A stretch of 64,000 bases of DNA, from NCBI GenBank assembly GCA_029194535.1, contig JARFXR010000001.1, forward strand, positions 496,001-560,000. The letters are read 5' to 3'. Under the pieces are notes generated by a model, which saw only the letters and a list, made by a program, of their open reading frames with translations, was not told the origin of the DNA and did no database searches. This stretch comes from Nitrospira sp. GTDB lineage: Bacteria > Nitrospirota > Nitrospiria > Nitrospirales > Nitrospiraceae. Both the position numbers and the translations under genes were made by a program. Shown one piece after another: positions 1-64,000 of the stretch (positions are counted from its first letter, which is position 1; each line of letters starts with the position of its first letter).

Positions 1-1
1 G

Positions 2-1993
2 GTGACCTGGCCGCACGGTGGGTTCGGGACGATCATCATCGAACCGGTCGGTTCAACGTATCACGATCCGAAGACGGGCAAGCCGATTAGGAGCGGACCG
101 TTGGCCGACATCCGGACCGCCGAACCGGTGGGCTACGGAGTCAACGGCAGCTTCCGCGAGTTGCTGGTGCAGCTCAATGACACCGTGCCGCACACGGTGA
201 ACATCGTCACGGCGGGGAATCCCCCTGGGCAGCCGATCGAGGTGGCCCTCGAGGCCGGGAAAACCGTATCGTTCCCGATGCCGGAGAATATTCCGATGAC
301 GCCGATGCCCTTCCTCAACGGCGGGACTCATACGACAGGAGGCGGCTTGAATTTCAAGGCCGAACCTATCTCCAGCCGCTTGCTGTCGAATCCGGATGCG
401 TCCAAGCTGTTCAGCAGCGCCGTTCACGGCGATCCCTACACGCCGATGGTGCGCGCGTATCTGGGCGACACGGTGGTGTTCCGCCTGCTTCAGACCATGG
501 CGAACGAAACGATGGTCTGGACGCTGTCCGGCCATACGTATCTGACCGAACGCTATGCGGGCGACGCCAACCGGAAGAACTCGATTCATATCGGAATCGC
601 CGAACGCTACGATCTCGTGGTTCCGCAAGCCGGAGGCCCGCGGCTTCAGCCTGGGGACTACATCCACTTCAACGGCCGCACCTCCAAGCTCTCGGAAGGT
701 GCGTGGAGCATCATGCGGGTGCTGGATAAAGAAGCGCCGGACCTGCAGAAGCTGCCGGCCGGCTACAGCCGCAGGAACAACATCCCGCAGCCGCTTCCGG
801 TCTGTCCGCCGGACGCTCCGGTGAAAAGCTTCAACGTGGCGGCGTTGGATTATCCCTCGATGAAGCTGAATCTGAAGGCTCCTGATGTGATCGAAGTGGA
901 CTTCGAACGGACGATCCAAATGGTGAACCCCAACGCGAAGATCTACGCGTTGGAGGAGGAAGTCGCCAGGGTTGGCAGCGGGCTGCAGCCGATGCCACTG
1001 ACGTTGCGGGCCAATGTCGGAGACTGTCTCAAAATCAAACTGACCAACCGGATGAAGGAGGGTCGAGCCTCGTTCTCCGCCATCGGTTTGGCATTCGACC
1101 CCAAAGATTCGCTCGGGGCGAACGTCGGGAACAATCCCGGCGATCAGACGGTTTCGCCGGGAGAGAGCCGCACCTACACGTACTATGCGGACCCATTCCT
1201 GGGAGAGACCGCATCGCTGGTATGGGACTGGGGCAATGTGATGCTCAATCCTCGGAGCGGACTCTATGGAGCGGTGGTGATCGGTCCGAAGGGCGCCCAG
1301 TATCGGGATCCCAAGACCGGTGCAGATATCTCGACCAAGAACAGCTGGGTGGCCGATGTCATCGTAGACCGGACCATTCAGGGGTATGAGCACCGCGTCA
1401 ACTACCGCGATGTGGCGCTGTTCTTCCAGGACGAGGACAATATCATCGGGACGAGCTTCATGCCCTACGTGCAGAACACGGCGGGTTTGACCGCCGTCAA
1501 CTACCGTGCGGAACCCTATAGGTTCCGCCAGGACACCGGGTGCAGCCTGGGGAAGGTGTTCCAGCCCTGCGTGGTGGACAAGCCTGAGGATCCTGCGACC
1601 CCGATCATCGAGGCCCATGCCGGAGATCCGGTGCGGATCCACGTGTTTGGGGCCAGCAACGAGCAGAACGGCATGTTCAGCGTCGAACGTCATGAATGGC
1701 CGATCGAGCCCTTCATGCGCGGAGCCGACATGATCAGCGTGGTGGAGTTCTCAGGGTCTGAGACCCTGGATGCCTTCCTCCCTAGCGCCGGAGGCCCATT
1801 CCGAATGCCGGGCGACTATGTCTGGAGCAACCAGCGGCTGCCCTATTCGCAGTCCGGGCAATGGGGCTATCTGCGCGTGCTCCCTGCAGGCGACCAGCGC
1901 ATCAAAGGCCTATCGAGCATTCGTCCGGGGGTCAAGCAGGCCGACTCCGAGACTCCGCCTCGGATCGGTCCTGTGTCTTCCGTGATGCGCTGA
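2..1993 (+). CDS. Multicopper-oxidase-like cupredoxin protein, 5' partial
   Basis: The reading frame is open from the first bases, so the true start probably lies upstream; 663 residues are visible. The sequence has repeated cupredoxin signatures: phrases such as GLYGAVVIGP and a DPKTG loop, and paired 'PGDYxxxN...GxWxxLRVLP' segments near residues 215-245 and 605-635. These resemble the C-terminal strands of multicopper oxidase domains, and the length suggests four or more domains. In active oxidases the corresponding loop is HCHxxxH; here the two loops read GDYIHFNGR and GDYVWSNQR, so the usual type 1/trinuclear copper ligands are not evident in the part seen. It may be a structural relative, or a manganese-oxidase-like protein using other ligands. 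It ends 66 bp from the convergent HemD-like gene. Confidence 0.75.
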   Translation: MTWPHGGFGTIIIEPVGSTYHDPKTGKPIRSGPLADIRTAEPVGYGVNGSFRELLVQLNDTVPHTVNIVTAGNPPGQPIEVALEAGKTVSFPMPENIPMTPMPFLNGGTHTTGGGLNFKAEPISSRLLSNPDASKLFSSAVHGDPYTPMVRAYLGDTVVFRLLQTMANETMVWTLSGHTYLTERYAGDANRKNSIHIGIAERYDLVVPQAGGPRLQPGDYIHFNGRTSKLSEGAWSIMRVLDKEAPDLQKLPAGYSRRNNIPQPLPVCPPDAPVKSFNVAALDYPSMKLNLKAPDVIEVDFERTIQMVNPNAKIYALEEEVARVGSGLQPMPLTLRANVGDCLKIKLTNRMKEGRASFSAIGLAFDPKDSLGANVGNNPGDQTVSPGESRTYTYYADPFLGETASLVWDWGNVMLNPRSGLYGAVVIGPKGAQYRDPKTGADISTKNSWVADVIVDRTIQGYEHRVNYRDVALFFQDEDNIIGTSFMPYVQNTAGLTAVNYRAEPYRFRQDTGCSLGKVFQPCVVDKPEDPATPIIEAHAGDPVRIHVFGASNEQNGMFSVERHEWPIEPFMRGADMISVVEFSGSETLDAFLPSAGGPFRMPGDYVWSNQRLPYSQSGQWGYLRVLPAGDQRIKGLSSIRPGVKQADSETPPRIGPVSSVMR

Positions 1994-2016
1994 TCGGATC
2001 TGCCGGCGCGATCGAC

Positions 2017-2047
2017 GGGGGGAAACCCGTGGCCCGGGTTTCCCCCC
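2017..2047. terminator. Strong hairpin between convergent genes
   Basis: A G-run/AAACCCG arm at 2017-2029 pairs with its complement at 2035-2047 across a short loop. It sits between the convergent stops at 1993 and 2060. No T-run follows on the plus strand, so it may act as a bidirectional hairpin rather than a classical intrinsic terminator. Confidence 0.5.
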
Positions 2048-2059
2048 CCGCCTGATTAT

Positions 2060-3331
2060 CTATGCGCCTCGTTTTCTCTTGAGCAGGGCCGGCGCCACTG
2101 TCGCGGCTTCCTTGACCAGGATGCCCATCTTCGGATGGGAGGGTTCGACGTCGACCGGGATGTCGTAGTGCCTGAGGCGCTCGCTGGCGGTGGGCCCGAT
2201 GGAAGCCACCACCAGCCGCTGGCAGGCAGCTCGAAAGGTCTCGGTTCGGCCCGTGCGCTCGACCAACTGCATGACGTGATCAATCTGAGCCGCGTTCGTC
2301 ACCAACAGCACGTCGATCGCGCCCTGTACGATTTCCTCGATCGCTCCTGCAAGCGGCGCCGTGTCGACCGGCATAGCCCATCGGTAAACCGGCACGGCGA
2401 AGACGTCCGCTCCCCTGGTTTTGAGATCGTTGATCAGGTCTGGATTGGACATGCCGTATTCCTGCACGGCGATCCGCAACCCCTGCACAGGCCTGTAATA
2501 GTCGAGCGTCGCGACAACGTCCTGCCAGGTATTCGGTTCCGGCACGGTCAGATTCGATTCCACGCCGATATGTTTCAGCGCGGCCAGCGGTTTCGGCCCT
2601 CGTGTCACGATCATGGTGTGCTTCAGGGCGTCAATGAGTTGCGCGAGCGGGTAGCGGATTTGTAGGGTTTCGAGCAGCGCTCTGGTGCCGACGCCGGTGA
2701 GCAGGATCAGAATATCGATCTGGCGGAGCATGAGTTTCACGCCGAACCGAAGGACGGCGCCGTTATCCTGGAGCGGAATGGGAATTTCGCGAAGGGCCGG
2801 GGTCACCAGCGGCGTGCCGCCGGCGTGCTCGATCAGCCGGCCCATCTCCTTAGCCATGCGGCTCTCGAACGACAGCATGCGCAGCGTTCGTCCGGTCGTC
2901 TCGCCGTCTGCCGGCTGAGGCTTGACCGCTTCGGAGACCGGCGCCTGGCTCACAAGAGGAGCTTCGACGGAGCGAGGCTCGTCGGGATCACCGTCGATAG
3001 AGAGCAGTGCCACGACGTCCGCCAGTTCTTCGAGGAGAGGGTGGATGGCCGGCTCGTGCTCCGTCACGGTCGCCCCGAGCAAGTCCAGCCAGAACAGGCA
3101 GTGGTCGGCGTCGTTCGCCGCATCGCGCCGTCTGGCCGGGTCCTCTGTCTTCGAGGCTGACCGGGCAAGAGAACGGCAACTCGCGGCCAACAAGGCGGCT
3201 GCCTTGACGACCGAGGGTTCGAGCGCCAGAGTTTCAGGGGTTCTCGGAAGTGTGCCGAATAGCTTGAGCACGCCCACGGCCAATTGCCGGCTCTTGGTCC
3301 TGAGCAGCTCGGCCTGATCGGATCGAGTCAT
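2060..3331 (-). CDS. Uroporphyrinogen-III synthase-like protein with N-terminal helical bundle
   Basis: 423 residues. Residues about 150-415 look like the HemD family (tandem-domain uroporphyrinogen-III synthase, which cyclises hydroxymethylbilane): MLSFESRMAKEMGRLIEHAGG near the domain start, 'LTGVGTRALLE', and 'VVASIGPTASERLRHYDIPVDVEP' near the end, typical of the 'siGpvTaeaL...Gl.pdv.a' HemD motif. Residues about 1-115 are a separate alpha-helical region rich in Ala/Leu that resembles S23/Avd-type four-helix-bundle proteins ('LLAASCRSLARSA...RRRDAANDADHCLFWLDLLG'). Such a fusion is not part of ordinary HemD, which is about 250 residues. The ATG at 3331 is preceded by AGAAGG. It lies 45 bp downstream of the co-directional gene at 3377-4195, so the two may be co-transcribed. 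It could be a HemD paralogue with a non-haem role. Confidence 0.75.
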   Translation of the reverse strand: MTRSDQAELLRTKSRQLAVGVLKLFGTLPRTPETLALEPSVVKAAALLAASCRSLARSASKTEDPARRRDAANDADHCLFWLDLLGATVTEHEPAIHPLLEELADVVALLSIDGDPDEPRSVEAPLVSQAPVSEAVKPQPADGETTGRTLRMLSFESRMAKEMGRLIEHAGGTPLVTPALREIPIPLQDNGAVLRFGVKLMLRQIDILILLTGVGTRALLETLQIRYPLAQLIDALKHTMIVTRGPKPLAALKHIGVESNLTVPEPNTWQDVVATLDYYRPVQGLRIAVQEYGMSNPDLINDLKTRGADVFAVPVYRWAMPVDTAPLAGAIEEIVQGAIDVLLVTNAAQIDHVMQLVERTGRTETFRAACQRLVVASIGPTASERLRHYDIPVDVEPSHPKMGILVKEAATVAPALLKRKRGA

Positions 3332-3376
3332 GACCTTCTTGTACCATGACGGAAGAGGGATCCTCAGCGCAAACCA

Positions 3377-4195
3377 TTATTTCGCATCCCGCGCGCAACG
3401 AAAGCCGGTCGATTCGTTCCGGACGGTTGGATCGCTCTCCACGCGGGTGAAAATGCGGACCGTGGGGGTTTCATTCTGCCATCCGGACCCGCGAAGCACC
3501 CGCTTGGTTCCGTCGTCGGGCCCTCTGGGATTCTTACTGGGGCTTTTTTCGTAATACCGCGGATCGTACCAGTCGTGCACCCACTCCCAGACGTTTCCCG
3601 CCATGTCGTAGGCACCGTAGGGGCTCTTTCCCGCCTCATAACTCCCGACCGGCATGAGGGTCTTTTCTCCGATCCATTTTTGATTGAAGTTCAGATGCTT
3701 GTTGGTGGGTTCGACGTTCCCCCACGGGAAGCGGTGGTCGGTATTGCCCTTGGCGGCCTTTTCCCATTCGGCTTCCGTCGGCAGTCGTTTGCCCGCCCAG
3801 TGACAGTAGGCGTCCGCATCGGCCCAATCCACGTTTACGACCGGCCGGTTGGCAAGCATCTCGGAAACCGTCTCGCCTTGCCAGAGATTCCTAGTCGGAT
3901 TCTTTGGGTTTTGGGGCACGCGGTGGCCCGTGGCTTTGACAAATGCCTGATACCGAGCATTGGTCACTTCGTAGAGGTCGATCTCGTAGGAATCCAGGTA
4001 GACTTCGTGGCGGGGGTATTCATCCCGACCTCCGTCCCGATCTCCGGGTGGCACGCCCATCGGGAACGGTCCGGCCGGCACCTCCACCATCGGAGCCTCG
4101 TCGCCCCCGGACGATACCGCGTCGACCGCGCAAGCTGCAGGAGGTAGGCACAAGACGACGGCGACGATCAGCGACGAGAGCGAACACCACATCAT
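3377..4195 (-). CDS. Exported formylglycine-generating-enzyme-like (SUMF1/EgtB-fold) protein
   Basis: 272 residues starting at ATG 4195, chosen because AAGGAG lies just upstream; an upstream in-frame start at 4231 lacks this. It has an N-terminal hydrophobic signal segment ending near 'PPAACA'. The rest matches the FGE-sulfatase domain: 'MVEVPAGPFPMG', 'YPRHEVYLDSYEIDLYEVTN', 'KRLPTEAEWEKAA', 'GAYDMAGNVWEWVHDWYD', 'RVLRGSGW', and a terminal 'GFRCARD'. True sulfatase-activating enzymes carry a redox Cys pair after the RGGSW segment; here that stretch (RGSGWQNETPTVR) has none, so formylglycine synthesis is unlikely. Many SUMF1-domain proteins of this type are of unknown function. Downstream on the same strand is the HemD-like gene. 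Confidence 0.85.
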   Translation of the reverse strand: MMWCSLSSLIVAVVLCLPPAACAVDAVSSGGDEAPMVEVPAGPFPMGVPPGDRDGGRDEYPRHEVYLDSYEIDLYEVTNARYQAFVKATGHRVPQNPKNPTRNLWQGETVSEMLANRPVVNVDWADADAYCHWAGKRLPTEAEWEKAAKGNTDHRFPWGNVEPTNKHLNFNQKWIGEKTLMPVGSYEAGKSPYGAYDMAGNVWEWVHDWYDPRYYEKSPSKNPRGPDDGTKRVLRGSGWQNETPTVRIFTRVESDPTVRNESTGFRCARDAK

Positions 4196-4286
4196 GCAAT
4201 TCTCCTTGTTGGGATGGCTGGTACACGGCATCGTAACACAGCCGTCCGACGGTTCGCAGCCGGATCAGCCGCGCCGGAAAATCGAA

Positions 4287-4315
4287 TTGACGACGGAGCG
4301 GGCGTTACCTACTAT
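4287..4315 (+). promoter_or_regulatory. Possible sigma70 promoter for the VOC gene
   Basis: TTGACG at 4287-4292 and TACTAT at 4310-4315 are separated by 17 bp, about 20 bp before the ATG at 4335. TATAAC at 4313-4318 is an alternative -10 with longer spacing. The call rests on sequence only. Confidence 0.4.
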
Positions 4316-4334
4316 AACGGGCGGAGAGACCGGT

Positions 4335-4772
4335 ATGGATGTTCCCGCTCATCGTGGCTTGCGGCATGTGGCGCTCCGCGTCACCAACTTGACACGCTCC
4401 CGGGCCTTTTATGAGCAGCTGTTGGGAATGGCGGTGGTATGGGAACCGGATGCCGACAATGTGTATTTCAGCTCCGGGACGGACAATCTGGCGTTGCATC
4501 AAATCAGCCCGGGCGAACTGCAGGCCTATTCTGCGGCGACCGGGCAGCTGTTGGATCATCTGGGCGTGATCGTCGAGAGCCCCCAAGCGGTCGATCGCAT
4601 GTATGCCGCGATTGAGCCGAAGCTCGCCTCACTGGGAGGAGCGATCACCAAGAAACCGAAGCAGCATCGAGACGGCAGCTACTCGTTTTACTTCTCCGAT
4701 CCCGACGGCAACGTCATTCAAGCGCTGTACGAACCGACCATCAGCAGGCTGCGGTTCAGTGCTGAGACATGA
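4335..4772 (+). CDS. VOC-superfamily (glyoxalase/dioxygenase fold) protein
   Basis: 145 residues from ATG 4335, preceded by GGAGAG. It shows the paired beta-alpha-beta-beta-beta pattern of vicinal-oxygen-chelate enzymes: 'GLRHVALRVTNLTRSRAFYEQLLGM', 'LALHQISPGE', 'LDHLGVIVES' and 'YFSDPDGNVIQALYEP'. Candidate metal ligands are the His in RHVAL, LALH and DHLG and the Glu in ALYE, so a divalent metal centre is plausible. The substrate cannot be told from sequence: glyoxalase I, extradiol dioxygenase and fosfomycin-resistance proteins all share the fold. The frame is open upstream to 4194, but the domain begins at this start. Confidence 0.85.
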   Translation: MDVPAHRGLRHVALRVTNLTRSRAFYEQLLGMAVVWEPDADNVYFSSGTDNLALHQISPGELQAYSAATGQLLDHLGVIVESPQAVDRMYAAIEPKLASLGGAITKKPKQHRDGSYSFYFSDPDGNVIQALYEPTISRLRFSAET

Positions 4773-4998
4773 GTGCCGAGAAAGGCGATTGTGCCGGGAG
4801 GATGCACAGCAAGCACGTTCGAGGATCTTATCACCCCTCGCATTCGTACGTCGCTCGTGACACCCGGTATGTTGACGCTGCAGGTTGCACAGTCTGATGA
4901 GCCTTGCACAGGAAGTTTCTCCTATTCTCGGCGGTCTAATATCAGCCGTCCAACGCCGCCGCGCGGAACAGGTTTGACATGACAGCGAGTCTCCTCGT

Positions 4999-5023
4999 CT
5001 CAGCACTCAGCACTCGGCACTCG
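4999..5023 (+). repeat. Short tandem CAGCACT-type repeat just before a start codon
   Basis: Three imperfect 7-8 bp units (CTCAGCACT / CAGCACTCG / GCACTCG) lie directly before the ATG at 5029, where a Shine-Dalgarno sequence would be expected; none is seen there. The rest of the 256-bp gap 4773-5028 shows no gene. Confidence 0.5.
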
Positions 5024-5028
5024 ACGCT

Positions 5029-6660
5029 ATGAGCCGCATCTGGGATTACTATCCGAGGCAGCATTATCTGAGTCTCGTGCCGTGGGTCTGGGTCCAGTTG
5101 GAAAGCGGCGAGCCGCCCGGTCCCTTTCCCTTCATCGGCGGTGCGGGCTCCGACGTCATCGCGAGCCTTCATGAAGCGCACAGCCTGCTCGCCAGTTCCA
5201 TCGACACCGCTATCAGCGATGTCTTCTCCAAGCGGGCGCCCCTGGATGATCCGGACCGCCGCCGACGATTGGAAGACGCCTATTCGGAACTCGTCGCCGC
5301 ACGGCCATATCTGCAACGACATATCGCCTGCGGGCGCAAGCCCGACGGCAGCTTTCACTGGGAGTTTCCGACTGATCCGACGAAGTCGTCTACGGTGACG
5401 AACGGAGGACTGCGGATTTTTCATTCGGTGAGGCGGCAGGCGATCCCGATCGCCTTCGAGCAGCGCCCGCTCGGTCCCGTGATCGGGAAAGTCCTCGGCA
5501 TGCTGAACGGCACGCGACAGGTGGAAGAAATCAAGACGGTCGTCTCCACGTCGTCGCGGGAGTCGCAGGTCGTGCTCATTCGACTGATGGAGGCCTTCCA
5601 TCAATATGAGTGTCTCGTCAGCTCGCCCCAGGTCGCGGTCCGGCAGCAGTGGTTCGAAGCCGTGCAGGATCAGGACACAGTCCATCTCGGCCATGCCGCC
5701 TTGCTGTATCGGCAACAGGAGCAGGCGCTGCTCTTCGACCCCTGGCTGCTGCCCTGGTACGCCGAATCGTCCGTGCCGTCTCCCTGGGGTCCGCTGTTGC
5801 CCAAGCCGGCCGCCGTGTTCCTGACCCACGATCATGACGACCATGTGGACCCGCGCACACTCCTGCATCTTCCCAAGGAGACGCCCATCATCGTGCCGAG
5901 CCGGCGCAACCGCAAGCAATTGTTCTACGACTATCTGTCGCTGCTCCGGGAGTTGGGATTCGCTCACGTGATTGAGCTGGCTCACGGCGAGGCCTGGTCT
6001 TTCGAAGGAGGAGCCGTCGTCTCGGTTCCGTTCTACGGGGAAGATCCCTGTGACCTGGAGATGCCGCGAAACTGTTATCTGATCAGCGACCGAGGCTACA
6101 ATGTTCTAGTGCATGCCGACAGCGGTCCGACCAACGACGGACGTTCCGCCCTGAAGGAGAATATTCTCGCCCGGCTGGTCGACAAGTACGGGCCGATCCC
6201 CCTCGTGTTCGCCTCGCAGCAGCAATTGCTGGAACTCCGGAGTCATGCCGCGCATGCGGCCCTGTCCCATCCGGGCAAGTGGCTCGACATCGGCGAGAAC
6301 GGCTACCTCACCAACGCATACCTGGCCGAGATCTGCGCGGCGGCCCGCGCAAAAGCGCTTGTCTCGTACGCCACCGGAGGTGCCGATTGGTACCCCGATC
6401 ACTTGTCCTTTATGTTCAGTCGGAGAAATCCCGCGAGAACGGCGCTGCTCACGGCGCATTGGGAGCCTCCGGAAAATCTGAAAGCCTTTCTCGCTCCTCT
6501 AGGTTGCGGGTATCATTATGCCCAGGCATTCGACCGGTATCGGCTGACCCAGGAGGGGACGATCGACGTCCGGTCGGCGGGTGGAAGGCTTGAGCCGATG
6601 ACCTTATACACGGCGGCGTTCGGAGAACCGGTCTTCATGCAGACGGGGCGGCGGTCGTAG
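5029..6660 (+). CDS. PqqD-like plus metallo-beta-lactamase-fold protein
   Basis: 543 residues. Residues about 145-200 ('GPVIGKVLGMLNGTRQVEEIKTVV...') look like a PqqD-like winged helix, the fold used as a peptide-recognition element in RiPP systems. Residues about 225-510 form an MBL fold with an intact HxHxDH metal motif (THDHDDHVDP, near residue 266) and a later 'VLVHADSGPTNDG' that would supply the bridging Asp. MBL proteins with this motif and substrate-binding C-terminal half include UlaG-like lactonases and the N-acetylneuraminate-monooxygenase-type family. Neighbours (VOC protein, nucleotide-sugar epimerase) do not fix a substrate. No radical-SAM or precursor peptide gene is visible next to it. 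Confidence 0.75.
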   Translation: MSRIWDYYPRQHYLSLVPWVWVQLESGEPPGPFPFIGGAGSDVIASLHEAHSLLASSIDTAISDVFSKRAPLDDPDRRRRLEDAYSELVAARPYLQRHIACGRKPDGSFHWEFPTDPTKSSTVTNGGLRIFHSVRRQAIPIAFEQRPLGPVIGKVLGMLNGTRQVEEIKTVVSTSSRESQVVLIRLMEAFHQYECLVSSPQVAVRQQWFEAVQDQDTVHLGHAALLYRQQEQALLFDPWLLPWYAESSVPSPWGPLLPKPAAVFLTHDHDDHVDPRTLLHLPKETPIIVPSRRNRKQLFYDYLSLLRELGFAHVIELAHGEAWSFEGGAVVSVPFYGEDPCDLEMPRNCYLISDRGYNVLVHADSGPTNDGRSALKENILARLVDKYGPIPLVFASQQQLLELRSHAAHAALSHPGKWLDIGENGYLTNAYLAEICAAARAKALVSYATGGADWYPDHLSFMFSRRNPARTALLTAHWEPPENLKAFLAPLGCGYHYAQAFDRYRLTQEGTIDVRSAGGRLEPMTLYTAAFGEPVFMQTGRRS

Positions 6661-6690
6661 CGGCAGGCATGCCGAGGGAGAGGATGGCGG

Positions 6691-7713
6691 ATGGGTGATT
6701 CCAATAGAGTGATTCTCGTCACGGGAGCCGGCGGTTTTATCGGCTTCCACGTCGTCAAGCGGTTGATCGCGCGAGGCGATTCCGTGATCGGCCTCGACAA
6801 CATCAACGACTACTATGACGTTCGACTCAAGCAAGCGCGTTTAGCCCAGTTGGCCTCGTTGGACCGGTACCAGTTCGTGAAGCTCGACCTGGCCAATCGG
6901 CTGGGCATGAAGGAGCTGTTCGCCGAACATCCGATCAAGCGGGTCGTTCATCTGGCGGCGCAGGCCGGCGTCCGGTATTCCCTGGTCAACCCCCATGCGT
7001 ATACCGACAGCAACATCGAAGGCTTCATGAACGTGCTCGAAGGGTGCCGGCGTAGCAGGATCGAACACCTGGTCTATGCCTCGTCGAGCTCCGTCTACGG
7101 GGGCAACACCCAGATGCCCTTTTCCATACACGACAATGTAGACCATCCGGTCTCCCTCTATGCGGCCAGCAAAAAGGCCAACGAGTTGATGGCTCATTCT
7201 TACGCGCATCTGTACCGCATTCCCTGTACCGGGCTCCGATTTTTCACCGTCTATGGTCCTTGGGGGCGGCCCGACATGGCGCTCTTCATTTTCACGAAGG
7301 CCATCCTGGAAGGGGAGCCGATCGACGTCTTCAACCATGGAAAGATGAGTCGTGATTTCACCTATATCGACGACATCGTCGAAGGGGTCGTACGCACGCT
7401 GGATCGGCCGGCGGAGCCGAATCCCCAGTGGACGGGTGACTCTCCGGATCCCGGAACCAGTTCAGCCCCCGCCCGGGTCTACAACATCGGCAATCATCAG
7501 CCGGTGGCGCTGCTGCGGTTCATCGAGGTGTTGGAACAGGCCGTCGGCAAGAAAGCGGAGAAGCGGCTGCTGCCGTTGCAGTCGGGGGATGTGCCGGCGA
7601 CCTATGCGGACATCGACGACCTCGCGAGAGACGTCGGATTCAAGCCTGCGACGCCGATCGAAGTGGGTATTCCGCGCTTTGTTGAATGGTATCGCGGGTT
7701 CTATAAAGTCTAG
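6691..7713 (+). CDS. UDP-glucuronate 4-epimerase-type NAD-dependent epimerase
   Basis: 340 residues, an extended short-chain dehydrogenase/reductase. It has the NAD-binding GAGGFIG (residues 12-18), the '[18 protein letters not shown]' segment typical of UDP-glucuronate 4-epimerases (CapI/LspL type), catalytic Ser region '[10 protein letters not shown]', the YxxxK motif in '[10 protein letters not shown]', and '[19 protein letters not shown]' for sugar-nucleotide binding. It should interconvert UDP-glucuronate and UDP-galacturonate for surface polysaccharide in the cytoplasm. The donor UDP-glucuronate could come from the Ugd encoded at 31668-33002. GAGGATGG precedes the ATG. Confidence 0.9.
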
Positions 7714-7918
7714 GGCGCATCTCGTCTGACGAACGGCACGCCGGCTCGACCGGGCCATAGTGCGTCGCACATTGAATGTTTCTGTGCCGCTCGCTATCGG
7801 CCGGGCGCGACTCCAAAACAGCGCCGCAGCGTCGCAATGCCGTCGTATCCGGCACCTTCCTCGACAACATTCCAAGATCTTATGGCAGGGCTAGCACGCC
7901 GACAGTGGAAAAGGGAAC

Positions 7919-7945
7919 GTGCTGCCCGGATGGGGCGGGCAGCAC
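7919..7945 (-). terminator. Hairpin terminator candidate downstream of 7953-8534
   Basis: A perfect 10-bp stem (GTGCTGCCCG and its complement CGGGCAGCAC) sits just past the stop of the minus-strand gene; on that strand it is followed by GTTCCCTTTT. The gap 7714-7918 shows no other feature I can support. Confidence 0.55.
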
Positions 7946-7952
7946 TCAGGCC

Positions 7953-8534
7953 TTAGAGACAGCCGACCGGAACGAATCCCGTGCCGAACATCCGGCTCAA
8001 TGCCAGCCAGCGGGTGTTGTCATAGAAGGAATAACTGGGGCCCCGCTGATTCTGTGCGGAGAGATCTCCTCCATAGGACGGGTCTGATCCGAAGAACATC
8101 CCGCCTCGCGTCTTCTGGTTCAGGTGAAGCCATTCGCTGTACATGGAGCAGACCTCTGCATGCACCGTTCCGGATGAGGCCACGCTGGCGTGCCAGTCCT
8201 TGGCCCAATCAGGCGTCGCCGGCGATCCCGACGGACCGACGGCCCGATCCACCGGAGGCACGTCGTATTGCGGGGCTGCGGCGACCGGAGCGCGGTAGGT
8301 CGGCATCGACTCCAGAGATGGCACGACCGACAGAGGCTTCAATTCCATCGGCGTGCAGCCGACTCGGTTCTTGCTGACCTTATTGGTATAGAGGACGGTG
8401 CCGTCCGGGAGCGGACAACTCCACATGGTGCCGAGATCGACGTCCGTCTGCTCCAAGGCATTCGACATCGCCGGCGTCACCGCCCACATCATCGCCATGG
8501 TCGCCACGACCCGGTACACATCGCGTGGCCGCAT
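7953..8534 (-). CDS. Exported protein with DUF4124-like segment
   Basis: 193 residues from ATG 8534, preceded by AGGGGAGGT. It has a signal peptide (MRPRDVYRVVATMAMMWAV...) with cleavage near 'MSNALE'. Residues about 35-65 ('MWSCPLPDGTVLYTNKVSKNRVGC') resemble DUF4124, a short beta-rich domain in exported proteins typically written as 'Y.C.dadG...Ysn..p...C'. The remainder is Pro-rich and then a Trp/Tyr-rich stretch with 'FYDNTRWLALSRMFG'. No catalytic motif is seen and the role is unknown. It stands alone on its strand with its own terminator-like hairpin downstream. Confidence 0.7.
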   Translation of the reverse strand: MRPRDVYRVVATMAMMWAVTPAMSNALEQTDVDLGTMWSCPLPDGTVLYTNKVSKNRVGCTPMELKPLSVVPSLESMPTYRAPVAAAPQYDVPPVDRAVGPSGSPATPDWAKDWHASVASSGTVHAEVCSMYSEWLHLNQKTRGGMFFGSDPSYGGDLSAQNQRGPSYSFYDNTRWLALSRMFGTGFVPVGCL

Positions 8535-8645
8535 AAAGCACCTCCCCTGAATTCGTAAGACAATCAGCGTTGACACGTGCAAATCGTCCACTTCGAACGA
8601 TCCACCATCGGTGCCGACAAGCTATGCCACCGGCTCGCGCAGCGT

Positions 8646-9425
8646 CTATTCACCTTTCGAGGGGGTCGCTGTGGCGGGTACGGTGATGGGTGCCGGATGT
8701 GCGAGGCGGCTGTCCCGGCCGATTCCGGTCAGCATGCCGACCGCCGCTTCCGGCGTGAGACCTAAGAGGCCGGGCAATACCCCATCGGCTTCGCACAGCT
8801 TTTCGGCGGGATAGGTCGTCGCCACTGCGAGGACCTTCATGCCGGCTTGTCGGGCGGCTCGGATACCGGCAAGTGAATCCTCGATCACCAGACAGTTCGA
8901 GGCGGACAAAGGTGGATGTCCACCATTGTTGAGGCACGCGAGCGTCATGCGATAAATGGCGGGATCGGGCTTTCCGATCGAGCAATCCTCGGCTGCGACG
9001 ATGACGTCGAAGTCTCGCTCGATCGGGGTTCCTTGGAGGGCTCGGTCGATCTGATGGCGCCGGCCTCCCGACGCGATGGCCAGCCGGTATGTGGCACGGG
9101 CGGCCTTCACGAATGCGGCCGCGCCGGCGAACAACGGCGGCTTGTCGTCGGCGGTTCGGAGCGCGAAGAGTTCGGCCTTCCTGGCAATGACGCGGTCGAG
9201 CAGGCCGTCGTTGTGGCCCTCGCCTCGCTCTCTCAGCAGCCATGCGGCGCAGGTCCGCTCATCCATACCGAGGTACCTGCCGTAGTAGTCCTCCACCGTC
9301 AGCGGTAGGCTGAACTCGGACAGGGCCTGCTGAAAGCACAGGACATGAGGCGTCTCGTCATCGGCCAGCACCCCGTTGAAGTCGAAAATGATCGCGCCGA
9401 TCGCCTGAAGCAGGTCCGGTATCAT
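8646..9425 (-). CDS. HAD-superfamily protein, beta-phosphoglucomutase-like, with DxN motif
   Basis: 259 residues from ATG 9425 (a GTG at 9431 is also possible). It has HAD subfamily I features: motif I 'IIFDFNGVLADDE' (Asp15 nucleophile, Asn17 in place of the usual second Asp), motif II 'LAIASGG', the motif III Lys in 'GKPDPAIYRM', and motif IV 'NCLVIEDSLAGIRAARQAGM'. The cap insert between motifs I and II is alpha-helical, as in beta-phosphoglucomutase/phosphoglycolate phosphatase relatives. The second Asp of motif I normally acts as general acid/base, so Asn there could reduce or change phosphatase activity. Substrate unknown. Confidence 0.85.
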   Translation of the reverse strand: MIPDLLQAIGAIIFDFNGVLADDETPHVLCFQQALSEFSLPLTVEDYYGRYLGMDERTCAAWLLRERGEGHNDGLLDRVIARKAELFALRTADDKPPLFAGAAAFVKAARATYRLAIASGGRRHQIDRALQGTPIERDFDVIVAAEDCSIGKPDPAIYRMTLACLNNGGHPPLSASNCLVIEDSLAGIRAARQAGMKVLAVATTYPAEKLCEADGVLPGLLGLTPEAAVGMLTGIGRDSRLAHPAPITVPATATPSKGE

Positions 9426-9526
9426 CCGCACACTCTACAAAATGGGTTGCAGGCCGAGCAAGCTTTGCCTTGTCCATTGGGCCATGCTGCGGTATTCTCC
9501 GCTTCACTCTCGGGGCGGGGATCGCT

Positions 9527-11533
9527 ATGACGGACTATGGTGTACTCGGCAATTTGCTCGTCATTTTCTCGGTGTCGATCGCCGTCGTCTTCGTCTTTCA
9601 CCAGTTCAGGCTCCCCTCGATCGCCGGATTTCTCGTCGCAGGGGCGCTGATCGGACCGCACGGGTTGAACCTCATTTCCGATGTGGGAACGGTCCAGATC
9701 TTGGCCGAGATCGGCGTCGTGCTGCTCCTCTTCACGATCGGGATTGAGTTTTCACTGGTGCAACTCGCGTCCCTTCGACGGCTGCTTCTGGTTGCGGCGC
9801 CCATTCAGGTCGGCGGTGTCCTGTTCGTGGCCTGTCTGGCCGTCCTGCCGACCGGGCTTGGGTGGCAGGAGGGAATGTTCTGGGGATTCATGCTTTCACT
9901 CAGCAGCACGGCCATCGTCTTGAAGACGCTGGCGAACCGCGGCGACAGCGATTCGATCCACGGCCGCGCCACGATCGGCATCCTGATCTTTCAGGATCTT
10001 GCCGTCGTTCCGATGATGCTGCTGACGCCCATTCTCGCCCGTCCAGCCGAGGGAGCCGGCCTCTCGACTCTCGCGACGTTGGGCAAGTCTGCGCTGGTGG
10101 TCGGGCTCGTTGTGGCCGCGGCCTGGTATGCCGTTCCGAAGCTGCTGGAACATATCGTCCGAAGCCGGAGTCGGGAGCTGTTTCTCCTGACGATCATCGT
10201 GCTCTGTCTGGGCATCGCTTGGCTAACGTCTCTGGGCGGCCTTTCCCTGGCCCTCGGCGCCTTCATTGCCGGCCTGGTCATTTCGGAGTCCGAGTACAGT
10301 CACCAGGCGATGGCGGAGGTGCTTCCATTCCGCGACAGTTTCAACAGTCTGTTCTTCGTCTCGATCGGCATTCTCATGAACTGGCGCGTGCTGATCGAGC
10401 ATCCCTTTCTGGTCACCGGACTGCTGGGGGCCATCCTCCTGGTGAAATTTGTCGCCGGAGCGGTTGCCGCCCTTGCGGTGAAGGTTCCGCTCCGTTCGGC
10501 GCTGATGGTCGGTGTGGCGCTGGCGCAAGTGGGCGAGTTCAGCTTTCTTCTGGCCCAACAGGGGCAGGAGAGCGGTCTGTTGCGGGGAGATCCCTATCAG
10601 GTGTTCTTGGCGGTCTCGGTTCTCTCCATGATCATCACGCCGTTCTTGATGGAGTGGTCGCCGGCGATGGCGCGGCGCGTCGAAGCGATGCAACGCCTGC
10701 GGCATTGGTTTCCCACCCGCACCACCGCGCATGCGTTGCAAGCGGAAGGGAAGCACATCCGAATCAAGGATCATGTCATTATCGTCGGATACGGGCTCAA
10801 CGGGCGGAATCTTGCGCGTGTCTTGAGCGAAACGGAAATTCCGTACGTCGCTTTGGATCTCGACGGCGATACGGTCAGACGGGAGGCGCAGCACGGCGTG
10901 CCGGTGTACTACGGAGACGCCACGAACGCGAACGTGCTGCGTCACGTGAAGATCGAGGATGCCAAAGTGCTGGTCGTCGCCATCTCGGATCCGTTCGTCA
11001 CCCGTCGGACCGTTCAAGTGGCCAAGGGACTCAATTCGAAACTGCACGTGGTCGTACGCACGCGATACCTGCGCGAGCTCGAGGAGCTGCATCAGCTGGG
11101 AGCCGACGACGTCGTGCCTGAAGAATTCGAAACGTCCATCGAGATCTTCGCGCTTGTCTTACGCACCTACGACATGCCGCAGGAGTTCGTGACGCGGAAG
11201 GCCGAACAGATCCGACGGGAGGGCTATGCGCTGTTGCGCCGCAGCGAACTACCCGAGCTGGCCCATCATCTGAGAGGCGGGACCCTCACCGATGCAGAGG
11301 TTGAGACGTGCCGGATCGAGGAGGACGCGCCCTCTGTGGGAAAAACATTGGACGATCTGGCGATCCGTCCCCGCACGGGAGCCTCCGTCATCGCGTGGAC
11401 CCGTGCCGGCGTCACCGAGTCCAATCCGCCTCTGAAGACCAAGCTCAAGGGAGGCGATATCGTGGTGCTGCTGGGGGCGCGTGAACAGATCAGGCGGGCG
11501 ATGAGTCTTCTGGTTGAGCCGTCGCGCGAGTAA
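9527..11533 (+). CDS. Monovalent cation:proton antiporter-2 (Kef/CPA2 type) with RCK domains
   Basis: 668 residues from ATG 9527. Residues 1-390 form about 12 membrane segments with CPA2 signatures ('FRLPSIAGFLVAGALIGPHGL', 'EIGVVLLLFTIGIEFSL', 'FMLSLSSTAIVLKTL', 'GILIFQDLAVVPMML'). A Rossmann RCK-N domain starts near residue 415 ('HVIIVGYGLNGRNLARVL', GxGxxG), followed by an RCK-C-like domain at the end ('GGDIVVLLGAREQIRRAMSLL'). This architecture fits a nucleotide-gated K+ or Na+ efflux/antiport system in the inner membrane. No KefF/KefG flavoprotein ancillary gene is next to it. Confidence 0.93.
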   Translation: MTDYGVLGNLLVIFSVSIAVVFVFHQFRLPSIAGFLVAGALIGPHGLNLISDVGTVQILAEIGVVLLLFTIGIEFSLVQLASLRRLLLVAAPIQVGGVLFVACLAVLPTGLGWQEGMFWGFMLSLSSTAIVLKTLANRGDSDSIHGRATIGILIFQDLAVVPMMLLTPILARPAEGAGLSTLATLGKSALVVGLVVAAAWYAVPKLLEHIVRSRSRELFLLTIIVLCLGIAWLTSLGGLSLALGAFIAGLVISESEYSHQAMAEVLPFRDSFNSLFFVSIGILMNWRVLIEHPFLVTGLLGAILLVKFVAGAVAALAVKVPLRSALMVGVALAQVGEFSFLLAQQGQESGLLRGDPYQVFLAVSVLSMIITPFLMEWSPAMARRVEAMQRLRHWFPTRTTAHALQAEGKHIRIKDHVIIVGYGLNGRNLARVLSETEIPYVALDLDGDTVRREAQHGVPVYYGDATNANVLRHVKIEDAKVLVVAISDPFVTRRTVQVAKGLNSKLHVVVRTRYLRELEELHQLGADDVVPEEFETSIEIFALVLRTYDMPQEFVTRKAEQIRREGYALLRRSELPELAHHLRGGTLTDAEVETCRIEEDAPSVGKTLDDLAIRPRTGASVIAWTRAGVTESNPPLKTKLKGGDIVVLLGAREQIRRAMSLLVEPSRE

Positions 11534-11537
11534 CGGC

Positions 11538-12200
11538 TTAGCGTGGCAGGCCGGCCATCGCTTGATAGGCGTCATCCAACGTGCCCACCTCGAGGATGGT
11601 CACCCGTGGAGACCGGCTGCTGAAGTCCCATTCCGCCGTGTTGGATTGTCCTCGTGGCACGAGCACCGTTTTGAACTGTTCTCGTGCCGCCGCTTCAACT
11701 TTCTGGGGGACGCTGCCGACGGCAAGGATGTCGCCGTTCGGCGCGATTTGTCCGGTCAGCGCCACACCGGGCCGTATGGTCTCGCCTCGCCAGGCCGCCA
11801 TGATACCAACCGCGATCGCACCGCTCGCGCTCATGCCGTCGGTCATGGCGTTGTGGGATCGATTCTTGATGGTGACCACCCAGTCACGCCCGTCCGTCCC
11901 GAGATGTCGTAGGGCGGTCAGCACGGCCTGCCTGACGCCCGCTTTCCAGTCGTCACCCACTAGCGAACCTCCCCCCAAATTGATCTCGCTGAACTGAATC
12001 ACCGGTCCGTCTGCTCCGGGATCGGAAGAGATCTGAATGGCGATGTAATGGACGACTCCCGTCCGCCCGTCGCTCAGAACGGCCAAGGCCGGTACCGAAG
12101 CCAGACGGGGATTGTCGAATGCATGGGCGCTGGCGAACGGGATGAGAACGAGCAGCAATGCCAGGATGAATGGCCTCACGCGTCGGGAGCCGCTCGACAT
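11538..12200 (-). CDS. Exported Lon-type (S16) peptidase domain without ATPase
   Basis: 220 residues from ATG 12200; GGAGGAG lies 6 bp upstream, which decides the start over a TTG at 12206. Signal peptide residues 1-28 (LALLLVLIPFASAHA). Residues about 85-215 match the Lon proteolytic domain: 'DGMSASGAIAVGIMAAW' aligns with the Lon DGPSAG box (Ser124) and 'GSVPQKVEAA' with Lon GGxxxK (Lys167), giving an intact Ser-Lys dyad, and 'FKTVLVP' follows as in Lon. No AAA+ domain is present and the protein should be periplasmic, so it cannot be a classical ATP-dependent Lon. Its SD overlaps the end of the Rieske-like remnant upstream, suggesting co-transcription. Confidence 0.8.
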   Translation of the reverse strand: MSSGSRRVRPFILALLLVLIPFASAHAFDNPRLASVPALAVLSDGRTGVVHYIAIQISSDPGADGPVIQFSEINLGGGSLVGDDWKAGVRQAVLTALRHLGTDGRDWVVTIKNRSHNAMTDGMSASGAIAVGIMAAWRGETIRPGVALTGQIAPNGDILAVGSVPQKVEAAAREQFKTVLVPRGQSNTAEWDFSSRSPRVTILEVGTLDDAYQAMAGLPR

Positions 12201-12202
12201 GC

Positions 12203-12670
12203 TCAACTCCTCCAGCGAAGCGTTACGCGGTCCTTCAGCGGATGGTCGAACGGCCGTCCAGTTTGCACCGAGTCGAGATGGGCCGCTTTGAGTCTATAGT
12301 ACCACTTGGCCGGAGTGTTCCCGTCGTCGATCGTGCAGTCGAGCACGGTGGAGATGTGGATCATTCGGAAAGGGGAAGCCGGCAGCGGCAGGGGCGGGAC
12401 TTCGAGAATGGGTTGCTCCGGTCGCGACGGATCGGAAATGAACACCCATACATATCCGTCCCGTTCCCTGCAGGGGTAGGTTGCGACCCCGATCTTGTCC
12501 GGGTGGACGGGAGAATCTTGGACCTGGGAGGGGATCGTCCGGCCTCGACCCTTCGGATCGATTTGCCATCCGCGGTAGGCGCACTCCACGCAATCGCCTC
12601 GCAGGAGTCCAGCGGTCGAGGCTCTGTTTGAGCTGAATAGGACTATAACGAGCGAGGTTTCGAAGGTCAA
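12203..12670 (-). pseudogene. Truncated Rieske-type ring-hydroxylating oxygenase remnant
   Basis: An open frame of up to 155 residues containing the second half of a Rieske domain: 'LLRGDCVECAYRGWQID', 'GRGRTIPSQ', 'YPCRERDGYVWVFI'. In functional homologues the second ligand motif is CxxH (CPYHGW); here it is CAYRGW, with Arg33 in the ligand position. The first CxH ligand motif is absent because the frame starts after it. The catalytic iron domain is reduced to about 50 residues ending 'KDRVTLRWRS'. I therefore read it as a decayed fragment, although the frame is uninterrupted and abuts the Lon-type gene, so expression as a small protein is not excluded. The 250 bp upstream (12671-12920) hold only the DsrE promoter. 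Confidence 0.6.
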
Positions 12671-12836
12671 GCGACGCTCGAACGGCTCTCCGCTCCGAGC
12701 GCATCGCGCTCATATCACATCCGGCAGGACCCGATTCCGCGCCGCCGTAGCCGCTTAGCGACCTGGAAGGGAAGCTGGAAGGGAAGCGGGTCCTCTCAAG
12801 TGGAACGGTGTCTGTTTTCGTGGGGGCGGCCGTTTC

Positions 12837-12866
12837 TTGACAAGAAAAAGTTGCGGAGACTATAGT
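12837..12866 (+). promoter_or_regulatory. Sigma70-type promoter for the DsrE2-TusA pair
   Basis: A perfect -35 TTGACA at 12837-12842 and -10 TATAGT at 12861-12866 are separated by 18 bp, 55 bp before the ATG at 12921. This is the best consensus promoter I found in the window. Confidence 0.7.
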
Positions 12867-12920
12867 CAAAATCCCACAGAAACCTAGGCATTTTGCGCGT
12901 GTGCCGAGAAGGGGGACTCC

Positions 12921-13451
12921 ATGACTGCCACACAACTGGATCCCGCGGTCGCCTTATCGGATCTGCAAGTCTCCAAACCCGACCGGGTGACGATCGTGCT
13001 GCTTAGCGGCGACCTTGATCGTGCGATGGCTGCCTTCATCATCGCGACCGGAGCCGCGGCGATGGGCATGCAGGTCACGATGTTCTTCACCTTCTGGGGG
13101 TTGAACGCGATCCGCCGGAAGGGGGCGACAAGTTCCGCAAGAGATTGGCTCCGGCGCATGTTCGGGTTATTGAACCAGGGAGGCGCCGAGACCCTTCCGC
13201 TGTCCCGCTTTCATTTCGGCGGGCTTGGCACCAGAATGATGCACAAGGTGATGAAACAACACCGAATGCCGGGGGTGCCTGAACTGATCGCCACGGCGAT
13301 GGATCTTGGCGTCCGATTCATCGCCTGCACGACCACGATGGGACTCATGGGGATCACGAAGGAAACCCTGATCGACGGCGTCGACCAGTTCGCGGGTGTA
13401 ACCACGTATCTAGCCGAGGCGAAGCAGGGCAGTGTCAATCTCTTCATTTAG
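12921..13451 (+). CDS. DsrE/DsrF/DrsH-like (DsrE2) family protein
   Basis: 176 residues. It matches the DsrE2-type fold: 'RVTIVLLSGDLDRAMAAFIIATGAAAMGMQVTMFFTFWGLNAIRR' and 'IACTTTMGLMGITKETLIDGVDQFAGVTTYL', with Cys136 in the position of the family's sulfur-binding Cys. DsrE2 proteins move persulfide sulfur, commonly with TusA and rhodanese partners, and are membrane-associated or cytoplasmic. A TusA gene follows 62 bp downstream, and the pair shares the promoter at 12837-12866. GAGAAGGGGGA precedes the ATG. No dsrAB or heterodisulfide-reductase-like genes are in the window. Confidence 0.88.
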   Translation: MTATQLDPAVALSDLQVSKPDRVTIVLLSGDLDRAMAAFIIATGAAAMGMQVTMFFTFWGLNAIRRKGATSSARDWLRRMFGLLNQGGAETLPLSRFHFGGLGTRMMHKVMKQHRMPGVPELIATAMDLGVRFIACTTTMGLMGITKETLIDGVDQFAGVTTYLAEAKQGSVNLFI

Positions 13452-13513
13452 ACCTGTATCGAGATGGACGTGCCGGAGCCGGGAATGTTTCATGCCGTCG
13501 CGGCGGGAGCACA

Positions 13514-13762
13514 ATGATGATGATTGCTGATGTGACGCTCGACACACTGGGGTACTTTTGTCCCATGCCGATCATCATGACCTCGAAGAAGATCAAGGAA
13601 TTGGCTTTGGGGCAAATCCTTGAGGTCCTGTCCGACGACGAGGGTATCAAGAAGGATATGCCGGCTTGGTGCGACACGACCGGTCACCAGATGCTGGGCC
13701 TCGAAGAGGAGCAGGCTCAGTCCGGGCGCGTCTACAAAGCCTTTGTGAAGAAGACTAAGTAG
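13514..13762 (+). CDS. TusA-family sulfur carrier protein
   Basis: 82 residues. It has the diagnostic 'DTLGYFCPMPIIMTSKKIKEL' N-terminal segment, with Cys16 in the CPxP box that carries the persulfide, followed by the 'LEVLSDDEGIKKDMPAWCDTTGHQMLG' core. TusA accepts sulfur from cysteine desulfurase or DsrE-type partners for tRNA thiolation, molybdenum cofactor or sulfur oxidation. Adjacency to a DsrE2 gene supports a persulfide relay. The alternative starts ATG 13514/13517/13520 cannot be separated. An intrinsic terminator follows. Confidence 0.92.
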   Translation: MMMIADVTLDTLGYFCPMPIIMTSKKIKELALGQILEVLSDDEGIKKDMPAWCDTTGHQMLGLEEEQAQSGRVYKAFVKKTK

Positions 13763-13783
13763 TACCTCCCTCACGGGCGCATG

Positions 13784-13822
13784 AAGCCGGAGGCATGTTC
13801 GTCATTCCTCCGGCTTTTTTTA
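13784..13822 (+). terminator. Intrinsic terminator after tusA-like gene
   Basis: AAGCCGGAGG (13784-13793) pairs with CCTCCGGCTT (13807-13816), followed by a T-run. It lies between the TusA-like gene and ftcD. Because of it, an in-frame ATG at 13781 is unlikely to be the ftcD start. Confidence 0.9.
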
Positions 13823-13840
13823 TTGGAAGAGGAGCGGGCT

Positions 13841-15514
13841 GTGGACCACCTTGTGACCTGTGTGCCGAACTTCAGCGAGGGACGGAACAGAACGACCGTC
13901 CGCGCCTTGATCCGGGCGGTGCAATCGGTGCCGGGTGTGGCGCTGTTGGACTGGACGATGGATCCGGACCACCACCGGTCGGTCCTCACGTTTGTGGGCG
14001 AACCGGATGCGGCGGCCGACGCGGCGTTTCGTGTCATCCAGGTGGCGACCGATCTGATCGACCTGCGCAAGCATGATGGCGTGCATCCGCGGATCGGTGC
14101 CACGGACGTCGTGCCCTTTGTTCCGGCCAGGGGCGTTTCGGCGCAGGACTGCGTGCAGCTGGCCCGGCGGCTCGGAGAGCTGGTGGGTCGACAATTGGGG
14201 ATCCCCGTATTTCTCTATGAGCAGGCGGCTGCCAGTCCGGACCGCGCGCCGCTCGAATCGATACGCCGGGGAGGCGTGAAGGGGCTCGCGAGTCGGATGC
14301 GATCCGATCCTGGCTGGCGCCCGGACTTCGGGCCGGCCGCGCCCCACCGGACCGCGGGAGCGATCGCCATCGGTGCCAGGCCTCCGTTGATCGCCTTCAA
14401 CGTCAATCTGCAATCGTCGAACCTTGAAGTCGCCCGGTCCATCGCCCGGACGGTCCGCCAGTCGAACGGTGGCATGGCGCACGTCAAGGCGATTGGGGTC
14501 GACCTCCCCAGCCGTCGCATGGTGCAGGTGGCCATGAATCTGACCGACTATCGTGTGACGCCGATCCATGTGGCATTCGAAGCCGTGCAGGCCCTGGCTT
14601 CCCTGCATGCGGTGCCCGTGGCCGACAGCGAAATCGTGGGGCTGGTCCCTGAGAAGGCGCTCGTCGATACCGCCGCCGATGCACTCCGTCTTGAAGCGTT
14701 TGATCGTTCGCTTATTCTAGAGAGGAAAGTCGAGTCGGCCTTCGGGGCATCCTCGAGTTCGGCCGCGGCTACGAACCATCAGCCGGGTACGGACCTTCGA
14801 CGCCTCTCCGTCGCGCAACTATTGGACGCGATTGCGGCGGCCACGCCCAGTCCGGCCGGGGCCTCGGTATCGGCTCTGGTCGCGGCCTGTGCCGTCTCGC
14901 TGGGAATTATGGGGGCGAGACTGAGCCGTCGGCGCGGCGATGCGGCGCGTCTCCACTCCCTCGCCAAGCGGCTGGGGAGATTGGCGCAGGCCGACGGGGT
15001 CGCCTACGGGAAGTACCTTCAGGCTTCGAGACTCCCGGCATCCGATCCGCGACGTTCCGCCAGACTGGCTGCCGCTCTGCACCGTGCGACTGAGGTCCCC
15101 TTGCAAATTGCCGAGCTGGCGGGACTAGCGGGGAGGCGGCTTCACATCGGCCGGAAATACGTCAAGGCGAGGGTGCAGGCCGATGCGACGGTCGGTGGTC
15201 TGTTATGTCTGGCTGCCGGAGAAGCCGGTCTCTGTATTGTTCGAGATAACGTACGATATCAACAAAATCATAAACTTCTACGATCGGTCCACAGCCGGAT
15301 CCGTCGGGTTGCAATCCGTCTTGAGGAACTGCGGAGGCTATGCTACACTCCTCCGTCTGATCGGTCTGTCACTAGGGAAAAATCAGCACAGGCACGGCCT
15401 GAGAAAGCACAGAAGCGACGCGAATGGAAATCAAGGTCTTCAATAACAACGTTGAAAAGGCCCTCAAGGTCGCCAAGAAAAAGCTCGCGGGCGAGGGGCT
15501 TTTCCGGGAACTGA
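13841..15514 (+). CDS. ftcD: Glutamate formiminotransferase / formimidoyl-THF cyclodeaminase
   Basis: 557 residues if translated from GTG 13841, chosen because GAAGAGGAG precedes it and the upstream ATG lies in a terminator. N-terminal formiminotransferase domain (about 1-295): 'VTCVPNFSEGRN', 'HHRSVLTFVG', 'GVHPRIGATDVVPFVP', 'IAIGARPPLIAFNVNL'. C-terminal cyclodeaminase domain (about 310-500): 'LLDAIAAATPSPAGASVSALVAAC'. It transfers the formimino group to tetrahydrofolate and then yields methenyl-THF plus ammonia. No stop codon appears at the expected domain end; the frame runs 91 bp into rpsU, adding a basic low-complexity tail. Confidence 0.85.
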   Translation: MDHLVTCVPNFSEGRNRTTVRALIRAVQSVPGVALLDWTMDPDHHRSVLTFVGEPDAAADAAFRVIQVATDLIDLRKHDGVHPRIGATDVVPFVPARGVSAQDCVQLARRLGELVGRQLGIPVFLYEQAAASPDRAPLESIRRGGVKGLASRMRSDPGWRPDFGPAAPHRTAGAIAIGARPPLIAFNVNLQSSNLEVARSIARTVRQSNGGMAHVKAIGVDLPSRRMVQVAMNLTDYRVTPIHVAFEAVQALASLHAVPVADSEIVGLVPEKALVDTAADALRLEAFDRSLILERKVESAFGASSSSAAATNHQPGTDLRRLSVAQLLDAIAAATPSPAGASVSALVAACAVSLGIMGARLSRRRGDAARLHSLAKRLGRLAQADGVAYGKYLQASRLPASDPRRSARLAAALHRATEVPLQIAELAGLAGRRLHIGRKYVKARVQADATVGGLLCLAAGEAGLCIVRDNVRYQQNHKLLRSVHSRIRRVAIRLEELRRLCYTPPSDRSVTREKSAQARPEKAQKRREWKSRSSITTLKRPSRSPRKSSRARGFSGN

Positions 15515-15618
15515 AGCGGCGGCGTTACTATGAGAAGCCGAGCGTCCGGAAGAAAGCCAAGCAGCGCGAGGCGCAACGGCGCCGGCAAAAGTGGCTGTCG
15601 AAGCGGAAGCCGGAATAG
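15424..15618 (+). CDS. rpsU: 30S ribosomal protein S21
   Basis: 64 residues, matching bS21 along its length: 'MEIKVFNNNVEKALKVAKKK', 'GLFRELKRRRYYEKPSVRKK' and a very basic C-terminus. S21 is a small-subunit protein involved in translation initiation. Its first 91 bp overlap the end of the ftcD frame (a different reading frame). The upstream SD is weak (GAAGCGA), so coupling to ftcD translation or a leader-dependent mechanism is possible. Confidence 0.95.
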   Translation: MEIKVFNNNVEKALKVAKKKLAGEGLFRELKRRRYYEKPSVRKKAKQREAQRRRQKWLSKRKPE

Positions 15619-15674
15619 ACATTCTCCCTATCATGTCTTGATCGGGCCTGCCGTCCCGCTCCTCCCCGTTTCGG

Positions 15675-16334
15675 ATGCGTCAGGACCAAATCCATGCGGC
15701 AATGGCCATTGTCAGGCGTGAGGTGCGCCGATGGCAGGAGCCGGTCGTGGGGGTAGTGGCGCGCGAATCGGATCGTGACCCTTTCCGCATTTTAATCTCC
15801 TGCCTCCTGAGCCTGCGCACCAAGGATAAGACCACAAGCGAAGCCAGTGGGCGCTTGTTCACCCTCGCCCATACCCCTGCGTCCATGTTGTCCCTGCCGC
15901 TGGCGGAGATTCAGAAAGCCATCTACCCGGTGGGGTTCTATCGGACGAAAGCCAAATCCATCCGTCTCATCTGTCGCCGTCTCATCGACGTCTACGGCGG
16001 AATCGTTCCCGATTCCATCGACGAGCTACTGACCCTGTCTGGCGTAGGCCGCAAGACCGCCAATCTCGTGGTGACGGTGGGGTACCGAAAGCCTGGGATC
16101 TGTGTGGACATTCACGTTCACCGCATTACCAATCGGTGGGGCTATGTGAAGACGCGCATGCCCGATGAGACCGAGCAGGTACTGCGAAGAAAGCTGCCGA
16201 AGCCCTACTGGATGACGTTCAACGATTTGCTGGTTCCCTATGGGCAGAACCTCTGCCAGCCGGTGTCGCCCTTCTGCAGCCGCTGCAAGTTAATCGACTG
16301 TTGCGATCAGGCCGGAGTGACGAGAAGTCGCTGA
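15675..16334 (+). CDS. nth: Endonuclease III (DNA glycosylase/AP lyase)
   Basis: 219 residues. It has the helix-hairpin-helix 'LSGVGRKTANLVV' with catalytic Lys127, the catalytic Asp145 in 'VDIHVHRI', and a [4Fe-4S] loop with Cys194, 201, 204 and 210 (Cx6Cx2Cx5C). It removes oxidised pyrimidines and cleaves the abasic site in base excision repair. 'ISCLLSLRTKDKTT' replaces the more usual 'LSAQTTD' segment, a variant seen in some bacterial and archaeal members. Gap to rpsU is 56 bp. Confidence 0.93.
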   Translation: MRQDQIHAAMAIVRREVRRWQEPVVGVVARESDRDPFRILISCLLSLRTKDKTTSEASGRLFTLAHTPASMLSLPLAEIQKAIYPVGFYRTKAKSIRLICRRLIDVYGGIVPDSIDELLTLSGVGRKTANLVVTVGYRKPGICVDIHVHRITNRWGYVKTRMPDETEQVLRRKLPKPYWMTFNDLLVPYGQNLCQPVSPFCSRCKLIDCCDQAGVTRSR

Positions 16335-16412
16335 GCCTGAAGCCCCTCTCGTGAAGCGACGGAAGAACCCGTTACTTTACGAGATACGAACGGCGTGATC
16401 CGAGCGACGCGT

Positions 16413-16826
16413 TCAGATGAAGAGCTTCGTTTCCGCGTCGGCCGTGAGGGAGATGAGTGCCGGAAGCCCCATGACCTCGTCGACGTGCTTCGCCACCGCT
16501 GCTCCGTCGACGGCCATGTATTCCAATCCGGCGCTGCAGGCGATCAGGCGGAACTGTCCCACAAGCTTGGCTTCTTGAAACATTTGAGAGACTTTTGGGA
16601 CTTGCTTTGCTTCCAGGAGACGAGCCACCTCTCCGGCGGATGCGCCATATTCGGGAGGGAAATCCAGCCGGTCGATCTGGCCTTCGGCCAGCTTCTTGAT
16701 GGTCCAGAACAACAGGATGACGATGACGTCCTTTCCCATTGCCGCGGCGGTCAGGCCGAGGGTGGCGACCTGATGCAGCTTGTCGTACGTGGCGCTATGG
16801 GCGAAGAGGACGAACTTGGGCTTCAT
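16413..16826 (-). CDS. Second DsrE-family protein
   Basis: 137 residues. The pattern 'KFVLFAHSATYDKLHQVATLGLTAAAMGKDVIVILLFWTIKKL' followed by 'RLIACSAGLEYMAVD' (Cys97) is that of DsrE/DsrF-like proteins, the fold involved in persulfide handling. It shares the closing '...LFI' with the DsrE2 protein at 12921 but is shorter and divergent. The 10-bp gap to the upstream gene at 16837-17193 suggests one transcript. Its partner is unknown. Confidence 0.82.
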   Translation of the reverse strand: MKPKFVLFAHSATYDKLHQVATLGLTAAAMGKDVIVILLFWTIKKLAEGQIDRLDFPPEYGASAGEVARLLEAKQVPKVSQMFQEAKLVGQFRLIACSAGLEYMAVDGAAVAKHVDEVMGLPALISLTADAETKLFI

Positions 16827-16836
16827 CGCAGCACGA

Positions 16837-17193
16837 CTATTTCTTCTGCGCGCGAGCTTTCACACTGTTGATGTAGTCCGTGATCGCGCCCTCCACTTCG
16901 ATCGGAGCGAGCGGCCGGTCGTGCGTCTCGCTTTCATCCACCAGATAACGGTCCTGCTCCTTTTCCTGCCTGACGACCACCGTATTTTCCGGCGTCACCT
17001 CCACGAGCATGTACCACTCGCGCGTCCCCTGGGTGATGACGACTTCCTTGCCGAGCCCCTTCTTCGTGATCTCGATCTGGAGTTCATCAGGCCCGGCGCA
17101 GGCATATGTTGGAACGAGGAAAGCGGTCAGAAAACATAGCAACACCGCCGGGCGTGACCAATGCTGGCTCTGCACGAGTGCGATGATCGGCAT
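16837..17193 (-). CDS. Small exported protein of unknown function
   Basis: 118 residues from ATG 17193 (an upstream in-frame start at 17220 precedes the signal peptide unnaturally). The hydrophobic segment 'PAVLLCFLTAFLVPTYACAG' looks like a signal peptide or lipoprotein signal. The mature part reads 'ELQIEITKKGLGKEVVITQGTREWYMLVEVTPENTVVVRQ', predicted beta-rich, then a charged helical tail. No family recognised. It probably shares a transcript with the DsrE-like gene downstream. Confidence 0.6.
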   Translation of the reverse strand: MPIIALVQSQHWSRPAVLLCFLTAFLVPTYACAGPDELQIEITKKGLGKEVVITQGTREWYMLVEVTPENTVVVRQEKEQDRYLVDESETHDRPLAPIEVEGAITDYINSVKARAQKK

Positions 17194-17290
17194 GCAGGAA
17201 TTATAGCGTCCGTGTCGCATGCAGTAAACACGGGCCCGCGCGGCTCATCGGCTTGAGTGCCCGTAGGTCGCGTGTTAGGATGCCGACCCC

Positions 17291-17722
17291 ATGGATTGGC
17301 TCCTTTCGACGGTGGGGCAGGTCGTCTCGACGGACACATTGATCGCGTTGACGGTCCTCTCGCTGGTGTTTTTTGTCGGTACACTCATCGCCATTCCGTT
17401 CATCCTGGTGCGCCTTCCGGCGGACTATTTCGATGTCCGGGTGCCTCGACCCTGGATGGAAAATCATCATCCCGTGCTTCGCATGGCGGGCCATCTCGTC
17501 AAGAACGTCCTGGGTGCCGTGTTCGTTTTCGTGGGGTTTTTGATGTTGTTCCTGCCGGGGCAGGGCATCCTCACGATGTTGATCGGTATCTCCATGCTCG
17601 ATTTTCCGGGTAAGCGCAGGGTGGAAGCCAAATTGATCGGTCAACCGACCATTCTGGGGGCCATCAATGCGATGCGCCGGAAATTCGAGAAACCTCCGCT
17701 TGTGCTCGCTCCGGACTCGTAA
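17291..17722 (+). CDS. PGPGW-family membrane protein
   Basis: 143 residues with two or three membrane segments: 'ALTVLSLVFFVGTLIAIPFILV' near the N-terminus and 'VLGAVFVFVGFLMLFLPGQGILTMLIGISMLDFPGKRRVE', the signature of putative transmembrane PGPGW proteins (here PGQG). The function of the family is unknown. It stands 84 bp before polA on the same strand. Confidence 0.75.
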   Translation: MDWLLSTVGQVVSTDTLIALTVLSLVFFVGTLIAIPFILVRLPADYFDVRVPRPWMENHHPVLRMAGHLVKNVLGAVFVFVGFLMLFLPGQGILTMLIGISMLDFPGKRRVEAKLIGQPTILGAINAMRRKFEKPPLVLAPDS

Positions 17723-17806
17723 TGTGAGCCCTCCCAGCTGCCGCAGCTGCCCGGCAGGGGCGGGAGGGGAAACTGCCACGGGAGTGAACGCGGAGCCTGG
17801 CCGGCC

Positions 17807-20464
17807 ATGATTTCTACGGACCAACGACGCCGAGTGCTCTATCTGATCGACGGCAGCGCCTACGTCTATCGCGCGTTCTTTGCCCTGCCTCCGTTGAACA
17901 ATTCGAAAGGCTTCCAGACGAACGCGATCTACGGTTTCACGACGACGCTGACGAAGATCATCCGCGAGCACAAACCGGACGGACTCGCTGTGGCATTCGA
18001 TGAAAGGGGTCCGACGATTCGGCATGCGGAATTCAAGGCATACAAGGCCCAGCGACCGCCGATGCCGGAAGGAATGCAGACCCAGGTGCCCTACATCCAC
18101 CGCCTTGTCGAGGCGTTCTCGATCCCCGTCGTCCGGGAGGCCGGCTATGAAGCCGACGACCTGATCGGGACGCTGGCGCGCCAAGCCGAACATGCCGGCT
18201 ACGACGTGGTGATCGTGACGGGCGACAAAGACATGTTTCAATTGTTGACTCCGCACACCCGCATCTTCGACCCGGTCAAGAACAAATGGTCCGGCGAAGC
18301 GGAGTGCCTCGAGCGGTTCGGTGTCGAGCCGTCTCGCGTCGTCGAAGTGATGGGACTGATGGGAGACAGTACGGACAACATTCCCGGCGTGAAGGGAATC
18401 GGCGAGAAAACGGCGATCAAACTGATCGCGCAGTTCGGGACGATCGAGGATCTGCTGCGACGGGTTGAAGAAGTGACGCCGCCGCGGACCAGGACGATGC
18501 TTATCGAGCAGGCAGAGAATGCGCGCCTCAGCCGTCGGCTTGCGACCATCCAGATTGATTCCCCAGTACGATTTGATCCGACCACCTATCGGTTGCAGGA
18601 GCCGCAGACGGACCGGCTCGCTGATCTCTTTCGCGAGCTGGAATTCACGACGCTGTTGAAATCGTTGCCGTCGCCGTCCGAACCGGTTGCCGCGAGGGCG
18701 GCGGAGACTCAGGTCATCGAGGACGAGCAGGCTGCCGAACAATTTGTCAGGGACCTGCCGAAGGAAAGCCCTCTCGGGGTGCGTTGTCTCCTATCGCGCG
18801 GAACAGGAGTGAACGCTTCGATGCAGGGGATGGCGCTTTCCGCAGGAGGGATGACCGCGTTCATTCCGCTCGAGGTCCATGCCTACATGAGACCCATTAC
18901 AGCCCTGCTGCATGACGGCGCGAGAACCAAGATCGTCCATGATCTGAAGGCGACGCTGCTGGCCTTTCACCGGATTGGAGTACCCCTTGCCGGGCCGTAT
19001 TTCGACGCGATGGTTGCGGATTACCTTCTCAACCCGAACCGCCGCGACCATCAACTTGAAACCGTGGCCTTGGAAGTGTTGAATCATCGCCTCGGACAGG
19101 GGAAGGAACAGAAAGCGGTCCCGCGGAGTCTGTTCGATGCCGAAACGGGATCGCGTGAAGAGACGGCGGAAGCCGCGTCGGCGTTGGCGGGTCTCGGTCC
19201 TGTCCTGACCGAACGTCTGTCGGAACAGGGAAGTTTCAAACTGTTTCAGGACGTTGAAATGCCGCTTGTCCCGGTGCTGGTGGAAATCGAACGGAACGGA
19301 TTCTTGTTGGACGTCGAAGGTCTGCACGAGTTGAGCAAGGAATTGGAACGGGAACTCGACCGGATGATGGAGACCATCGCCGGACTGGCCGGCGGCGCGT
19401 TCAACATCAACTCTCCCAAGCAATTGGCGACCGTCTTGTTCGAACAGCTCGGGTTGAAACCGATCCGCAAGACCAAGACAGGCTACTCGACGGACGAAGA
19501 TACTCTCTCGCAACTGGCGATACAACACGAATTACCCCAGCAGATCTTGAACTATCGGAGCCTCAGCAAGCTGAAGTCCACGTATGTTGATGCCTTGCCC
19601 GAATTGGTCAATCCGGAGACCAAGCGGCTGCACACCTCGCTCAACCAGACGGTCGCCGCAACTGGCCGGCTGTCCTCTACGGATCCGAACCTCCAAAACA
19701 TTCCGGTCAAGGGCGACTATGGTCTTCGCATCCGCGAAGCCTTCATCGCACCGAAGGGCCATGAACTGCTCTGCGCCGACTACAGCCAGATCGAGCCGCG
19801 CATTCTCGCGCACCTGTCACAGGATCCCCGCTTGATCAGCGTATTCACCAAGGGGGAAGATATCCACATGGCGACCGCCATGGAGATCTTCAATCTACCG
19901 GCCGGTCAGATCACACGCGACATGCGGCGTGTCGCCAAGACTGTGGTCTTCGGCATCGTCTACGGCATCAGCCCCTTCGGGCTGTCGCAGAATATCGGTG
20001 TATCGCAGGCCGAGGCGAAGAAATACATCGAAACGTTTTTTGAGAAGTTCGCGGCGGTGCGGGCGCTCATGGACCGGAACATCGCGGAGGGCAAGGAAAA
20101 GGGCTACACGACGACGATCCTCGGCCGCCGCCGGCCCATTCCTGAGCTTCAGAGCAGTGATCCAATCCAGCGCAGCTTCGGCGAACGTATGGCCGTGAAC
20201 AGCCCGATTCAAGGATCCGCCGCCGACCTGATCAAGGTCGCCATGATCAACGTGCACCGGAGAGTTCATAAGGAGCTGCCGCATACCAAGATGATTCTTC
20301 AGGTCCACGATGAATTGATCTTTGAGGTTCCGGAACAAGCAGTGGATGAAGCCAAGCGCCTGGTCAAGAGCGAGATGGAAGGGGTCGGGAGGGCACTCGG
20401 CCTGTCGGTGCCGCTGAAAGTTGATCTAGGGGCGGGCAGGAATTGGCGAGCGGCCCATCCGTGA
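17807..20464 (+). CDS. polA: DNA polymerase I
   Basis: 885 residues. 5'-nuclease domain about 1-290 ('LYLIDGSAYVYRAFFALP', 'GYEADDLIGTLA', 'TGDKDMFQLL', 'GLMGDSTDNIPGVKGIGEKTAIKL'). Degenerate 3'-5' exonuclease region about 305-490. Polymerase domain about 500-885, with motif A 'DYSQIEPRILAHLS' (near 658), motif B 'RRVAKTVVFGIVYGISPFGLSQ' and motif C 'QVHDELIFEVP' (near 833). In the middle domain the DxE of motif I is missing (segment 'LGVRCLLSRGTG') and motif II reads 'HDLKAT' instead of NxKxD, so proofreading is probably absent. Pro follows the motif A Glu, where Leu is usual. Functions: Okazaki fragment maturation and repair. Confidence 0.95.
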   Translation: MISTDQRRRVLYLIDGSAYVYRAFFALPPLNNSKGFQTNAIYGFTTTLTKIIREHKPDGLAVAFDERGPTIRHAEFKAYKAQRPPMPEGMQTQVPYIHRLVEAFSIPVVREAGYEADDLIGTLARQAEHAGYDVVIVTGDKDMFQLLTPHTRIFDPVKNKWSGEAECLERFGVEPSRVVEVMGLMGDSTDNIPGVKGIGEKTAIKLIAQFGTIEDLLRRVEEVTPPRTRTMLIEQAENARLSRRLATIQIDSPVRFDPTTYRLQEPQTDRLADLFRELEFTTLLKSLPSPSEPVAARAAETQVIEDEQAAEQFVRDLPKESPLGVRCLLSRGTGVNASMQGMALSAGGMTAFIPLEVHAYMRPITALLHDGARTKIVHDLKATLLAFHRIGVPLAGPYFDAMVADYLLNPNRRDHQLETVALEVLNHRLGQGKEQKAVPRSLFDAETGSREETAEAASALAGLGPVLTERLSEQGSFKLFQDVEMPLVPVLVEIERNGFLLDVEGLHELSKELERELDRMMETIAGLAGGAFNINSPKQLATVLFEQLGLKPIRKTKTGYSTDEDTLSQLAIQHELPQQILNYRSLSKLKSTYVDALPELVNPETKRLHTSLNQTVAATGRLSSTDPNLQNIPVKGDYGLRIREAFIAPKGHELLCADYSQIEPRILAHLSQDPRLISVFTKGEDIHMATAMEIFNLPAGQITRDMRRVAKTVVFGIVYGISPFGLSQNIGVSQAEAKKYIETFFEKFAAVRALMDRNIAEGKEKGYTTTILGRRRPIPELQSSDPIQRSFGERMAVNSPIQGSAADLIKVAMINVHRRVHKELPHTKMILQVHDELIFEVPEQAVDEAKRLVKSEMEGVGRALGLSVPLKVDLGAGRNWRAAHP

Positions 20465-20767
20465 AGCGGAATACAGCAAGCCTGTCTACTCCGCTCCGCC
20501 TTTCAGCTCGACCACGCTAAGGCGCTCCTCCGCCGGATGCCGATACTTGCGTCATTCCAAGCTGCGCTGGCATGGAGCTTCGAATATCGGCATCGCCAGC
20601 CTGGTGGCTGGTCGCGTCTGTTCGGCCCCAGTGGTGTCCGATCCTCAACGCAAGCCGCAACGCAGATCGGGGTTGCCGTACCCGAAGAGGCAGAGGGAGG
20701 GCGTGAGCGGAACGCGAAAGCCTGGTGGATGGTGCTTGTCTGAAACCAACGACAAATAGGAGGATCT
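20465..20767. other. Gene-poor interval (303 bp)
   Basis: No supported gene. Short open frames exist here (for example 20537-20743 plus) but have no domain, signal peptide or clear SD. The last 15 bp include AGGAGG, the SD of the gene at 20768. Confidence 0.5.
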
Positions 20768-21025
20768 ATGAATCGGGATCGACTTTCTATCGTCGCGATT
20801 TCGGTCGCAGCTAGCCTGTTTGCCACATTGACAATGCAGGTGCTGTGGCAGCCGTTTTCGGTGAGGGCGCAGGAGACAAAGCGATTCCAATATCGCATCG
20901 TCGAGGTGTTGCACGACACGGATTCCATGCAGCAAGCCTTGAACGAGTTCGGGAATGGAGGATGGGAGTTGGTCGCAGTGAGCGCCGGGAACCTCACGTC
21001 CCCGAAGCTGATCTTTAAGAAATAG
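20768..21025 (+). CDS. Small exported DUF4177-like protein
   Basis: 85 residues, with AGGAGG 6 bp before the ATG. The N-terminal hydrophobic segment (LSIVAISVAASLFATLTMQVL) is a signal peptide or anchor. The rest, 'RFQYRIVEVLHDTDSMQQALNEFGNGGWELVAVSAGN...KLIFKK', follows the DUF4177 pattern (YkvV...LN..G.eGWELv). Such proteins are widespread small domains without an assigned activity. Confidence 0.7.
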   Translation: MNRDRLSIVAISVAASLFATLTMQVLWQPFSVRAQETKRFQYRIVEVLHDTDSMQQALNEFGNGGWELVAVSAGNLTSPKLIFKK

Positions 21026-21170
21026 CCGGGCGCCGCGCTCGACGCTCGCCGACAAGTCGGGCCGTGACTGCAATTCCTCGTCTTCTAATCCGTGAAATGT
21101 GCTCAGACCGGTGGCCGGCACGCGGAGGGGGGCTCGGGCCCCACTCCACGCAGGCCGCCAGAGGACTGTG

Positions 21171-21584
21171 TCAGTCGACCAACCGCATGACTTGTTGACC
21201 TGAAGAGAACATCGATGTCGCGACTTTGCTGCCGTTCATCGAGACATGAATGTCGATCGAGACGCCGCCGTTGGCGCGGAGCGCACCACCGTTGATTCGA
21301 TCGAGAAAGTCCATCTTTTGTTCCCGATCCATCCGGGCCCAACCCTTGTGATCCACTTCGACGCTCAATGACGCATCCGGTACGGTTTCGGCGGCCAGCA
21401 TTGGGTCGGCAAACCCGGGTCCTTGCAGATAGCGCGCCGCCAAAGCCACTGCTTTGGTGCGTTCGCCCCCATCCTTTGCGGCTCGAGCCGGCGCAGCTTG
21501 TGCCGCCGGGTTGGTGAATGCGAGCAAGAGCGTCAACGTGATTGCTGAGCCGATGAACCGTGAAACAGTATTCACACCACGCAT
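21171..21584 (-). CDS. Exported protein of unknown function
   Basis: 137 residues from ATG 21584, preceded by TGGAGGACAGGG; a longer in-frame extension to 21770 has no support. Signal peptide about 1-30 ('FIGSAITLTLLLAFTNPAAQA'). The mature protein contains 'ALAARYLQGPGFADPMLAAETVPDASLSVEVDHKGWARMDREQKMDFLDRINGG', followed by a beta-rich end ('GVSIDIHVSMNGSKVATSMFSSGQQVMRL'). No family recognised. Confidence 0.6.
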   Translation of the reverse strand: MRGVNTVSRFIGSAITLTLLLAFTNPAAQAAPARAAKDGGERTKAVALAARYLQGPGFADPMLAAETVPDASLSVEVDHKGWARMDREQKMDFLDRINGGALRANGGVSIDIHVSMNGSKVATSMFSSGQQVMRLVD

Positions 21585-21935
21585 TCCCTGTCCTCCATAG
21601 ATGATGAATGATAAAGAAAAACGTGAACGGAACGTCCTTCGAGCCCGTTGATCGCTGGCTATCCCGTCATGCCCCCTCCCTTCCGGCCTGCAAAAAAGCC
21701 GGACGCGAGAGGAGCAAACTTCGGGCCCGGGACGATCAGTAGCGTCCCGTAAGGTTAAAAATAAATTCAACGGGTTGCAGAGGGGCTGTCGTCACGCGTT
21801 GCGATCGGGCCGGCGAGACCTTCGAAAAACGACACTTACAGCCCGAAAATGTTCAGGGGGTTTCAAGTCGGAAGGACGATGCGACGATCCTGGGAGAGAC
21901 AAAGGTATGTCTAGAATGTCGTTCGGCTGACGCAG
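21585..21935. other. Gene-poor interval (351 bp)
   Basis: This holds the 5' region of the minus-strand gene at 21171-21584, including an AT-rich stretch near 21755-21770 that could contain its promoter, and a CCGGC/GCCGG hairpin near 21684-21703. I see no coding region. Confidence 0.4.
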
Positions 21936-23207
21936 CTAGGGCGAACCGTACAGGAGCTTCACAATCTGCGCGGTGTTGAAGAGCATCGCATCGCGATGCG
22001 TATAGGCCGCGTGGCCATAGTAATGATCCCGCGGATTGGTCGAGCCCGAGGAATCCTTGTAATCAACCAGCAGACATCGCCCTTCGGCAGGAAAGCGCAC
22101 CGCCCGGCGTGCACATTCAAGCCACCGCTCGAACCCGTCGTAGGGCTCAACCAACTCCCAAATCGCCTTGTTGGCGCCGGTCGCCAATTCCGTCGACGGC
22201 AACGCATCGCTGCCCGCGACGGCGAGCGCTTGCACATAATCGCCTCCCCATGCAATCGGCATTTCCATGGTGATCTGGGGCAGTTCCATTTTTGAAAGCC
22301 AGCCTTTGCCATCGGTCCGCAGATTGCGGTGATTCACCACGTGCAGGAGGGCTCCTAGACCTGACGGGTCCCAGCCGTACCGGACCGGGGTTCCGAACGT
22401 CACGACGTCCACCGTCGCGCCGTTCAAGAAGGAGCCTGATTCGAGGTGCGGCCCTATTCGGGTGATCGCGGCCGCAACATCCGCTAGCCCGGCCTGTGCG
22501 GCATAGCCGGAGAGAATCCCGAGCAATGCGGGCCGTCCCGTGACGGGACTCGGACAAAGGAGATTCGATGTCAGCGCGAGGACCAATCCGGCCTGTCCGT
22601 GCGCCTGGATCAGCACGCGGTGTCCAGTGGTCAGACGCTGTTGCATCGCGAGTGTTCGCAACGAGTCGAGCAGGCGGACCGCGGCAATGGCGCGGCCTAG
22701 ATGATGGTGTTCCGAGGCCCACAGTTGACGGTGGCACGAGATGGAGTCTGCGACCGACCGGTTGACGGCCTTGGCGTAGAGATTGACGTCGGCTTCTGTG
22801 AAATTTCCGGCGTCTTTGACCTGGTGGTCGAGTACGTGCCGGGTCGGAGCATCGTCGCGGAGTGGGAGAATGAGGCCATTAGGAAGAGGCGGGATACCGT
22901 TGCTTTCCGGGCGCATAGCGGCAAGCAAGGCATCGAGCCCGGAGACGCCGCGCGAATAGCCTCGCTTGAGACCGCCGACCTGATCTAGTCGCTGCATGCC
23001 AAAAAGGTCCGTTCCGTGGATCGAGCCGTGCACGAACAGAATGGCCCTCACCCCTGCCTGGGCAAGGTATGCACCCTGTTCGGCCATCGTCTCCGTCCAG
23101 GCCGGAGTCTCCGGTGCCGGCGCGGTCGTCAAGTCGACGGTCGCCAGTCTGGTTCCGGGGCTCTTGCGCGACAGTTCGTCGTGCTGAAAATTGTTCTCGA
23201 TGGGCAT
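21936..23207 (-). CDS. Alpha/beta-hydrolase-like protein lacking the nucleophile Ser
   Basis: 423 residues, no signal peptide. 'AILFVHGSIHGTDLFG' (residues 55-70) looks like the oxyanion-hole strand of a lipase-type alpha/beta hydrolase, and 'HRVLIQAHGQAGLVLAL' (196-212) like its nucleophile elbow, normally GHSxGG. Here the Ser is Gly204, so esterase activity by the usual mechanism is unlikely. A 'VDVVTFGTPVRYGWDPSGLGALLHVVNHRN' stretch resembles the 'tfGtP...wG' region of lipases, and 'YGHAAYTHRDAMLFNTAQIVKLL' may carry the His. Function unknown. The start ATG at 23207 has no clear SD. Confidence 0.65.
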   Translation of the reverse strand: MPIENNFQHDELSRKSPGTRLATVDLTTAPAPETPAWTETMAEQGAYLAQAGVRAILFVHGSIHGTDLFGMQRLDQVGGLKRGYSRGVSGLDALLAAMRPESNGIPPLPNGLILPLRDDAPTRHVLDHQVKDAGNFTEADVNLYAKAVNRSVADSISCHRQLWASEHHHLGRAIAAVRLLDSLRTLAMQQRLTTGHRVLIQAHGQAGLVLALTSNLLCPSPVTGRPALLGILSGYAAQAGLADVAAAITRIGPHLESGSFLNGATVDVVTFGTPVRYGWDPSGLGALLHVVNHRNLRTDGKGWLSKMELPQITMEMPIAWGGDYVQALAVAGSDALPSTELATGANKAIWELVEPYDGFERWLECARRAVRFPAEGRCLLVDYKDSSGSTNPRDHYYGHAAYTHRDAMLFNTAQIVKLLYGSP

Positions 23208-23263
23208 GGGCAGCTATCTACCCCAAGAGGAGACCGAAGTGCAACGTGCGAAGGTCACGCCTC

Positions 23264-23797
23264 TCAGCGGGAGAAGGTCGGCGAGGACTCAGAATGCGTC
23301 GGAGGGGGCCGCAGATATTTTTTCGACATGACAGCGGTGGCGGTGCAGGTGTGGGAGGCTTCGTCGATCTGCCGGTCCACGATCATCACGCCTTGAAGGT
23401 ATTCCTCTGCGATTTCCTCGCGAGTGAGCTCGATGTCTTGATCGGCCTCATGGCCGCTCCGTTCTCGCAAGCGGTCCACCATGTGTTCCTTTACCAAGAT
23501 GCGGATCTGTTTGGCGATTTCAGTCCGCGCCGACAGTTCCGATACTCGCCGGCACACGCTCGGTCCCTTGGCCATGTCGCCTTGACCGGTGCCGATCAGG
23601 TACTGGTCCGGAGGGTACGTGGATTTCTGGTTGCCGCGTGGCGGGGCCGGGACGGTCGGCGGCGGGAGGCGACTGAGCGATTGTTCGGCTTGGGATCGGA
23701 CCTCGTCCTGGTCGAGCGCAGCAGCTTCTACCGGCCATAGGACGGCCCAGGCCACGAGGCTGAAGATTCCGACCAGGCATACCGGCCTGTTTCCCAT
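23264..23797 (-). CDS. Exported LPP20-like protein
   Basis: 177 residues from ATG 23797, with GGGAGGTAAGG upstream. Signal segment 'VCLVGIFSLVAWAVLWPVEA'. The mature region 'YPPDQYLIGTGQGDMAKGPSVCRRVSELSARTEIAKQIRILVKEHMVDRLRERSG' resembles the LPP20-type pattern (YLvGvGeG....A...A.a.L...i.v.v) found in envelope lipoproteins. No lipobox is seen. It follows a tiny gene by 7 bp and may be translated together with it. Confidence 0.65.
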   Translation of the reverse strand: MGNRPVCLVGIFSLVAWAVLWPVEAAALDQDEVRSQAEQSLSRLPPPTVPAPPRGNQKSTYPPDQYLIGTGQGDMAKGPSVCRRVSELSARTEIAKQIRILVKEHMVDRLRERSGHEADQDIELTREEIAEEYLQGVMIVDRQIDEASHTCTATAVMSKKYLRPPPTHSESSPTFSR

Positions 23798-23804
23798 CGC
23801 CGCC

Positions 23805-24026
23805 TTACCTCCCGTTGCCGCCGCTTCGAGCTGCCGGAGCGACGGTTCGAATACCGAGCCATTCCAATGCGTCCCTCGTGTCCCGGTCTCCAATCCGAAG
23901 TTCCCCTTGTGACACGACCAGTCGGATTTCGCCCGGCGCCGGAGGGGGCATGATGATGGGGGCGGCGAGAACGGAGAACATGCAGAGGGAGAATCGAGGA
24001 GGCCAGCGCGTTGGGCGAGCGGTCAT
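23805..24026 (-). CDS. Possible small exported protein
   Basis: 73 residues: a basic N-terminus, a short hydrophobic segment ('FSLCMFSVLAAPIIMPPP') and a 40-residue tail. It ends 7 bp before the LPP20-like gene and overlaps that gene's SD region, which is consistent with an operon. The SD before ATG 24026 is weak (GGGGTGA) and I recognise no family, so it may not be real. Confidence 0.35.
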   Translation of the reverse strand: MTARPTRWPPRFSLCMFSVLAAPIIMPPPAPGEIRLVVSQGELRIGDRDTRDALEWLGIRTVAPAARSGGNGR

Positions 24027-24233
24027 AGCGTCACCCCGATCATGCGGACTTGCGGATCATGGGAGAGGAAGCGTCAGGAGGCACCGAACGTGTTGAGCAT
24101 AACATCCGCACGCCCGTTAGGAAAGCCGTGCCGCCGGAATCCCGGCGCCCGACTCGGCGGCTTGCCTTCCTGAAATTTCGCATGCTAAGGTACGATTTTC
24201 ATTTTTTGAGTCTCAGGAGGCGAAACTCGCATC

Positions 24234-25247
24234 ATGTCCTACCCGCGAATCCTCTTGATCGGTGTCGCGCTAGCGTTGTTCGTTCTTGAAACGGCTTCCG
24301 CAACCTCGAAGCCCTCAGGAGCATCCCTGGTGCCGGGAACGCCTCCACCCGCCCCACTCACCGAACACGTGATCCTGTTCGTGCTGGAAGGGTTCAGTCA
24401 CCATTCGCTCACAGGCGGCACGATGCCGACCCTGAACCGCCTGGTTAAGGAAGGCTCGGTGACGTGGTCTGCGACCTCGGTCAAGCCGGCGCTGCGCCTG
24501 CCGACCATGGCGTCGTTGATCACCGGCATGCCCGTCGAAAAACACGGCATTACATGGAATGTGTTTGAGTTCAGTCGCGGTTACCCGCGGGCTCCCAGCG
24601 TCTTCGACTATCTCGACCTGAGCGGCGGCCGCGACAGCGCGATCTTTTTCATGGACGAGGCCCTCTATCAGCTCGCCAGGCCGGAGCCGTATACCGACTA
24701 TCAGATGTGTGGACCGCTGAAGCCGGAGTGTAACCCGGATCGACTGGTGTCCTATATCAAGCAGTATTTTAAGAAGGCGACCAGCGGCCACGGGTACGGT
24801 CATGCGATCCTGTCGCTGCCGCATTTCTTGGTCGTGCATCTTCCGGAAGCCGGTCGGGTCGGCGCGGCCCGCGGTTGGGAATCGAAGGAATATCGCGAAG
24901 CGCTGCGGACGGTGGACAAAGCGATGGCCTCCGTTCTCGACCTGTACAAGGAGCAGGGGCTCTTGAAACGTACGACCATATTCGTTACGTCGTTGAGCGA
25001 GGAAGGCAGGGACGCGAGTCAGAAAGAAGCAGACGGCGTGACCCCGGTCGTTCCCTGGATCGCCTCCGGAGTTGGCATCAAGCAGGGGCACGCCATTCAT
25101 CAGCCCGTGTCGATCATCGATACGGGGGCGACGGTGATGCGCAGCCTCGGGTTGCAAACCCATACGGAATGGGAGAGCCGCTCGGTAGAAGAAATTTTCC
25201 AATATGCCTTCATCCCGGCCGAGCCGAATTCGAGCGTACCTCAGTAA
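24234..25247 (+). CDS. Exported phosphodiesterase/sulfatase-fold protein with altered metal ligands
   Basis: 337 residues; CAGGAGG lies upstream. Signal peptide about 1-23. The layout follows type I phosphodiesterase/nucleotide pyrophosphatases of the alkaline phosphatase superfamily: 'HVILFVLEGFSHHSLTGGTMPTLNRLVKEG', 'RLPTMASLITGMPVEKHGITWN', 'PSVFDYL', and 'VVHLPEAGRVGAARGWESKEYREALRTVDKAM'. Family members use Asp in 'iDGlr' and an Asp-His pair in 'vvSDHGM'; here these read LEGF (Glu52) and 'FVTSLSEEGRD', so the Asp-His ligands are lost. Thr91 or Ser94 could still be the nucleophile. It may be a pseudoenzyme. The next gene starts 4 bp later. Confidence 0.75.
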   Translation: MSYPRILLIGVALALFVLETASATSKPSGASLVPGTPPPAPLTEHVILFVLEGFSHHSLTGGTMPTLNRLVKEGSVTWSATSVKPALRLPTMASLITGMPVEKHGITWNVFEFSRGYPRAPSVFDYLDLSGGRDSAIFFMDEALYQLARPEPYTDYQMCGPLKPECNPDRLVSYIKQYFKKATSGHGYGHAILSLPHFLVVHLPEAGRVGAARGWESKEYREALRTVDKAMASVLDLYKEQGLLKRTTIFVTSLSEEGRDASQKEADGVTPVVPWIASGVGIKQGHAIHQPVSIIDTGATVMRSLGLQTHTEWESRSVEEIFQYAFIPAEPNSSVPQ

Positions 25248-25251
25248 CACG

Positions 25252-25701
25252 ATGACGTGCCCCGCGACTATCAGCGCGAAGCGTGGTCTCGGCATAGGAT
25301 GGCTCTCGAGCCTGACGGGAGGTGTGGTGCTATGGTGTGCCGTGGGAGAGGCCGGACCGCCGGCGGCGTACACGACCGAGCATCCGATCACAATCGACGC
25401 GACCGTGTTGGATCCTCCGTCCTGGTGGCAGGTCCCCGGCGTTACGCCGTCGATCTACAATTCGGATCCGGAATCGATGGACGCGTACAAGACGACGGAC
25501 AAGCGGACGCTGGCGCTGAAGCCGGGGAAGTATAAGTTCGTGAGTTTTACGTTTGATTTTCCGTTCTCGGTCAATCTGGAAGGGAAGATCGAGTTCGCGG
25601 CATCCCTGGACCAGTGCGTGGGTGGGCGTGGTACGCAAACATTGCTTGTACGCTGTAAACGGACGTATCCGCACGGGGGAGAGCCCGATTACAAGTACTA
25701 A
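25252..25701 (+). CDS. Exported protein of unknown function
   Basis: 149 residues from ATG 25252, 4 bp after the preceding stop, so likely co-translated with the phosphodiesterase-like gene. The N-terminal hydrophobic segment 'IGWLSSLTGGVVLWCAVGEAG' suggests export. The mature region has 'VLDPPSWWQVPGVTPSIYNSDPESMDAYKTTDKRTLALKPGKYKFVSFTFDFPFSVNLEGKIEF', a probable beta-sandwich, and two Cys near the end. No family recognised. Confidence 0.6.
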   Translation: MTCPATISAKRGLGIGWLSSLTGGVVLWCAVGEAGPPAAYTTEHPITIDATVLDPPSWWQVPGVTPSIYNSDPESMDAYKTTDKRTLALKPGKYKFVSFTFDFPFSVNLEGKIEFAASLDQCVGGRGTQTLLVRCKRTYPHGGEPDYKY

Positions 25702-25740
25702 CGAAGCACCTTTCCGCACCCGTGGGATAGAGGAATCGTC

Positions 25741-27108
25741 ATGGCTCAGACATTAGAATTGCTCTTGGATGCGCTCGAAGACGTGGACGACGCCACGCGC
25801 GAGGAAGCGGCGAAGGCCTTGGCGGAGTTGGCCGATCCCAAGGGCTTGGAGGCGCTGATCGGCGCCTGTAGTGACGAATACTGGTCCGTTCGCGCCCACG
25901 CCGCTTGCGGGATCGCGAAGCTCGGCGGTCAAAAGGCCGTCGAGGCGCTGGTGACTCTGTTCGACGATCCCATCATGGAAGTGCGCAACCAAGCCGTGGA
26001 ATCGGCCGCCCGCATGGGAGCCGCCGTGCTGGATCGGATGCTTACGGGGTTGAAGGACGAGCGGTGGCGTGTCCGAGAGCATGCAGCCAAGACGTGCGGT
26101 GAAATTCGGGATCCCAGAGCCGTCGACGCCTTGATGGTCGCCTGCCGTGACCGCGACGGAGCCGTGAAGAGTGCCGGAGCGGAGGCTCTGGGAAAGATCG
26201 GCGATCCGAAAGCCGTCCCCGCCCTGATCAAGCTGTTCCGCGACACGTCCAAGATCGTCCGAGAGACAGCGGGAACCGCGCTCGTCTATATCGGGCCGCC
26301 GTCCGTGGATCCGCTCATCGCATGTTTTGCCGATAAGGATTTTGTCGTCCGCTGTCACGCGGCGCGCGCCTTGGGCGGTATGACGACCGACTACCAAATC
26401 GGCAGGACCTGGGTGAGGGAGCCCAAGGTCGTCGAGGCCCTCATCGCTGCCCTCAAGGATGCGGACCGCGCCGTGCGCGAGGATGCGACTATCGCGCTCG
26501 GCATGATCGGCGATCCTCGCGCGATCGATGCGCTGATCGAGGCGATGAAGGATGGAGCGGTCAAACGGCATGCGATCGCGTCGCTCGGCATGATCGGCGA
26601 CCCACGAGCCCTCCCTCCTGTGCTCGATGCGCTGAAAGGAAAGGGGATCCGACAGGACGGCACGCCGACTCCCGGGTGCATCGTCAGCGAGGACGCGTTC
26701 ATTAAAGAAGCGGCCGCCACGGCATTGGGACAGTTTCGCGATCCCCGGGTCATCCCCGATTTGATCATGTTGCTGAAGGACGGTGTGTTGCGCGAGAAGG
26801 CCAGCGCGGCACTGGCCGCGATCGGCGACACCGCCATCGAACCCTTGATCGCCTTCCTATACGACCCGAAGGCGTCCGAGGTCGCGTCGGAGGGCGAACG
26901 AGTCCTGTCTTATGCGTCGGTCCGTCTCAGCGCCAAAGATGCGTTGCGGCAACTGGTGATGGAGACGCTGGAGAAGCTCGGGTGGACCTTGCCTCAGGAA
27001 GATTCGGCGGTCGATTCCAGCAACGTGGACAATGCGCGGGTCGATCTCCCGCTTGGGGTCGGCGGCAGGTTCGGACCGTCGGGAGATTTTGCCAAAGGCA
27101 GCAGCTGA
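25741..27108 (+). CDS. HEAT-repeat protein 1 of cluster (about 12 repeats)
   Basis: 455 residues, almost entirely PBS-lyase-type HEAT repeats of about 31 residues ('D..vR..Aa.aLg.igDpravdaLi.al'). Clear units include 'KDERWRVREHAAKTCGEIRDPRAVDALMVAC' and 'KDADRAVREDATIALGMIGDPRAIDALIEAM'. The array ends in a capping segment 'METLEKLGWTLPQED' and then a 40-residue low-complexity tail. No catalytic domain. HEAT arrays of this kind scaffold protein complexes; relatives CpcE/CpcF are phycobilin lyases, but nothing here suggests pigment chemistry. AGAGGAA lies before the ATG. First of five such genes on one strand. Confidence 0.9.
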   Translation: MAQTLELLLDALEDVDDATREEAAKALAELADPKGLEALIGACSDEYWSVRAHAACGIAKLGGQKAVEALVTLFDDPIMEVRNQAVESAARMGAAVLDRMLTGLKDERWRVREHAAKTCGEIRDPRAVDALMVACRDRDGAVKSAGAEALGKIGDPKAVPALIKLFRDTSKIVRETAGTALVYIGPPSVDPLIACFADKDFVVRCHAARALGGMTTDYQIGRTWVREPKVVEALIAALKDADRAVREDATIALGMIGDPRAIDALIEAMKDGAVKRHAIASLGMIGDPRALPPVLDALKGKGIRQDGTPTPGCIVSEDAFIKEAAATALGQFRDPRVIPDLIMLLKDGVLREKASAALAAIGDTAIEPLIAFLYDPKASEVASEGERVLSYASVRLSAKDALRQLVMETLEKLGWTLPQEDSAVDSSNVDNARVDLPLGVGGRFGPSGDFAKGSS

Positions 27109-27139
27109 ACGCTGCTCCCCGCCACTCCTTCGGCGCAGA

Positions 27140-27650
27140 CATAACGACGCTCACGCCGCGAGATTGCACGGACGTCGCAGGCTTTCGTCCCCTCTGCAAT
27201 CACGCCGGGTGGGCGTCTTCGGACCTCCGACTATACGAGCCTGATGCTGCTGCCTCACGGCGATGCCGTCTGTGTCGGGCGTCTTCTTTCCGTCCTTCAT
27301 GTTCGTGATGGTAGCTTGTCCCCTCGTAGGGACCGACCGTTCCTCTCGCATCGACGTGGATCACCGTAACGCCGGGGATCGTTCCCTCGGCGTTGTCGGC
27401 GGTCTTGTCGTTCCCGGTCAACGGACTGGGGCCTCGCAGTCCCACAAAGACCTAGAAGACGTATTGGTTGTCCGGAGCGACATCCGTCAGATCCGGAGCC
27501 TGGTCGTGGTTCCCCTCGGAGACCAGATCGTCCAAACCGACACTTTACTCAGCGTGTCGATGATCTCAATATTGTTGCCGGCACGACCCGCGCTCCGGAG
27601 GTAGCCCCCGATGGCCGCCGTGCTTCAGAGATTGTTCGAACCGTCCGGTC
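27140..27650 (-). pseudogene. Decayed YVTN-type beta-propeller protein fragment
   Basis: Reading the minus strand across frames gives 'GNNIEIIDTLSK' (an NxIxxIDT strand as in YVTN propellers), then after a frameshift 'APDLTDVAPDNQYVF', an in-frame TAG at 27452-27454, then 'VFVGLRGPSPLTGNDKTADN' and 'GTIPGVTVIHVDARG', and after a further frameshift near 27310 'MKDGKKTPDTDGIAVR'. These join into one propeller-like sequence ('D..PDG.yvFVsLRGPnPLTGN...tPGv.VI.V...dphGIaVR'). At least two frameshifts and one stop make it a pseudogene. Boundaries are approximate. It fills the gap between the first and second HEAT genes. Confidence 0.5.
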
Positions 27651-27690
27651 CGGCAGTGGGTCAGGTTGCCATCCAGACGCACTGAAGTCT

Positions 27691-27782
27691 GTCATTCTCG
27701 CGGAAGCGGGAATCCAGTCAAGACCTTCTCTTCAGCAGTTAGTCGTGATCGAGGACTGGATGCCCGCCTTCGCGAGCATGAC
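27691..27782 (+). repeat. 92-bp palindromic dispersed element, copy 1
   Basis: The ends are imperfect inverted repeats of about 29 bp (GTCATTCTCGCGGAAGCGGG... and its complement-like ...CGCGAGCATGAC). A second copy of the same 92-bp length lies inverted at 33110-33201. Similarity between the copies extends beyond the ends, to about 27657-27808. The form is that of a MITE or REP-like element; no transposase is present. Confidence 0.85.
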
Positions 27783-27875
27783 GCAAGAGGAAACCGACCC
27801 ACTACCTCCTGCGCGGTTCCGTTGACCCTGCGAAAATGCCTGTGTTAGGCTCACTGATTCGCAAGAGGAACAACA

Positions 27876-28958
27876 ATGGCCGATGCGGTTGCCGAGCAGA
27901 TCGCGGCGCTCAAAGACGGGGATTGGGCTATTCGCGAGGAAGCCGCCGCGATGCTGGGAACGCTGCGAGATCCGCGCGCCGTGGTGCCGTTGGTGTCGAT
28001 GTTGCGGGACTCGGATCGCGCGGTGCGCGAGGCGGCGATCGGGGCGTTGACCGCCATCGGGGCGCCTTCAGTGCCGGCTCTCGGGCTCTGTCTTTCGGAT
28101 CCCCATCTGGCGGTACAGGAAGCCGCGTCTGCCGTGCTGGCTTGCATCGCCGATGAGCGGGTCCTGGCCCCGCTGCTGGCCGCACTCGGTAACAAGGATT
28201 GGATCGTCCGGATGCACGCGGCCAAGGCCGTGGGCCGCATGAAGAATCCGGAGGCCATCGATCCGTTGATCCCGCTGCTGCAGGACAAGGTAAAGGCGGT
28301 TCGCGAAGAAACGACGGCGGCGCTGGTCGTCATCGGGGATGCGGCCATCCCTTCGCTGCTCGCGGCACTGGGAGACACCGATTGGTTGGTCCGCCTCCAT
28401 GCGGTGGAAGCGCTGGGGAAGATGAAGTCGCCGGCGGCGGTCGAGCCGTTGTTGTCGGCGCTGTTCAATGATCGCGATGCGGCGGTTCGGGAAGATATCG
28501 TACGGGCCCTGGGTCAGATCGGGGACGGCCGCGCGGTCGAATTCCTGATGATGGTCATGAAAGAATCGGGGCTGCGCCTGCTGGCCGTGGAAGCTCTGGG
28601 TCAGATCCGAGATCCGCGCGCGGTGCCGGTGTTGATCAAAGTGTTGGAAGGCGCCGATCAGCCAGCAGACTCACGCGTCATCGCCGGCTGCGGAGACAAC
28701 TGGAACGAGGAAATGGTGACGATGGGGGCTGCGGCGCGGGCGCTCGGCGCTCTGGGGAACGATGCCGCCATTCCCTCGCTGATCAAGGCCTTGCGCCATA
28801 CGATGACGAGAGCAGAGGCCGCCGGCTCATTGGCATGCTTCGGGGCCAAGGTCATCGCTCCGCTGCTGACGTTCCTGTCGCAGGAGACGGATGACAATCT
28901 CCGCTTTCACGTGAACGAAACCTTGACGAAGGTCGGCTGGAGGCCGGGTCGCGTGTAG
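27876..28958 (+). CDS. HEAT-repeat protein 2 of cluster
   Basis: 360 residues of about ten HEAT units, beginning directly at the N-terminus ('IAALKDGDWAIREEAAAMLGTLRDPRAVVPLVSML'). Repeats such as 'GNKDWIVRMHAAKAVGRMKNPEAIDPLIPLL' are close to those of its neighbours. One unit carries an insertion around 'SRVIAGCGDNWNEEMVTMGAAARALG', similar in place to the insertion in protein 1 ('DGTPTPGCIVSEDAFIKEAAATALG'). It ends with the same type of cap, 'NETLTKVGWRPGRV'. AAGAGGAA precedes the ATG. Scaffold role inferred. Confidence 0.9.
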   Translation: MADAVAEQIAALKDGDWAIREEAAAMLGTLRDPRAVVPLVSMLRDSDRAVREAAIGALTAIGAPSVPALGLCLSDPHLAVQEAASAVLACIADERVLAPLLAALGNKDWIVRMHAAKAVGRMKNPEAIDPLIPLLQDKVKAVREETTAALVVIGDAAIPSLLAALGDTDWLVRLHAVEALGKMKSPAAVEPLLSALFNDRDAAVREDIVRALGQIGDGRAVEFLMMVMKESGLRLLAVEALGQIRDPRAVPVLIKVLEGADQPADSRVIAGCGDNWNEEMVTMGAAARALGALGNDAAIPSLIKALRHTMTRAEAAGSLACFGAKVIAPLLTFLSQETDDNLRFHVNETLTKVGWRPGRV

Positions 28959-29028
28959 GACATGGTCAAGTCCGTGCAGGGATGCCCGGAGAAGCGACGC
29001 ACCGGGCCGCCGAGGGTCGTGGTTTGAT

Positions 29029-30126
29029 ATGTCGAAGGAAAGTATTGAAACGCTCGTCGCCGAACTGATCCACGAGGAAGATTGGCGGCGCATGCGGGCG
29101 ACGGCGGCCTGCTTGGCGGGAGGTCCGAAGGCGGTACAGGCCCTCGTCGAAGCCTTACATTCTGGACCTCCCGCGTTGAAACAGGAGGCAGCGGCGATGT
29201 TGGCCCGGATCAAGGACCCGCATGCCGGTGTGGCATTGGTCGGCTTGCTGGAGGACGGAGAGGAAGCCGTGCGAAAGTCGGGCGCCACGGCGCTGGAACA
29301 GATGGCCGGCGTGCTCGATACGGAGACCGCGACCGCGTTGGTTGCGCTACTTCCAAAAACCGAGGGAGGAGAAACCAAGCGCCTCGTCACCCATCTGGTT
29401 GGAGCGATTCCGACCGCCGTCGTGCCCCTATGCCAGATGATGAAACATTCCGATCCCGAAGCACAGGTGACCGCCGCGTTGATGCTGGATCACTTGCTGG
29501 ATCCTCGATCCGTCGATGCGTTCATCGATGCAATGGGCCAGCCTGCAGTCCGCGACATTGCGGCCGGCACGCTGAGAAAGCTTGGCGCCATCCGGGAGCG
29601 GATCGACGAGACGTTCAATGTATTGCGGAACGTCGAGGGCGCCAGTGAGCGGGAAGAGGCTCGGATGGCGACGGTGGTGGACCTGCTCGGGATCGGCCGC
29701 CCGGCGGTGGAGATCCTGATCGAATACCTCGAAGATGAGGATTGGCTGGTACGCGAAGCCGCGGCGGATTTGCTCGGAAAGATCGCGGACGTGCGGGCGG
29801 TCGAGCCTCTGATGCGGCGACTCCAGCACGACAAAGATACGGGAGTGAAGGAGCTGGCCATCAAGGCACTCGGGCTCATCGGTGACGCGCGTCCCACAAC
29901 CCTGTATCTGGAAGCCATTCCGATCAGGCCTCTGCGCGTCTATGCGATGGAGGCGCTCGCGAAAATCAAAGACGTCGAAGTCTTGCGGCCTCACAAGGAT
30001 CTCTTCGATCGACTGCGGACGGATCGTGACGGCCTGGTGGCGTACAATGCCGGGTTGATCTCCGACAAGCTGGAAGCGCTGACCGCCGCACCTGCCGAAG
30101 GCCAGGAAGGACAGAGCCATGACTGA
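29029..30126 (+). CDS. HEAT-repeat protein 3 of cluster, divergent
   Basis: 365 residues. The N-terminal two-thirds are more diverged HEAT units ('EEDWRRMRATAACLAGGPKAVQALVEAL', 'LEDGEEAVRKSGATALEQM'). After a linker ('NVEGASEREEARMATVVDLLGIGRPAVEIL') come canonical units ('EDEDWLVREAAADLLGKIADVRAVEPLMRRL'). The last 60 residues are non-canonical with a polar tail. It overlaps the next gene by 8 bp, so the two are translationally coupled. No enzyme motif. Confidence 0.88.
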   Translation: MSKESIETLVAELIHEEDWRRMRATAACLAGGPKAVQALVEALHSGPPALKQEAAAMLARIKDPHAGVALVGLLEDGEEAVRKSGATALEQMAGVLDTETATALVALLPKTEGGETKRLVTHLVGAIPTAVVPLCQMMKHSDPEAQVTAALMLDHLLDPRSVDAFIDAMGQPAVRDIAAGTLRKLGAIRERIDETFNVLRNVEGASEREEARMATVVDLLGIGRPAVEILIEYLEDEDWLVREAAADLLGKIADVRAVEPLMRRLQHDKDTGVKELAIKALGLIGDARPTTLYLEAIPIRPLRVYAMEALAKIKDVEVLRPHKDLFDRLRTDRDGLVAYNAGLISDKLEALTAAPAEGQEGQSHD

Positions 30127-30883
30127 AGGGAACCAGCCGGATCGGATCGAACAATTGATCAGCGCGCTGCGGGACGACAACGAAGCGCTGAGGGACCATG
30201 CGATCGCGAGCTTGAGCCAGGTGGGAGAGGAAGCGATCGGTCCGTTGATCGGACTCATGGCCGACGAGGACGTGTTGATTCGGGAGGCCGCCACGACCGC
30301 GGTGGTTCGGATCGGGCCAGCCGCCGTCGGGCGGCTGATCGATGCGGTTGAAGACGACGAATGGGCGATTCGAGAGCAGGCGGCCTCGGGACTGGGCAAG
30401 CTGAAAGATCCCCGCGGGGTCGAACCCTTGGTGAAGGCGCTCAAGGACAAAGACGGCGCCGTCCGGACGGCTGCGGTGTGGGCGCTTGAGCGCATCGGCG
30501 ATTCCCGCGCGGTTCCGGGCTTGGTGGACGCGCTCACGGACAGCACGTTGCGGGAAGATGTCGCGCGTGTCTTGAAGAAGATCGGGGATTCGAGGGCGGT
30601 CGACGCGCTCATCGAGGGGTTGCTGGGCAACAATTGGATGGTACGGCGTCATGCGGCCGAGGCACTGGGAAAAATCGGTGATCAGCGCGGAGTCGGCCCC
30701 CTGATCGAATCGTTAAAGGACGAGGACTGGTTGGTGCGGAGGAATGCGGCCGAATCGCTTGCGCGTCTGGGGGCGAAACAGGCGATCGACCCGTTGCTTC
30801 CTCTGCTCGAAGACGAAAATACGATGGTGCAAGAAACCGTGGAAGGGGTACTGGCAAGCCTGGGGTGGAAATCGGTCTCCTAG
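30119..30883 (+). CDS. HEAT-repeat protein 4 of cluster
   Basis: 254 residues, about eight near-consensus HEAT units, for example 'EDDEWAIREQAASGLGKLKDPRGVEPLVKAL' and 'LGNNWMVRRHAAEALGKIGDQRGVGPLIESL'. It ends 'EGVLASLGWKSVS', the shared cap. The start overlaps the end of protein 3 by 8 bp, with AAGGACAGAG as a likely SD inside that gene. The most regular repeat array in the cluster. Confidence 0.9.
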   Translation: MTEGNQPDRIEQLISALRDDNEALRDHAIASLSQVGEEAIGPLIGLMADEDVLIREAATTAVVRIGPAAVGRLIDAVEDDEWAIREQAASGLGKLKDPRGVEPLVKALKDKDGAVRTAAVWALERIGDSRAVPGLVDALTDSTLREDVARVLKKIGDSRAVDALIEGLLGNNWMVRRHAAEALGKIGDQRGVGPLIESLKDEDWLVRRNAAESLARLGAKQAIDPLLPLLEDENTMVQETVEGVLASLGWKSVS

Positions 30884-30963
30884 CCCCGTACCGGGTCACC
30901 CTCGACGGTGCAGATACGCAGGACAATCTGTGAACCTCCACTCCCGAGCAAAGGATATACATC

Positions 30964-31671
30964 ATGGCGGATGAAGCTCCGGTGAAATTGATTCAGATCG
31001 GTCCCAAGGGTGGGGCCAAGAAGGACGGGTTCAATCTCGTCACGGAACGGGTCGTCGCGGTCAATCCCGAGGCCAAACAGGTCGAAGTGGAGCTCTTGGC
31101 CTATGACGGCAAGACCGTGCTTCTGGACGTCGACGAGGAGGCGCTGGAAGAACTCAAGCAGCTGAAGGTCGGAGACGGCGCCACGATCCGCGTCATCGAA
31201 GAAGGCGGCCGGCGTGTCGCGAAGGGCTTTCGCATCCGCCCGAAAGATCCCACCGCGGCCCGCGCTGACGCCATGCTGCTCGATTTGAAGGACAGTCACT
31301 GGCTCAACAGAAAGTATGCGGCGGAGGTGTTGGGAGAGCTGAAGGAGGCACGGGCGGTCAGGCCTCTGGTGGACGCATTGACGGACGAGGTCGGGGATGT
31401 CCGGCAGCGTGCCTATGATTCGCTGATCAAGCTCGGAGGGGCGGCAGTCTCTTCGCTTGTGCCGCTGCTTGTCTCCGAGGAAGATGAACTGCGCCAGTCC
31501 GTGACCGAGATCATCCGCAAAATCGGCAAACCGGCGGTCGAGCCGCTGGCCACCGCTCTGGTGGAGGCTGACGATCGATTGAAAACGCGCATCTTGAAGG
31601 TGTTGGATCGAATGGGATACAAGCCGAAAGCGAAGGAAGAGGAGAAGGCCGAGGTGCCCCGCCTCACCTAG
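30964..31671 (+). CDS. HEAT-repeat protein 5 of cluster with N-terminal beta domain
   Basis: 235 residues. Residues about 1-90 differ from the other members: 'RVVAVNPEAKQVEVELLAYDGKTVLLDVDEEALEELKQLKVGDGATIRVIEEGGRRVAKGFRI' looks like a small beta-barrel. Residues 95-220 hold four HEAT units ('KDSHWLNRKYAAEVLGELKEARAVRPLVDAL') and the cap 'KVLDRMGYKPK', then a charged tail. The stop codon overlaps that of the convergent ugd in a shared CTAG. The beta domain may be the ligand- or partner-binding part of the set. Confidence 0.88.
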   Translation: MADEAPVKLIQIGPKGGAKKDGFNLVTERVVAVNPEAKQVEVELLAYDGKTVLLDVDEEALEELKQLKVGDGATIRVIEEGGRRVAKGFRIRPKDPTAARADAMLLDLKDSHWLNRKYAAEVLGELKEARAVRPLVDALTDEVGDVRQRAYDSLIKLGGAAVSSLVPLLVSEEDELRQSVTEIIRKIGKPAVEPLATALVEADDRLKTRILKVLDRMGYKPKAKEEEKAEVPRLT

Positions 31672-33002
31672 CCGTTATTCGCCTGGCCGGCGGGCTCCTT
31701 GGGTGCTCGTCCCACCGAAATGTGGTGGAATCCAAAGCTCGTGACCCGGCTCGACTCATAGACATTGCGGAGATCGATGAGCACCGGTTTCCGCATGATG
31801 GTCTTCAGCTTCACGAAGTCGAGATTCCTGAACTCATTCCATTCAGTCATCAAAATCAGCGCATCCGCTCCGGTCGCTGCGTCATAAGGATCCTTGCAGG
31901 GAATCAGGCCCGGCAGCGTGTGCGCCGCTTCTTCGAGCGCGGCCGGGTCGTAGCCGCGCAGGCTGGCTCCCGATTGCATCAGTGCCTGGGCGATGGCCAG
32001 CGCCGGCGCCTCGCGCAGGTCGTTGGTGTTCGGCTTGAAGGAAAGCCCAAGCATGGCGATCGTCGAACCCTTGGTCATACCGAGCGCAGCCGCGATTTTT
32101 TCGATCATGCGTTCCCGTTGCTGCGAGTTGACCGTGGCGGCTGCACTGGCAATCTGCATCGGATAGCCGGCTCGGTCTCCCATCTGCACCAACGCGGCCA
32201 GGTCTTTGGGAAAACAGGATCCCCCGAATCCCGGGCCGGCGTGCAGAAACTTGGACCCGATGCGGTGATCCAAGCCCATTCCTTTCGACACCATCTGGAC
32301 ATCAGCTCCGACCCGCTCACACAGGGTGGCGATTTCATTGATGAACGAGATTTTTGTCGCCAAGAAGGCGTTCGACGCGTATTTGATCATTTCCGCGGTC
32401 GGAACATCGGTGACCACGAAGGGCGTCTCAATAAGATAGAGGGGCCGATACAGATCCTTCATCACGCTCGCCGCTTGCTCGCTCTCGGCGCCGATGACGA
32501 CCCGGTTGGGACGCATGAAATCCTCGATGGCTGATCCTTCCCGGAGAAATTCCGGGTTCGAGGCCACATCGAACAAGACCTTTTTGGGCTGGTTCGCGCT
32601 GATCACCTTCTTGAGCAACTCTCCCGTGCCGACGGGGACGGTCGATTTCGTCACGATGACCTTGTAAGACGTCATGGTTCGAGCGATGCCTCGGCCGACC
32701 TCCTCGACATAAGAGAGATCGGCCGATCCGTCCTGTTTCGGGGGGGTGCCTACGGCGATGAAGATAACCTGCCCATGATCAACAGCTCGTGTCAGATCGT
32801 TCGTAAAACTTAATCGGCTCTGACCGATTCCCTTGGCGACGAGTTCGGTGATGCCTGGCTCATAGAACGGCACGTCGCCCTTCTCCAGCCGAGCGATCCG
32901 TTTTGCGTCCGTGTCCATGCATAGGACATTGACGCCGAATTCAGCAAAACAGGCTCCCGTGACCAGCCCGACGTATCCCGTTCCGATGACACTGATCTGC
33001 AT
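31668..33002 (-). CDS. ugd: UDP-glucose 6-dehydrogenase
   Basis: 444 residues. It has the NAD-binding 'ISVIGTGYVGLVTGACFAEFG', 'VGTPPKQDGSADLSYVEEV', 'KSTVPVGTG', 'EFLREGSAIEDFMRPNRVVIG', the catalytic Cys in 'GPGFGGSCFPKDL' (near residue 261) and 'LSFKPNTNDLREAPA'. It oxidises UDP-glucose to UDP-glucuronate with two NAD+. The product could feed the epimerase at 6691. The gene ends convergently with the HEAT cluster (shared CTAG), and GGAGGAGAGG precedes the ATG. Confidence 0.96.
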   Translation of the reverse strand: MQISVIGTGYVGLVTGACFAEFGVNVLCMDTDAKRIARLEKGDVPFYEPGITELVAKGIGQSRLSFTNDLTRAVDHGQVIFIAVGTPPKQDGSADLSYVEEVGRGIARTMTSYKVIVTKSTVPVGTGELLKKVISANQPKKVLFDVASNPEFLREGSAIEDFMRPNRVVIGAESEQAASVMKDLYRPLYLIETPFVVTDVPTAEMIKYASNAFLATKISFINEIATLCERVGADVQMVSKGMGLDHRIGSKFLHAGPGFGGSCFPKDLAALVQMGDRAGYPMQIASAAATVNSQQRERMIEKIAAALGMTKGSTIAMLGLSFKPNTNDLREAPALAIAQALMQSGASLRGYDPAALEEAAHTLPGLIPCKDPYDAATGADALILMTEWNEFRNLDFVKLKTIMRKPVLIDLRNVYESSRVTSFGFHHISVGRAPKEPAGQANNG

Positions 33003-33363
33003 GTCCTCTCCTCCATCAGCGGTGATTCCGAGACGAAATGGAGTATAACTTTCTTCCTGCGAGCGGGCAACGTATGCCGGAAAGTTGGTAGTGAGTGGGT
33101 TCCTGTTGCGTCATGCCCCGGAAGGCGGGCATCCGCTGCTCGATCCAGACTCAATGCTGAGGAGAAGGCCTTGACCGGATTCCCGCTACCGCGGGAAGGA
33201 CAAACTTCAGTGCGGCTGATGGCAACCAGACCCACGAACGGAAAGTCAGCCGTCCGGCGACAGGCAGGCGATTCATTGACAGCTTTGGGCGGCTCTGCGT
33301 AGTATGAGCGCCCTCGATTCGCAAGGCCAAGAAGCCCGATGCCATTCTTCTCTCGTCCGTTGA
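33003..33363. other. Intergenic interval (361 bp) holding repeat copy 2
   Basis: Apart from the repeat at 33110-33201, no gene is supported. The side towards 33003 should hold the ugd promoter and the side towards 33363 that of the divergent membrane protein. Confidence 0.5.
33110..33201 (-). repeat. 92-bp palindromic dispersed element, copy 2 (inverted)
   Basis: Reverse complement matches copy 1 (27691-27782) over the full 92 bp with scattered substitutions. Flanking similarity runs from about 33087 to 33231. The terminal inverted repeats are less perfect than in copy 1 (GTCATGCCCCGGAAGGCGGG ... CCGCGGGAAGGAC). Confidence 0.85.
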
Positions 33364-34926
33364 ATGTTCGGCATGAAGTCGTCGCATAACTCCTCTCATA
33401 TCCCTCGCTGGTTCCTGCTGCTTACCGCCTTCATCACCGGCGCCGTCGTCATGGCGCTGGAAATACTCGGCAGCCGTTTGCTGGCGCCGGTGTTCGGCAA
33501 TTCGCTCTTTGTCTGGGGAGCGCTGATCGGAGTCATACTCGCCGCCATGAGCAGTGGCTATGCTTTCGGCGGCTGGATGTCCGACCGATACCGCGGCGCG
33601 AGAGTACTGGCCTGCCTGCTGTTGTTTTCCGGCGCATGGACTTTTCTGATTGCCTGGCTGAGTCAGCCGGTGTTGTTCAAAGTGGCGGCAGCGATCGAGG
33701 ATCCTCGCTGGGGACCCTGTGCTGCGGCCGGGCTCCTGCTTGCGCCTCCTGCATTCGGACTGAGCGGGGTGCTGCCGGCGATGTTGCGACTGGCAGTGTC
33801 CGATCTCACCTATCTTGGTCGTCACACGGGCCGGATGATCGCATTGTCGACCGTAGGAAGTTTGGCGGGAACCTGGGGTACCGCATTTTTTTTCCTGTCC
33901 TGGATCGGGAGTCATGCGCTTGTCGGGTGGTTGGGCGCCATTCAAGTCGGGCTCGGGTTCTGGTGGTTGCTCACGGGCACGGCGACGGGATCGCTCACCG
34001 TCGGGACGTTGGCGTTGGCCATGGTCGGACTTGGAGTCGGCGCGATCAATCCTGTCGAGATGCTCAAGGCTCCGGTCTACCAGGAGGACAGCCCCTACCA
34101 ACAGGTTCGTATTCGGGATGACGATTTGTTTCGCTACCTGATACTGGATCGAACGTTTCACGCCGTCATGTGGAAGGCCGAACCGATCACGCTATTTCTT
34201 CCCTATAGCCAGTTGATGGTGGCCTCCTTGGCCTGGGTGCCCGAGCCGAAGCGAAGCTTGATTTTCGGCCATGGCGGCGGGTCCATCGCCAAGTGGCTGG
34301 CTCATCGATGGCCCGGATTGGAACTGGACGTGGTGGAGTTCGACCCCGTCGTGGTGCGGATGGCCGAGGAGTTTTTCGCGTATCAGGCGCCGCCTCAGCA
34401 CCATGTCTATGCCCGCGATGCTCGGGTGTTTCTGAACGGCACGAAGGAGGTTTACGATCTGATCTGGGTGGATGCGTTCGCCCGCCATATGATTCCCTTC
34501 CACTTGACCACCAAGGAATTTTTCGCGGCGCTACGCGCGCATCTGAAACCCAACGGGGTACTGGCAGTGAATCTGGCCTCCTCAGGAGAGGGAGGGGATG
34601 TTCTCAGAGCCAGCGCGGTGGTACAGACCATGAGAGAGTCATTTCCAACGATCCAGACCTATGCGGTCAAAGGTCCATGGCCGTCACTGAAGAAGGCTGA
34701 GAATCTCATTTTTTTCGCCGGTCTGCCTATCGAGAGTCAGACCGCGGAGAATTTGGCGGCCAAAGTCGCAGCCATGGTTGAGCACCAACGCCTCCCTACG
34801 GAATCAGTCGCTCTCCTGAGCACCCGTCGCTCCGAGCCCTGGGGGCCGGGAGTAATCCTCACGGACGATTATGCGCCGTATGACCTCCTGATCGGTTCGA
34901 ACGTCCAAGAGAGTCGCGTTGAGTGA
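33364..34926 (+). CDS. Membrane protein fused to a spermidine-synthase-like methyltransferase fold
   Basis: 520 residues. Residues about 12-225 hold six to seven membrane segments, starting 'FLLLTAFITGAVVMALEILGSRLLAPVFGNSLFVWGALIGVIL', typical of the N-terminal part of fused-MFS/spermidine-synthase proteins. Residues about 235-510 form a Rossmann methyltransferase-like domain: 'DSPYQQVRI', 'SLIFGHGGGSIAKWLAHRWPGLELDVVEFDPVVVRMAEEFF', 'DARVFL', 'YDLIWVDAF'. The GGGxG loop is altered to GHGGGS and the catalytic Asp region reads 'VDAFARHMIPFHL', so true aminopropyl transfer is uncertain. Substrate unknown. An ATG at 33373 is an alternative start. Confidence 0.85.
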   Translation: MFGMKSSHNSSHIPRWFLLLTAFITGAVVMALEILGSRLLAPVFGNSLFVWGALIGVILAAMSSGYAFGGWMSDRYRGARVLACLLLFSGAWTFLIAWLSQPVLFKVAAAIEDPRWGPCAAAGLLLAPPAFGLSGVLPAMLRLAVSDLTYLGRHTGRMIALSTVGSLAGTWGTAFFFLSWIGSHALVGWLGAIQVGLGFWWLLTGTATGSLTVGTLALAMVGLGVGAINPVEMLKAPVYQEDSPYQQVRIRDDDLFRYLILDRTFHAVMWKAEPITLFLPYSQLMVASLAWVPEPKRSLIFGHGGGSIAKWLAHRWPGLELDVVEFDPVVVRMAEEFFAYQAPPQHHVYARDARVFLNGTKEVYDLIWVDAFARHMIPFHLTTKEFFAALRAHLKPNGVLAVNLASSGEGGDVLRASAVVQTMRESFPTIQTYAVKGPWPSLKKAENLIFFAGLPIESQTAENLAAKVAAMVEHQRLPTESVALLSTRRSEPWGPGVILTDDYAPYDLLIGSNVQESRVE

Positions 34927-35198
34927 ACAACCAATTAAAACCTTGAATCTAGGGCGGTTGCCCTGTTGATACACCACTCGGTCTCCCTGGTCGTGGTCTC
35001 GTCAGACTACTTGATTAACGTTCTTGCTTCCCTTTTCCCCCCTATGATATAAGGAGCCCTCCTTGAGAGCGATATGACGATAAGATTCAATCAAAGTACG
35101 CAGTTGAGTGGTCGTCGGACCGGTCAAGGCTACCTGATCCGAGCGGTAGTTATTTACCAACCTAATCACATCTCTTCTTATTTTTAAGGAGGTAGGTC

Positions 35199-35678
35199 AT
35201 GGGCAAGACGATGTTCGGGGTCTTCTTCGGCCTCGTGATGGTTATTGCTGGGGCGTCGGCGGCGTTGGCGCACCAGGCGGGCGGAGTCGAAGTCGGTGAC
35301 TGGGAAACCGGTTCCGTGGTCGGTCAGCCGTTCAAAGAATTGGACGTGGACGCAGAACTCTATTCAGTCGCAATCGGAAACATGAAGACCTGGTATCCCC
35401 CGACGACCGTGATCGACTTCAAAGTGCGGCCGGGACGTCCGGTCCTGCTCAAGGTCACGAACAACGATACCACGGAGCACGGGTTCCAATTGACCGATAC
35501 GACGACGCAGGCTGCGCCGACCGCGGTGAATGCCAAGCTCGTCCTGAAGCCTGGGGAGACGAAATACATTGGCATCCCCACCAGCGATCTGTTTTATGCC
35601 ACGATGGGGAATACCCTCGGCTATCGGTGCCACCTTCATCCGGCTCACGTCGGTGGCAAGCTCGTCATGATCAAGTAG
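35199..35678 (+). CDS. Exported cupredoxin-domain protein
   Basis: 159 residues; AAGGAGG lies upstream. Signal peptide about 1-24 ('GLVMVIAGASAALA'). The domain resembles plastocyanin/nitrosocyanin-like cupredoxins: His94 in 'TTEHGFQL', and 'YRCHLHPAHVGGKLVMIK' with Cys144, His147/His150 as candidate type 1 or related Cu ligands. Expected in the periplasm as an electron carrier or copper-binding subunit. The preceding 272 bp contain no gene. A 17-bp-stem hairpin follows. Confidence 0.85.
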   Translation: MGKTMFGVFFGLVMVIAGASAALAHQAGGVEVGDWETGSVVGQPFKELDVDAELYSVAIGNMKTWYPPTTVIDFKVRPGRPVLLKVTNNDTTEHGFQLTDTTTQAAPTAVNAKLVLKPGETKYIGIPTSDLFYATMGNTLGYRCHLHPAHVGGKLVMIK

Positions 35679-35703
35679 TCCACGTCATACCGTCGGTAAA
35701 ATG

Positions 35704-35741
35704 ACAACGTCCCCGCCGCTGGAAAGCGGCGGGGACGTTGT
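35704..35741. terminator. Long perfect hairpin between convergent genes
   Basis: A 17-bp perfect stem (35704-35720 with 35725-35741, loop GGAA) of GC-rich sequence lies 25 bp past the cupredoxin stop and 25 bp before the convergent stop at 35766. Poly-T is weak on both sides (GTTT on plus), so it is probably a bidirectional terminator or transcript-stabilising hairpin. Confidence 0.75.
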
Positions 35742-35765
35742 GTTTCAACGCTGCTCTTCCGCGGT

Positions 35766-36098
35766 TCAAGCCTCTTCTTCAGCCTTACATTCCGCGCCGG
35801 GTTCAATGGGGATGTTCTGTACGCCTTTGAGTTCTCCCGCCACGATCAGGAGCAGGAAATGATCCAAGTGGGGCTCCATGCTGCGCCGTTCCGTCACAAT
35901 CGTATGGACGTCCACGATCATTTCATCTCCGTCCCACTGAGTCTCGTTAATGACCCAATAGTGAGTTGTCGCCTCGGGGAATTGACGGGCGACGAATTTC
36001 TCGATGATCACTCCGACATCACCGGTGCTCGCCTGGGAATGGGATGGCAGAGCGAGAAGTCCGAGCAGCGCGATCAGCACAAGCAATTGACGTCCCAT
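35766..36098 (-). CDS. Small exported protein of unknown function
   Basis: 110 residues; ATGGAGGTAAATC precedes the ATG. Signal peptide about 1-24 ('LLVLIALLGLLALPSHSQA'). The mature part, 'VGVIIEKFVARQFPEATTHYWVINETQWDGDEMIVDVHTIVTER', is mixed alpha/beta, ending in an acidic tail with one Cys. No family recognised. Confidence 0.7.
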   Translation of the reverse strand: MGRQLLVLIALLGLLALPSHSQASTGDVGVIIEKFVARQFPEATTHYWVINETQWDGDEMIVDVHTIVTERRSMEPHLDHFLLLIVAGELKGVQNIPIEPGAECKAEEEA

Positions 36099-36234
36099 GA
36101 TTTACCTCCATGGGATAGGGCGGGAATGAAGCCTCCTCCTCAGGAGGGGCACGTGAACCTCTCTCCTCAGGATTTTACTGCGTGGCACGAGGGAAGTCCA
36201 CGAATTGTGGTGGGTTGTCGTTTAGGAGAGGCAT

Positions 36235-36268
36235 TGAAAGGCCCCGCGACTCGGTAAGCCACGGGGCC
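36235..36268 (-). terminator. Terminator of the ferredoxin gene
   Basis: On the minus strand GGCCCCG (36262-36268) pairs with CGGGGCC (36240-36246), followed by TTTC, 31 bp past the ferredoxin stop. Confidence 0.7.
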
Positions 36269-36298
36269 CAGGATTCAGTGATCGGTAGCAAAAGATGA

Positions 36299-36646
36299 CT
36301 AGTTGCGCACTCCGCTCCAGACCTTCGCCGGGTCGATCGTCTTGTCCGGATTCAGCGTCTTCGCCTTTTCGAGCAACACATCCGTTCCTTCCGGATAGGC
36401 TGGATCGGAGATACAGCAATTGTCGACTGGGCAGACCGCGGCGCATTGGGGTTCATCGAAATGTCCGACACATTCGGTGCACCGGTCGTGGGTGATCACG
36501 TAAATATTGTCGCCGACTCCCTGGCCGTCTCCTACATGGTTTCCCTTCGTTTCCGCATCGCTACGGGTTTCGAAGATTGCCTCGTTCGGACACTCAGGTA
36601 GGCAAGCTCCACAGGAAATACATTCATCAGTAATCAACAGTGCCAT
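36299..36646 (-). CDS. 2[4Fe-4S] Alvin-type ferredoxin
   Basis: 115 residues from ATG 36646 (AAGGAGG upstream; the longer frame to 36742 lacks an SD). Cluster 1: Cys9, 12, 15 and 19 ('CISCGACLPECP'). Cluster 2: 'CTECVGHFDEPQCAAVCPVD', a Cx2Cx8Cx3C spacing that marks the Allochromatium-type subgroup with an extended loop. The C-terminal extension of about 40 residues is longer than in clostridial ferredoxins. Low-potential carriers of this type can serve 2-oxoacid:ferredoxin oxidoreductases of the reductive TCA cycle, which would fit a Nitrospira-like autotroph (inference). Monocistronic, with its own terminator. Confidence 0.93.
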   Translation of the reverse strand: MALLITDECISCGACLPECPNEAIFETRSDAETKGNHVGDGQGVGDNIYVITHDRCTECVGHFDEPQCAAVCPVDNCCISDPAYPEGTDVLLEKAKTLNPDKTIDPAKVWSGVRN

Positions 36647-36871
36647 GACCCTCGCCTCCTTCTCGCCTCGGTGAAACAGCAAACAAACACAATTGACAAG
36701 CCCGCCACACCACGACATAGTGGCACGACAGCTGTGGCGCATTCTATTCTGTCGCTCTTTTCCAAGTCAACAGAACGGAGTCGGTTAGAAGGCCTAGATA
36801 CGGTAATATGATGGGCCTTTGGGCCCAGTTACCTCGAAAAGGACAAAAGGACAACGGCACTCAGCGTTACC

Positions 36872-37366
36872 ATGCCCGCACCTCAGCCGATCGACCGAGC
36901 ACAATGGAAAACGCGGATCATCACGCTCGCGCTGTTGGCGATTCTGCTCATGAGTCTCTCGACCTTTCTGATGCAGCGTGAGGACACGAAGACGATCATC
37001 GTGACCTTTCCAACCGGAACAGAGTTGGAGGCCGAGGTGGCGGATACACCCGAAAAGCTGCTCTTCGGCTTGGCCTTCCAAGAGGCATTGCCCCCGAATG
37101 GAGGAATGATCTATATCTTTGAGCAAGCGGGAGCGCATCGGGTGACCACAAAGGAGTACCGATTCTCCGTCGATTTGATCTGGATCGATGAACGGCATCA
37201 GGTCGTCCAACTGCTGGAAAAGGTCGAACCCTGTCGGAAGGATCCCTGCCCTTGGTACGGCCCTCCGCCTGTGGCGGTCCGCTATTTGATCCAAGCAGAA
37301 GCCGGTTTCATCAAGGAGAAGGGTGTCGCGGTTGGGGATGAGTTGAAGTACACACTCCGCATGTAA
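36872..37366 (+). CDS. DUF192 protein, membrane-anchored or exported
   Basis: 164 residues. The N-terminal hydrophobic segment 'IITLALLAILLMSLSTFLM' follows a basic stretch. The DUF192 domain spans about 40-160: 'VEVADTPEKLLFGLAFQEALPPNGGMIYIFEQAG', 'YRFSVDLIWIDERHQVVQLLEKVEPC', 'YLIQAEAGFIKEKGVAVGDEL'. The family is a small beta-rich fold found in many bacteria and haloarchaea, with unknown function. The gene heads a short co-directional run to the aminotransferase at 39007. Confidence 0.85.
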   Translation: MPAPQPIDRAQWKTRIITLALLAILLMSLSTFLMQREDTKTIIVTFPTGTELEAEVADTPEKLLFGLAFQEALPPNGGMIYIFEQAGAHRVTTKEYRFSVDLIWIDERHQVVQLLEKVEPCRKDPCPWYGPPPVAVRYLIQAEAGFIKEKGVAVGDELKYTLRM

Positions 37367-37444
37367 TGTTAGGAAATGTGCGGGCGGCGTTGCTCTGACC
37401 GATCGGGGCGACTGCTTCACAGCCGGGGAGATGAGGCCGTGACC

Positions 37445-37762
37445 ATGGAAGGATTTCAGCCGGTCGGCTCCGTCGAGGATATTCCGCCGGGGCGATCCAA
37501 GGTCGTGAACATCAACAATCGTGCAATCGCCCTGTTCAATGTCGAAGGGCAGTACTTCGCCATCTATAACATTTGTCCGCACGAAGGTGGGCCGTTGAAC
37601 GAAGGGCGCGTGAAAGGATTTGTCGTATCCTGTCCTTGGCATGACCTGGCCTTCGACATTCGAAACGGGCAGGGAACCGACGGGGGCGGCTATTGCGTCG
37701 GCAGCTACGAAGTCCGGGTGCTGGAGGGAGAGATTTTCGTCGGCCCCCGTCGCAAGACGTGA
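37445..37762 (+). CDS. Small Rieske [2Fe-2S] ferredoxin
   Basis: 105 residues from ATG 37445 (a GTG at 37439 is possible). Both Rieske ligand motifs are intact: Cys44-x-His46 ('NICPHEGGPL') and Cys63-x2-His66 ('SCPWHDLAFD'). The domain matches soluble Rieske ferredoxins of the NirD/BphF type ('EGQYFAIYNICPHEGGPLNEG'). No TM segment, so a cytoplasmic electron carrier. The redox partner is not next to it. Gaps of 78 bp upstream and 52 bp downstream suggest co-transcription with neighbours. Confidence 0.9.
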   Translation: MEGFQPVGSVEDIPPGRSKVVNINNRAIALFNVEGQYFAIYNICPHEGGPLNEGRVKGFVVSCPWHDLAFDIRNGQGTDGGGYCVGSYEVRVLEGEIFVGPRRKT

Positions 37763-37814
37763 CTCTGACCGAAGAACCGTCTCCGTTCACGGATGTGAGA
37801 GGGCAGTATCGCGC

Positions 37815-38165
37815 ATGACGACGAGTCAAGATGAGGGGAGCGGCCAAGCGAACGCGGGTGTCAAGGCGATTCTGGCCGTCGTCGGCCGGCCGATCACCAT
37901 TCATTTATGGGAAGATCGAACGCGTGGAGAGCAGTGGGTACCCACTTACGACGCCGCGGCGCTCGCGTTGCTCGGGGATGACTATCTCCGCATCGCCGGA
38001 AACAACGCAGTGGACAACGGGACAAGAACGTTCGAGTTTCAACCGATCAAGCCCGGCAACGTGCAAATCGTCTTCGAAAAGCGCATGGGATGGAAATTCA
38101 CCGCGGAAGACCGGCGGGTGTTTTCCGTCATGATAGCCGGTGCCGAGCCACGGCGGGATTTCTGA
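37815..38165 (+). CDS. Chagasin-like (I42-type) domain protein
   Basis: 116 residues from ATG 37815. 'GRPITIHLWEDRTRGEQWVPTYDAAALALLGDDYLRIAGNN' followed by 'GTRTFEFQPIKPGNVQIVFEKRMGWKFTAEDRRVFSVMI' has the order of a chagasin-type cysteine-peptidase inhibitor fold: a 'G.r.f.f.a..pG...i.f....W' core. The canonical NPTTGY loop is not preserved, so inhibitor activity is uncertain. No signal peptide. It ends 2 bp before the next start, so likely co-translated with it. Confidence 0.6.
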   Translation: MTTSQDEGSGQANAGVKAILAVVGRPITIHLWEDRTRGEQWVPTYDAAALALLGDDYLRIAGNNAVDNGTRTFEFQPIKPGNVQIVFEKRMGWKFTAEDRRVFSVMIAGAEPRRDF

Positions 38166-38167
38166 CC

Positions 38168-39007
38168 GTGCCGGAGGTGGCCTTTCTGAACGGACGATTC
38201 CTCCCCCTTGCCGACGCCGTGGTACCGATCGAGGATCGAGGATTTCAGTTCGGCGACGGAGTGTATGAAGTCATCCGCACCTATCGCGGCCGGCCGTTCG
38301 AAGCGGAGGCGCATCTCTCGCGCCTTGATCGGAGCGCCCAGGCGATTCAGCTGCAACAGCCGTATCCCCATGCCAGATGGTCGCAACTCATTCTGGAGGG
38401 AATCGAGCGGGCCGCCTATCGGGACAGCAAGATTTATCTGCAGATTACTCGAGGCGCGGCTCCGCGCGATCACGGCTACACCGCCGACCTCGTTCCCACC
38501 GTCGTGATGACGGTCCGTGAGTTGCAGCCGCTCGCCGAGTCTGTGAAGAGTCGCGGCGTGGCCGCGATGACGATGGACGATCTGCGTTGGGGGCGCTGTG
38601 ATATCAAGAGCCTCAATCTCCTGGCCAACGTGCTCGCGCGCCAGCAGGCCAAGCAGGCAGGGATGTTCGAAACGATTCTGCTCAAAGACGGCCTTGTGAC
38701 GGAAGGGGCCGTCAGCAATGTTGTTCTCGTTCGCGACGGATCGCTGGTCACGGCGCCGGAAGGACCGCGAATCCTTTCGGGGGTGACCAGAGAAGTGGTG
38801 CTGCGACTCGCTCGCGCCCGTGGCATTTCCGTCCATGAACGCTATCCCGCTCAGGCGGACCTGTTCGCTGCGGAGGAGGTCTTCCTGACCGGTACCACGG
38901 TCGAGGTTCTGGGAGTCGTCGAAATTGACGGCCAGGCGATCGGCTCCGGCCGGCCGGGCCCTGTGACCGGTCGAATCGCCGGGTGGTTTTCAGAGCAAAC
39001 CGCCTGA
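38168..39007 (+). CDS. Class IV aminotransferase, D-amino-acid aminotransferase-like
   Basis: 279 residues from GTG 38168. It has the fold-type IV PLP signatures 'AFLNGRFLPLADAVVPIEDRGFQFGDGVYEVIRTYRGRPFEAEAHLSRL', the catalytic Lys in 'RCDIKSLNLLANVLARQQAKQAGMFETILL', and 'VTEGAVSNVVLVRDGSLVTAP'. This form of the Lys loop (DIKSLNLL) is typical of D-alanine aminotransferases rather than branched-chain ones (where RNxxL varies), so D-alanine/D-glutamate formation is the better guess. Lyase relatives (PabC) are an alternative. A hairpin follows at 39055. Confidence 0.88.
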   Translation: MPEVAFLNGRFLPLADAVVPIEDRGFQFGDGVYEVIRTYRGRPFEAEAHLSRLDRSAQAIQLQQPYPHARWSQLILEGIERAAYRDSKIYLQITRGAAPRDHGYTADLVPTVVMTVRELQPLAESVKSRGVAAMTMDDLRWGRCDIKSLNLLANVLARQQAKQAGMFETILLKDGLVTEGAVSNVVLVRDGSLVTAPEGPRILSGVTREVVLRLARARGISVHERYPAQADLFAAEEVFLTGTTVEVLGVVEIDGQAIGSGRPGPVTGRIAGWFSEQTA

Positions 39008-39054
39008 CCGTCCCCTTGCTTTGGCCAGGGTGACATGGTAAGGTGCTGCCGCGT

Positions 39055-39079
39055 AAAGTGGGCTCAGGCCCACTTTTTT
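39055..39079 (+). terminator. Intrinsic terminator or leader hairpin before rimP
   Basis: AAAGTGGGC (39055-39063) pairs with GCCCACTTT (39068-39076), loop TCAG, followed by T-run. It closes the upstream aminotransferase unit and sits directly before the rimP-nusA-infB operon. Confidence 0.85.
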
Positions 39080-39128
39080 GTTTGATCTGGTAGATAAACC
39101 AGCGAGAGAAACGGGGCTGAAGGAGTTG

Positions 39129-39605
39129 GTGAAAGAGTCCCGACCCGTCGTCGAACGCATCACAGAAGCGATCTCTCCCATCCTCTGGACGTTAGGGCTT
39201 GAACTCGTGGATGTCCTCTGTGTGGGGCAGGGGTCGCGGTCGGTGATCAGGGTGTTCATCGATAAGCCTGGGGGCGTGACCCTGAGCGATTGCGAGCGGG
39301 CTCACGTCGTGCTCGGGCCGGCGCTGGACGTCGCGGATCCGTTTCCCCACGCCTATACGCTCGAAGTGTCCTCTCCGGGCCTGGACAGACCATTCAAACG
39401 GATCCAGGACTATCGGCGGGCTATCGGGAAGGGGATCAGTCTCAAGCTCAAGGAACCTTGTGCCGGACAGTGGCGCATCGTCGGACGACTGACCGATGTG
39501 ACCGAGCAGGTGGTGACGATCGCGGTTGCCGATCCACCTCCCGAGAGAATTCTGAACCTTGACCTCGAATCGATTGTGGAGGCCAAACTGGTAGTCACGT
39601 GGTAA
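39129..39605 (+). CDS. rimP: Ribosome maturation factor RimP
   Basis: 158 residues from GTG 39129. The start is uncertain: a TTG at 39078 lies in the terminator T-run and AAGGAG at 39120-39125 sits close to the GTG. The protein matches RimP: 'VVERITEAISPILWTLGLELVDVLCV', 'VIRVFIDKPGGVTLSDCERAHVVLGPALDVADPF', 'YTLEVSSPGLDRPFKRIQDYRRAIGKGI'. It acts in 30S subunit maturation. First gene of the conserved rimP-nusA-infB operon. Confidence 0.92.
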   Translation: MKESRPVVERITEAISPILWTLGLELVDVLCVGQGSRSVIRVFIDKPGGVTLSDCERAHVVLGPALDVADPFPHAYTLEVSSPGLDRPFKRIQDYRRAIGKGISLKLKEPCAGQWRIVGRLTDVTEQVVTIAVADPPPERILNLDLESIVEAKLVVTW

Positions 39606-39636
39606 GCGTTGGCGGATACAGCGGGGAGAGCGAGCG

Positions 39637-40788
39637 ATGAATCGAGAACTCATTTCGGTGATCGACGAGATCGGGCGTCAAAAGGGCATCGACAAAACGA
39701 AAGTGATCGGCGCCATCGAAGCGGCACTGCAGACTGCAGCAAAAAAGCGATTCGGGCAGGCCGAGAATATTCAAGTCGAGATCGATGCCAAAACCGGCGA
39801 GATCTCAGTCGTCTCCAAGAAGATCATCGTCGATGCAGTGACGAATCCCAAGGCCGAGATTTCGCTCAAGGAAGCGAGGCAGTACGACAGCGAAGCGGAG
39901 GTGGGGGACGAGATCGGTTCGTTGATCGAAATGGACGAACTGGGACGCATTGCTGCCCAGACTGCGAAGCAGGTCATATTCCAGAAGGTCCGCGAGGCGG
40001 AATGGGAAGCAGTCCAAAAGGAGTACTCGACCAGACAGGGCGATCTGGTCAACGGCATCATCCTCGGAATGGAGCGCCGCAACTATCTGGTCGATCTCGG
40101 CAAGACCGAGGCGGTGCTCCCGATCCAAGAGCAAATCCCCCGAGAAACTTATCGTCGGGGTGATCGGGTCAAAGCTATGTTGCTGGAAGTTCGGCGGACC
40201 CCGAAAGACGTTCAGGTCATCCTCACCCGCAGCCACCCGCAGTTCGTCTCGAAGCTGTTCGAATTGGAAGTACCCGAGGTCATGGAAAAGATCGTGGAGA
40301 TCAAGGCGGTGGTGCGCGAGCCGGGCGATCGGACCAAGATCGCCGTGACGTCACGGGAGAAGGCGGTTGATCCGGTCGGCGCGTGCGTCGGCATCAAGGG
40401 CTCGCGGGTCCAGGCCGTGGTCAGAGAACTGCGGGGCGAGAAAATCGACATCATCACCTGGACGATGGATCCGCGGGTGTTCATCGCCGAAGCGCTGAAT
40501 CCGGCCACCATCGAAAAGGTCGGTGTGGATGAGGAGAAGAAATCCGCCCTGGTCGTCGTGGCCGATTCCCAGTTGTCCCTGGCGATCGGTAAGAACGGAC
40601 AGAACGTCCGTCTGGCCGCCCGGCTGACCGGCTGGAAAATCGACATCATCAGCGCCACGGAGTATGAGAAGGAAAAGGCGGAGCGGGATCGAGAAATCAA
40701 GGCGGCGCTGGCGGAGGAGGCTGAAGCGCAGCGGCAACAGGAAGAGGCTCGACAACAGGAGAAAGCCCAGGCCGAGGCCGGAGAATAA
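39637..40788 (+). CDS. nusA: Transcription termination/antitermination protein NusA
   Basis: 383 residues. N-terminal RNA-polymerase-binding domain ('MNRELISVIDEIGRQKGIDKTKVIGAIEAALQTAAKK'), an S1 domain about 130-200 ('GDLVNGIILGMERRNYLVDLGKTEAVLP'), then two KH domains ('DPVGACVGIKGSRVQAVVREL', 'LSLAIGKNGQNVRLAARLTGWKIDI'). It lacks the C-terminal acidic repeats of the E. coli protein, ending instead in a Glu/Gln/Ala coiled segment. NusA binds RNA polymerase during pausing and antitermination. GGGGAGAG before the ATG. Confidence 0.97.
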   Translation: MNRELISVIDEIGRQKGIDKTKVIGAIEAALQTAAKKRFGQAENIQVEIDAKTGEISVVSKKIIVDAVTNPKAEISLKEARQYDSEAEVGDEIGSLIEMDELGRIAAQTAKQVIFQKVREAEWEAVQKEYSTRQGDLVNGIILGMERRNYLVDLGKTEAVLPIQEQIPRETYRRGDRVKAMLLEVRRTPKDVQVILTRSHPQFVSKLFELEVPEVMEKIVEIKAVVREPGDRTKIAVTSREKAVDPVGACVGIKGSRVQAVVRELRGEKIDIITWTMDPRVFIAEALNPATIEKVGVDEEKKSALVVVADSQLSLAIGKNGQNVRLAARLTGWKIDIISATEYEKEKAERDREIKAALAEEAEAQRQQEEARQQEKAQAEAGE

Positions 40789-40832
40789 GGCTGTAGTACC
40801 GAGACCGGGAATGAGCTGGGCGTAAGATCGAT

Positions 40833-43343
40833 ATGCGCGTCTACGAATTGGCGAAACAGCTTGGGATGGAGAATCGGGACCTGATTCCTGAACTCAAGCG
40901 AATGGGGATTGCGGTGGCCTCGCACAGCAGCGCGTTGGAGGACGAGGCCGTCCACAAGGCGTTGGAGAAACTGGGGCCCAAACATAAGTTCTCCACGAAG
41001 GAAGCAGAGGGAGGCCGAGGCGACCGCCACCGCGACACCGATCATCAGTCGGTGAGCGGGAGGGCCGGCGGAGCGCCTGTAGAGGAAGCGGCCAAGCCGG
41101 ATAAGCGCCGCATTCTCATCAAGCGAAAAAAGACTGACGATGCGCCGGCCGAGGAAGCGTTCGTGCCGGTCATCGCCGTTCCTTCCTCCGGGACGGTATC
41201 GGAGTCGACGCTCCCGCCGCCCGCCACGCCTTCCCATCTTGAAGGTTCTCCTGTATCCCTCCCCGAGCCGCAGCCTGTGAGCGGAGCAGCCCCGCAGGTC
41301 CCGGCGTCTCTCCAGGGACAGACGGTTCAGGCCAAGCCCCTGGTCCCGGTTGGCGACGCGGTCACAGGCAAGAAGAAAGCGTTGGAGGAACTCCAGGCTG
41401 AAGGCCTCAAGGATAAGTTGAAGAAGGCCAGGAAGCCGGGACGCCCGAGAGAAGAAGACGACGTGCGGGTGCGGGAGGATGCCGCGCGGTGGCAGGATCT
41501 TCGCGCCATTCCCGTTCAGCGGCGTGAGGATCGGGCTCGTCACGTTCACCACAGCGCACCTGGAGAGATTACGAAGCCGCGCAAGAAGAGCGTGAAACTC
41601 TCGCCAGGGACCACGGTCAAGGACTTTGCCGAGTTGATCGGACAACGACCGGCGGACATTGTGCGCAAGCTCATGGACATGGGGCAAATGCTGACCTTCA
41701 ATCAGCCCATGAATACCGACGTCGCGCTCATGATCGCCGAGGAAAGCGGCATCAGGGTGGATATTTCGGTCGAAAAGGCGGGAGAAGAATTGCTGGAAGA
41801 TCTCGTTTCAACCGAGGGTGAGGGACGTCCGGAGCCGAGGCCGCCGGTGGTGACCATCATGGGTCATGTGGATCACGGGAAGACCTCGTTGCTTGACGCG
41901 ATTCGCGAAACCAAGGTGGCGGAGGGTGAAGCCGGCGGGATCACTCAGCACATCGGGGCCTACACGGTGACCGTGCGCGGGAGGCTGGTGACCTTTCTGG
42001 ACACTCCCGGACACGAAGCGTTTACCGCCATGCGCGCGCGTGGCGCCAAAGTGACCGACATCGTCATCCTCGTGGTGGCGGCCGACGATGGGGTTATGCC
42101 GCAAACCATCGAGGCCATCCACCATGCCAAGGCCGCGGGTGTCCCGCTCATTGTCGCGATGAATAAGATCGACAAGCCGACCGCCAATCCGGATCGTGTA
42201 CGAAACGCGTTGTCCGAGCACGGCCTCATTTCCGAGGCCTGGGGCGGAGACACTATCATGGTGGAAGTGTCTGCCAAGCAGAAGACGGGTCTCGATCAGC
42301 TGTTGGAAATGATCCTGCTCCAGGCCGAGATCTTGGAACTGAAGGCGGATCCGCACGTGTTGGCGAAGGGCGCCGTAGTCGAGGCCAAGCTTGAGCGGGG
42401 TCGTGGGCCGGTCGCCACCGTTCTGATACAGAACGGCACGTTGCACGTCGGCGATGTTTTCGTTGTGGGCTCCTTCAGCGGCAAGGTGCGGGCGTTAATC
42501 AGCCATACCGGCGTCAAGGTGGAGGAGGCAGGTCCATCCATCCCTGTCGAAGTAATCGGGTTGCCCGGGGTTCCCTCCGCCGGTGATGTCTTTCAAGCCG
42601 TTAAGGATGAACGGGTGGCGCGCGAGATCGCCGAGGATCGTGCGCGCAAGCAGCGGGCCGCCGAATTGGCGGGCTCGGGGAAGGTATCGCTCAACGATCT
42701 CTTCGCCAAGATTCAGGAAGGATCGGTCAAGGAATTGGCCTTGGTTATCAAAGCGGACGTCCAAGGGTCGTCCGAAGCGCTGGCTGCGGCCATTGAAAAA
42801 CTCCCCACCGAGCTCGTGAAGCTGCGCGTCATTCATAACGGCGTCGGCGGCATCACCGAATCCGACGTCCTGTTGGCCGCGGCTTCGAATGCCATCATCA
42901 TCGGGTTCAACATTAGGCCGGAGACCAAAGCGTCCGTGTTGGCCGAAAAGGAAGGCGTCGACATCCGACTCTATACCATCATTTACGAGGCCTTGGCCGA
43001 CATCAAGGCCGCGATGGAAGGTCTGCTGGAGCCGACACTCAAGGAGCGCATCCTGGGGCGCGCCGAAGTGCGTCAGGTCTTCACAGTTTCCAAAGCCGGA
43101 ACGATCGGCGGGTCGTACGTGGTGGATGGCACGATCACGCGGGCCAGCGCCGGCGTCCGTGTCATCCGTGACAATGTGGTGGTTTATCAGGGAAAGTTGG
43201 GATCGCTCCGCCGGTTCAAGGACGATGTGCGTGAAGTGCAGCAGGGGTACGAGTGCGGTATCGGAGTCGAGAATTTCAACGATATCAAGGCCGGAGATAT
43301 TATCGAGGCCTACGCGATCGATAAGATCGCGGTCAAACTCTGA
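40833..43343 (+). CDS. infB: Translation initiation factor IF-2
   Basis: 836 residues. N-terminal IF2-N helix ('[33 protein letters not shown]'), a low-complexity linker rich in Pro, Ala and Lys to about 250, a second IF2-N ('[33 protein letters not shown]'), then the GTPase domain from about 338: G1 'GHVDHGKTS', G3 'DTPGH', G4 'NKID', and domains II-IV to the end. It positions initiator tRNA on the 30S subunit. It follows nusA by 44 bp with no ylxR or ylxQ in between. Confidence 0.97.
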
Positions 43344-43365
43344 GCCGCAAGCCGCCGCCGCGGAT

Positions 43366-43647
43366 ATGATCGTCGGGATTTGCACGGTTGAGCTGTTCAT
43401 TTCAGATTCCCGGTCCTTGAAAGATAAGCGTCGGGTGCTTCTACGCCTGAAGGATCGCCTGCACGGGCAGTTCAATCTATCCGTGGCGGAGGTCGACGGA
43501 CAGGATCTCTGGCAGAAGACCGTCTTGGGTTTGGCGTGTGTGACGAACGAGGGACGACACGCCAATCAGGTCTTGGATCAGGCGTTGAATTTGATCCAGA
43601 ACGATCCGGCGGTGGAGCTCATTCAGTCCAAGGTGGAGTTGTTGTAG
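43366..43647 (+). CDS. ylxP: DUF503 / YlxP-family protein
   Basis: 93 residues: 'MIVGICTVELFISDSRSLKDKRRVLLRLKDRLHGQFNLSVAEVDGQDLWQKTVLGLACV' is the DUF503 pattern, a small ferredoxin-like fold. In Firmicutes the orthologue YlxP lies at the same place between infB and rbfA, as here, which supports the assignment. A role in ribosome assembly or translation is suspected from context only. Confidence 0.9.
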   Translation: MIVGICTVELFISDSRSLKDKRRVLLRLKDRLHGQFNLSVAEVDGQDLWQKTVLGLACVTNEGRHANQVLDQALNLIQNDPAVELIQSKVELL

Positions 43648-43663
43648 AGACGGGTAAAAGACG

Positions 43664-44062
43664 ATGACGAGGCCGAAGAGCGAATACAGCCGGGCAGACC
43701 GCGTGGCCGACCAGATCCGCATGGAGGTGGCCGATATTCTAATGCGGAAGATCAAGGATCCGCGTGTGAAGTCGGTGACCGTGACGGATGTGGAACTCAC
43801 AAGCGACCTGCGCATCGCCCGTGTTTTCGTGACGGCGCTGGGGTCCGACGAAGAAACCAGAGAGGTTTTTACCGGCCTGGCAAGCGTGGCCGGCTTTGTG
43901 CGTGGTGAATTGGGGCGCCGGCTGACGCTTCGATATCTTCCGGAGATCATTTTTGTGAAGGATGTGAGCGGGCCCAGAGGCGACCGCGTCTTGCGATTGC
44001 TTGACGAATTGCACGGACGAGATCCACAGGAACACGATTCATCGACCACGACCAATTCCTAG
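43664..44062 (+). CDS. rbfA: Ribosome-binding factor A
   Basis: 132 residues matching RbfA: 'RADRVADQIRMEVADILMRKIKDPRVKSVTVTDVELTSDLRIARVFVTAL', 'GFVRGELGRRLTLRYLPEIIFVKD'. KH-like fold; helps late 30S maturation and 16S 5'-end processing. Its stop codon directly touches the truB start. Confidence 0.95.
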   Translation: MTRPKSEYSRADRVADQIRMEVADILMRKIKDPRVKSVTVTDVELTSDLRIARVFVTALGSDEETREVFTGLASVAGFVRGELGRRLTLRYLPEIIFVKDVSGPRGDRVLRLLDELHGRDPQEHDSSTTTNS

Positions 44063-45013
44063 ATGATGACGAATGTGGCGCAGAGTACCCTGGACGGTGT
44101 CCTGACCGTCAACAAGGAAGCCGGCTGGACGTCGCATGACGTGGTGGCCAAGATCCGACACGTTCTCGGGGGAGCCAAGGTTGGGCATGCGGGGACGCTG
44201 GACCCCGCCGCGACGGGGGTGTTGCCTGTCCTGATCGGTCGAGGAACGCGTATCGCCGAGTATCTTGTCGAGTGGGACAAAGAGTATCGCGCGGTGCTTC
44301 GCCTCGGTGAAACCACCGACACAGAGGATGCGACCGGTACCCTCGTGACTCGAGGGCGCACGGATCACGTGACGCCAACCGCCATTGAAGAGGTCGTGGT
44401 CCAGTTTCGGGGCGCCATCCAACAGGTGCCTCCGATGTATTCCGCCGTCAAGGTCGCAGGAGTCCCGTTGTACAAGTCGGCCCGTGCAGGAAGGACGGTT
44501 GCGAGGCAGGCGAGAACCGTCACGATTCACTCGCTCGACGTTCTCGAAATCGACGGACAGAATGTGACCCTTCGCGTCGTGTGTTCCAAGGGCACCTACG
44601 TGAGGACATTGTGCGCGGATATCGGAGCGGCGTTGGAAACCGGCGGGCATCTGCTGTCGCTGGAGCGCCGGCGTGTCGGACCGCTCACGTTAGATCAGGC
44701 TTCGACGGTTGACGAGGTGGCTTCTCGTTATGCGCTCGGCGATCTGGGAGAGACCGTCGTTTCCCTTGATCAGGCGCTCAGAGAGTTTCAGGCTGTGGTG
44801 GTGGACGGCCCGGCGGCTGAACGTGTGCGGCACGGGGCGCCGGTTCTGTTGAGGCACATTCGGGATTTGCCGGATTGTCGGCACGAGGTTGCGGCGTTGA
44901 GCAGACCGGTTCGTATCCATGACGTGGGGGGGCGGCTCCTAGCGATCGGGAAGTATCTCGTGCGGGGTGAGACGGTGCTGGCCGTCGAAAAACTGTTGAT
45001 TGACCAAAACTAA
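44063..45013 (+). CDS. truB: tRNA pseudouridine synthase B
   Basis: 316 residues. 'GVLTVNKEAGWTSHDVVAKIRHVLGGAKVGHAGTLDPAATGVLPVLIGRGTRIAEYL' includes the catalytic Asp in GTLDPAA. Further TruB motifs are 'KEYRAVLRLGETTDTEDATG' and 'VVCSKGTYVRTLCADIGAALETGGHLLSLERRRVGPL'. It forms pseudouridine-55 in tRNA. Two adjacent ATGs (44063, 44066) are possible starts. Confidence 0.96.
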   Translation: MMTNVAQSTLDGVLTVNKEAGWTSHDVVAKIRHVLGGAKVGHAGTLDPAATGVLPVLIGRGTRIAEYLVEWDKEYRAVLRLGETTDTEDATGTLVTRGRTDHVTPTAIEEVVVQFRGAIQQVPPMYSAVKVAGVPLYKSARAGRTVARQARTVTIHSLDVLEIDGQNVTLRVVCSKGTYVRTLCADIGAALETGGHLLSLERRRVGPLTLDQASTVDEVASRYALGDLGETVVSLDQALREFQAVVVDGPAAERVRHGAPVLLRHIRDLPDCRHEVAALSRPVRIHDVGGRLLAIGKYLVRGETVLAVEKLLIDQN

Positions 45014-45045
45014 GCAAGACGTAAGGAGAGAGAGGAGATTCATCC

Positions 45046-45315
45046 ATGGCATTGTTGAAGGAAGCCAAGACCGAGTTGATCAGGCAGTATCGCCAGCATG
45101 ACGGGGATTCGGGTTCGCCGGAGGTGCAGATCGCTGTGCTGACAAACCGGATCGGTTATCTGACGGAGCATTTCAAGCTGCACAAGAAGGACCATCATTC
45201 TCGGCGCGGCCTGCTTCAACTCGTCGGGCGCCGTCGCCGGCTCCTGGACTATCTCAGGGACGTGGACGAGGCTCGGTATCGGGCCGTCATCGACCGGCTG
45301 GGCATCAGAAAATAG
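45046..45315 (+). CDS. rpsO: 30S ribosomal protein S15
   Basis: 89 residues, the full length of uS15: '[71 protein letters not shown]'. Strong SD (AAGGAGAGAGAGGAG). Binds 16S rRNA early in 30S assembly. The 194-bp gap to pnp may hold regulatory RNA structure, as in other rpsO-pnp operons, but I see no clear hairpin. Confidence 0.98.
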
Positions 45316-45509
45316 TCGCGCGCACCAGCCTCAGACCAGTCGCACAGGTGAACACTGACATGGGCTCCGCTCGGACGGTGTTCGGAAATGCATGCTCAAC
45401 GGCGAGTAGGAACGCTACTTTCCAGGATCATGTGCCTTCGAACTTTCCGCGTCGATTCCGAGTCCATCTCTGTGGGCATCTGTGGGGCACAACCATAAGG
45501 AGACCATAG

Positions 45510-47630
45510 ATGGTACATGCAGTCGAACTCGACATTGCCGGCAGGACGTTGCGGCTCGAAACCGGACGGGTCGCCAAGCAGGCTGATGGCTCGATCTGGG
45601 CGTCGTACGGAGACACCGTGGTTTTGGCCACGGCGGTTGCGTCGCAGAACGCCAAGCCGGGGGTGGATTTTCTCCCCCTCACCGTCGACTATCAGGAAAA
45701 GGCCTATGCAGCCGGGAAGATCCCCGGGGGCTATTTCAAGCGTGAGGGGCGGCCGTCGGAGAAGGAAGTTCTGACGAGCCGATTGATCGATCGGCCGCTG
45801 CGTCCGCTGTTTCCAGAGGGGTATTATTTTGAGACCCAGGTGATCGCCTCGGTGTTGTCGGCGGATAAGACCGGCTCATCCGACGTCATCGGCATCACAG
45901 CGGCTTCCGCTGCATTGACCGTGTCGAACATCCCTTTCCTCGGGCCGGTCGCCGGCGTCAAAATCGGCCGTGTCAACGGGCAGTTCGTGGTCAATCCCGA
46001 TCTGGAAACGCTCGAGCAAAGCGAATTGCATCTGGTCGTCGCGGGCACGGCCGAGGCCGTGATGATGGTCGAAGCCGGCGCCAACGAATTGCCGGAAACG
46101 ACGATGTTGGCGGCGATCGAACTGGCCCATGCCGAGATCAAGAAGATCGTGGCGAAGATCAACGAGCTTCGGGTGCTGTCGGGCGACAAGTCGAAGCGTC
46201 CCGTGGTGACGGAGACGATCGATCCGGGTCTCGCGGGACAGGTCAAGGCGTTGGTCGCGCAGGGAATTCGCGACGCGATCATGATCCCGAACAAGACGGC
46301 GCGGCAGGAACGGTTGGATCTGATTCTAAAGGACGCGATCGAGAAACTGAAAAACCCGGATGACCCCAATCGCGAACGACACGTGAAGATCATATTCCAT
46401 GGATTGGAATACACGGAAGTGCGGAACATGATTCTCGAGAAGGGGTCACGAGCCGATGGCCGCGGCCCCGGCGATATCCGCCCGATCACATGTGAAGTGG
46501 GAGTACTGCCCCGTACCCATGGGTCGGCGCTGTTTACCAGAGGCGAGACCCAAAGCCTCGCCGTCATCACGCTGGGCACCACGGACGATGAACAGCGCAT
46601 TGACGCGCTCGAGGGCGAATATACCAGGACGTTCATGCTCCATTACAATTTCCCGCCATTCAGCGTCGGGGAGGCGAGGCCGTTGCGATCGCCAGGCCGG
46701 CGGGAAGTCGGCCATGGAGCTCTCGCTGAAAGGGCTCTCAAGCCGGTCATCCCCGGCAAAGACGTGTTCCCCTATACCTTACGTATTGTCTCCGACATTC
46801 TTGAATCGAACGGATCCTCCTCTATGGCGACCGTCTGCGGCGGCACGCTCGGCATGATGGACGCCGGGGTGCCGATCAAGGAGCCGGTGGCCGGTATCGC
46901 CATGGGACTCATCAAGGAAGACGACCGTGTGATGATACTGTCCGACATTCTCGGGCTGGAAGATCACCTGGGCGATATGGATTTCAAGGTGTGCGGTACC
47001 AGGCACGGCGTGACCGCGCTTCAGATGGACATCAAGATCGGCGGTATTACACCCTCCTTGATGCACCAGGCATTGGAGCAGGCCAAGACGGGACGGTTGC
47101 ACATCCTGAACTGCATGCTCAAGGCGATCGGAGCCCCGCGACAGAACATGTCCGCGTTTGCCCCGCGCATCTTCACGATGAAAGTGAAGCAGGACAAGAT
47201 TCGGGAAGTCATCGGCCCGGGCGGGAAGACCATCCGCGGCATCCAAGCCGATTGCGGAGTCAAGATCAATATTGAGGATACCGGCGTGGTCACAATTGCG
47301 TCCGTCGACGAGGCATCATTGGAGAAGGCAAAGGAACTGATCGGTCGGATCGTCGAAGAGGTGGAGGTCGGCAAAACCTACTTGGGGACCGTTCGAAAGA
47401 TCATGGACTTCGGAGCGTTCGTCGAGGTCCTTCCCGGGACGGACGGCTTGGTCCATATTTCACAGCTCGCGCATCATCGGGTGAAATCCGTGGCGGACGA
47501 AGTAGCCGAAGGCGATCAAATCCTCGTCAAGGTATTGGAAGTCGATCGCCAAGGGAAGATCCGTCTGAGTCGCAAAGAAACGATGCCGGCTCCGACCGGA
47601 GCGGGAGCGAAGGATCAATCTGCCGGGTAA
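45510..47630 (+). CDS. pnp: Polyribonucleotide nucleotidyltransferase (PNPase)
   Basis: 706 residues. Two RNase PH domains ('[13 protein letters not shown]...[33 protein letters not shown]', then '[39 protein letters not shown]'), then a KH domain ('[29 protein letters not shown]') and an S1 domain ('[39 protein letters not shown]'). 3'-5' phosphorolytic RNA decay in the degradosome. Start ATG 45510 has AAGGAGA upstream. Confidence 0.98.
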
Positions 47631-47635
47631 GCACG

Positions 47636-48895
47636 TTGTACCGCAAGCTCGTCCTCGACAACGGCATGCGGGTGGTGACCGAGCGGATCTCGACGCTCAA
47701 ATCGGTCACAGTCGGGATCTGGGTCAACACCGGGTCCCGTGACGAACAGCCGTCGCAAGCCGGGTATTCCCACTTCATCGAGCACATGTTCTTCAAGGGG
47801 ACGCGTTCACGTTCCGCCGCCGAGATCTCCCGTGAGATTGACGGTCTGGGCGGCGAGATGAACGCATTCACGACCCGCGAGACGACTACCTTCTACGTGA
47901 AGGTTCTGGATCAACAGCTGGAGCGTGCGCTCCAGCTCCTCTCCGACTTGTTTTACCGCTCGCAGTTCGACGCCAAAGAGGTTGAGAAAGAAAAACAGGT
48001 CGTGCTCGAGGAGATCCGCATGGTCCAGGATGATCCCGAGGACTATGTTCAAGAACTCCACATGATGCAGATTCTCGGGCATCACCCGCTAGGGCAGTCG
48101 ATTCTGGGTCGGGAAGAAACCATCAGACAACTCAAGCGCGAGCACATCATGGCGTATATCGGAGCCCGCTATGATCCTGCTCAGATCGTTATCGCGATCG
48201 CCGGGAATTTCGAGCAGCGTTCGCTGGAGAGACTCGTTTCGCGCTATTTCCGCCGTGCGCGCACAGGTGGCATCTCGGAGTCGGAGTATCCGGCTCGGCG
48301 GCCGCCGGAGGTCAAGGGTGGCATACTGGTCAGACAGAAGGCGCTCGAACAGGTTCATCTCTGCCTGGGGTTGAACGGTGTGGCGGCCGGACATCAGGAT
48401 CGGTATGCCGCATATGCTCTCAACAGCATTTTGGGAGGTAGTGTGAGTTCCAGGCTCTTTCAAGAAGTGCGGGAGAACCGAGGGCTGGCTTATTCGATCT
48501 ATTCATTTCTCTCCGGCTATTCCGATGGCGGTATGATCACGGTCTACGCCGGCACCAAGGCCAAAGAGGCGACTCGTGTTGTCGATGTGATTTGTCGTGA
48601 GATCAGACGTCTGCGAAACAAAGGTGTCGAAAAGCACGAACTCCAACGAGCAAAGAATCAGATGAAGGGCAGTCTGATGCTCAGCCTGGAGAGTTCCCAC
48701 AGCCGCATGAGTAAATTGGCGAAGGATGAATTGATCCACGGTGCACGCATCTCGCTTGAAGAAATCCTGCGCCAAATTGATCGGATCAAACCAGAACATG
48801 TCCATCGAGTCGGTCGGGAGCTGTTTGGATTTGATCGGTTGTCGATCACGGGCCTGGGCCCCATTTCGCCGCGCGCCCTTCAGGCATACAGATGA
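47636..48895 (+). CDS. M16-family zinc metallopeptidase
   Basis: 419 residues, starting at TTG 47636 just 5 bp after the pnp stop. The inverted zinc motif HxxEH is intact ('GYSHFIEHMFFKGT') and the distal Glu is in 'EVEKEKQVVLEEIRMVQDDPEDYVQE'. The C-terminal half, 'LGLNGVAAGHQDRYAAYALNSILGGSVSSRLFQEVRENRGLAYSIYSFLSGYSDGGMITVYAGT', matches mitochondrial-processing-peptidase-like bacterial M16B enzymes. The same pnp-M16 order is common in bacteria. Substrate peptides unknown. Confidence 0.93.
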   Translation: MYRKLVLDNGMRVVTERISTLKSVTVGIWVNTGSRDEQPSQAGYSHFIEHMFFKGTRSRSAAEISREIDGLGGEMNAFTTRETTTFYVKVLDQQLERALQLLSDLFYRSQFDAKEVEKEKQVVLEEIRMVQDDPEDYVQELHMMQILGHHPLGQSILGREETIRQLKREHIMAYIGARYDPAQIVIAIAGNFEQRSLERLVSRYFRRARTGGISESEYPARRPPEVKGGILVRQKALEQVHLCLGLNGVAAGHQDRYAAYALNSILGGSVSSRLFQEVRENRGLAYSIYSFLSGYSDGGMITVYAGTKAKEATRVVDVICREIRRLRNKGVEKHELQRAKNQMKGSLMLSLESSHSRMSKLAKDELIHGARISLEEILRQIDRIKPEHVHRVGRELFGFDRLSITGLGPISPRALQAYR

Positions 48896-49240
48896 GAACT
48901 CTCTAATAGATCGCGCTTCGTTCCTGGAAAATGACTGGTCGAACACCGACGATGTGTCTACATAAGTATTTGTTTTCAATGAGACTTCTTGCAGATCCCC
49001 TGCGTTGTCCACAGCGGATAACATTTCCTTGACTCCATAGTATGTTTTCAGTACCATGAGCCCCGCTTAACACGTCATTCAGAATTGAAGCAAATGCACC
49101 ACGAGGGAAAGCAAAGGAGGTGGCTCTCGATCCTGCTCTCGTGAACGCGTGGTTCTCAATTTCGGCTCCATTTTATCGTACTCTAAACTCGAGCGTTCAT
49201 CAGTCTTGTAGTTGTACTTTTTATGAAGGAGGGATTGGGT
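48896..49240. other. Intergenic interval (345 bp)
   Basis: No coding sequence supported. A GTG-started frame at 49120 with GGAGG ahead of it has no recognisable product. The last 20 bp include AAGGAGGG, the SD of the gene at 49241. The AT-rich part around 49165-49222 is the likely promoter region, but no clean -35/-10 pair is seen. Confidence 0.4.
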
Positions 49241-49759
49241 ATGAAAAGGGTCGTACTTCTAGCCGCAGTTGCAGTGTGCTCTGTGCTCGGCTTGCTGACG
49301 GCTGAATTCGCTGCCGCCGCTGATGCTCCTGGCGGGCCGACTGGCCCTGCCGACAATATTGTCGGAGGGAAACCCATGAAGTCTGGTGAAGCGACCAAGA
49401 CTCTCAAGGGTCGGGTTTGGTCTCAGTGGGCTGATAATCCCGATGGAGAGTTGCTGTTCGGCATTCAATATTGGAATACCGGCGAACCGGCTTCCGGCAC
49501 CCCCGCCGGTCGTTCGTCCACAGACCTTGACGTCAAGCCGCCCGATCCCTTGTTCGTCTGTTGCGCCTGGGGCTTCGTCGGAGGAGCCGAGAGAAACAAC
49601 CCCTACGCCGGCTGGTACCATGCGGCAACGACTGTCCGCCTAGCAGTGAAAGACAAGGCGCTGATGGATCAGATCATCAAGGCTTCGCAGGAACTGGTGG
49701 CCATGGAAGTGAGCCTTGACGGCCGCACGATCACTGGCTTCAAAGTCATTAAGGAATAG
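49241..49759 (+). CDS. Exported protein of unknown function
   Basis: 172 residues from ATG 49241 (AAGGAGGGATTGGGT upstream). Signal peptide about 1-26 ('VVLLAAVAVCSVLGLLTAEFAAA'). The mature protein has 'KTLKGRVWSQWADNPDGELLFGIQYWNTGEP', a 'FVCCAWGFVGGAERNNPYAGWYHAATTVRLAVKDKALMDQIIKASQ' stretch with adjacent Cys, and a terminal strand 'DGRTITGFKVIKE'. No family recognised. It pairs with the next gene (47 bp apart), which has the same kind of strong SD and signal peptide. Confidence 0.75.
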   Translation: MKRVVLLAAVAVCSVLGLLTAEFAAAADAPGGPTGPADNIVGGKPMKSGEATKTLKGRVWSQWADNPDGELLFGIQYWNTGEPASGTPAGRSSTDLDVKPPDPLFVCCAWGFVGGAERNNPYAGWYHAATTVRLAVKDKALMDQIIKASQELVAMEVSLDGRTITGFKVIKE

Positions 49760-49806
49760 ACCTCAATAGCTATCATTCTTTTACGTTTGCTAAGGAGGAC
49801 GCGATT

Positions 49807-50481
49807 ATGAAGTTTCATGCGAAAGGCTGGGCCGTCATGGCTGCAGTTGCATTGGTGGTCTCAATGGCCTCCGCCGCCCTGGCCATTGAGTCGTTCCAGG
49901 AGCGGTTCGAGTGGGGGGACATGAGCAAGCCAACCACGCTTCAGGGTCGAGTGATTATTCTCGATCCCTATGATGAAGCGGTCTGGATCAATGTGGCTGT
50001 GTTCGGAGGCAATGCGGAGAGTGGTTTGTTCTGGCAGAAGATTCATCCGGGCAAGAATCTCAAGTTCTATGCGGACAAGGGTGCCTGGGAAGAACTCAAG
50101 AAGATGGGCAGGCCTCATGCGGGTCCTGCTGCCGCCAAGGAAGTCCCGCCTGGCAGCACGACCGATCTGATCGAATTTACGGTCACCGAAACCGAGCAGA
50201 ACCATCGCGTGATTTCCTCGGTCAAGAAACTCCCGGAAACCGCCGGTGCACCGGGGAAGCCGGTCAGCATTTCGGCGCTTCGTTTGAAGGATTGTGTGGG
50301 AAAGAACGAAACGGACGCGTCCTGTTATGCGGCCAAGCAAGGATTGAATACCTCGCCGAAGACGCCGGATGGGGCCACGTTGCCTCTTCAGTACGATGTA
50401 CTGACTCCGGACAAGAAGCCTCTCGGAGGTTTGATTCCCTGGACGGCGAAGTATAACCTGCCTGGTGGCGGAGGCCACTGA
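49807..50481 (+). CDS. Exported protein of unknown function
   Basis: 224 residues; TAAGGAGG lies upstream. Signal peptide about 1-26 ('AVMAAVALVVSMASAALA'). The mature part includes 'PTTLQGRVIILDPYDEAVWINVAVFGG', 'FWQKIHPGKNLKFYADKGAWEELKKMG', two Cys ('LKDCVGKNETDASCYAAK') and a Gly-rich C-terminus 'LPGGGGH'. No family recognised. With the gene at 49241 it forms a two-gene unit closed by a strong terminator, suggesting high expression. Confidence 0.75.
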   Translation: MKFHAKGWAVMAAVALVVSMASAALAIESFQERFEWGDMSKPTTLQGRVIILDPYDEAVWINVAVFGGNAESGLFWQKIHPGKNLKFYADKGAWEELKKMGRPHAGPAAAKEVPPGSTTDLIEFTVTETEQNHRVISSVKKLPETAGAPGKPVSISALRLKDCVGKNETDASCYAAKQGLNTSPKTPDGATLPLQYDVLTPDKKPLGGLIPWTAKYNLPGGGGH

Positions 50482-50501
50482 GCGATCGTTTCGGTCGAAG
50501 T

Positions 50502-50535
50502 AAAGGGCGGTAGCTCCTCAGGAGCTACCGCCCTT
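50502..50535. terminator. Bidirectional terminator containing the mutS stop codon
   Basis: The AAAGGGCGGTAGCTCC arm (50502-50517) pairs with GGAGCTACCGCCCTTT (50521-50536), loop TCA, followed by T-run on plus and preceded by A-rich sequence that gives a T-run on minus. The loop TCA is the TGA stop of mutS on the minus strand. Confidence 0.92.
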
Positions 50536-53196
50536 TTGCTTTGTTGATGAGTGCGAATCAGTTGCGCGTTTCTGGAGGTCTGCCAACCGATTCAAAGCAT
50601 CGAGCGGGGTGAGGGAGAAGAGATCGATTTGTCTGACCTCTTCGATGAGGGGATGGGGTCGAGGGTCGGATGTACCCATGTTGACTGGTCGTTCGGCGAG
50701 TCGAACAGCGTCTGCCTGGGAAGCGGGTGCTTCTAATTGTGACAGGACTTCCTGTGCTCGATCGATGACGGACGAGGGAAGACCAGCCAGCTTTGCGACG
50801 TGAATGCCGTAGCTCTTATCTGCACCCCCCGGCTGAATCTTCCGAAGAAACAAGACATCCCCGTTGCGTTCTTGAACCACGACGCGATAGTTGCGGATGC
50901 CGTCGCGCAGGCTCTCCATCTGCGTCATCTCATGATAGTGCGTCGCAAAGAGAGTCCGCGCGCCCAGAGAGCGGCGGTCGTGGACGTATTCCGTGATGGC
51001 CCAGGCGATGCTCAGTCCGTCATAGGTGCTGGTCCCTCGACCGATCTCGTCGAGCAAAATCAAGCTTTTGCTCGTGGCAGAGTTCAGAATCTGCGCGCTC
51101 TCGATCATCTCGACCATGAAAGTACTCTGGCCGGCGGCGAGGTTGTCGGAAGCGCCGACACGGGTAAAAATTCGGTCGACAAGTCCAATATGGGCTTCGG
51201 CGGCGGGTACGAAGCTGCCGATCTGCGCGAGCAGGACAATGAGGGCGACCTGGCGCAAGTAAGTGCTCTTCCCCGCCATGTTGGGGCCGGTGAGAAGAAT
51301 GACCCGATTCGATTCGCCGTCGAGAAGGGTGTCGTTCGGAACGAACGGCAGGTCCGTGCTCAACTGCTCGACTACGGGATGGCGACCCTCGACAATCCTG
51401 ATTTCGTCGGCGTCATCAATGGTCGGCTGGACATACCGGTGCAAGGCGGCAGTTTCCGCCAATCCCGCGAGCACGTCGAGACGAGACAGGGCCTGGGCCA
51501 TCGATTGTAAACGCGGGAGTTCCTTGGCGATTTGTTCCCGCACTTCCGCAAACAGCTCTTCCTCCAACGCATGCAGCTGGGATTCTGCCCCCGTGACTTG
51601 TTCTTCCAAGTCTTTCAGTCCGGCGGTCATGTAACGTTCGACGTTGGCCAGGGTCTGCTTTCGGACGTAATCCGGCGGCACCTTCGAGAGGTTGGCTTTG
51701 GTTACCTCAATGTAATAGCCGAACACCTGGTTGAACCGGACCTTCAGTGAGTCGATGCCGGTTCGCGTGCGCTCCTGGCTTTCCAACGCGGTGATCCAGT
51801 CTTTTCCCTCGTGTCTCCGTTTCCGAAGCGCATCAACTTGAGGATGAAAACCTTCACGGATCACCTGGCCGTCTCGAACGGACATCGGTGCGTCGGGAGC
51901 GATCGCGCGCTCAATCACCTCATGAACGTCTCGACAATCGTCCCAGTTGTTTCGGATATCGACGAGTAGGGTCGCCGTGAAGGCATCCAGGGTGGATCGC
52001 AGCTCGGGCAGGGTGCGGAGCGAGTGTTTCAGCGCAAGGCATTCTTGCGGGCCGGCCAGGCCCAGCGTGATGCGGCTGCTCAACCGGGCCAGGTCCTGGA
52101 CCGTCCGTAGGATAGATCTGAGCGCAACCCGTTGAGAGAGGCACCGCTTCAACTCACCAACGGCGTCCAGACGGGATTGGATCGTTCGGCGATTGAGAAG
52201 GGGACGAACCAGCCATTCTCTGAGCAGCCGACTGCCCATGGAGGTGGAGGTCCGGTCCAGCGTCGACAGCAAAGTCGCGTGGCGGGGGCCCGTCCGCCCG
52301 TCCCCTCCGGTCAGCGGGCGAACGAGTTCAAGATTGCGAATCGTGGTTCCGTCCAAATGCATGGACTCTTCGTGCCACCGCCGTTGCAAGCGCCGGATAT
52401 GTGCGAGGGAAGCCGTCGGCTGGGTCTCCCGAAAATATCGCCACACGGCGCCGGCGGCCGCGAGACCGACCGTCAGACCGACGCAGCCGAATCCGTCAAG
52501 CGACTCCACGCCGAAGTGGGCCTTCAAGAGCGCCGTCGCCTCCTGCTCGGAAAAGGCGGCAGCGGGTTGGGCGCACAATCGTGCTTCGTTGAAACGAATC
52601 AATAGGGGCGCGACGGACTGATCTGACTCGGAGTACAGCAATTCCTTCGGCTCAATTCTGGCCAGTTCATCGAGCAACCTGGATTCGACGGTTTGGCGAC
52701 CGCCCTGAAATTCCGTCACCCAAAACTCACCGGTTGACACATCGAGGTTGGCCAGGCCGACCGACGGCGCACGCTTCGCTCCGCTCTGCGGTGAGCAGAA
52801 AACGGCCGTCAGAAAGCTTGATTCGCCTGCCGGAAGAAATTCCGTATCGACGAGGGTTCCGGGAGTGTACAGGCGCACGACTTCGCGCCGTACGAGTCCT
52901 TTAGCTAATCGCGGGTCCTCGACTTGTTCGCACAGGGCGACCGTGCGACCGGCCTTCAAGAGTTTGGCAATGTAGGTTTGTGCTGCGTGGTGAGGCACTC
53001 CACAGAGCGGGATCGGGTCTGTACTGCTCTTGTCGCGCGAGGTGAGCGCAATGCTCAGCAGAACGGATGCTTCCCTGGCATCGTCACCGAACATTTCATA
53101 GAAGTCGCCGACGCGAAAAAAGAGGATTGCCTCGGGATAGCCGCGCTTAAGCTCATGGTATTGCCGCATGAGCGGCGTGACATCGGCGTCACTCAT
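50518..53196 (-). CDS. mutS: DNA mismatch repair protein MutS
   Basis: 892 residues. The N-terminal mismatch-binding motif is intact ('LFFRVGDFYEMFGDDA', with the Phe-x-Glu pair). Core features: 'FNQVFGYYIEVTKANLSKVP'. ATPase domain with Walker A 'TGPNMAGKSTYLRQ' (near residue 635), 'FMVEMIESAQILNSATSKSLILLDEIGRGTSTYDGLSIAWAI' and 'TLFATHYHEM'. MutS-I type, recognising mismatches after replication. It overlaps the upstream LapA-like gene by 8 bp. The stop lies in the loop of the terminator at 50502-50535. Confidence 0.97.
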   Translation of the reverse strand: MSDADVTPLMRQYHELKRGYPEAILFFRVGDFYEMFGDDAREASVLLSIALTSRDKSSTDPIPLCGVPHHAAQTYIAKLLKAGRTVALCEQVEDPRLAKGLVRREVVRLYTPGTLVDTEFLPAGESSFLTAVFCSPQSGAKRAPSVGLANLDVSTGEFWVTEFQGGRQTVESRLLDELARIEPKELLYSESDQSVAPLLIRFNEARLCAQPAAAFSEQEATALLKAHFGVESLDGFGCVGLTVGLAAAGAVWRYFRETQPTASLAHIRRLQRRWHEESMHLDGTTIRNLELVRPLTGGDGRTGPRHATLLSTLDRTSTSMGSRLLREWLVRPLLNRRTIQSRLDAVGELKRCLSQRVALRSILRTVQDLARLSSRITLGLAGPQECLALKHSLRTLPELRSTLDAFTATLLVDIRNNWDDCRDVHEVIERAIAPDAPMSVRDGQVIREGFHPQVDALRKRRHEGKDWITALESQERTRTGIDSLKVRFNQVFGYYIEVTKANLSKVPPDYVRKQTLANVERYMTAGLKDLEEQVTGAESQLHALEEELFAEVREQIAKELPRLQSMAQALSRLDVLAGLAETAALHRYVQPTIDDADEIRIVEGRHPVVEQLSTDLPFVPNDTLLDGESNRVILLTGPNMAGKSTYLRQVALIVLLAQIGSFVPAAEAHIGLVDRIFTRVGASDNLAAGQSTFMVEMIESAQILNSATSKSLILLDEIGRGTSTYDGLSIAWAITEYVHDRRSLGARTLFATHYHEMTQMESLRDGIRNYRVVVQERNGDVLFLRKIQPGGADKSYGIHVAKLAGLPSSVIDRAQEVLSQLEAPASQADAVRLAERPVNMGTSDPRPHPLIEEVRQIDLFSLTPLDALNRLADLQKRATDSHSSTKQKGGSS

Positions 53197-53536
53197 CGGT
53201 TTGCGCTCGGAGCGAAGAGTCTCCCGCCGCCATGGATGACGTTTTCGCCGTCAACTTCTCCAAGGAGTTCCGCAGCCGTTCGAGGTCTACCTCTGCCTCC
53301 TGCAACGCTTTGGTCTTCCGGCGAAGTTCGATCCGGCCTCGGACCCACGGTGGGAACAAGAGGATTCCTGAGACCAGCAGGCCGACGGCAAATCCGGCCA
53401 GAATCGGTTTGTAAATGGGTGTGGAGGCGGAAAAGAGTCCGAAGAAATACCGAAGCGTGACTTCCTGTTCCTGATTCTGCAGGAAGAAAGCCAGACACAA
53501 GAGAAGAAGGGTTCCTACGAGAATGAGCCGAATCAT
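53189..53536 (-). CDS. LapA/DUF1049-domain membrane protein
   Basis: 115 residues. Two membrane segments ('LILVGTLLLLCLAFFLQNQEQEVTLRYFFG' and 'PILAGFAVGLLVSGILLFPP') followed by a basic and then coiled-coil tail ('RRKTKALQEAEVDLERLRNSLEKL'). This is the lipopolysaccharide assembly protein A domain layout: TM, 'N...v.l.ff', TM, coiled coil. Its 8-bp overlap with mutS and 4-bp overlap with tsaE indicate a compact operon. Confidence 0.82.
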   Translation of the reverse strand: MIRLILVGTLLLLCLAFFLQNQEQEVTLRYFFGLFSASTPIYKPILAGFAVGLLVSGILLFPPWVRGRIELRRKTKALQEAEVDLERLRNSLEKLTAKTSSMAAGDSSLRAQTDE

Positions 53537-54123
53537 GCTGGCGATACCTTCCTGCGCGCCGCCGCGAGTTGGGGGAATTTCGTCTTTGCCCGCGCCAGCA
53601 GTCCGGTTGAAACCGGTCCTTGGGCCGCCAATCGAATTCTTCTACTCCCAATGGTCAGGTGGCGCAACTCAATTTCAAGACGGTCGTCCGGCCACCAGCC
53701 GGGCGACTTGTCGGCCCATTCGACGGCGGCAACGGTGGTTCCTGACAGATATTCCGTCAGTCCCATCGATTCCGGTTCATGAGGCGACCGGATCCGGTAC
53801 AGATCCATGTGCACTAAGACGAGCCTCCCGCGATACTCATGAGCAAGAATGAACGTGGGGCTGCTCACGGACATCGGACAGGCGTTCAAACCCTTGGCGA
53901 TTCCCCGTACCAAGGTCGTTTTCCCCGCTCCTAACGTTCCGATGAGGGCCAGAAATTCTCCACCGCGCAACGTGTGACCCAAAGCCTGACCGAGCCGGTC
54001 CGTTCCGCTCGCCGACCGAGAAGTCAGCTGCCACGTCGGCTTCGATCGCGCTATGGCGTGGCGTTGCCGGATGGGCCGCGACGCCACGGACTTACGTTTA
54101 GTGACAGATGACTTGGAGGGCAT
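53533..54123 (-). CDS. tsaE: tRNA threonylcarbamoyladenosine biosynthesis ATPase TsaE
   Basis: 196 residues from ATG 54123. The domain begins near residue 40 after a basic, Ser-rich N-terminal extension. Walker A 'GTLGAGKTTLVRGIAKGL', then 'VSSPTFILAHEYRG...LVHMDLYRI' and 'GLTEYLSGTTVAAVEWADK', all typical of TsaE (YjeE). It supports t6A37 synthesis with TsaB and TsaD, which are not in this window. The start overlaps the end of nnr by 26 bp. The 40-residue basic extension is unusual for TsaE (about 150 residues). Confidence 0.93.
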   Translation of the reverse strand: MPSKSSVTKRKSVASRPIRQRHAIARSKPTWQLTSRSASGTDRLGQALGHTLRGGEFLALIGTLGAGKTTLVRGIAKGLNACPMSVSSPTFILAHEYRGRLVLVHMDLYRIRSPHEPESMGLTEYLSGTTVAAVEWADKSPGWWPDDRLEIELRHLTIGSRRIRLAAQGPVSTGLLARAKTKFPQLAAARRKVSPA

Positions 54124-55648
54124 AAGGAATCTGCTCAATCACATCTCGAGCAAGCATGCCGGCCTCTCCAAGTCGGTTGGAGGCCAGATCACCGGCCATC
54201 CCATGGATATATACGGCCGCGCAGGCGGCTTCCCACGGCGGAAGCCCTTGCGCCAGGAGGCCGACCGTCATGCCGGTCAGGGCATCGCCTGTCCCCGCCG
54301 TTGCCATCCCGGGATTTCCGGTGGGGCAGATGGCGACCACTCCGTCCGGTCGAGCGATCACCGAGCGGGCGCCTTTCAATACCAGAATCACGCCTGCCTG
54401 GCGGGCGAATCGGCTGGCTGTGCCGATCCGGTCCGCATTCACCGACTGAGCGGTCGCACCTGATTCAAGCCGAGCCATTTCCCCTGGATGAGGAGTAAGG
54501 ATCGGCGTGACTCTGCATCCTGCCAAGAGATAGCTCTGCCCCGCCAGGGCAGTGAGTGCGTCCGCGTCCATGACGGAGGGGCGGTCCAGGTGTTTCACGA
54601 GAGACCGAACCAACTCGACGGTCTCGTTATGAGTCGATAGGCCCGGACCGACGGCTACCGCGGTCTTCGATCGAATGAACCGGATGAGCGGGTCGAGACT
54701 GTCACGACTGAGCGTCCTCGCTTCGGTTTCCGGAAACGGCACGGTCATCGCCTCAAGGAGCTTGGCCTCCAGCACATCGTTCACGCTGGTTGGTGCGGCA
54801 ACCGTCACCAAACCCGCCCCCGTCCGAAGCGCCGCCTGCGCGGCAAGCGCTGCAGCTCCGGTCTTGCCCACGGAACCGGCAATGATGCCGACATGACCAA
54901 AGGTGCCCTTGTGCGCGGAGGTCCGCCGACGAGGAAGGCTGTGCCGGACGATTTTCTTGTCGAGCAGGGTTACGTGACTGTCTACGTCCGCGGCGAAGGA
55001 CGGAGGGATCCCGATATCCGCCACCTGGACGATTCCGGCGTGATCGATCCCCTGGCCGACGTACAAACCTAGTTTGGGAAGACCGAAGGTGACCGTCAGG
55101 GAGGCGTCCACGGCTGCTCCCAGCGCTGAACCGCTGTCCGCATGGATTCCCGAGGGAATATCGACGGCCACCGTGGGTCGCCCGCATTGGTTCAACAGAT
55201 TGATCGCGTCTCGGTAGGTCCCTATCACGTCAGTGCATAAACCGGTGCCCAAGATGGCGTCGACCACCAGATCGCTCGCAGCCAAGAGTGTCCTGGTTCG
55301 ATCCTCGACACGAAAAGGAAGGATCGAGGACCTGCCGGCCGTTCGAATGAACCGTCGGTACATGACGGCGGCATCACGGGTGAGCGCTGAAACCGGCGTC
55401 AGCAAGAACACACGGACTTTGGCGCCACAACGATGCAGCAGCCGGGCGACGACCAGTCCGTCCCCTCCGTTGTTTCCCTTTCCACAGATGACAGTGATCG
55501 TTCTGGCGCGCGGAGACCCGAATTGTGCCTCCAGATGCTTGACCACCTCTTGGCCGGCACGTTCCATTAACACGATACCGGGAACACGGCCTTCGACGAT
55601 CGTCCGACGGTCCAGCGCCTGCATCTGGGCGGCGGTGACAACCTTCAT
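54098..55648 (-). CDS. nnr: Bifunctional NAD(P)H-hydrate epimerase / ADP-dependent dehydratase
   Basis: 516 residues. N-terminal YjeF_N epimerase domain about 1-215 ('MQALDRRTIVEGRVPGIVLMERAG', 'VICGKGNNGGDGLVVARLL', 'VDAILGTGL', 'VAVDIPSGIHADSG'). C-terminal ribokinase-like dehydratase about 230-505 ('HKGTFGHVGIIAGSVGKTGAAALAAQAALRTGAGLVTVA', 'ILTPHPGEMARLE', 'NPGMATAGTGDALTGMTVGLLAQG'). It repairs damaged NADHX/NADPHX. Between pdxJ and tsaE on one strand; a nnr-tsaE order is common in bacteria. Confidence 0.96.
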   Translation of the reverse strand: MKVVTAAQMQALDRRTIVEGRVPGIVLMERAGQEVVKHLEAQFGSPRARTITVICGKGNNGGDGLVVARLLHRCGAKVRVFLLTPVSALTRDAAVMYRRFIRTAGRSSILPFRVEDRTRTLLAASDLVVDAILGTGLCTDVIGTYRDAINLLNQCGRPTVAVDIPSGIHADSGSALGAAVDASLTVTFGLPKLGLYVGQGIDHAGIVQVADIGIPPSFAADVDSHVTLLDKKIVRHSLPRRRTSAHKGTFGHVGIIAGSVGKTGAAALAAQAALRTGAGLVTVAAPTSVNDVLEAKLLEAMTVPFPETEARTLSRDSLDPLIRFIRSKTAVAVGPGLSTHNETVELVRSLVKHLDRPSVMDADALTALAGQSYLLAGCRVTPILTPHPGEMARLESGATAQSVNADRIGTASRFARQAGVILVLKGARSVIARPDGVVAICPTGNPGMATAGTGDALTGMTVGLLAQGLPPWEAACAAVYIHGMAGDLASNRLGEAGMLARDVIEQIPYALQVICH

Positions 55649-55714
55649 AGAAGACCTCGCCTGATCACGATTCTACAGCGCTGCGAGAATGAGCCCCTCC
55701 TGCAGCCCGGTACC

Positions 55715-56428
55715 TCAACTGACGAGCGCCTTCATCTCCCTCACGGCGCGATCGAGGCCGACCAATATCGCCCGGGCCATGATACCGTGGCCGATGTTGT
55801 ACTCCACGATTTCCGGAACATGCGTCAGGCGTTTCACGTTCTGGTAATTCAAACCGTGGCCGGCATTGACACCGAGGCCAAGCTTATAGGCCAGTTTTGC
55901 CGACTGGGTGATGGCTTCTACTGCGGCATCGGCCTCCTTGGCCCGTTGGGCATTGGCATAGCGCCCTGTATGAAGCTCGACGAAATCCACCGAGAGTTTA
56001 TGGGCTGCCTTGACTTGCGAGAGATCCGGTTCGATGAACAGGCTGACGGAAATGGCGCTGTTGTGCAGAAGGTCCACGATCTGATGGAGACGGTCCTTGT
56101 GGCCGACGGCATCAAGACCGCCCTCGGTCGTCAATTCCTGCCGTCGCTCGGGAACGAGCGTGACCATGTCCGGCCTGATCCCTAGCGCGAGCTTCGCCAT
56201 GTCTTCATCGGCGGCGATTTCAAGATCTAGCTTCGTGTGGATCATGTCACGAAGCAGCCGAACGTCACGATCCTGAATGTGACGTCGATCCTCTCGAAGA
56301 TGGACGACAATTCCGTCTGCCCCTGCCAGTTCCACCAACACCGCGGCGGCGATCGGGTCGGGGTCCGGCCCGCCGCGAGCTTGACGGAGAGTCGCGATGT
56401 GATCAATGTTGACACCCAATCTAGGCAC
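55715..56428 (-). CDS. pdxJ: Pyridoxine 5'-phosphate synthase
   Basis: 237 residues from GTG 56428, chosen because GGAGGTGG sits 4-6 bp upstream and the protein then begins 'VPRLGVNIDHIATLRQARGG', the usual PdxJ N-terminus. An ATG at 56440 contains that SD within its own coding sequence. Other motifs: 'GADGIVVHLREDRRHIQDRDV', 'VELHTGRYAN', 'GLGVNAGHGLNYQNV', 'EYNIGHGIMARAILVGLDRAVREM'. It condenses 3-amino-2-oxopropyl phosphate with deoxyxylulose 5-phosphate (vitamin B6). Confidence 0.95.
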   Translation of the reverse strand: MPRLGVNIDHIATLRQARGGPDPDPIAAAVLVELAGADGIVVHLREDRRHIQDRDVRLLRDMIHTKLDLEIAADEDMAKLALGIRPDMVTLVPERRQELTTEGGLDAVGHKDRLHQIVDLLHNSAISVSLFIEPDLSQVKAAHKLSVDFVELHTGRYANAQRAKEADAAVEAITQSAKLAYKLGLGVNAGHGLNYQNVKRLTHVPEIVEYNIGHGIMARAILVGLDRAVREMKALVS

Positions 56429-56713
56429 TGCCACCTCCATCTTGAAGCCAGATCGACGAAAAGAGCCGAAGTCGGACAATGGGTAGGAGAGCCGTCGGCT
56501 GTTGTAGCAGAAATCCTCGGAACGGGGCAAGAAATGGGGAGCACGCCAGTGACCCCCGCGGCGTTCCTCACGTCGTCCTGCCGAACCCCACAGAAACACG
56601 CGACAATTTGACTCTGCAGGCCCGCCGCAATTAGAATACGCGCTTGTCGGCTAACGGGGGTGTATCCATCCCGAGCCTGCATCCACTCATCGAATACGAC
56701 AACATCTCGCGTT

Positions 56714-57910
56714 ATGGGATTGGCTGATCACTTCTACCGGTTGAAACGGCTTCCTCCGTATGTGTTTGCCCAGGTGCAGAGCCTGAAACTGGACGCTCGC
56801 CACCGCGGGGAAGATATCATCGATTTCGGGATGGGCAACCCGGACCAGCCGACACCTCCGCACATCGTCGAAAAGATGATCGAAGCAGCGCGGAAAGGGA
56901 GGAATCATCGCTACTCCGCCTCCCGCGGCATCACGAAGCTGCGCCATGCCATCGCCGCCTGGTATCGCCGCAACTACGACGTCGACTTGGATCCAGAAAC
57001 GGAAGCGATCGTCACGATCGGCTCGAAAGAAGGGTTGGCGCATTTGTCTCTCGCCATGATTGGCCCCGGCGATGTGGTGTTGACCCCGACGCCGACCTAT
57101 CCGATCCATATGTACAGCTTCATCATCGCGGGTGGAGAAGTCCGCGGGATTGAATTGCGGCCCGACAGCGACTTTTTCGACGATCTTCAACGGGTCTATC
57201 GGCAGACATTTCCTCGGCCGAGGATTCTCGTCATCAATTTTCCTCACAATCCCACCACGGCCGTCGCCGATCTGGAGTTCTTCAAGAAAATCGTGGCCTT
57301 TGCCAAGGAGCACAACGTCATCGTCATTCACGATCTCGCCTATGCCGACCTGGTATTCGACGGGTACAAGGCTCCAAGCTTTCTTCAGGTGCAAGGCGCC
57401 AAGGACGTCGGAGTCGAGTTCTATACGCTGTCCAAGGCCTACAACATGCCGGGATGGCGGGTGGGGTTTTGTGTCGGTAACCGTGAAGTGGTCGGTGCAT
57501 TGGCCAAGATCAAGAGCTACCTGGACTACGGCATCTTCCAACCGCTTCAAATCGCCAGCGTCATAGCGCTGAACGGGCCTCAGGATTGCGTGAAGGACAC
57601 CGTGTCGCGCTATCAGAAACGGCGCGATGTCCTGGTGAGCGGCTTGAATCGCATTGGATGGAACGTCGCCAAGCCCCGGGCGACGATGTTCGTCTGGGCC
57701 AGGATTCCGCTGCCATATCGCCATATGGGATCGCTGGAGTTTTCCAAACTGCTTTTACGAGAGGCGAAAGTCGCCGTGTCGCCCGGAATCGGCTTCGGCG
57801 AGGGCGGTGACGAATACGTCCGGTTCGCCCTGGTCGAGAACGAACATCGAACGAGACAGGCGGTCAGGGGCATTCGCAAGGCCTTGAAGCTTGAGGGAAC
57901 GGAAGAATGA
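56714..57910 (+). CDS. alaC: Alanine-synthesising PLP aminotransferase (AlaC type)
   Basis: 398 residues from ATG 56714. It follows E. coli AlaC closely: '[44 protein letters not shown]', '[20 protein letters not shown]', '[23 protein letters not shown]', the PLP Lys in '[21 protein letters not shown]', and '[39 protein letters not shown]'. It makes alanine from pyruvate and glutamate. An LL-diaminopimelate aminotransferase is a related alternative. It overlaps hom by 4 bp, so it leads the operon. Confidence 0.9.
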
Positions 57911-59220
57911 GATCGCGCGTGGGTGTGGGGATTGTCGGGTTCGGTACCGTCGGGTCCGGGGTCGCCAGAATTCTATTGGACAATGCAGCGATCATCCGGC
58001 GACGGGTGGGGGCTCCGCTTGAGCTCGCCCGGATCGCCGATCTCGACGTCACTCGCAGCCGTGGGATCGATTTGGCGTCGGGTGTCCTCGTGAACGATGC
58101 CAAGCAGGTCTTGGCCGATCCCCAAGTCGACATTGTCGTCGAACTGATCGGTGGCTGTGACCTCGCCAAGCGAATCCTCCTCGACGCGATCGATGCCGGA
58201 AAGCATGTCGTCACGGCCAATAAGGCGTTGCTCGCGCTTCACGGCGAAGAATTGTTTGCGGCGGCGGCCCGCAAGGGAGTCGATCTCGGGTTCGAAGCCA
58301 GTGTCGGCGGCGGGATTCCTGTCATCCGTGTCTTGACGGAAGGACTGGCTGCCAATGCGATTCAATCGATTTACGGCATCATCAACGGGACCTCCAACTA
58401 CATTTTGTCCCGCATGACGAATGAAGGGCAGGGATTTGGAGAGAATCTGGCTGAAGCGCAGCGGGCGGGGTATGCAGAAGCCAATCCGACGTTCGACGTG
58501 GCGGGGACGGACTCGGCGCACAAGTTGGCGATCCTGGCAAACTTGGCCTTCGGTTCGCCGATTAACTTCAAGGATCTCTATACGGAGGGCATCACGCATA
58601 TCACGCAGCATGATATTGCCTATGCCCGGGAGTTCGGATTCACGATCAAATTGTTGGGTATCGCCAAGCTGGTCGACGGCGAGGTGGAAGCGAGGGTGCA
58701 CCCCACGATGCTTCCGGCTGATTCCCCGTTGGCCAAGATCGAAGGTGTCTACAACGCGATTCAGTTGGTCGGCGATGCGGTGGGAGACGTAGTCCTTGTC
58801 GGTCGAGGGGCCGGCGACATGGCGGCGGGCAGCGCCGTGGTGAGCGATATCATTGCCAGCGCCCGTCATCTGCTGAAGGGCGGCGCCGGCCGTGTCCCAC
58901 CCGCCTCATTCCAGCAGGACCAGCGGCGTCCCTTGCGCATGCGACCGATGGAGGAGATCAGCTCGTTGTACTATTTGCGATTCATGGTGCTCGATCGTCC
59001 TGGTGTGTTGGCGCAAATAGCCGGTGAACTCGGCCGCTATGGAATCAGCATTTCTTCGATGTTGCAAAAGGGACGGCGAGCAGGACAAACGGTGCCGATC
59101 GTGATCAAGACGCACGCGGCGCAGGAGCGAGCCGTTCAGATGGCGCTGCAAGAGATCAACCGCATGGACTTCATGTCCGAGCCGACCACCTTGGTTCGAG
59201 TGGAGGGTAAGGACGAGTGA
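57907..59220 (+). CDS. hom: Homoserine dehydrogenase
   Basis: 437 residues. NAD(P)-binding '[19 protein letters not shown]', '[16 protein letters not shown]', '[42 protein letters not shown]', the catalytic region '[28 protein letters not shown]', and a C-terminal ACT domain ('[35 protein letters not shown]') for feedback by threonine. Converts aspartate semialdehyde to homoserine. Translationally coupled to alaC. Confidence 0.97.
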
Positions 59221-59224
59221 TGCC

Positions 59225-60283
59225 ATGAATCCCTGGCGCGGGTTGATCGAAGAATACCGCAAGTTCCTGCCCGTGAGCGAACACACGCCGGTCGTGTCCT
59301 TAGGAGAAGGAAACACGCCTCTCATCCGAGCGGGCAAGCTCGCCAAAACAATTGCGCCCGGCGTCGATCTCTACCTGAAAGTCGAGGGGGCCAATCCGAC
59401 CGGATCCTTCAAGGATCGCGGCATGACCATGGCGATTTCCAAAGCGCTGGAGAACGGCGCGCAGGCGGTCATCTGTGCGTCGACCGGGAACACTTCCGCG
59501 TCGGCGGCGGCTTACGGCGCACGTGCAGGCCTGGCGGTCTATGTTCTGATCCCTGCGGGGAAGATCGCAATGGGCAAATTGTCGCAAGCCATGATGCATC
59601 AGGCCACGGTGATTCAGATCGACGGGAATTTCGATCAGGCGCTCTCGATCGTCAAGGAGGTGTCGGTGCTGCATCACATCGAGCTCGTCAACTCGCTCAA
59701 TCCCTATCGGATCGAAGGCCAGAAGACGGCTGCCATGGAGGTGTGCGATCAATTGGGTGACGCCCCGACTCTGCATGTGTTGCCGGTTGGAAATGCGGGA
59801 AATATCACCGCGTATTGGAAGGGATATCAAGAATACCGCGCAGCCAACCAGACGACCCGCTCGCCGCGCATGATGGGCTTTCAGGCTGCGGGAGCGGCTC
59901 CGATGGTACTCGGCCGTGTCGTTGAAAACCCGCAGACGGTGGCGACGGCCATCCGAATCGGTAATCCCGCGAGTTGGCAAGCCGCTTTGGAGGTGATCAA
60001 GGACTCCTCGGGAGCCATTGATTCGGTTCTGGACGAAGAGATCCTCCAGGCCTATACCATGGTGGCTGGAACGGAGGGCGTGTTCTGTGAGCCGGCTTCG
60101 GCGGCCTCCGTTGCTGGGGTAATTAAGCTGAGCCGGCAGGGTGCGCTTCGCGAGGGAGACACCGTCGTGTGTACCTTAACCGGCCACGGCTTGAAGGATG
60201 CCGATACCGCCATTAGTGTGTCGGTTCAGCCGAAAACCGTCCAAGCCACCAAGGACGATGTGGTTCGGCTCCTCAAAGTCTAG
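59225..60283 (+). CDS. thrC: Threonine synthase
   Basis: 352 residues. '[18 protein letters not shown]', PLP Lys in '[20 protein letters not shown]', '[21 protein letters not shown]', '[18 protein letters not shown]' and '[15 protein letters not shown]'. Short threonine synthase class (about 350 residues), converting O-phosphohomoserine to threonine. It follows hom by 4 bp. Its substrate requires a homoserine kinase; no ThrB is seen nearby, but an ApgM-family gene follows. Confidence 0.96.
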
Positions 60284-60430
60284 ACGGCCATGCTATCGGA
60301 TGTGCCGACCCTCAGGGGCGCATAAGGCCGCTTCATCACGGCGAACCAAGATGCCGTTCTGGGCCTCTGCGCAGACGGGTCTTGTGTCGAAGGGGAATGA
60401 CACATCATTTGCGATGTGGATGTGGTTTCA

Positions 60431-61672
60431 ATGAAATATGTGATTCTGCATGTCGATGGGGTAGCGGACCAACCCCGCACTGAACTGGGCGGCAAGACCC
60501 CTCTTCAGGCCGCTTCAATTTCTCACCTCGATCGCCTCGCGCAAAGCGGAGAACTCGGGGTCCTGACGGTTCCATCGGAAAATACCCGACACGGCAGCGG
60601 GTTGACCGGTACCTGCATCCTCGGCTACGAGCCGCGGAAGTACTACCAAGGCCCCGGTCCGCTGGAGGCGGCAAGCCTCGGTGTCGCTGTCGGCGAACAT
60701 GACGTGGTCTATCGATGTACCATGGTTACGCTCAGGACTGAGCCGCAGTCCGCCGTCAAGAGCGGGGCACCCGAGGTCAAGAAACTTGGCCCCCACGTGA
60801 TCATGGAGGACGCGACAGCCGGCCTGATTACGGGCATGGAAGCGCGGGAGTTGATCGATGCTGTCAATGAGCAGCTGGGGTCTGAGATCATTCAGTTTTA
60901 CCCGGGATCGGGACATCGACACCTGATGGTATGGGTGAACGGAAAGCCCAGGGCGATGTGCACCGATCCGCAGTCTCTGGTGGGGAAGCCCATCAGCGAT
61001 GCACTCCCCGCAGGAGACGGAGCGGACATGCTTCGGAAACTCATGGACGCCTCCTTGACCATTTTGCGAGATCATCCGGTGAACGACGAACGTCGAGGAG
61101 CAGGCCTCCCACCGGCCAATTGCCTCTGGCTGTGGGGCGAAGGGCGAGCCGTTGCGTGGCCGAGCCTGACTGAGCGGTTTCACGTTTCCGGAGTGGTGGT
61201 GTCCTCGAGCGATGTCCATCGAGGACTTGGCCTGCTCGCGGGACTTGAGGCGGTCGATCCTGAGCGGTTGTTCGGAACGGATTTGGCCGGGAGAGCTGCT
61301 GTTGCGCTGGAGGAACTCAGAGAGAAGGATTTCGCCTATGTGCATGTCGAATTGCCCGATACCGTCGTCTATAGCACCGATGTCAAAGCCAAAGTGACCG
61401 GGATTGAGGATATTGATCGGGAGTTGGTTCAGCCGCTTCTCCAAGGGATGGCACGATTGGGCCCATACCGCCTTATGGTCCTCTGTGACCCCGGCAGTGT
61501 GCATCAGGAGAGACCGGCCGACGGGCAATGGTTTTATGCGTATCGGGATAGCTCAGTACAGCCGGCTGCAAGCACCACACGGCGTTTCACCGAGGCGGAT
61601 GCACAAGCGGCGACCCTCGCGCCTCGGGATGCCACGAAATTCGTCGTGCGACTGTTCGCCAAGCCCTCCTGA
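60431..61672 (+). CDS. ApgM-family phosphoglycerate mutase-like protein, possible homoserine kinase
   Basis: 413 residues from ATG 60431. Alkaline-phosphatase-superfamily layout of archaeal-type cofactor-independent phosphoglycerate mutase: '[41 protein letters not shown]', '[29 protein letters not shown]', '[21 protein letters not shown]', '[37 protein letters not shown]' and '[23 protein letters not shown]'. Members of the 'proposed homoserine kinase' subgroup are found next to threonine synthase in genomes lacking ThrB, as here between thrC and lysC. Some metal-ligand positions (for example the usual SDHG) read 'CDPGSV', supporting a changed reaction. Confidence 0.85.
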
Positions 61673-62919
61673 TGCCGATGTCCTTGATTGTTCAGAAATA
61701 CGGCGGAACCTCTGTCGGTACGGTCGAGCGGATCCATCGCGTTGCGGACAACGTCGAGCGGGCGTGTAAGGACGGGCATCAGGTCGTCGTGGTGTTATCG
61801 GCCATGAGCGGCGAGACGGATCGCTTGTTGCGCCTCGCACACGAAATGACTCCCCTGCCGGATGAACGGGAACTCGACATGCTGCTTTCGACCGGCGAGC
61901 GCGTCACCATCGCCCTTCTGGCGATGGCGTTACGTGGCCGCAATCTCGATGCGCGATCATTCACCGGTCGTCAGGTCGGCATCTTGACGGACAGTGCTCA
62001 TACCAGAGCCCGTATCACGAAGGTGACGGCCGAGCGCATCCGTGAATCCTTGGCGAGGGGTATCATCCCCGTCGTGGCCGGCTTCCAGGGGATCAACCAG
62101 CAGTCGGACGTTACGACATTGGGACGCGGGGGTTCCGATCTAACGGCGGTCGCATTGGCTGGGGCGCTCAAGGCCGATCGATGCGTGATCTTTACGGACG
62201 TCGACGGCGTCTACACCACTGATCCTAATATCGTGCCGTCGGCTCGACGCATCGACAAGATCTCGTATGAAGAAATGTTGGAAATGGCCAGTCTCGGGGC
62301 GAAGGTGCTGCAGAGCCGCTCCGTGGAATTTGCAGCGAAGTTCAACGTGCCGCTGGAGGTCAATTCGAGTTTCAAGGAAGGAAAGGGGACGCTTGTGACA
62401 CGCGAAGACAGAGACATGGAGGCCGTCGCGGTTTCCGGAGTCACGGGCGACCGGAATCAGGCCAAGATCACGATCGTCGGGGTGCCGGACAAGCCGGGCA
62501 TCGCAGCCGGTCTCTTCGGGCCGGTGGCCGAGGCGAATATCCTTGTCGATGTGATCATTCAGAACATGAGTCAGGCGGCCTTGACCGACATCTCTTTTAC
62601 GATTCCCCGAGTGGATGTGAAAAAGGCCGTCCCGCTCATTCAGGAGGTGGCCAAGAACATCGGAGCCAAGACCGTCTCTGTTACGGAGGCGATTGCCAAA
62701 GTTTCGCTGGTAGGGGTGGGGATGCGTTCCCACTCGGGGGTGGCCGCCAAGATGTTCGAGGTCCTGTCGCAGGAAGGTGTCAACATCATCATGATCAGCA
62801 CCTCAGAAATCAAGATCTCCTGCGTCATCGATGAAAAATATCTTGAACTTGCCATGCGGTCACTGCACTCGGCGTTCGGCCTTGACCAGCCTCGGAACGA
62901 CGACCGAACGTCGAAATAG
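61672..62919 (+). CDS. lysC: Aspartate kinase
   Basis: 415 residues (an ATG at 61678 is also possible); the start overlaps the previous stop as TGATG. '[24 protein letters not shown]', '[17 protein letters not shown]', '[33 protein letters not shown]', '[15 protein letters not shown]', and two C-terminal ACT domains ('[36 protein letters not shown]' and '[37 protein letters not shown]') for feedback control. First step of the aspartate family. Confidence 0.97.
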
Positions 62920-62978
62920 CCTCGCCAGCCATGATTTGAGTCTCGACAGGATTGCCCCGCGCCTGGTACCCTCTCGTC

Positions 62979-64000
62979 ATGCCGAAACGTCCTTCAACAC
63001 GCAAACCTCAACGTCGGACCAGCGATCGCTCCGATGTCTCGCTAGCGGCTCTGCCTAAGGCTCCCACGATTGAAATTTATGACACCACGCTGCGTGATGG
63101 TGCGCAGGCCGAGGACGTCAGTTTTTCCGTTGAGGATAAGGTTCGCATCGCGCAGAAGCTGGACGACCTGGGAGTTCATTTCATCGAGGGCGGTTGGCCT
63201 GGCGCCAATCCCAAGGATATCGAGTTTTTTCGTATCATCAAGACCATTCCGCTGCAGCATGCGAGCGTGATCGCGTTTGGCTCCACGCGCAAAGCCAGCA
63301 ATCCAGTGGACAAAGACCCGACGATCCAAGCGCTGCTTTCTGCCGACACCCAGACGATTACTCTGTTCGGGAAAAGTTGGACTTTCCAGGTCACCGACGC
63401 CCTCGGCATCGCACTGAGCAAGAACATCGAGATTATTGAGGATTCGATCGAGTACTTGCAGTCCAAAGGGCGCCGAGTCTTTTATGACGCGGAGCATTTT
63501 TTCGACGGGTACAAGGCCGACCCCGAATACGCGCTGAAAACGATCCGTGCAGCTGTGGCCGCCGGTGCGGCGCGCATCATTCTGTGCGATACGAACGGCG
63601 GATCAATGCCGTGGGAAATCCGCGAAATCTGTCGTGCCGTCCAAGCCGAATGCTCGATTCCTCTTGGAATCCATGCCCACAACGACTGTGAAATGGCGGT
63701 CGCCAATTCCCTTATTGCGATCGAAGCTGGGGTCAGGCAGGTGCAGGGGACGATCAACGGGATCGGAGAACGCTGCGGCAACGCCAACCTCACCTCCATT
63801 GTTCCGAATCTACAGTTGAAGATGAAGCGACCGGCACTAGGAGATCGACTCAGCCGGCTGAAGGACGTGTCGGGCTTTGTCACAGAAATCGCCAACCTCA
63901 TGCCCAACAAGCATCAGCCCTATGTGGGAGATGCGGCGTTTGCCCATAAAGGCGGCGTCCACATCCATGCTGTGCTCAAGAACCCAGCAACCTATGAGCA
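62979..64000 (+). CDS. cimA: Citramalate synthase, 3' end beyond the window
   Basis: 340 codons are visible from ATG 62979 with no stop. '[50 protein letters not shown]' is characteristic of CimA-type enzymes (GGWPGxNPKD) rather than LeuA. Also '[21 protein letters not shown]', '[12 protein letters not shown]', the metal motif in '[16 protein letters not shown]' and '[12 protein letters not shown]'. It condenses pyruvate and acetyl-CoA to citramalate, the threonine-independent route to isoleucine. Sits 59 bp after lysC. Confidence 0.95.

Follow-up and report, generated by a model that had tools for sequence, protein, structure and literature searches.

Within the window, the whole stretch of 64,000 nucleotides of Nitrospira DNA that we analysed, an open reading frame of 220 aa lies on the minus strand (ATG at 12200, stop codon at 11538–11540) between the gene for a cation antiporter and the remnant of an oxygenase gene (Table 1); its strand and coordinates are as originally predicted. 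Its product matched Lon_C (PF05362) in Pfam at 43.5 bits, over the curated cut-off of 21.1, which bears out the predicted Lon S16 domain; nothing else was found there except ChlI below its cut-off. Pfam gave no AAA+ module in the 220 aa, which sets the protein outside LonA and agrees with the predicted lack of an ATPase, and no PDZ domain even at E 1. None of the seven NCBIfam models listed reached its cut-off on the protein: the best matches were two LonB models at ~50 bits (cut-offs 517 and 723), of which TIGR00764 was the top match (50.6 bits against 516.6), while the LonA model TIGR00763 scored 35.3 bits against 608, the RadA model a weak 23.2 against 403, and the SepM/YlbL model NF041438 13.2 against 200.

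Table 1. Features of the S16 locus, in window coordinates
Feature	Position	Strand	Basis
Na+/H+ exchanger with TrkA-N/TrkA-C (CPA2/Kef type), 668 aa, convergent	9527..11533	(+)	Pfam; family in 18/19 group-A loci, not L053
Stand-alone S16 (Lon P-domain) protein, predicted to be exported, group A	11538..12200	(-)	ORF, PF05362, AlphaFold model, VIA-align
Lys167 codon, predicted general base	11700..11702	(-)	Alignment to Lon catalytic Lys; conservation; model
Ser124 codon, predicted nucleophile	11829..11831	(-)	Alignment to MjLonB/AfLonB Ser; conservation; model
Predicted Sec signal peptide, residues 1–27 (...FASAHA / FDN)	12120..12200	(-)	Sequence; relatives; own rule; cleavage site inferred by eye
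Rieske/VanA-type oxygenase remnant; 2 bases between its stop codon (12203–12205) and the S16 start codon	12203..12670	(-)	tblastn
Shine-Dalgarno sequence GGAGGAG	12207..12213	(-)	Sequence
DsrE_2 family protein, divergent	12921..13451	(+)	Pfam; 18/19 group-A loci
TusA sulfurtransferase, adjoins DsrE gene	13514..13762	(+)	Pfam; 18/19 group-A loci

The predicted catalytic residues, Ser124 within DGMSAS and Lys167 within VPQKVEAA, line up with the catalytic residues of MjLonB and AfLonB. Both were invariant in all 39 aligned sequences of group A, to which the window protein belongs, and the related group B, and in 23 of 23 group-A sequences the Lys stands exactly 43 residues after the Ser. The same spacing separates the dyad residues of Escherichia coli Lon (679/722; PMC2605481) and BsLonBA (445/488; PMC9569914). 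The residue before Ser124 is Met123, which is neither the Pro that precedes the catalytic Ser in LonA nor the Asp found there in LonB and LonC (PMC9569914). Structure prediction and superposition, proposed as a check on the original prediction, returned a Lon P-domain fold: the AlphaFold model (mean pLDDT 83, pTM 0.79; poorly defined in the signal region and in a loop around residues 75–79) had the E. coli Lon P-domain as its top Foldseek match (E 4.4e-15), matched Lon across residues 32–220, and aligned to 1rr9_A, the same E. coli domain, with a VIA-align Z of 25.1 and an rmsd of 2.0 Å over 174 residues. Ser124 sits in the first turn of helix 122–138 and Lys167 inside helix 164–173, so that neither falls outside the modelled active site, and this placement agrees with the helical layout described for Lon (PMC9569914). 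Alignment, conservation and model together thus support an intact dyad in a predicted Lon fold, as first proposed.

The N terminus of the window protein has a basic stretch and a hydrophobic core, followed by an AHA/FDN site. We scored export with a rule of our own (basic n-region, hydrophobic core, A-x-A-like site, not polytopic), by which the signal peptide of the original prediction is present, as it is in 22 of 23 group-A proteins, the window protein included, and in 18 of 20 group-B proteins. Elsewhere in the window 8 of 51 genes passed, some exported-looking and some not, and so did many shuffled N-termini (1448/4600 for group A, 804/4000 for group B). Because shuffles often pass, the rule is weak on any one sequence, and the weight therefore rests on the presence of the signal across divergent orthologues. 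A hydrophobic N-terminal segment occurs in 18 group-A and 20 group-B relatives, whose start codons were picked partly by distance to the S16 domain, and an A-x-A-like site follows in 37 of these 38, the exception being L074. Cysteine is absent beyond residue 40 in 23/23 group-A and 16/20 group-B proteins and, for comparison, in 5 of the 16 window genes that encode 150–300 aa. In comparisons with two relatives, 81% and 71% identical to the window protein, dN was 0.31 and 0.61 in the signal segment, compared with 0.08 and 0.15 in the mature part; cleaved signals usually evolve faster than the mature part. These features support the reading that the window protein is exported.

The same two comparisons gave dN/dS of 0.076/0.519 and 0.152/0.985 for the mature part, a ratio of ~0.15, and the S16 gene is alive and under purifying selection. 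Full-length group-A orthologues with the same architecture were found at 18 further loci, and the exchanger, DsrE and TusA neighbours of Table 1 are kept in 18 of the 19 loci compared, window included, with L053 differing. These neighbours, comprising the antiporter, DsrE/TusA and Rieske genes, point to no substrate, and across the 19 loci no gene for an exported partner is conserved next to the group-A gene. The Rieske gene has fared less well than the protease. With a full-length relative as tblastn query, only residues 43–138 and 291–332 of the 332-aa Rieske protein are left in the window, so that the decayed oxygenase of the original prediction is indeed decayed, having lost its 5' end and an internal stretch; the full-length relative has PF00355 and PF19112, and the remnant itself had no Pfam match. 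The ribosome-binding sequence was also correctly placed at the end of this gene, where it occupies the last three sense codons one base ahead of the stop codon. Directly upstream of S16, a Rieske/VanA-type gene aligns over its whole length at 12 of the 23 loci from relatives (11 of 22 if L037 and L076 are one contig, as they appear to be), and a Rieske match at E 1e-4 is absent in the other 11 of the 23. With the window included, the gene is thus absent or broken in 12 of 24 loci, which argues that the protease does not depend on it; the protease outlives its former Rieske neighbour.

The protein had been treated as a singleton, which proved wrong: it is one branch of a family spread across its order. 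We took the order as Nitrospirales and the phylum as Nitrospirota, inferred from named orthologues, and searched with A4, a profile built from 21 members of groups A to E, scoring the first 12 or first 9 candidates per genome in the phylum searches. At E 1e-20, A4 matched 105 of 117 order genomes, and in 104 of the 117 the best match, at 1.9e-42 or lower, was a stand-alone S16 protein; the remaining matching genome, G293, had only a 505-aa frame at 2.8e-21. Among the matches listed, the best were frames below 460 aa, and the stand-alone copies numbered one to four per genome, with five in G036. In a wider draw of the phylum, at least 107 of 295 genomes matched at 1e-22 with the first 9 candidates per genome scored. 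All 17 matching genomes outside the order did so through Lon-sized frames of at least 666 aa, none better than 4.3e-25, and within the phylum the family is likely absent outside the order, judging by these matches. One short group-A motif, searched in genome contigs, occurred only in records labelled Nitrospira, Nitrospirae, Nitrospirota or Nitrospiraceae. The only NCBIfam models to match the 21 A4 members were Lon, SepM and RadA. That these proteins are SepM/YlbL without its PDZ domain is disfavoured by the scores, both the low score of the window protein and the lack of any SepM match at E 1e-20 in 148 phylum genomes, though the SepM model matched 11 of the 21 members weakly (best E 4.4e-8) and our tree has no SepM row. 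We also rejected a plasmid- or phage-borne gene: the matches of P0001 to 23 plasmid and 3 phage records were weak and in every case spanned less than 80% of the query, and the two plasmid matches inspected of the 23 fall within LonA-like frames that are full-length, at 797 and 805 aa. Viral fold matches of the model comprised four giant-virus Lon-type proteins and one 478-aa phage protein. Separately, a 232-aa uncharacterised protein of Catovirus CTV1 (BFVD A0A1V0S9M3) has the size of a stand-alone S16 protein and matched the fold at E 2.4e-6.

The groups differ in active site and setting. Group B, of which the source genome carries a copy as its second predicted exported S16 protein, has the motif DGPSAG, with a pentapeptide-repeat gene alongside in 20/20 loci and genes reading by eye as ScpA/ScpB in 19/20. 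The pentapeptide-repeat protein is a possible partner of the group-B protease; the L062 copy (L062:6150–7208, minus strand), which Pfam identifies as a pentapeptide-repeat protein, is probably exported, and the gene is divergent from the adjoining protease gene at every group-B locus compared. Group C (L127–L130, genus g18) has Thr at the catalytic Ser position and keeps the Lys in 4/4 proteins read, two of which are aligned in A4, and its gene faces a TPR-like protein and a two-partner secretion pair, assigned by eye, in the 3/3 loci with flank. Group D mostly reads GDSLSAM, with Asp before Ser as in LonB, and shared no neighbourhood in the loci compared. One of its six members in A4 (L145, ORF 5538–6218, plus strand) has lost both Ser and Lys and is likely, from its sequence, a pseudoenzyme. 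Group E (L137, L138, L146 and L093–L096) comprises S16 proteins of ~300 aa with an N-terminal extension; a DUF4124-like segment precedes S16 below the cut-off of 22 in L138 (21.0) and L146 (17), with none in L137, and an alanine-dehydrogenase-like gene, assigned by eye, follows in 6/7 loci. Two other regions of the window deserve mention: a short, probably exported protein (7953–8534, minus strand) without a Pfam match, whose WSCPLPDGTVLYTN...GC motif recalls the group-E N-terminal segment, and a run of adjacent genes that look HEAT-repeat-like by eye (25741–30883, plus strand).

A phylogeny against Lon, LonC and S16 singletons had been suggested with the original prediction. In an unrooted tree of 47 rows (9 phylum Lon, 3 PDB Lon and 35 exported), a branch with support of 100/99 parts the 12 Lon rows (LonA, LonB, LonBA) from all 35 exported ones. 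Group C nests inside group B, and group D falls beside the Lon rows on a branch of 90/76. The PDB rows are short pieces, two of which differ in letter make-up. Given the lack of a root, the position of group D near Lon, the short PDB rows and the missing LonC, SepM and RadA rows, a single origin of the putative exported S16 family is consistent with the tree and not shown by it. We lean slightly towards a scenario in which Nitrospirales evolved an exported, motor-less S16 subfamily from a Lon-type P-domain, with at least five groups, four of which have their own loci among those compared, one of which would have gained a DUF4124-like segment and one of which would have exchanged Ser for Thr while keeping Lys. 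If this is true, the Lon active site would have a Thr-Lys variant in group C.

We consider it probable, with fair confidence, that the window protein is an exported, ATP-independent serine peptidase that acts on peptides or unfolded proteins through a Ser124–Lys167 dyad, belonging to neither LonC nor SepM/YlbL. We infer the following course for it, from export route and signal cleavage to activity, substrates and oligomeric state. The Sec pathway would carry a Lon-fold serine peptidase to the periplasm, or beyond, where its signal would be removed and the dyad would cut without an ATPase. Since there is no unfolding motor, folded proteins could not be pulled apart, and the most likely targets would be peptides, unfolded or damaged exported proteins and flexible tails. 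The active form may be oligomeric, since crystals of isolated Lon P-domains can contain hexamers; in the published work the BsLonBA P-domain was a hexamer in the crystal and a dimer on a sizing column (PMC9569914). Two precedents favour an exported ATP-independent peptidase: the motor-less LonC is described as cleaving a peptide and unfolded proteins without ATP and as leaving folded ones uncut (PMC3391209), and Bacillus subtilis YlbL consists of a transmembrane segment, a PDZ and a Lon domain, its S234A form having failed to complement (PMC6051672). On the other side, Met123 matches neither LonA nor LonB/LonC. Purified YlbL lacking its membrane segment is also reported as inactive in vitro (PMC6051672), and the dyad is pulled apart in one crystal structure of the AfLonB P-domain on its own (PMC9569914), so that a bare P-domain may be inactive alone. 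For self-processing, which the original prediction had raised, nothing in the present evidence speaks in favour. The source genome also has five DegP/HtrA-type matches over cut-off and one S41 peptidase, together with two frames of Lon size, at 845 and 804 aa, and one RadA-sized frame of 476 aa. With DegP-type and S41 proteases present, the exported S16 protein would be an addition rather than a replacement, and we rejected the idea of a substitute for missing DegP/Prc.

The main rival is a dedicated processing peptidase resembling SepM/YlbL, which would cut a particular exported protein or signal peptide at one or a few sites instead of removing unfolded proteins; we regard it as a serious though unlikely alternative. 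The distinct loci are stable (18/19 in group A, 20/20 in B, 3/3 in C and 6/7 in E), and stable but differing loci fit several specialised paralogues better than one general enzyme, while a genome with five DegP/HtrA-type matches and an S41 peptidase has no obvious need of an extra general degrader. YlbL acting on YneA (PMC6051672) and SepM acting on a pheromone are precedents for such processing. The window protein, however, has no PDZ or other recognition domain, group A has no conserved exported partner gene alongside and group D has no shared neighbourhood. A related doubt concerns the hydrophobic N-terminus, which could be an uncleaved anchor tethering the peptidase to the membrane on the periplasmic side, as in YlbL. 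The hydrophobic core present in all 38 orthologues and paralogues would suit this, and YlbL itself is anchored, but the A-x-A type site after the core in 37 of them, as well as AHA/FDN in the window, and the high dN of the segment, as is usual for cleaved signals, make an anchor rather improbable.

It is more improbable again that the protein is exported but without catalytic activity, its Lon-fold domain serving as a scaffold or inhibitor that binds peptides or other proteins. The Lon-like domain of RadA is a model for this, as the fold serves there without proteolysis, and the Thr of group C and the group-D member lacking both residues suggest that some members of the wider family may have roles other than enzymatic ones; in groups A and B, though, the invariant Ser and Lys, and in group A their exact spacing, are as catalysis would predict. 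We give hardly any credence to the idea that the gene is the leftover of a complete Lon gene in decay, or that a cytoplasmic protein has been misread. The same-strand upstream neighbour is decayed, which lends this reading its one point in favour, but the full-length orthologues, the purifying selection and the well-supported branch from Lon rule out a Lon fragment. We thus retain the exported ATP-independent peptidase as the preferred reading.

S16 proteins without a motor are already a known kind: many MEROPS S16 groups are described as including proteins that have no ATPase parts or are not themselves peptidases (PMC9569914, 2022), and Lon_C-only proteins numbered 39 in a survey of 2008 (PMC2605481). 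Our searches of the open-licence literature turned up no account of an exported Lon family from Nitrospira. The predicted exported S16 family of the order is one whose window member is over the cut-off of no NCBIfam model and, by its sequence, lacks the defining features of LonA, LonB, LonC and SepM. Lon is the textbook ATP-powered cytoplasmic protease, and most sampled genomes of this order appear to keep one to five exported copies of its cutting domain alone. Nitrospira are nitrite oxidisers, some of them comammox, and the proposed proteins would give the cell envelope of these organisms, which are central to the nitrogen cycle, a further and as yet unnamed protease family. Its naturally occurring variants (Ser, Thr and dead) may also make it possible to test if and how a P-domain works on its own and what turns it on.

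Among known systems, the birnavirus VP4-type protease is a Lon-fold Ser-Lys peptidase without an ATPase, and its fold was matched weakly through the Blotched snakehead virus structural polyprotein (E 2.3e-3); it is part of a viral polyprotein and not exported, and we saw no sequence kinship with the window protein. The Lon-like domain of RadA has the same fold (5lkm, Z 20.6), but RadA is cytoplasmic and fused to an ATPase, whereas the window protein is not so fused and matches it weakly in sequence. SepM/YlbL proteins are likewise S16 proteins without an ATPase and with a membrane segment or export signal; they are membrane-anchored PDZ-S16 proteins, whereas the window protein has no PDZ and scores far below their model. 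With the P-domains of LonA, LonB and LonBA (MEROPS S16) it has in common the fold, the Ser-Lys dyad, the 43-residue spacing and a long N-terminal beta-hairpin, and it differs in lacking AAA+, in its predicted export, in its place across the 100/99 branch and in the Met before Ser; LonB in particular is a membrane-bound AAA+ protein with Asp at that position. LonC of Meiothermus taiwanensis, which resembles the window protein as a predicted ATP-independent S16 peptidase, is the best mechanistic model. It is described as cytoplasmic and as keeping a large degenerate AAA-like region (PMC3391209, PMC9569914), whereas the window protein, with its 220 aa and Met123, would be a P-domain and signal peptide alone.
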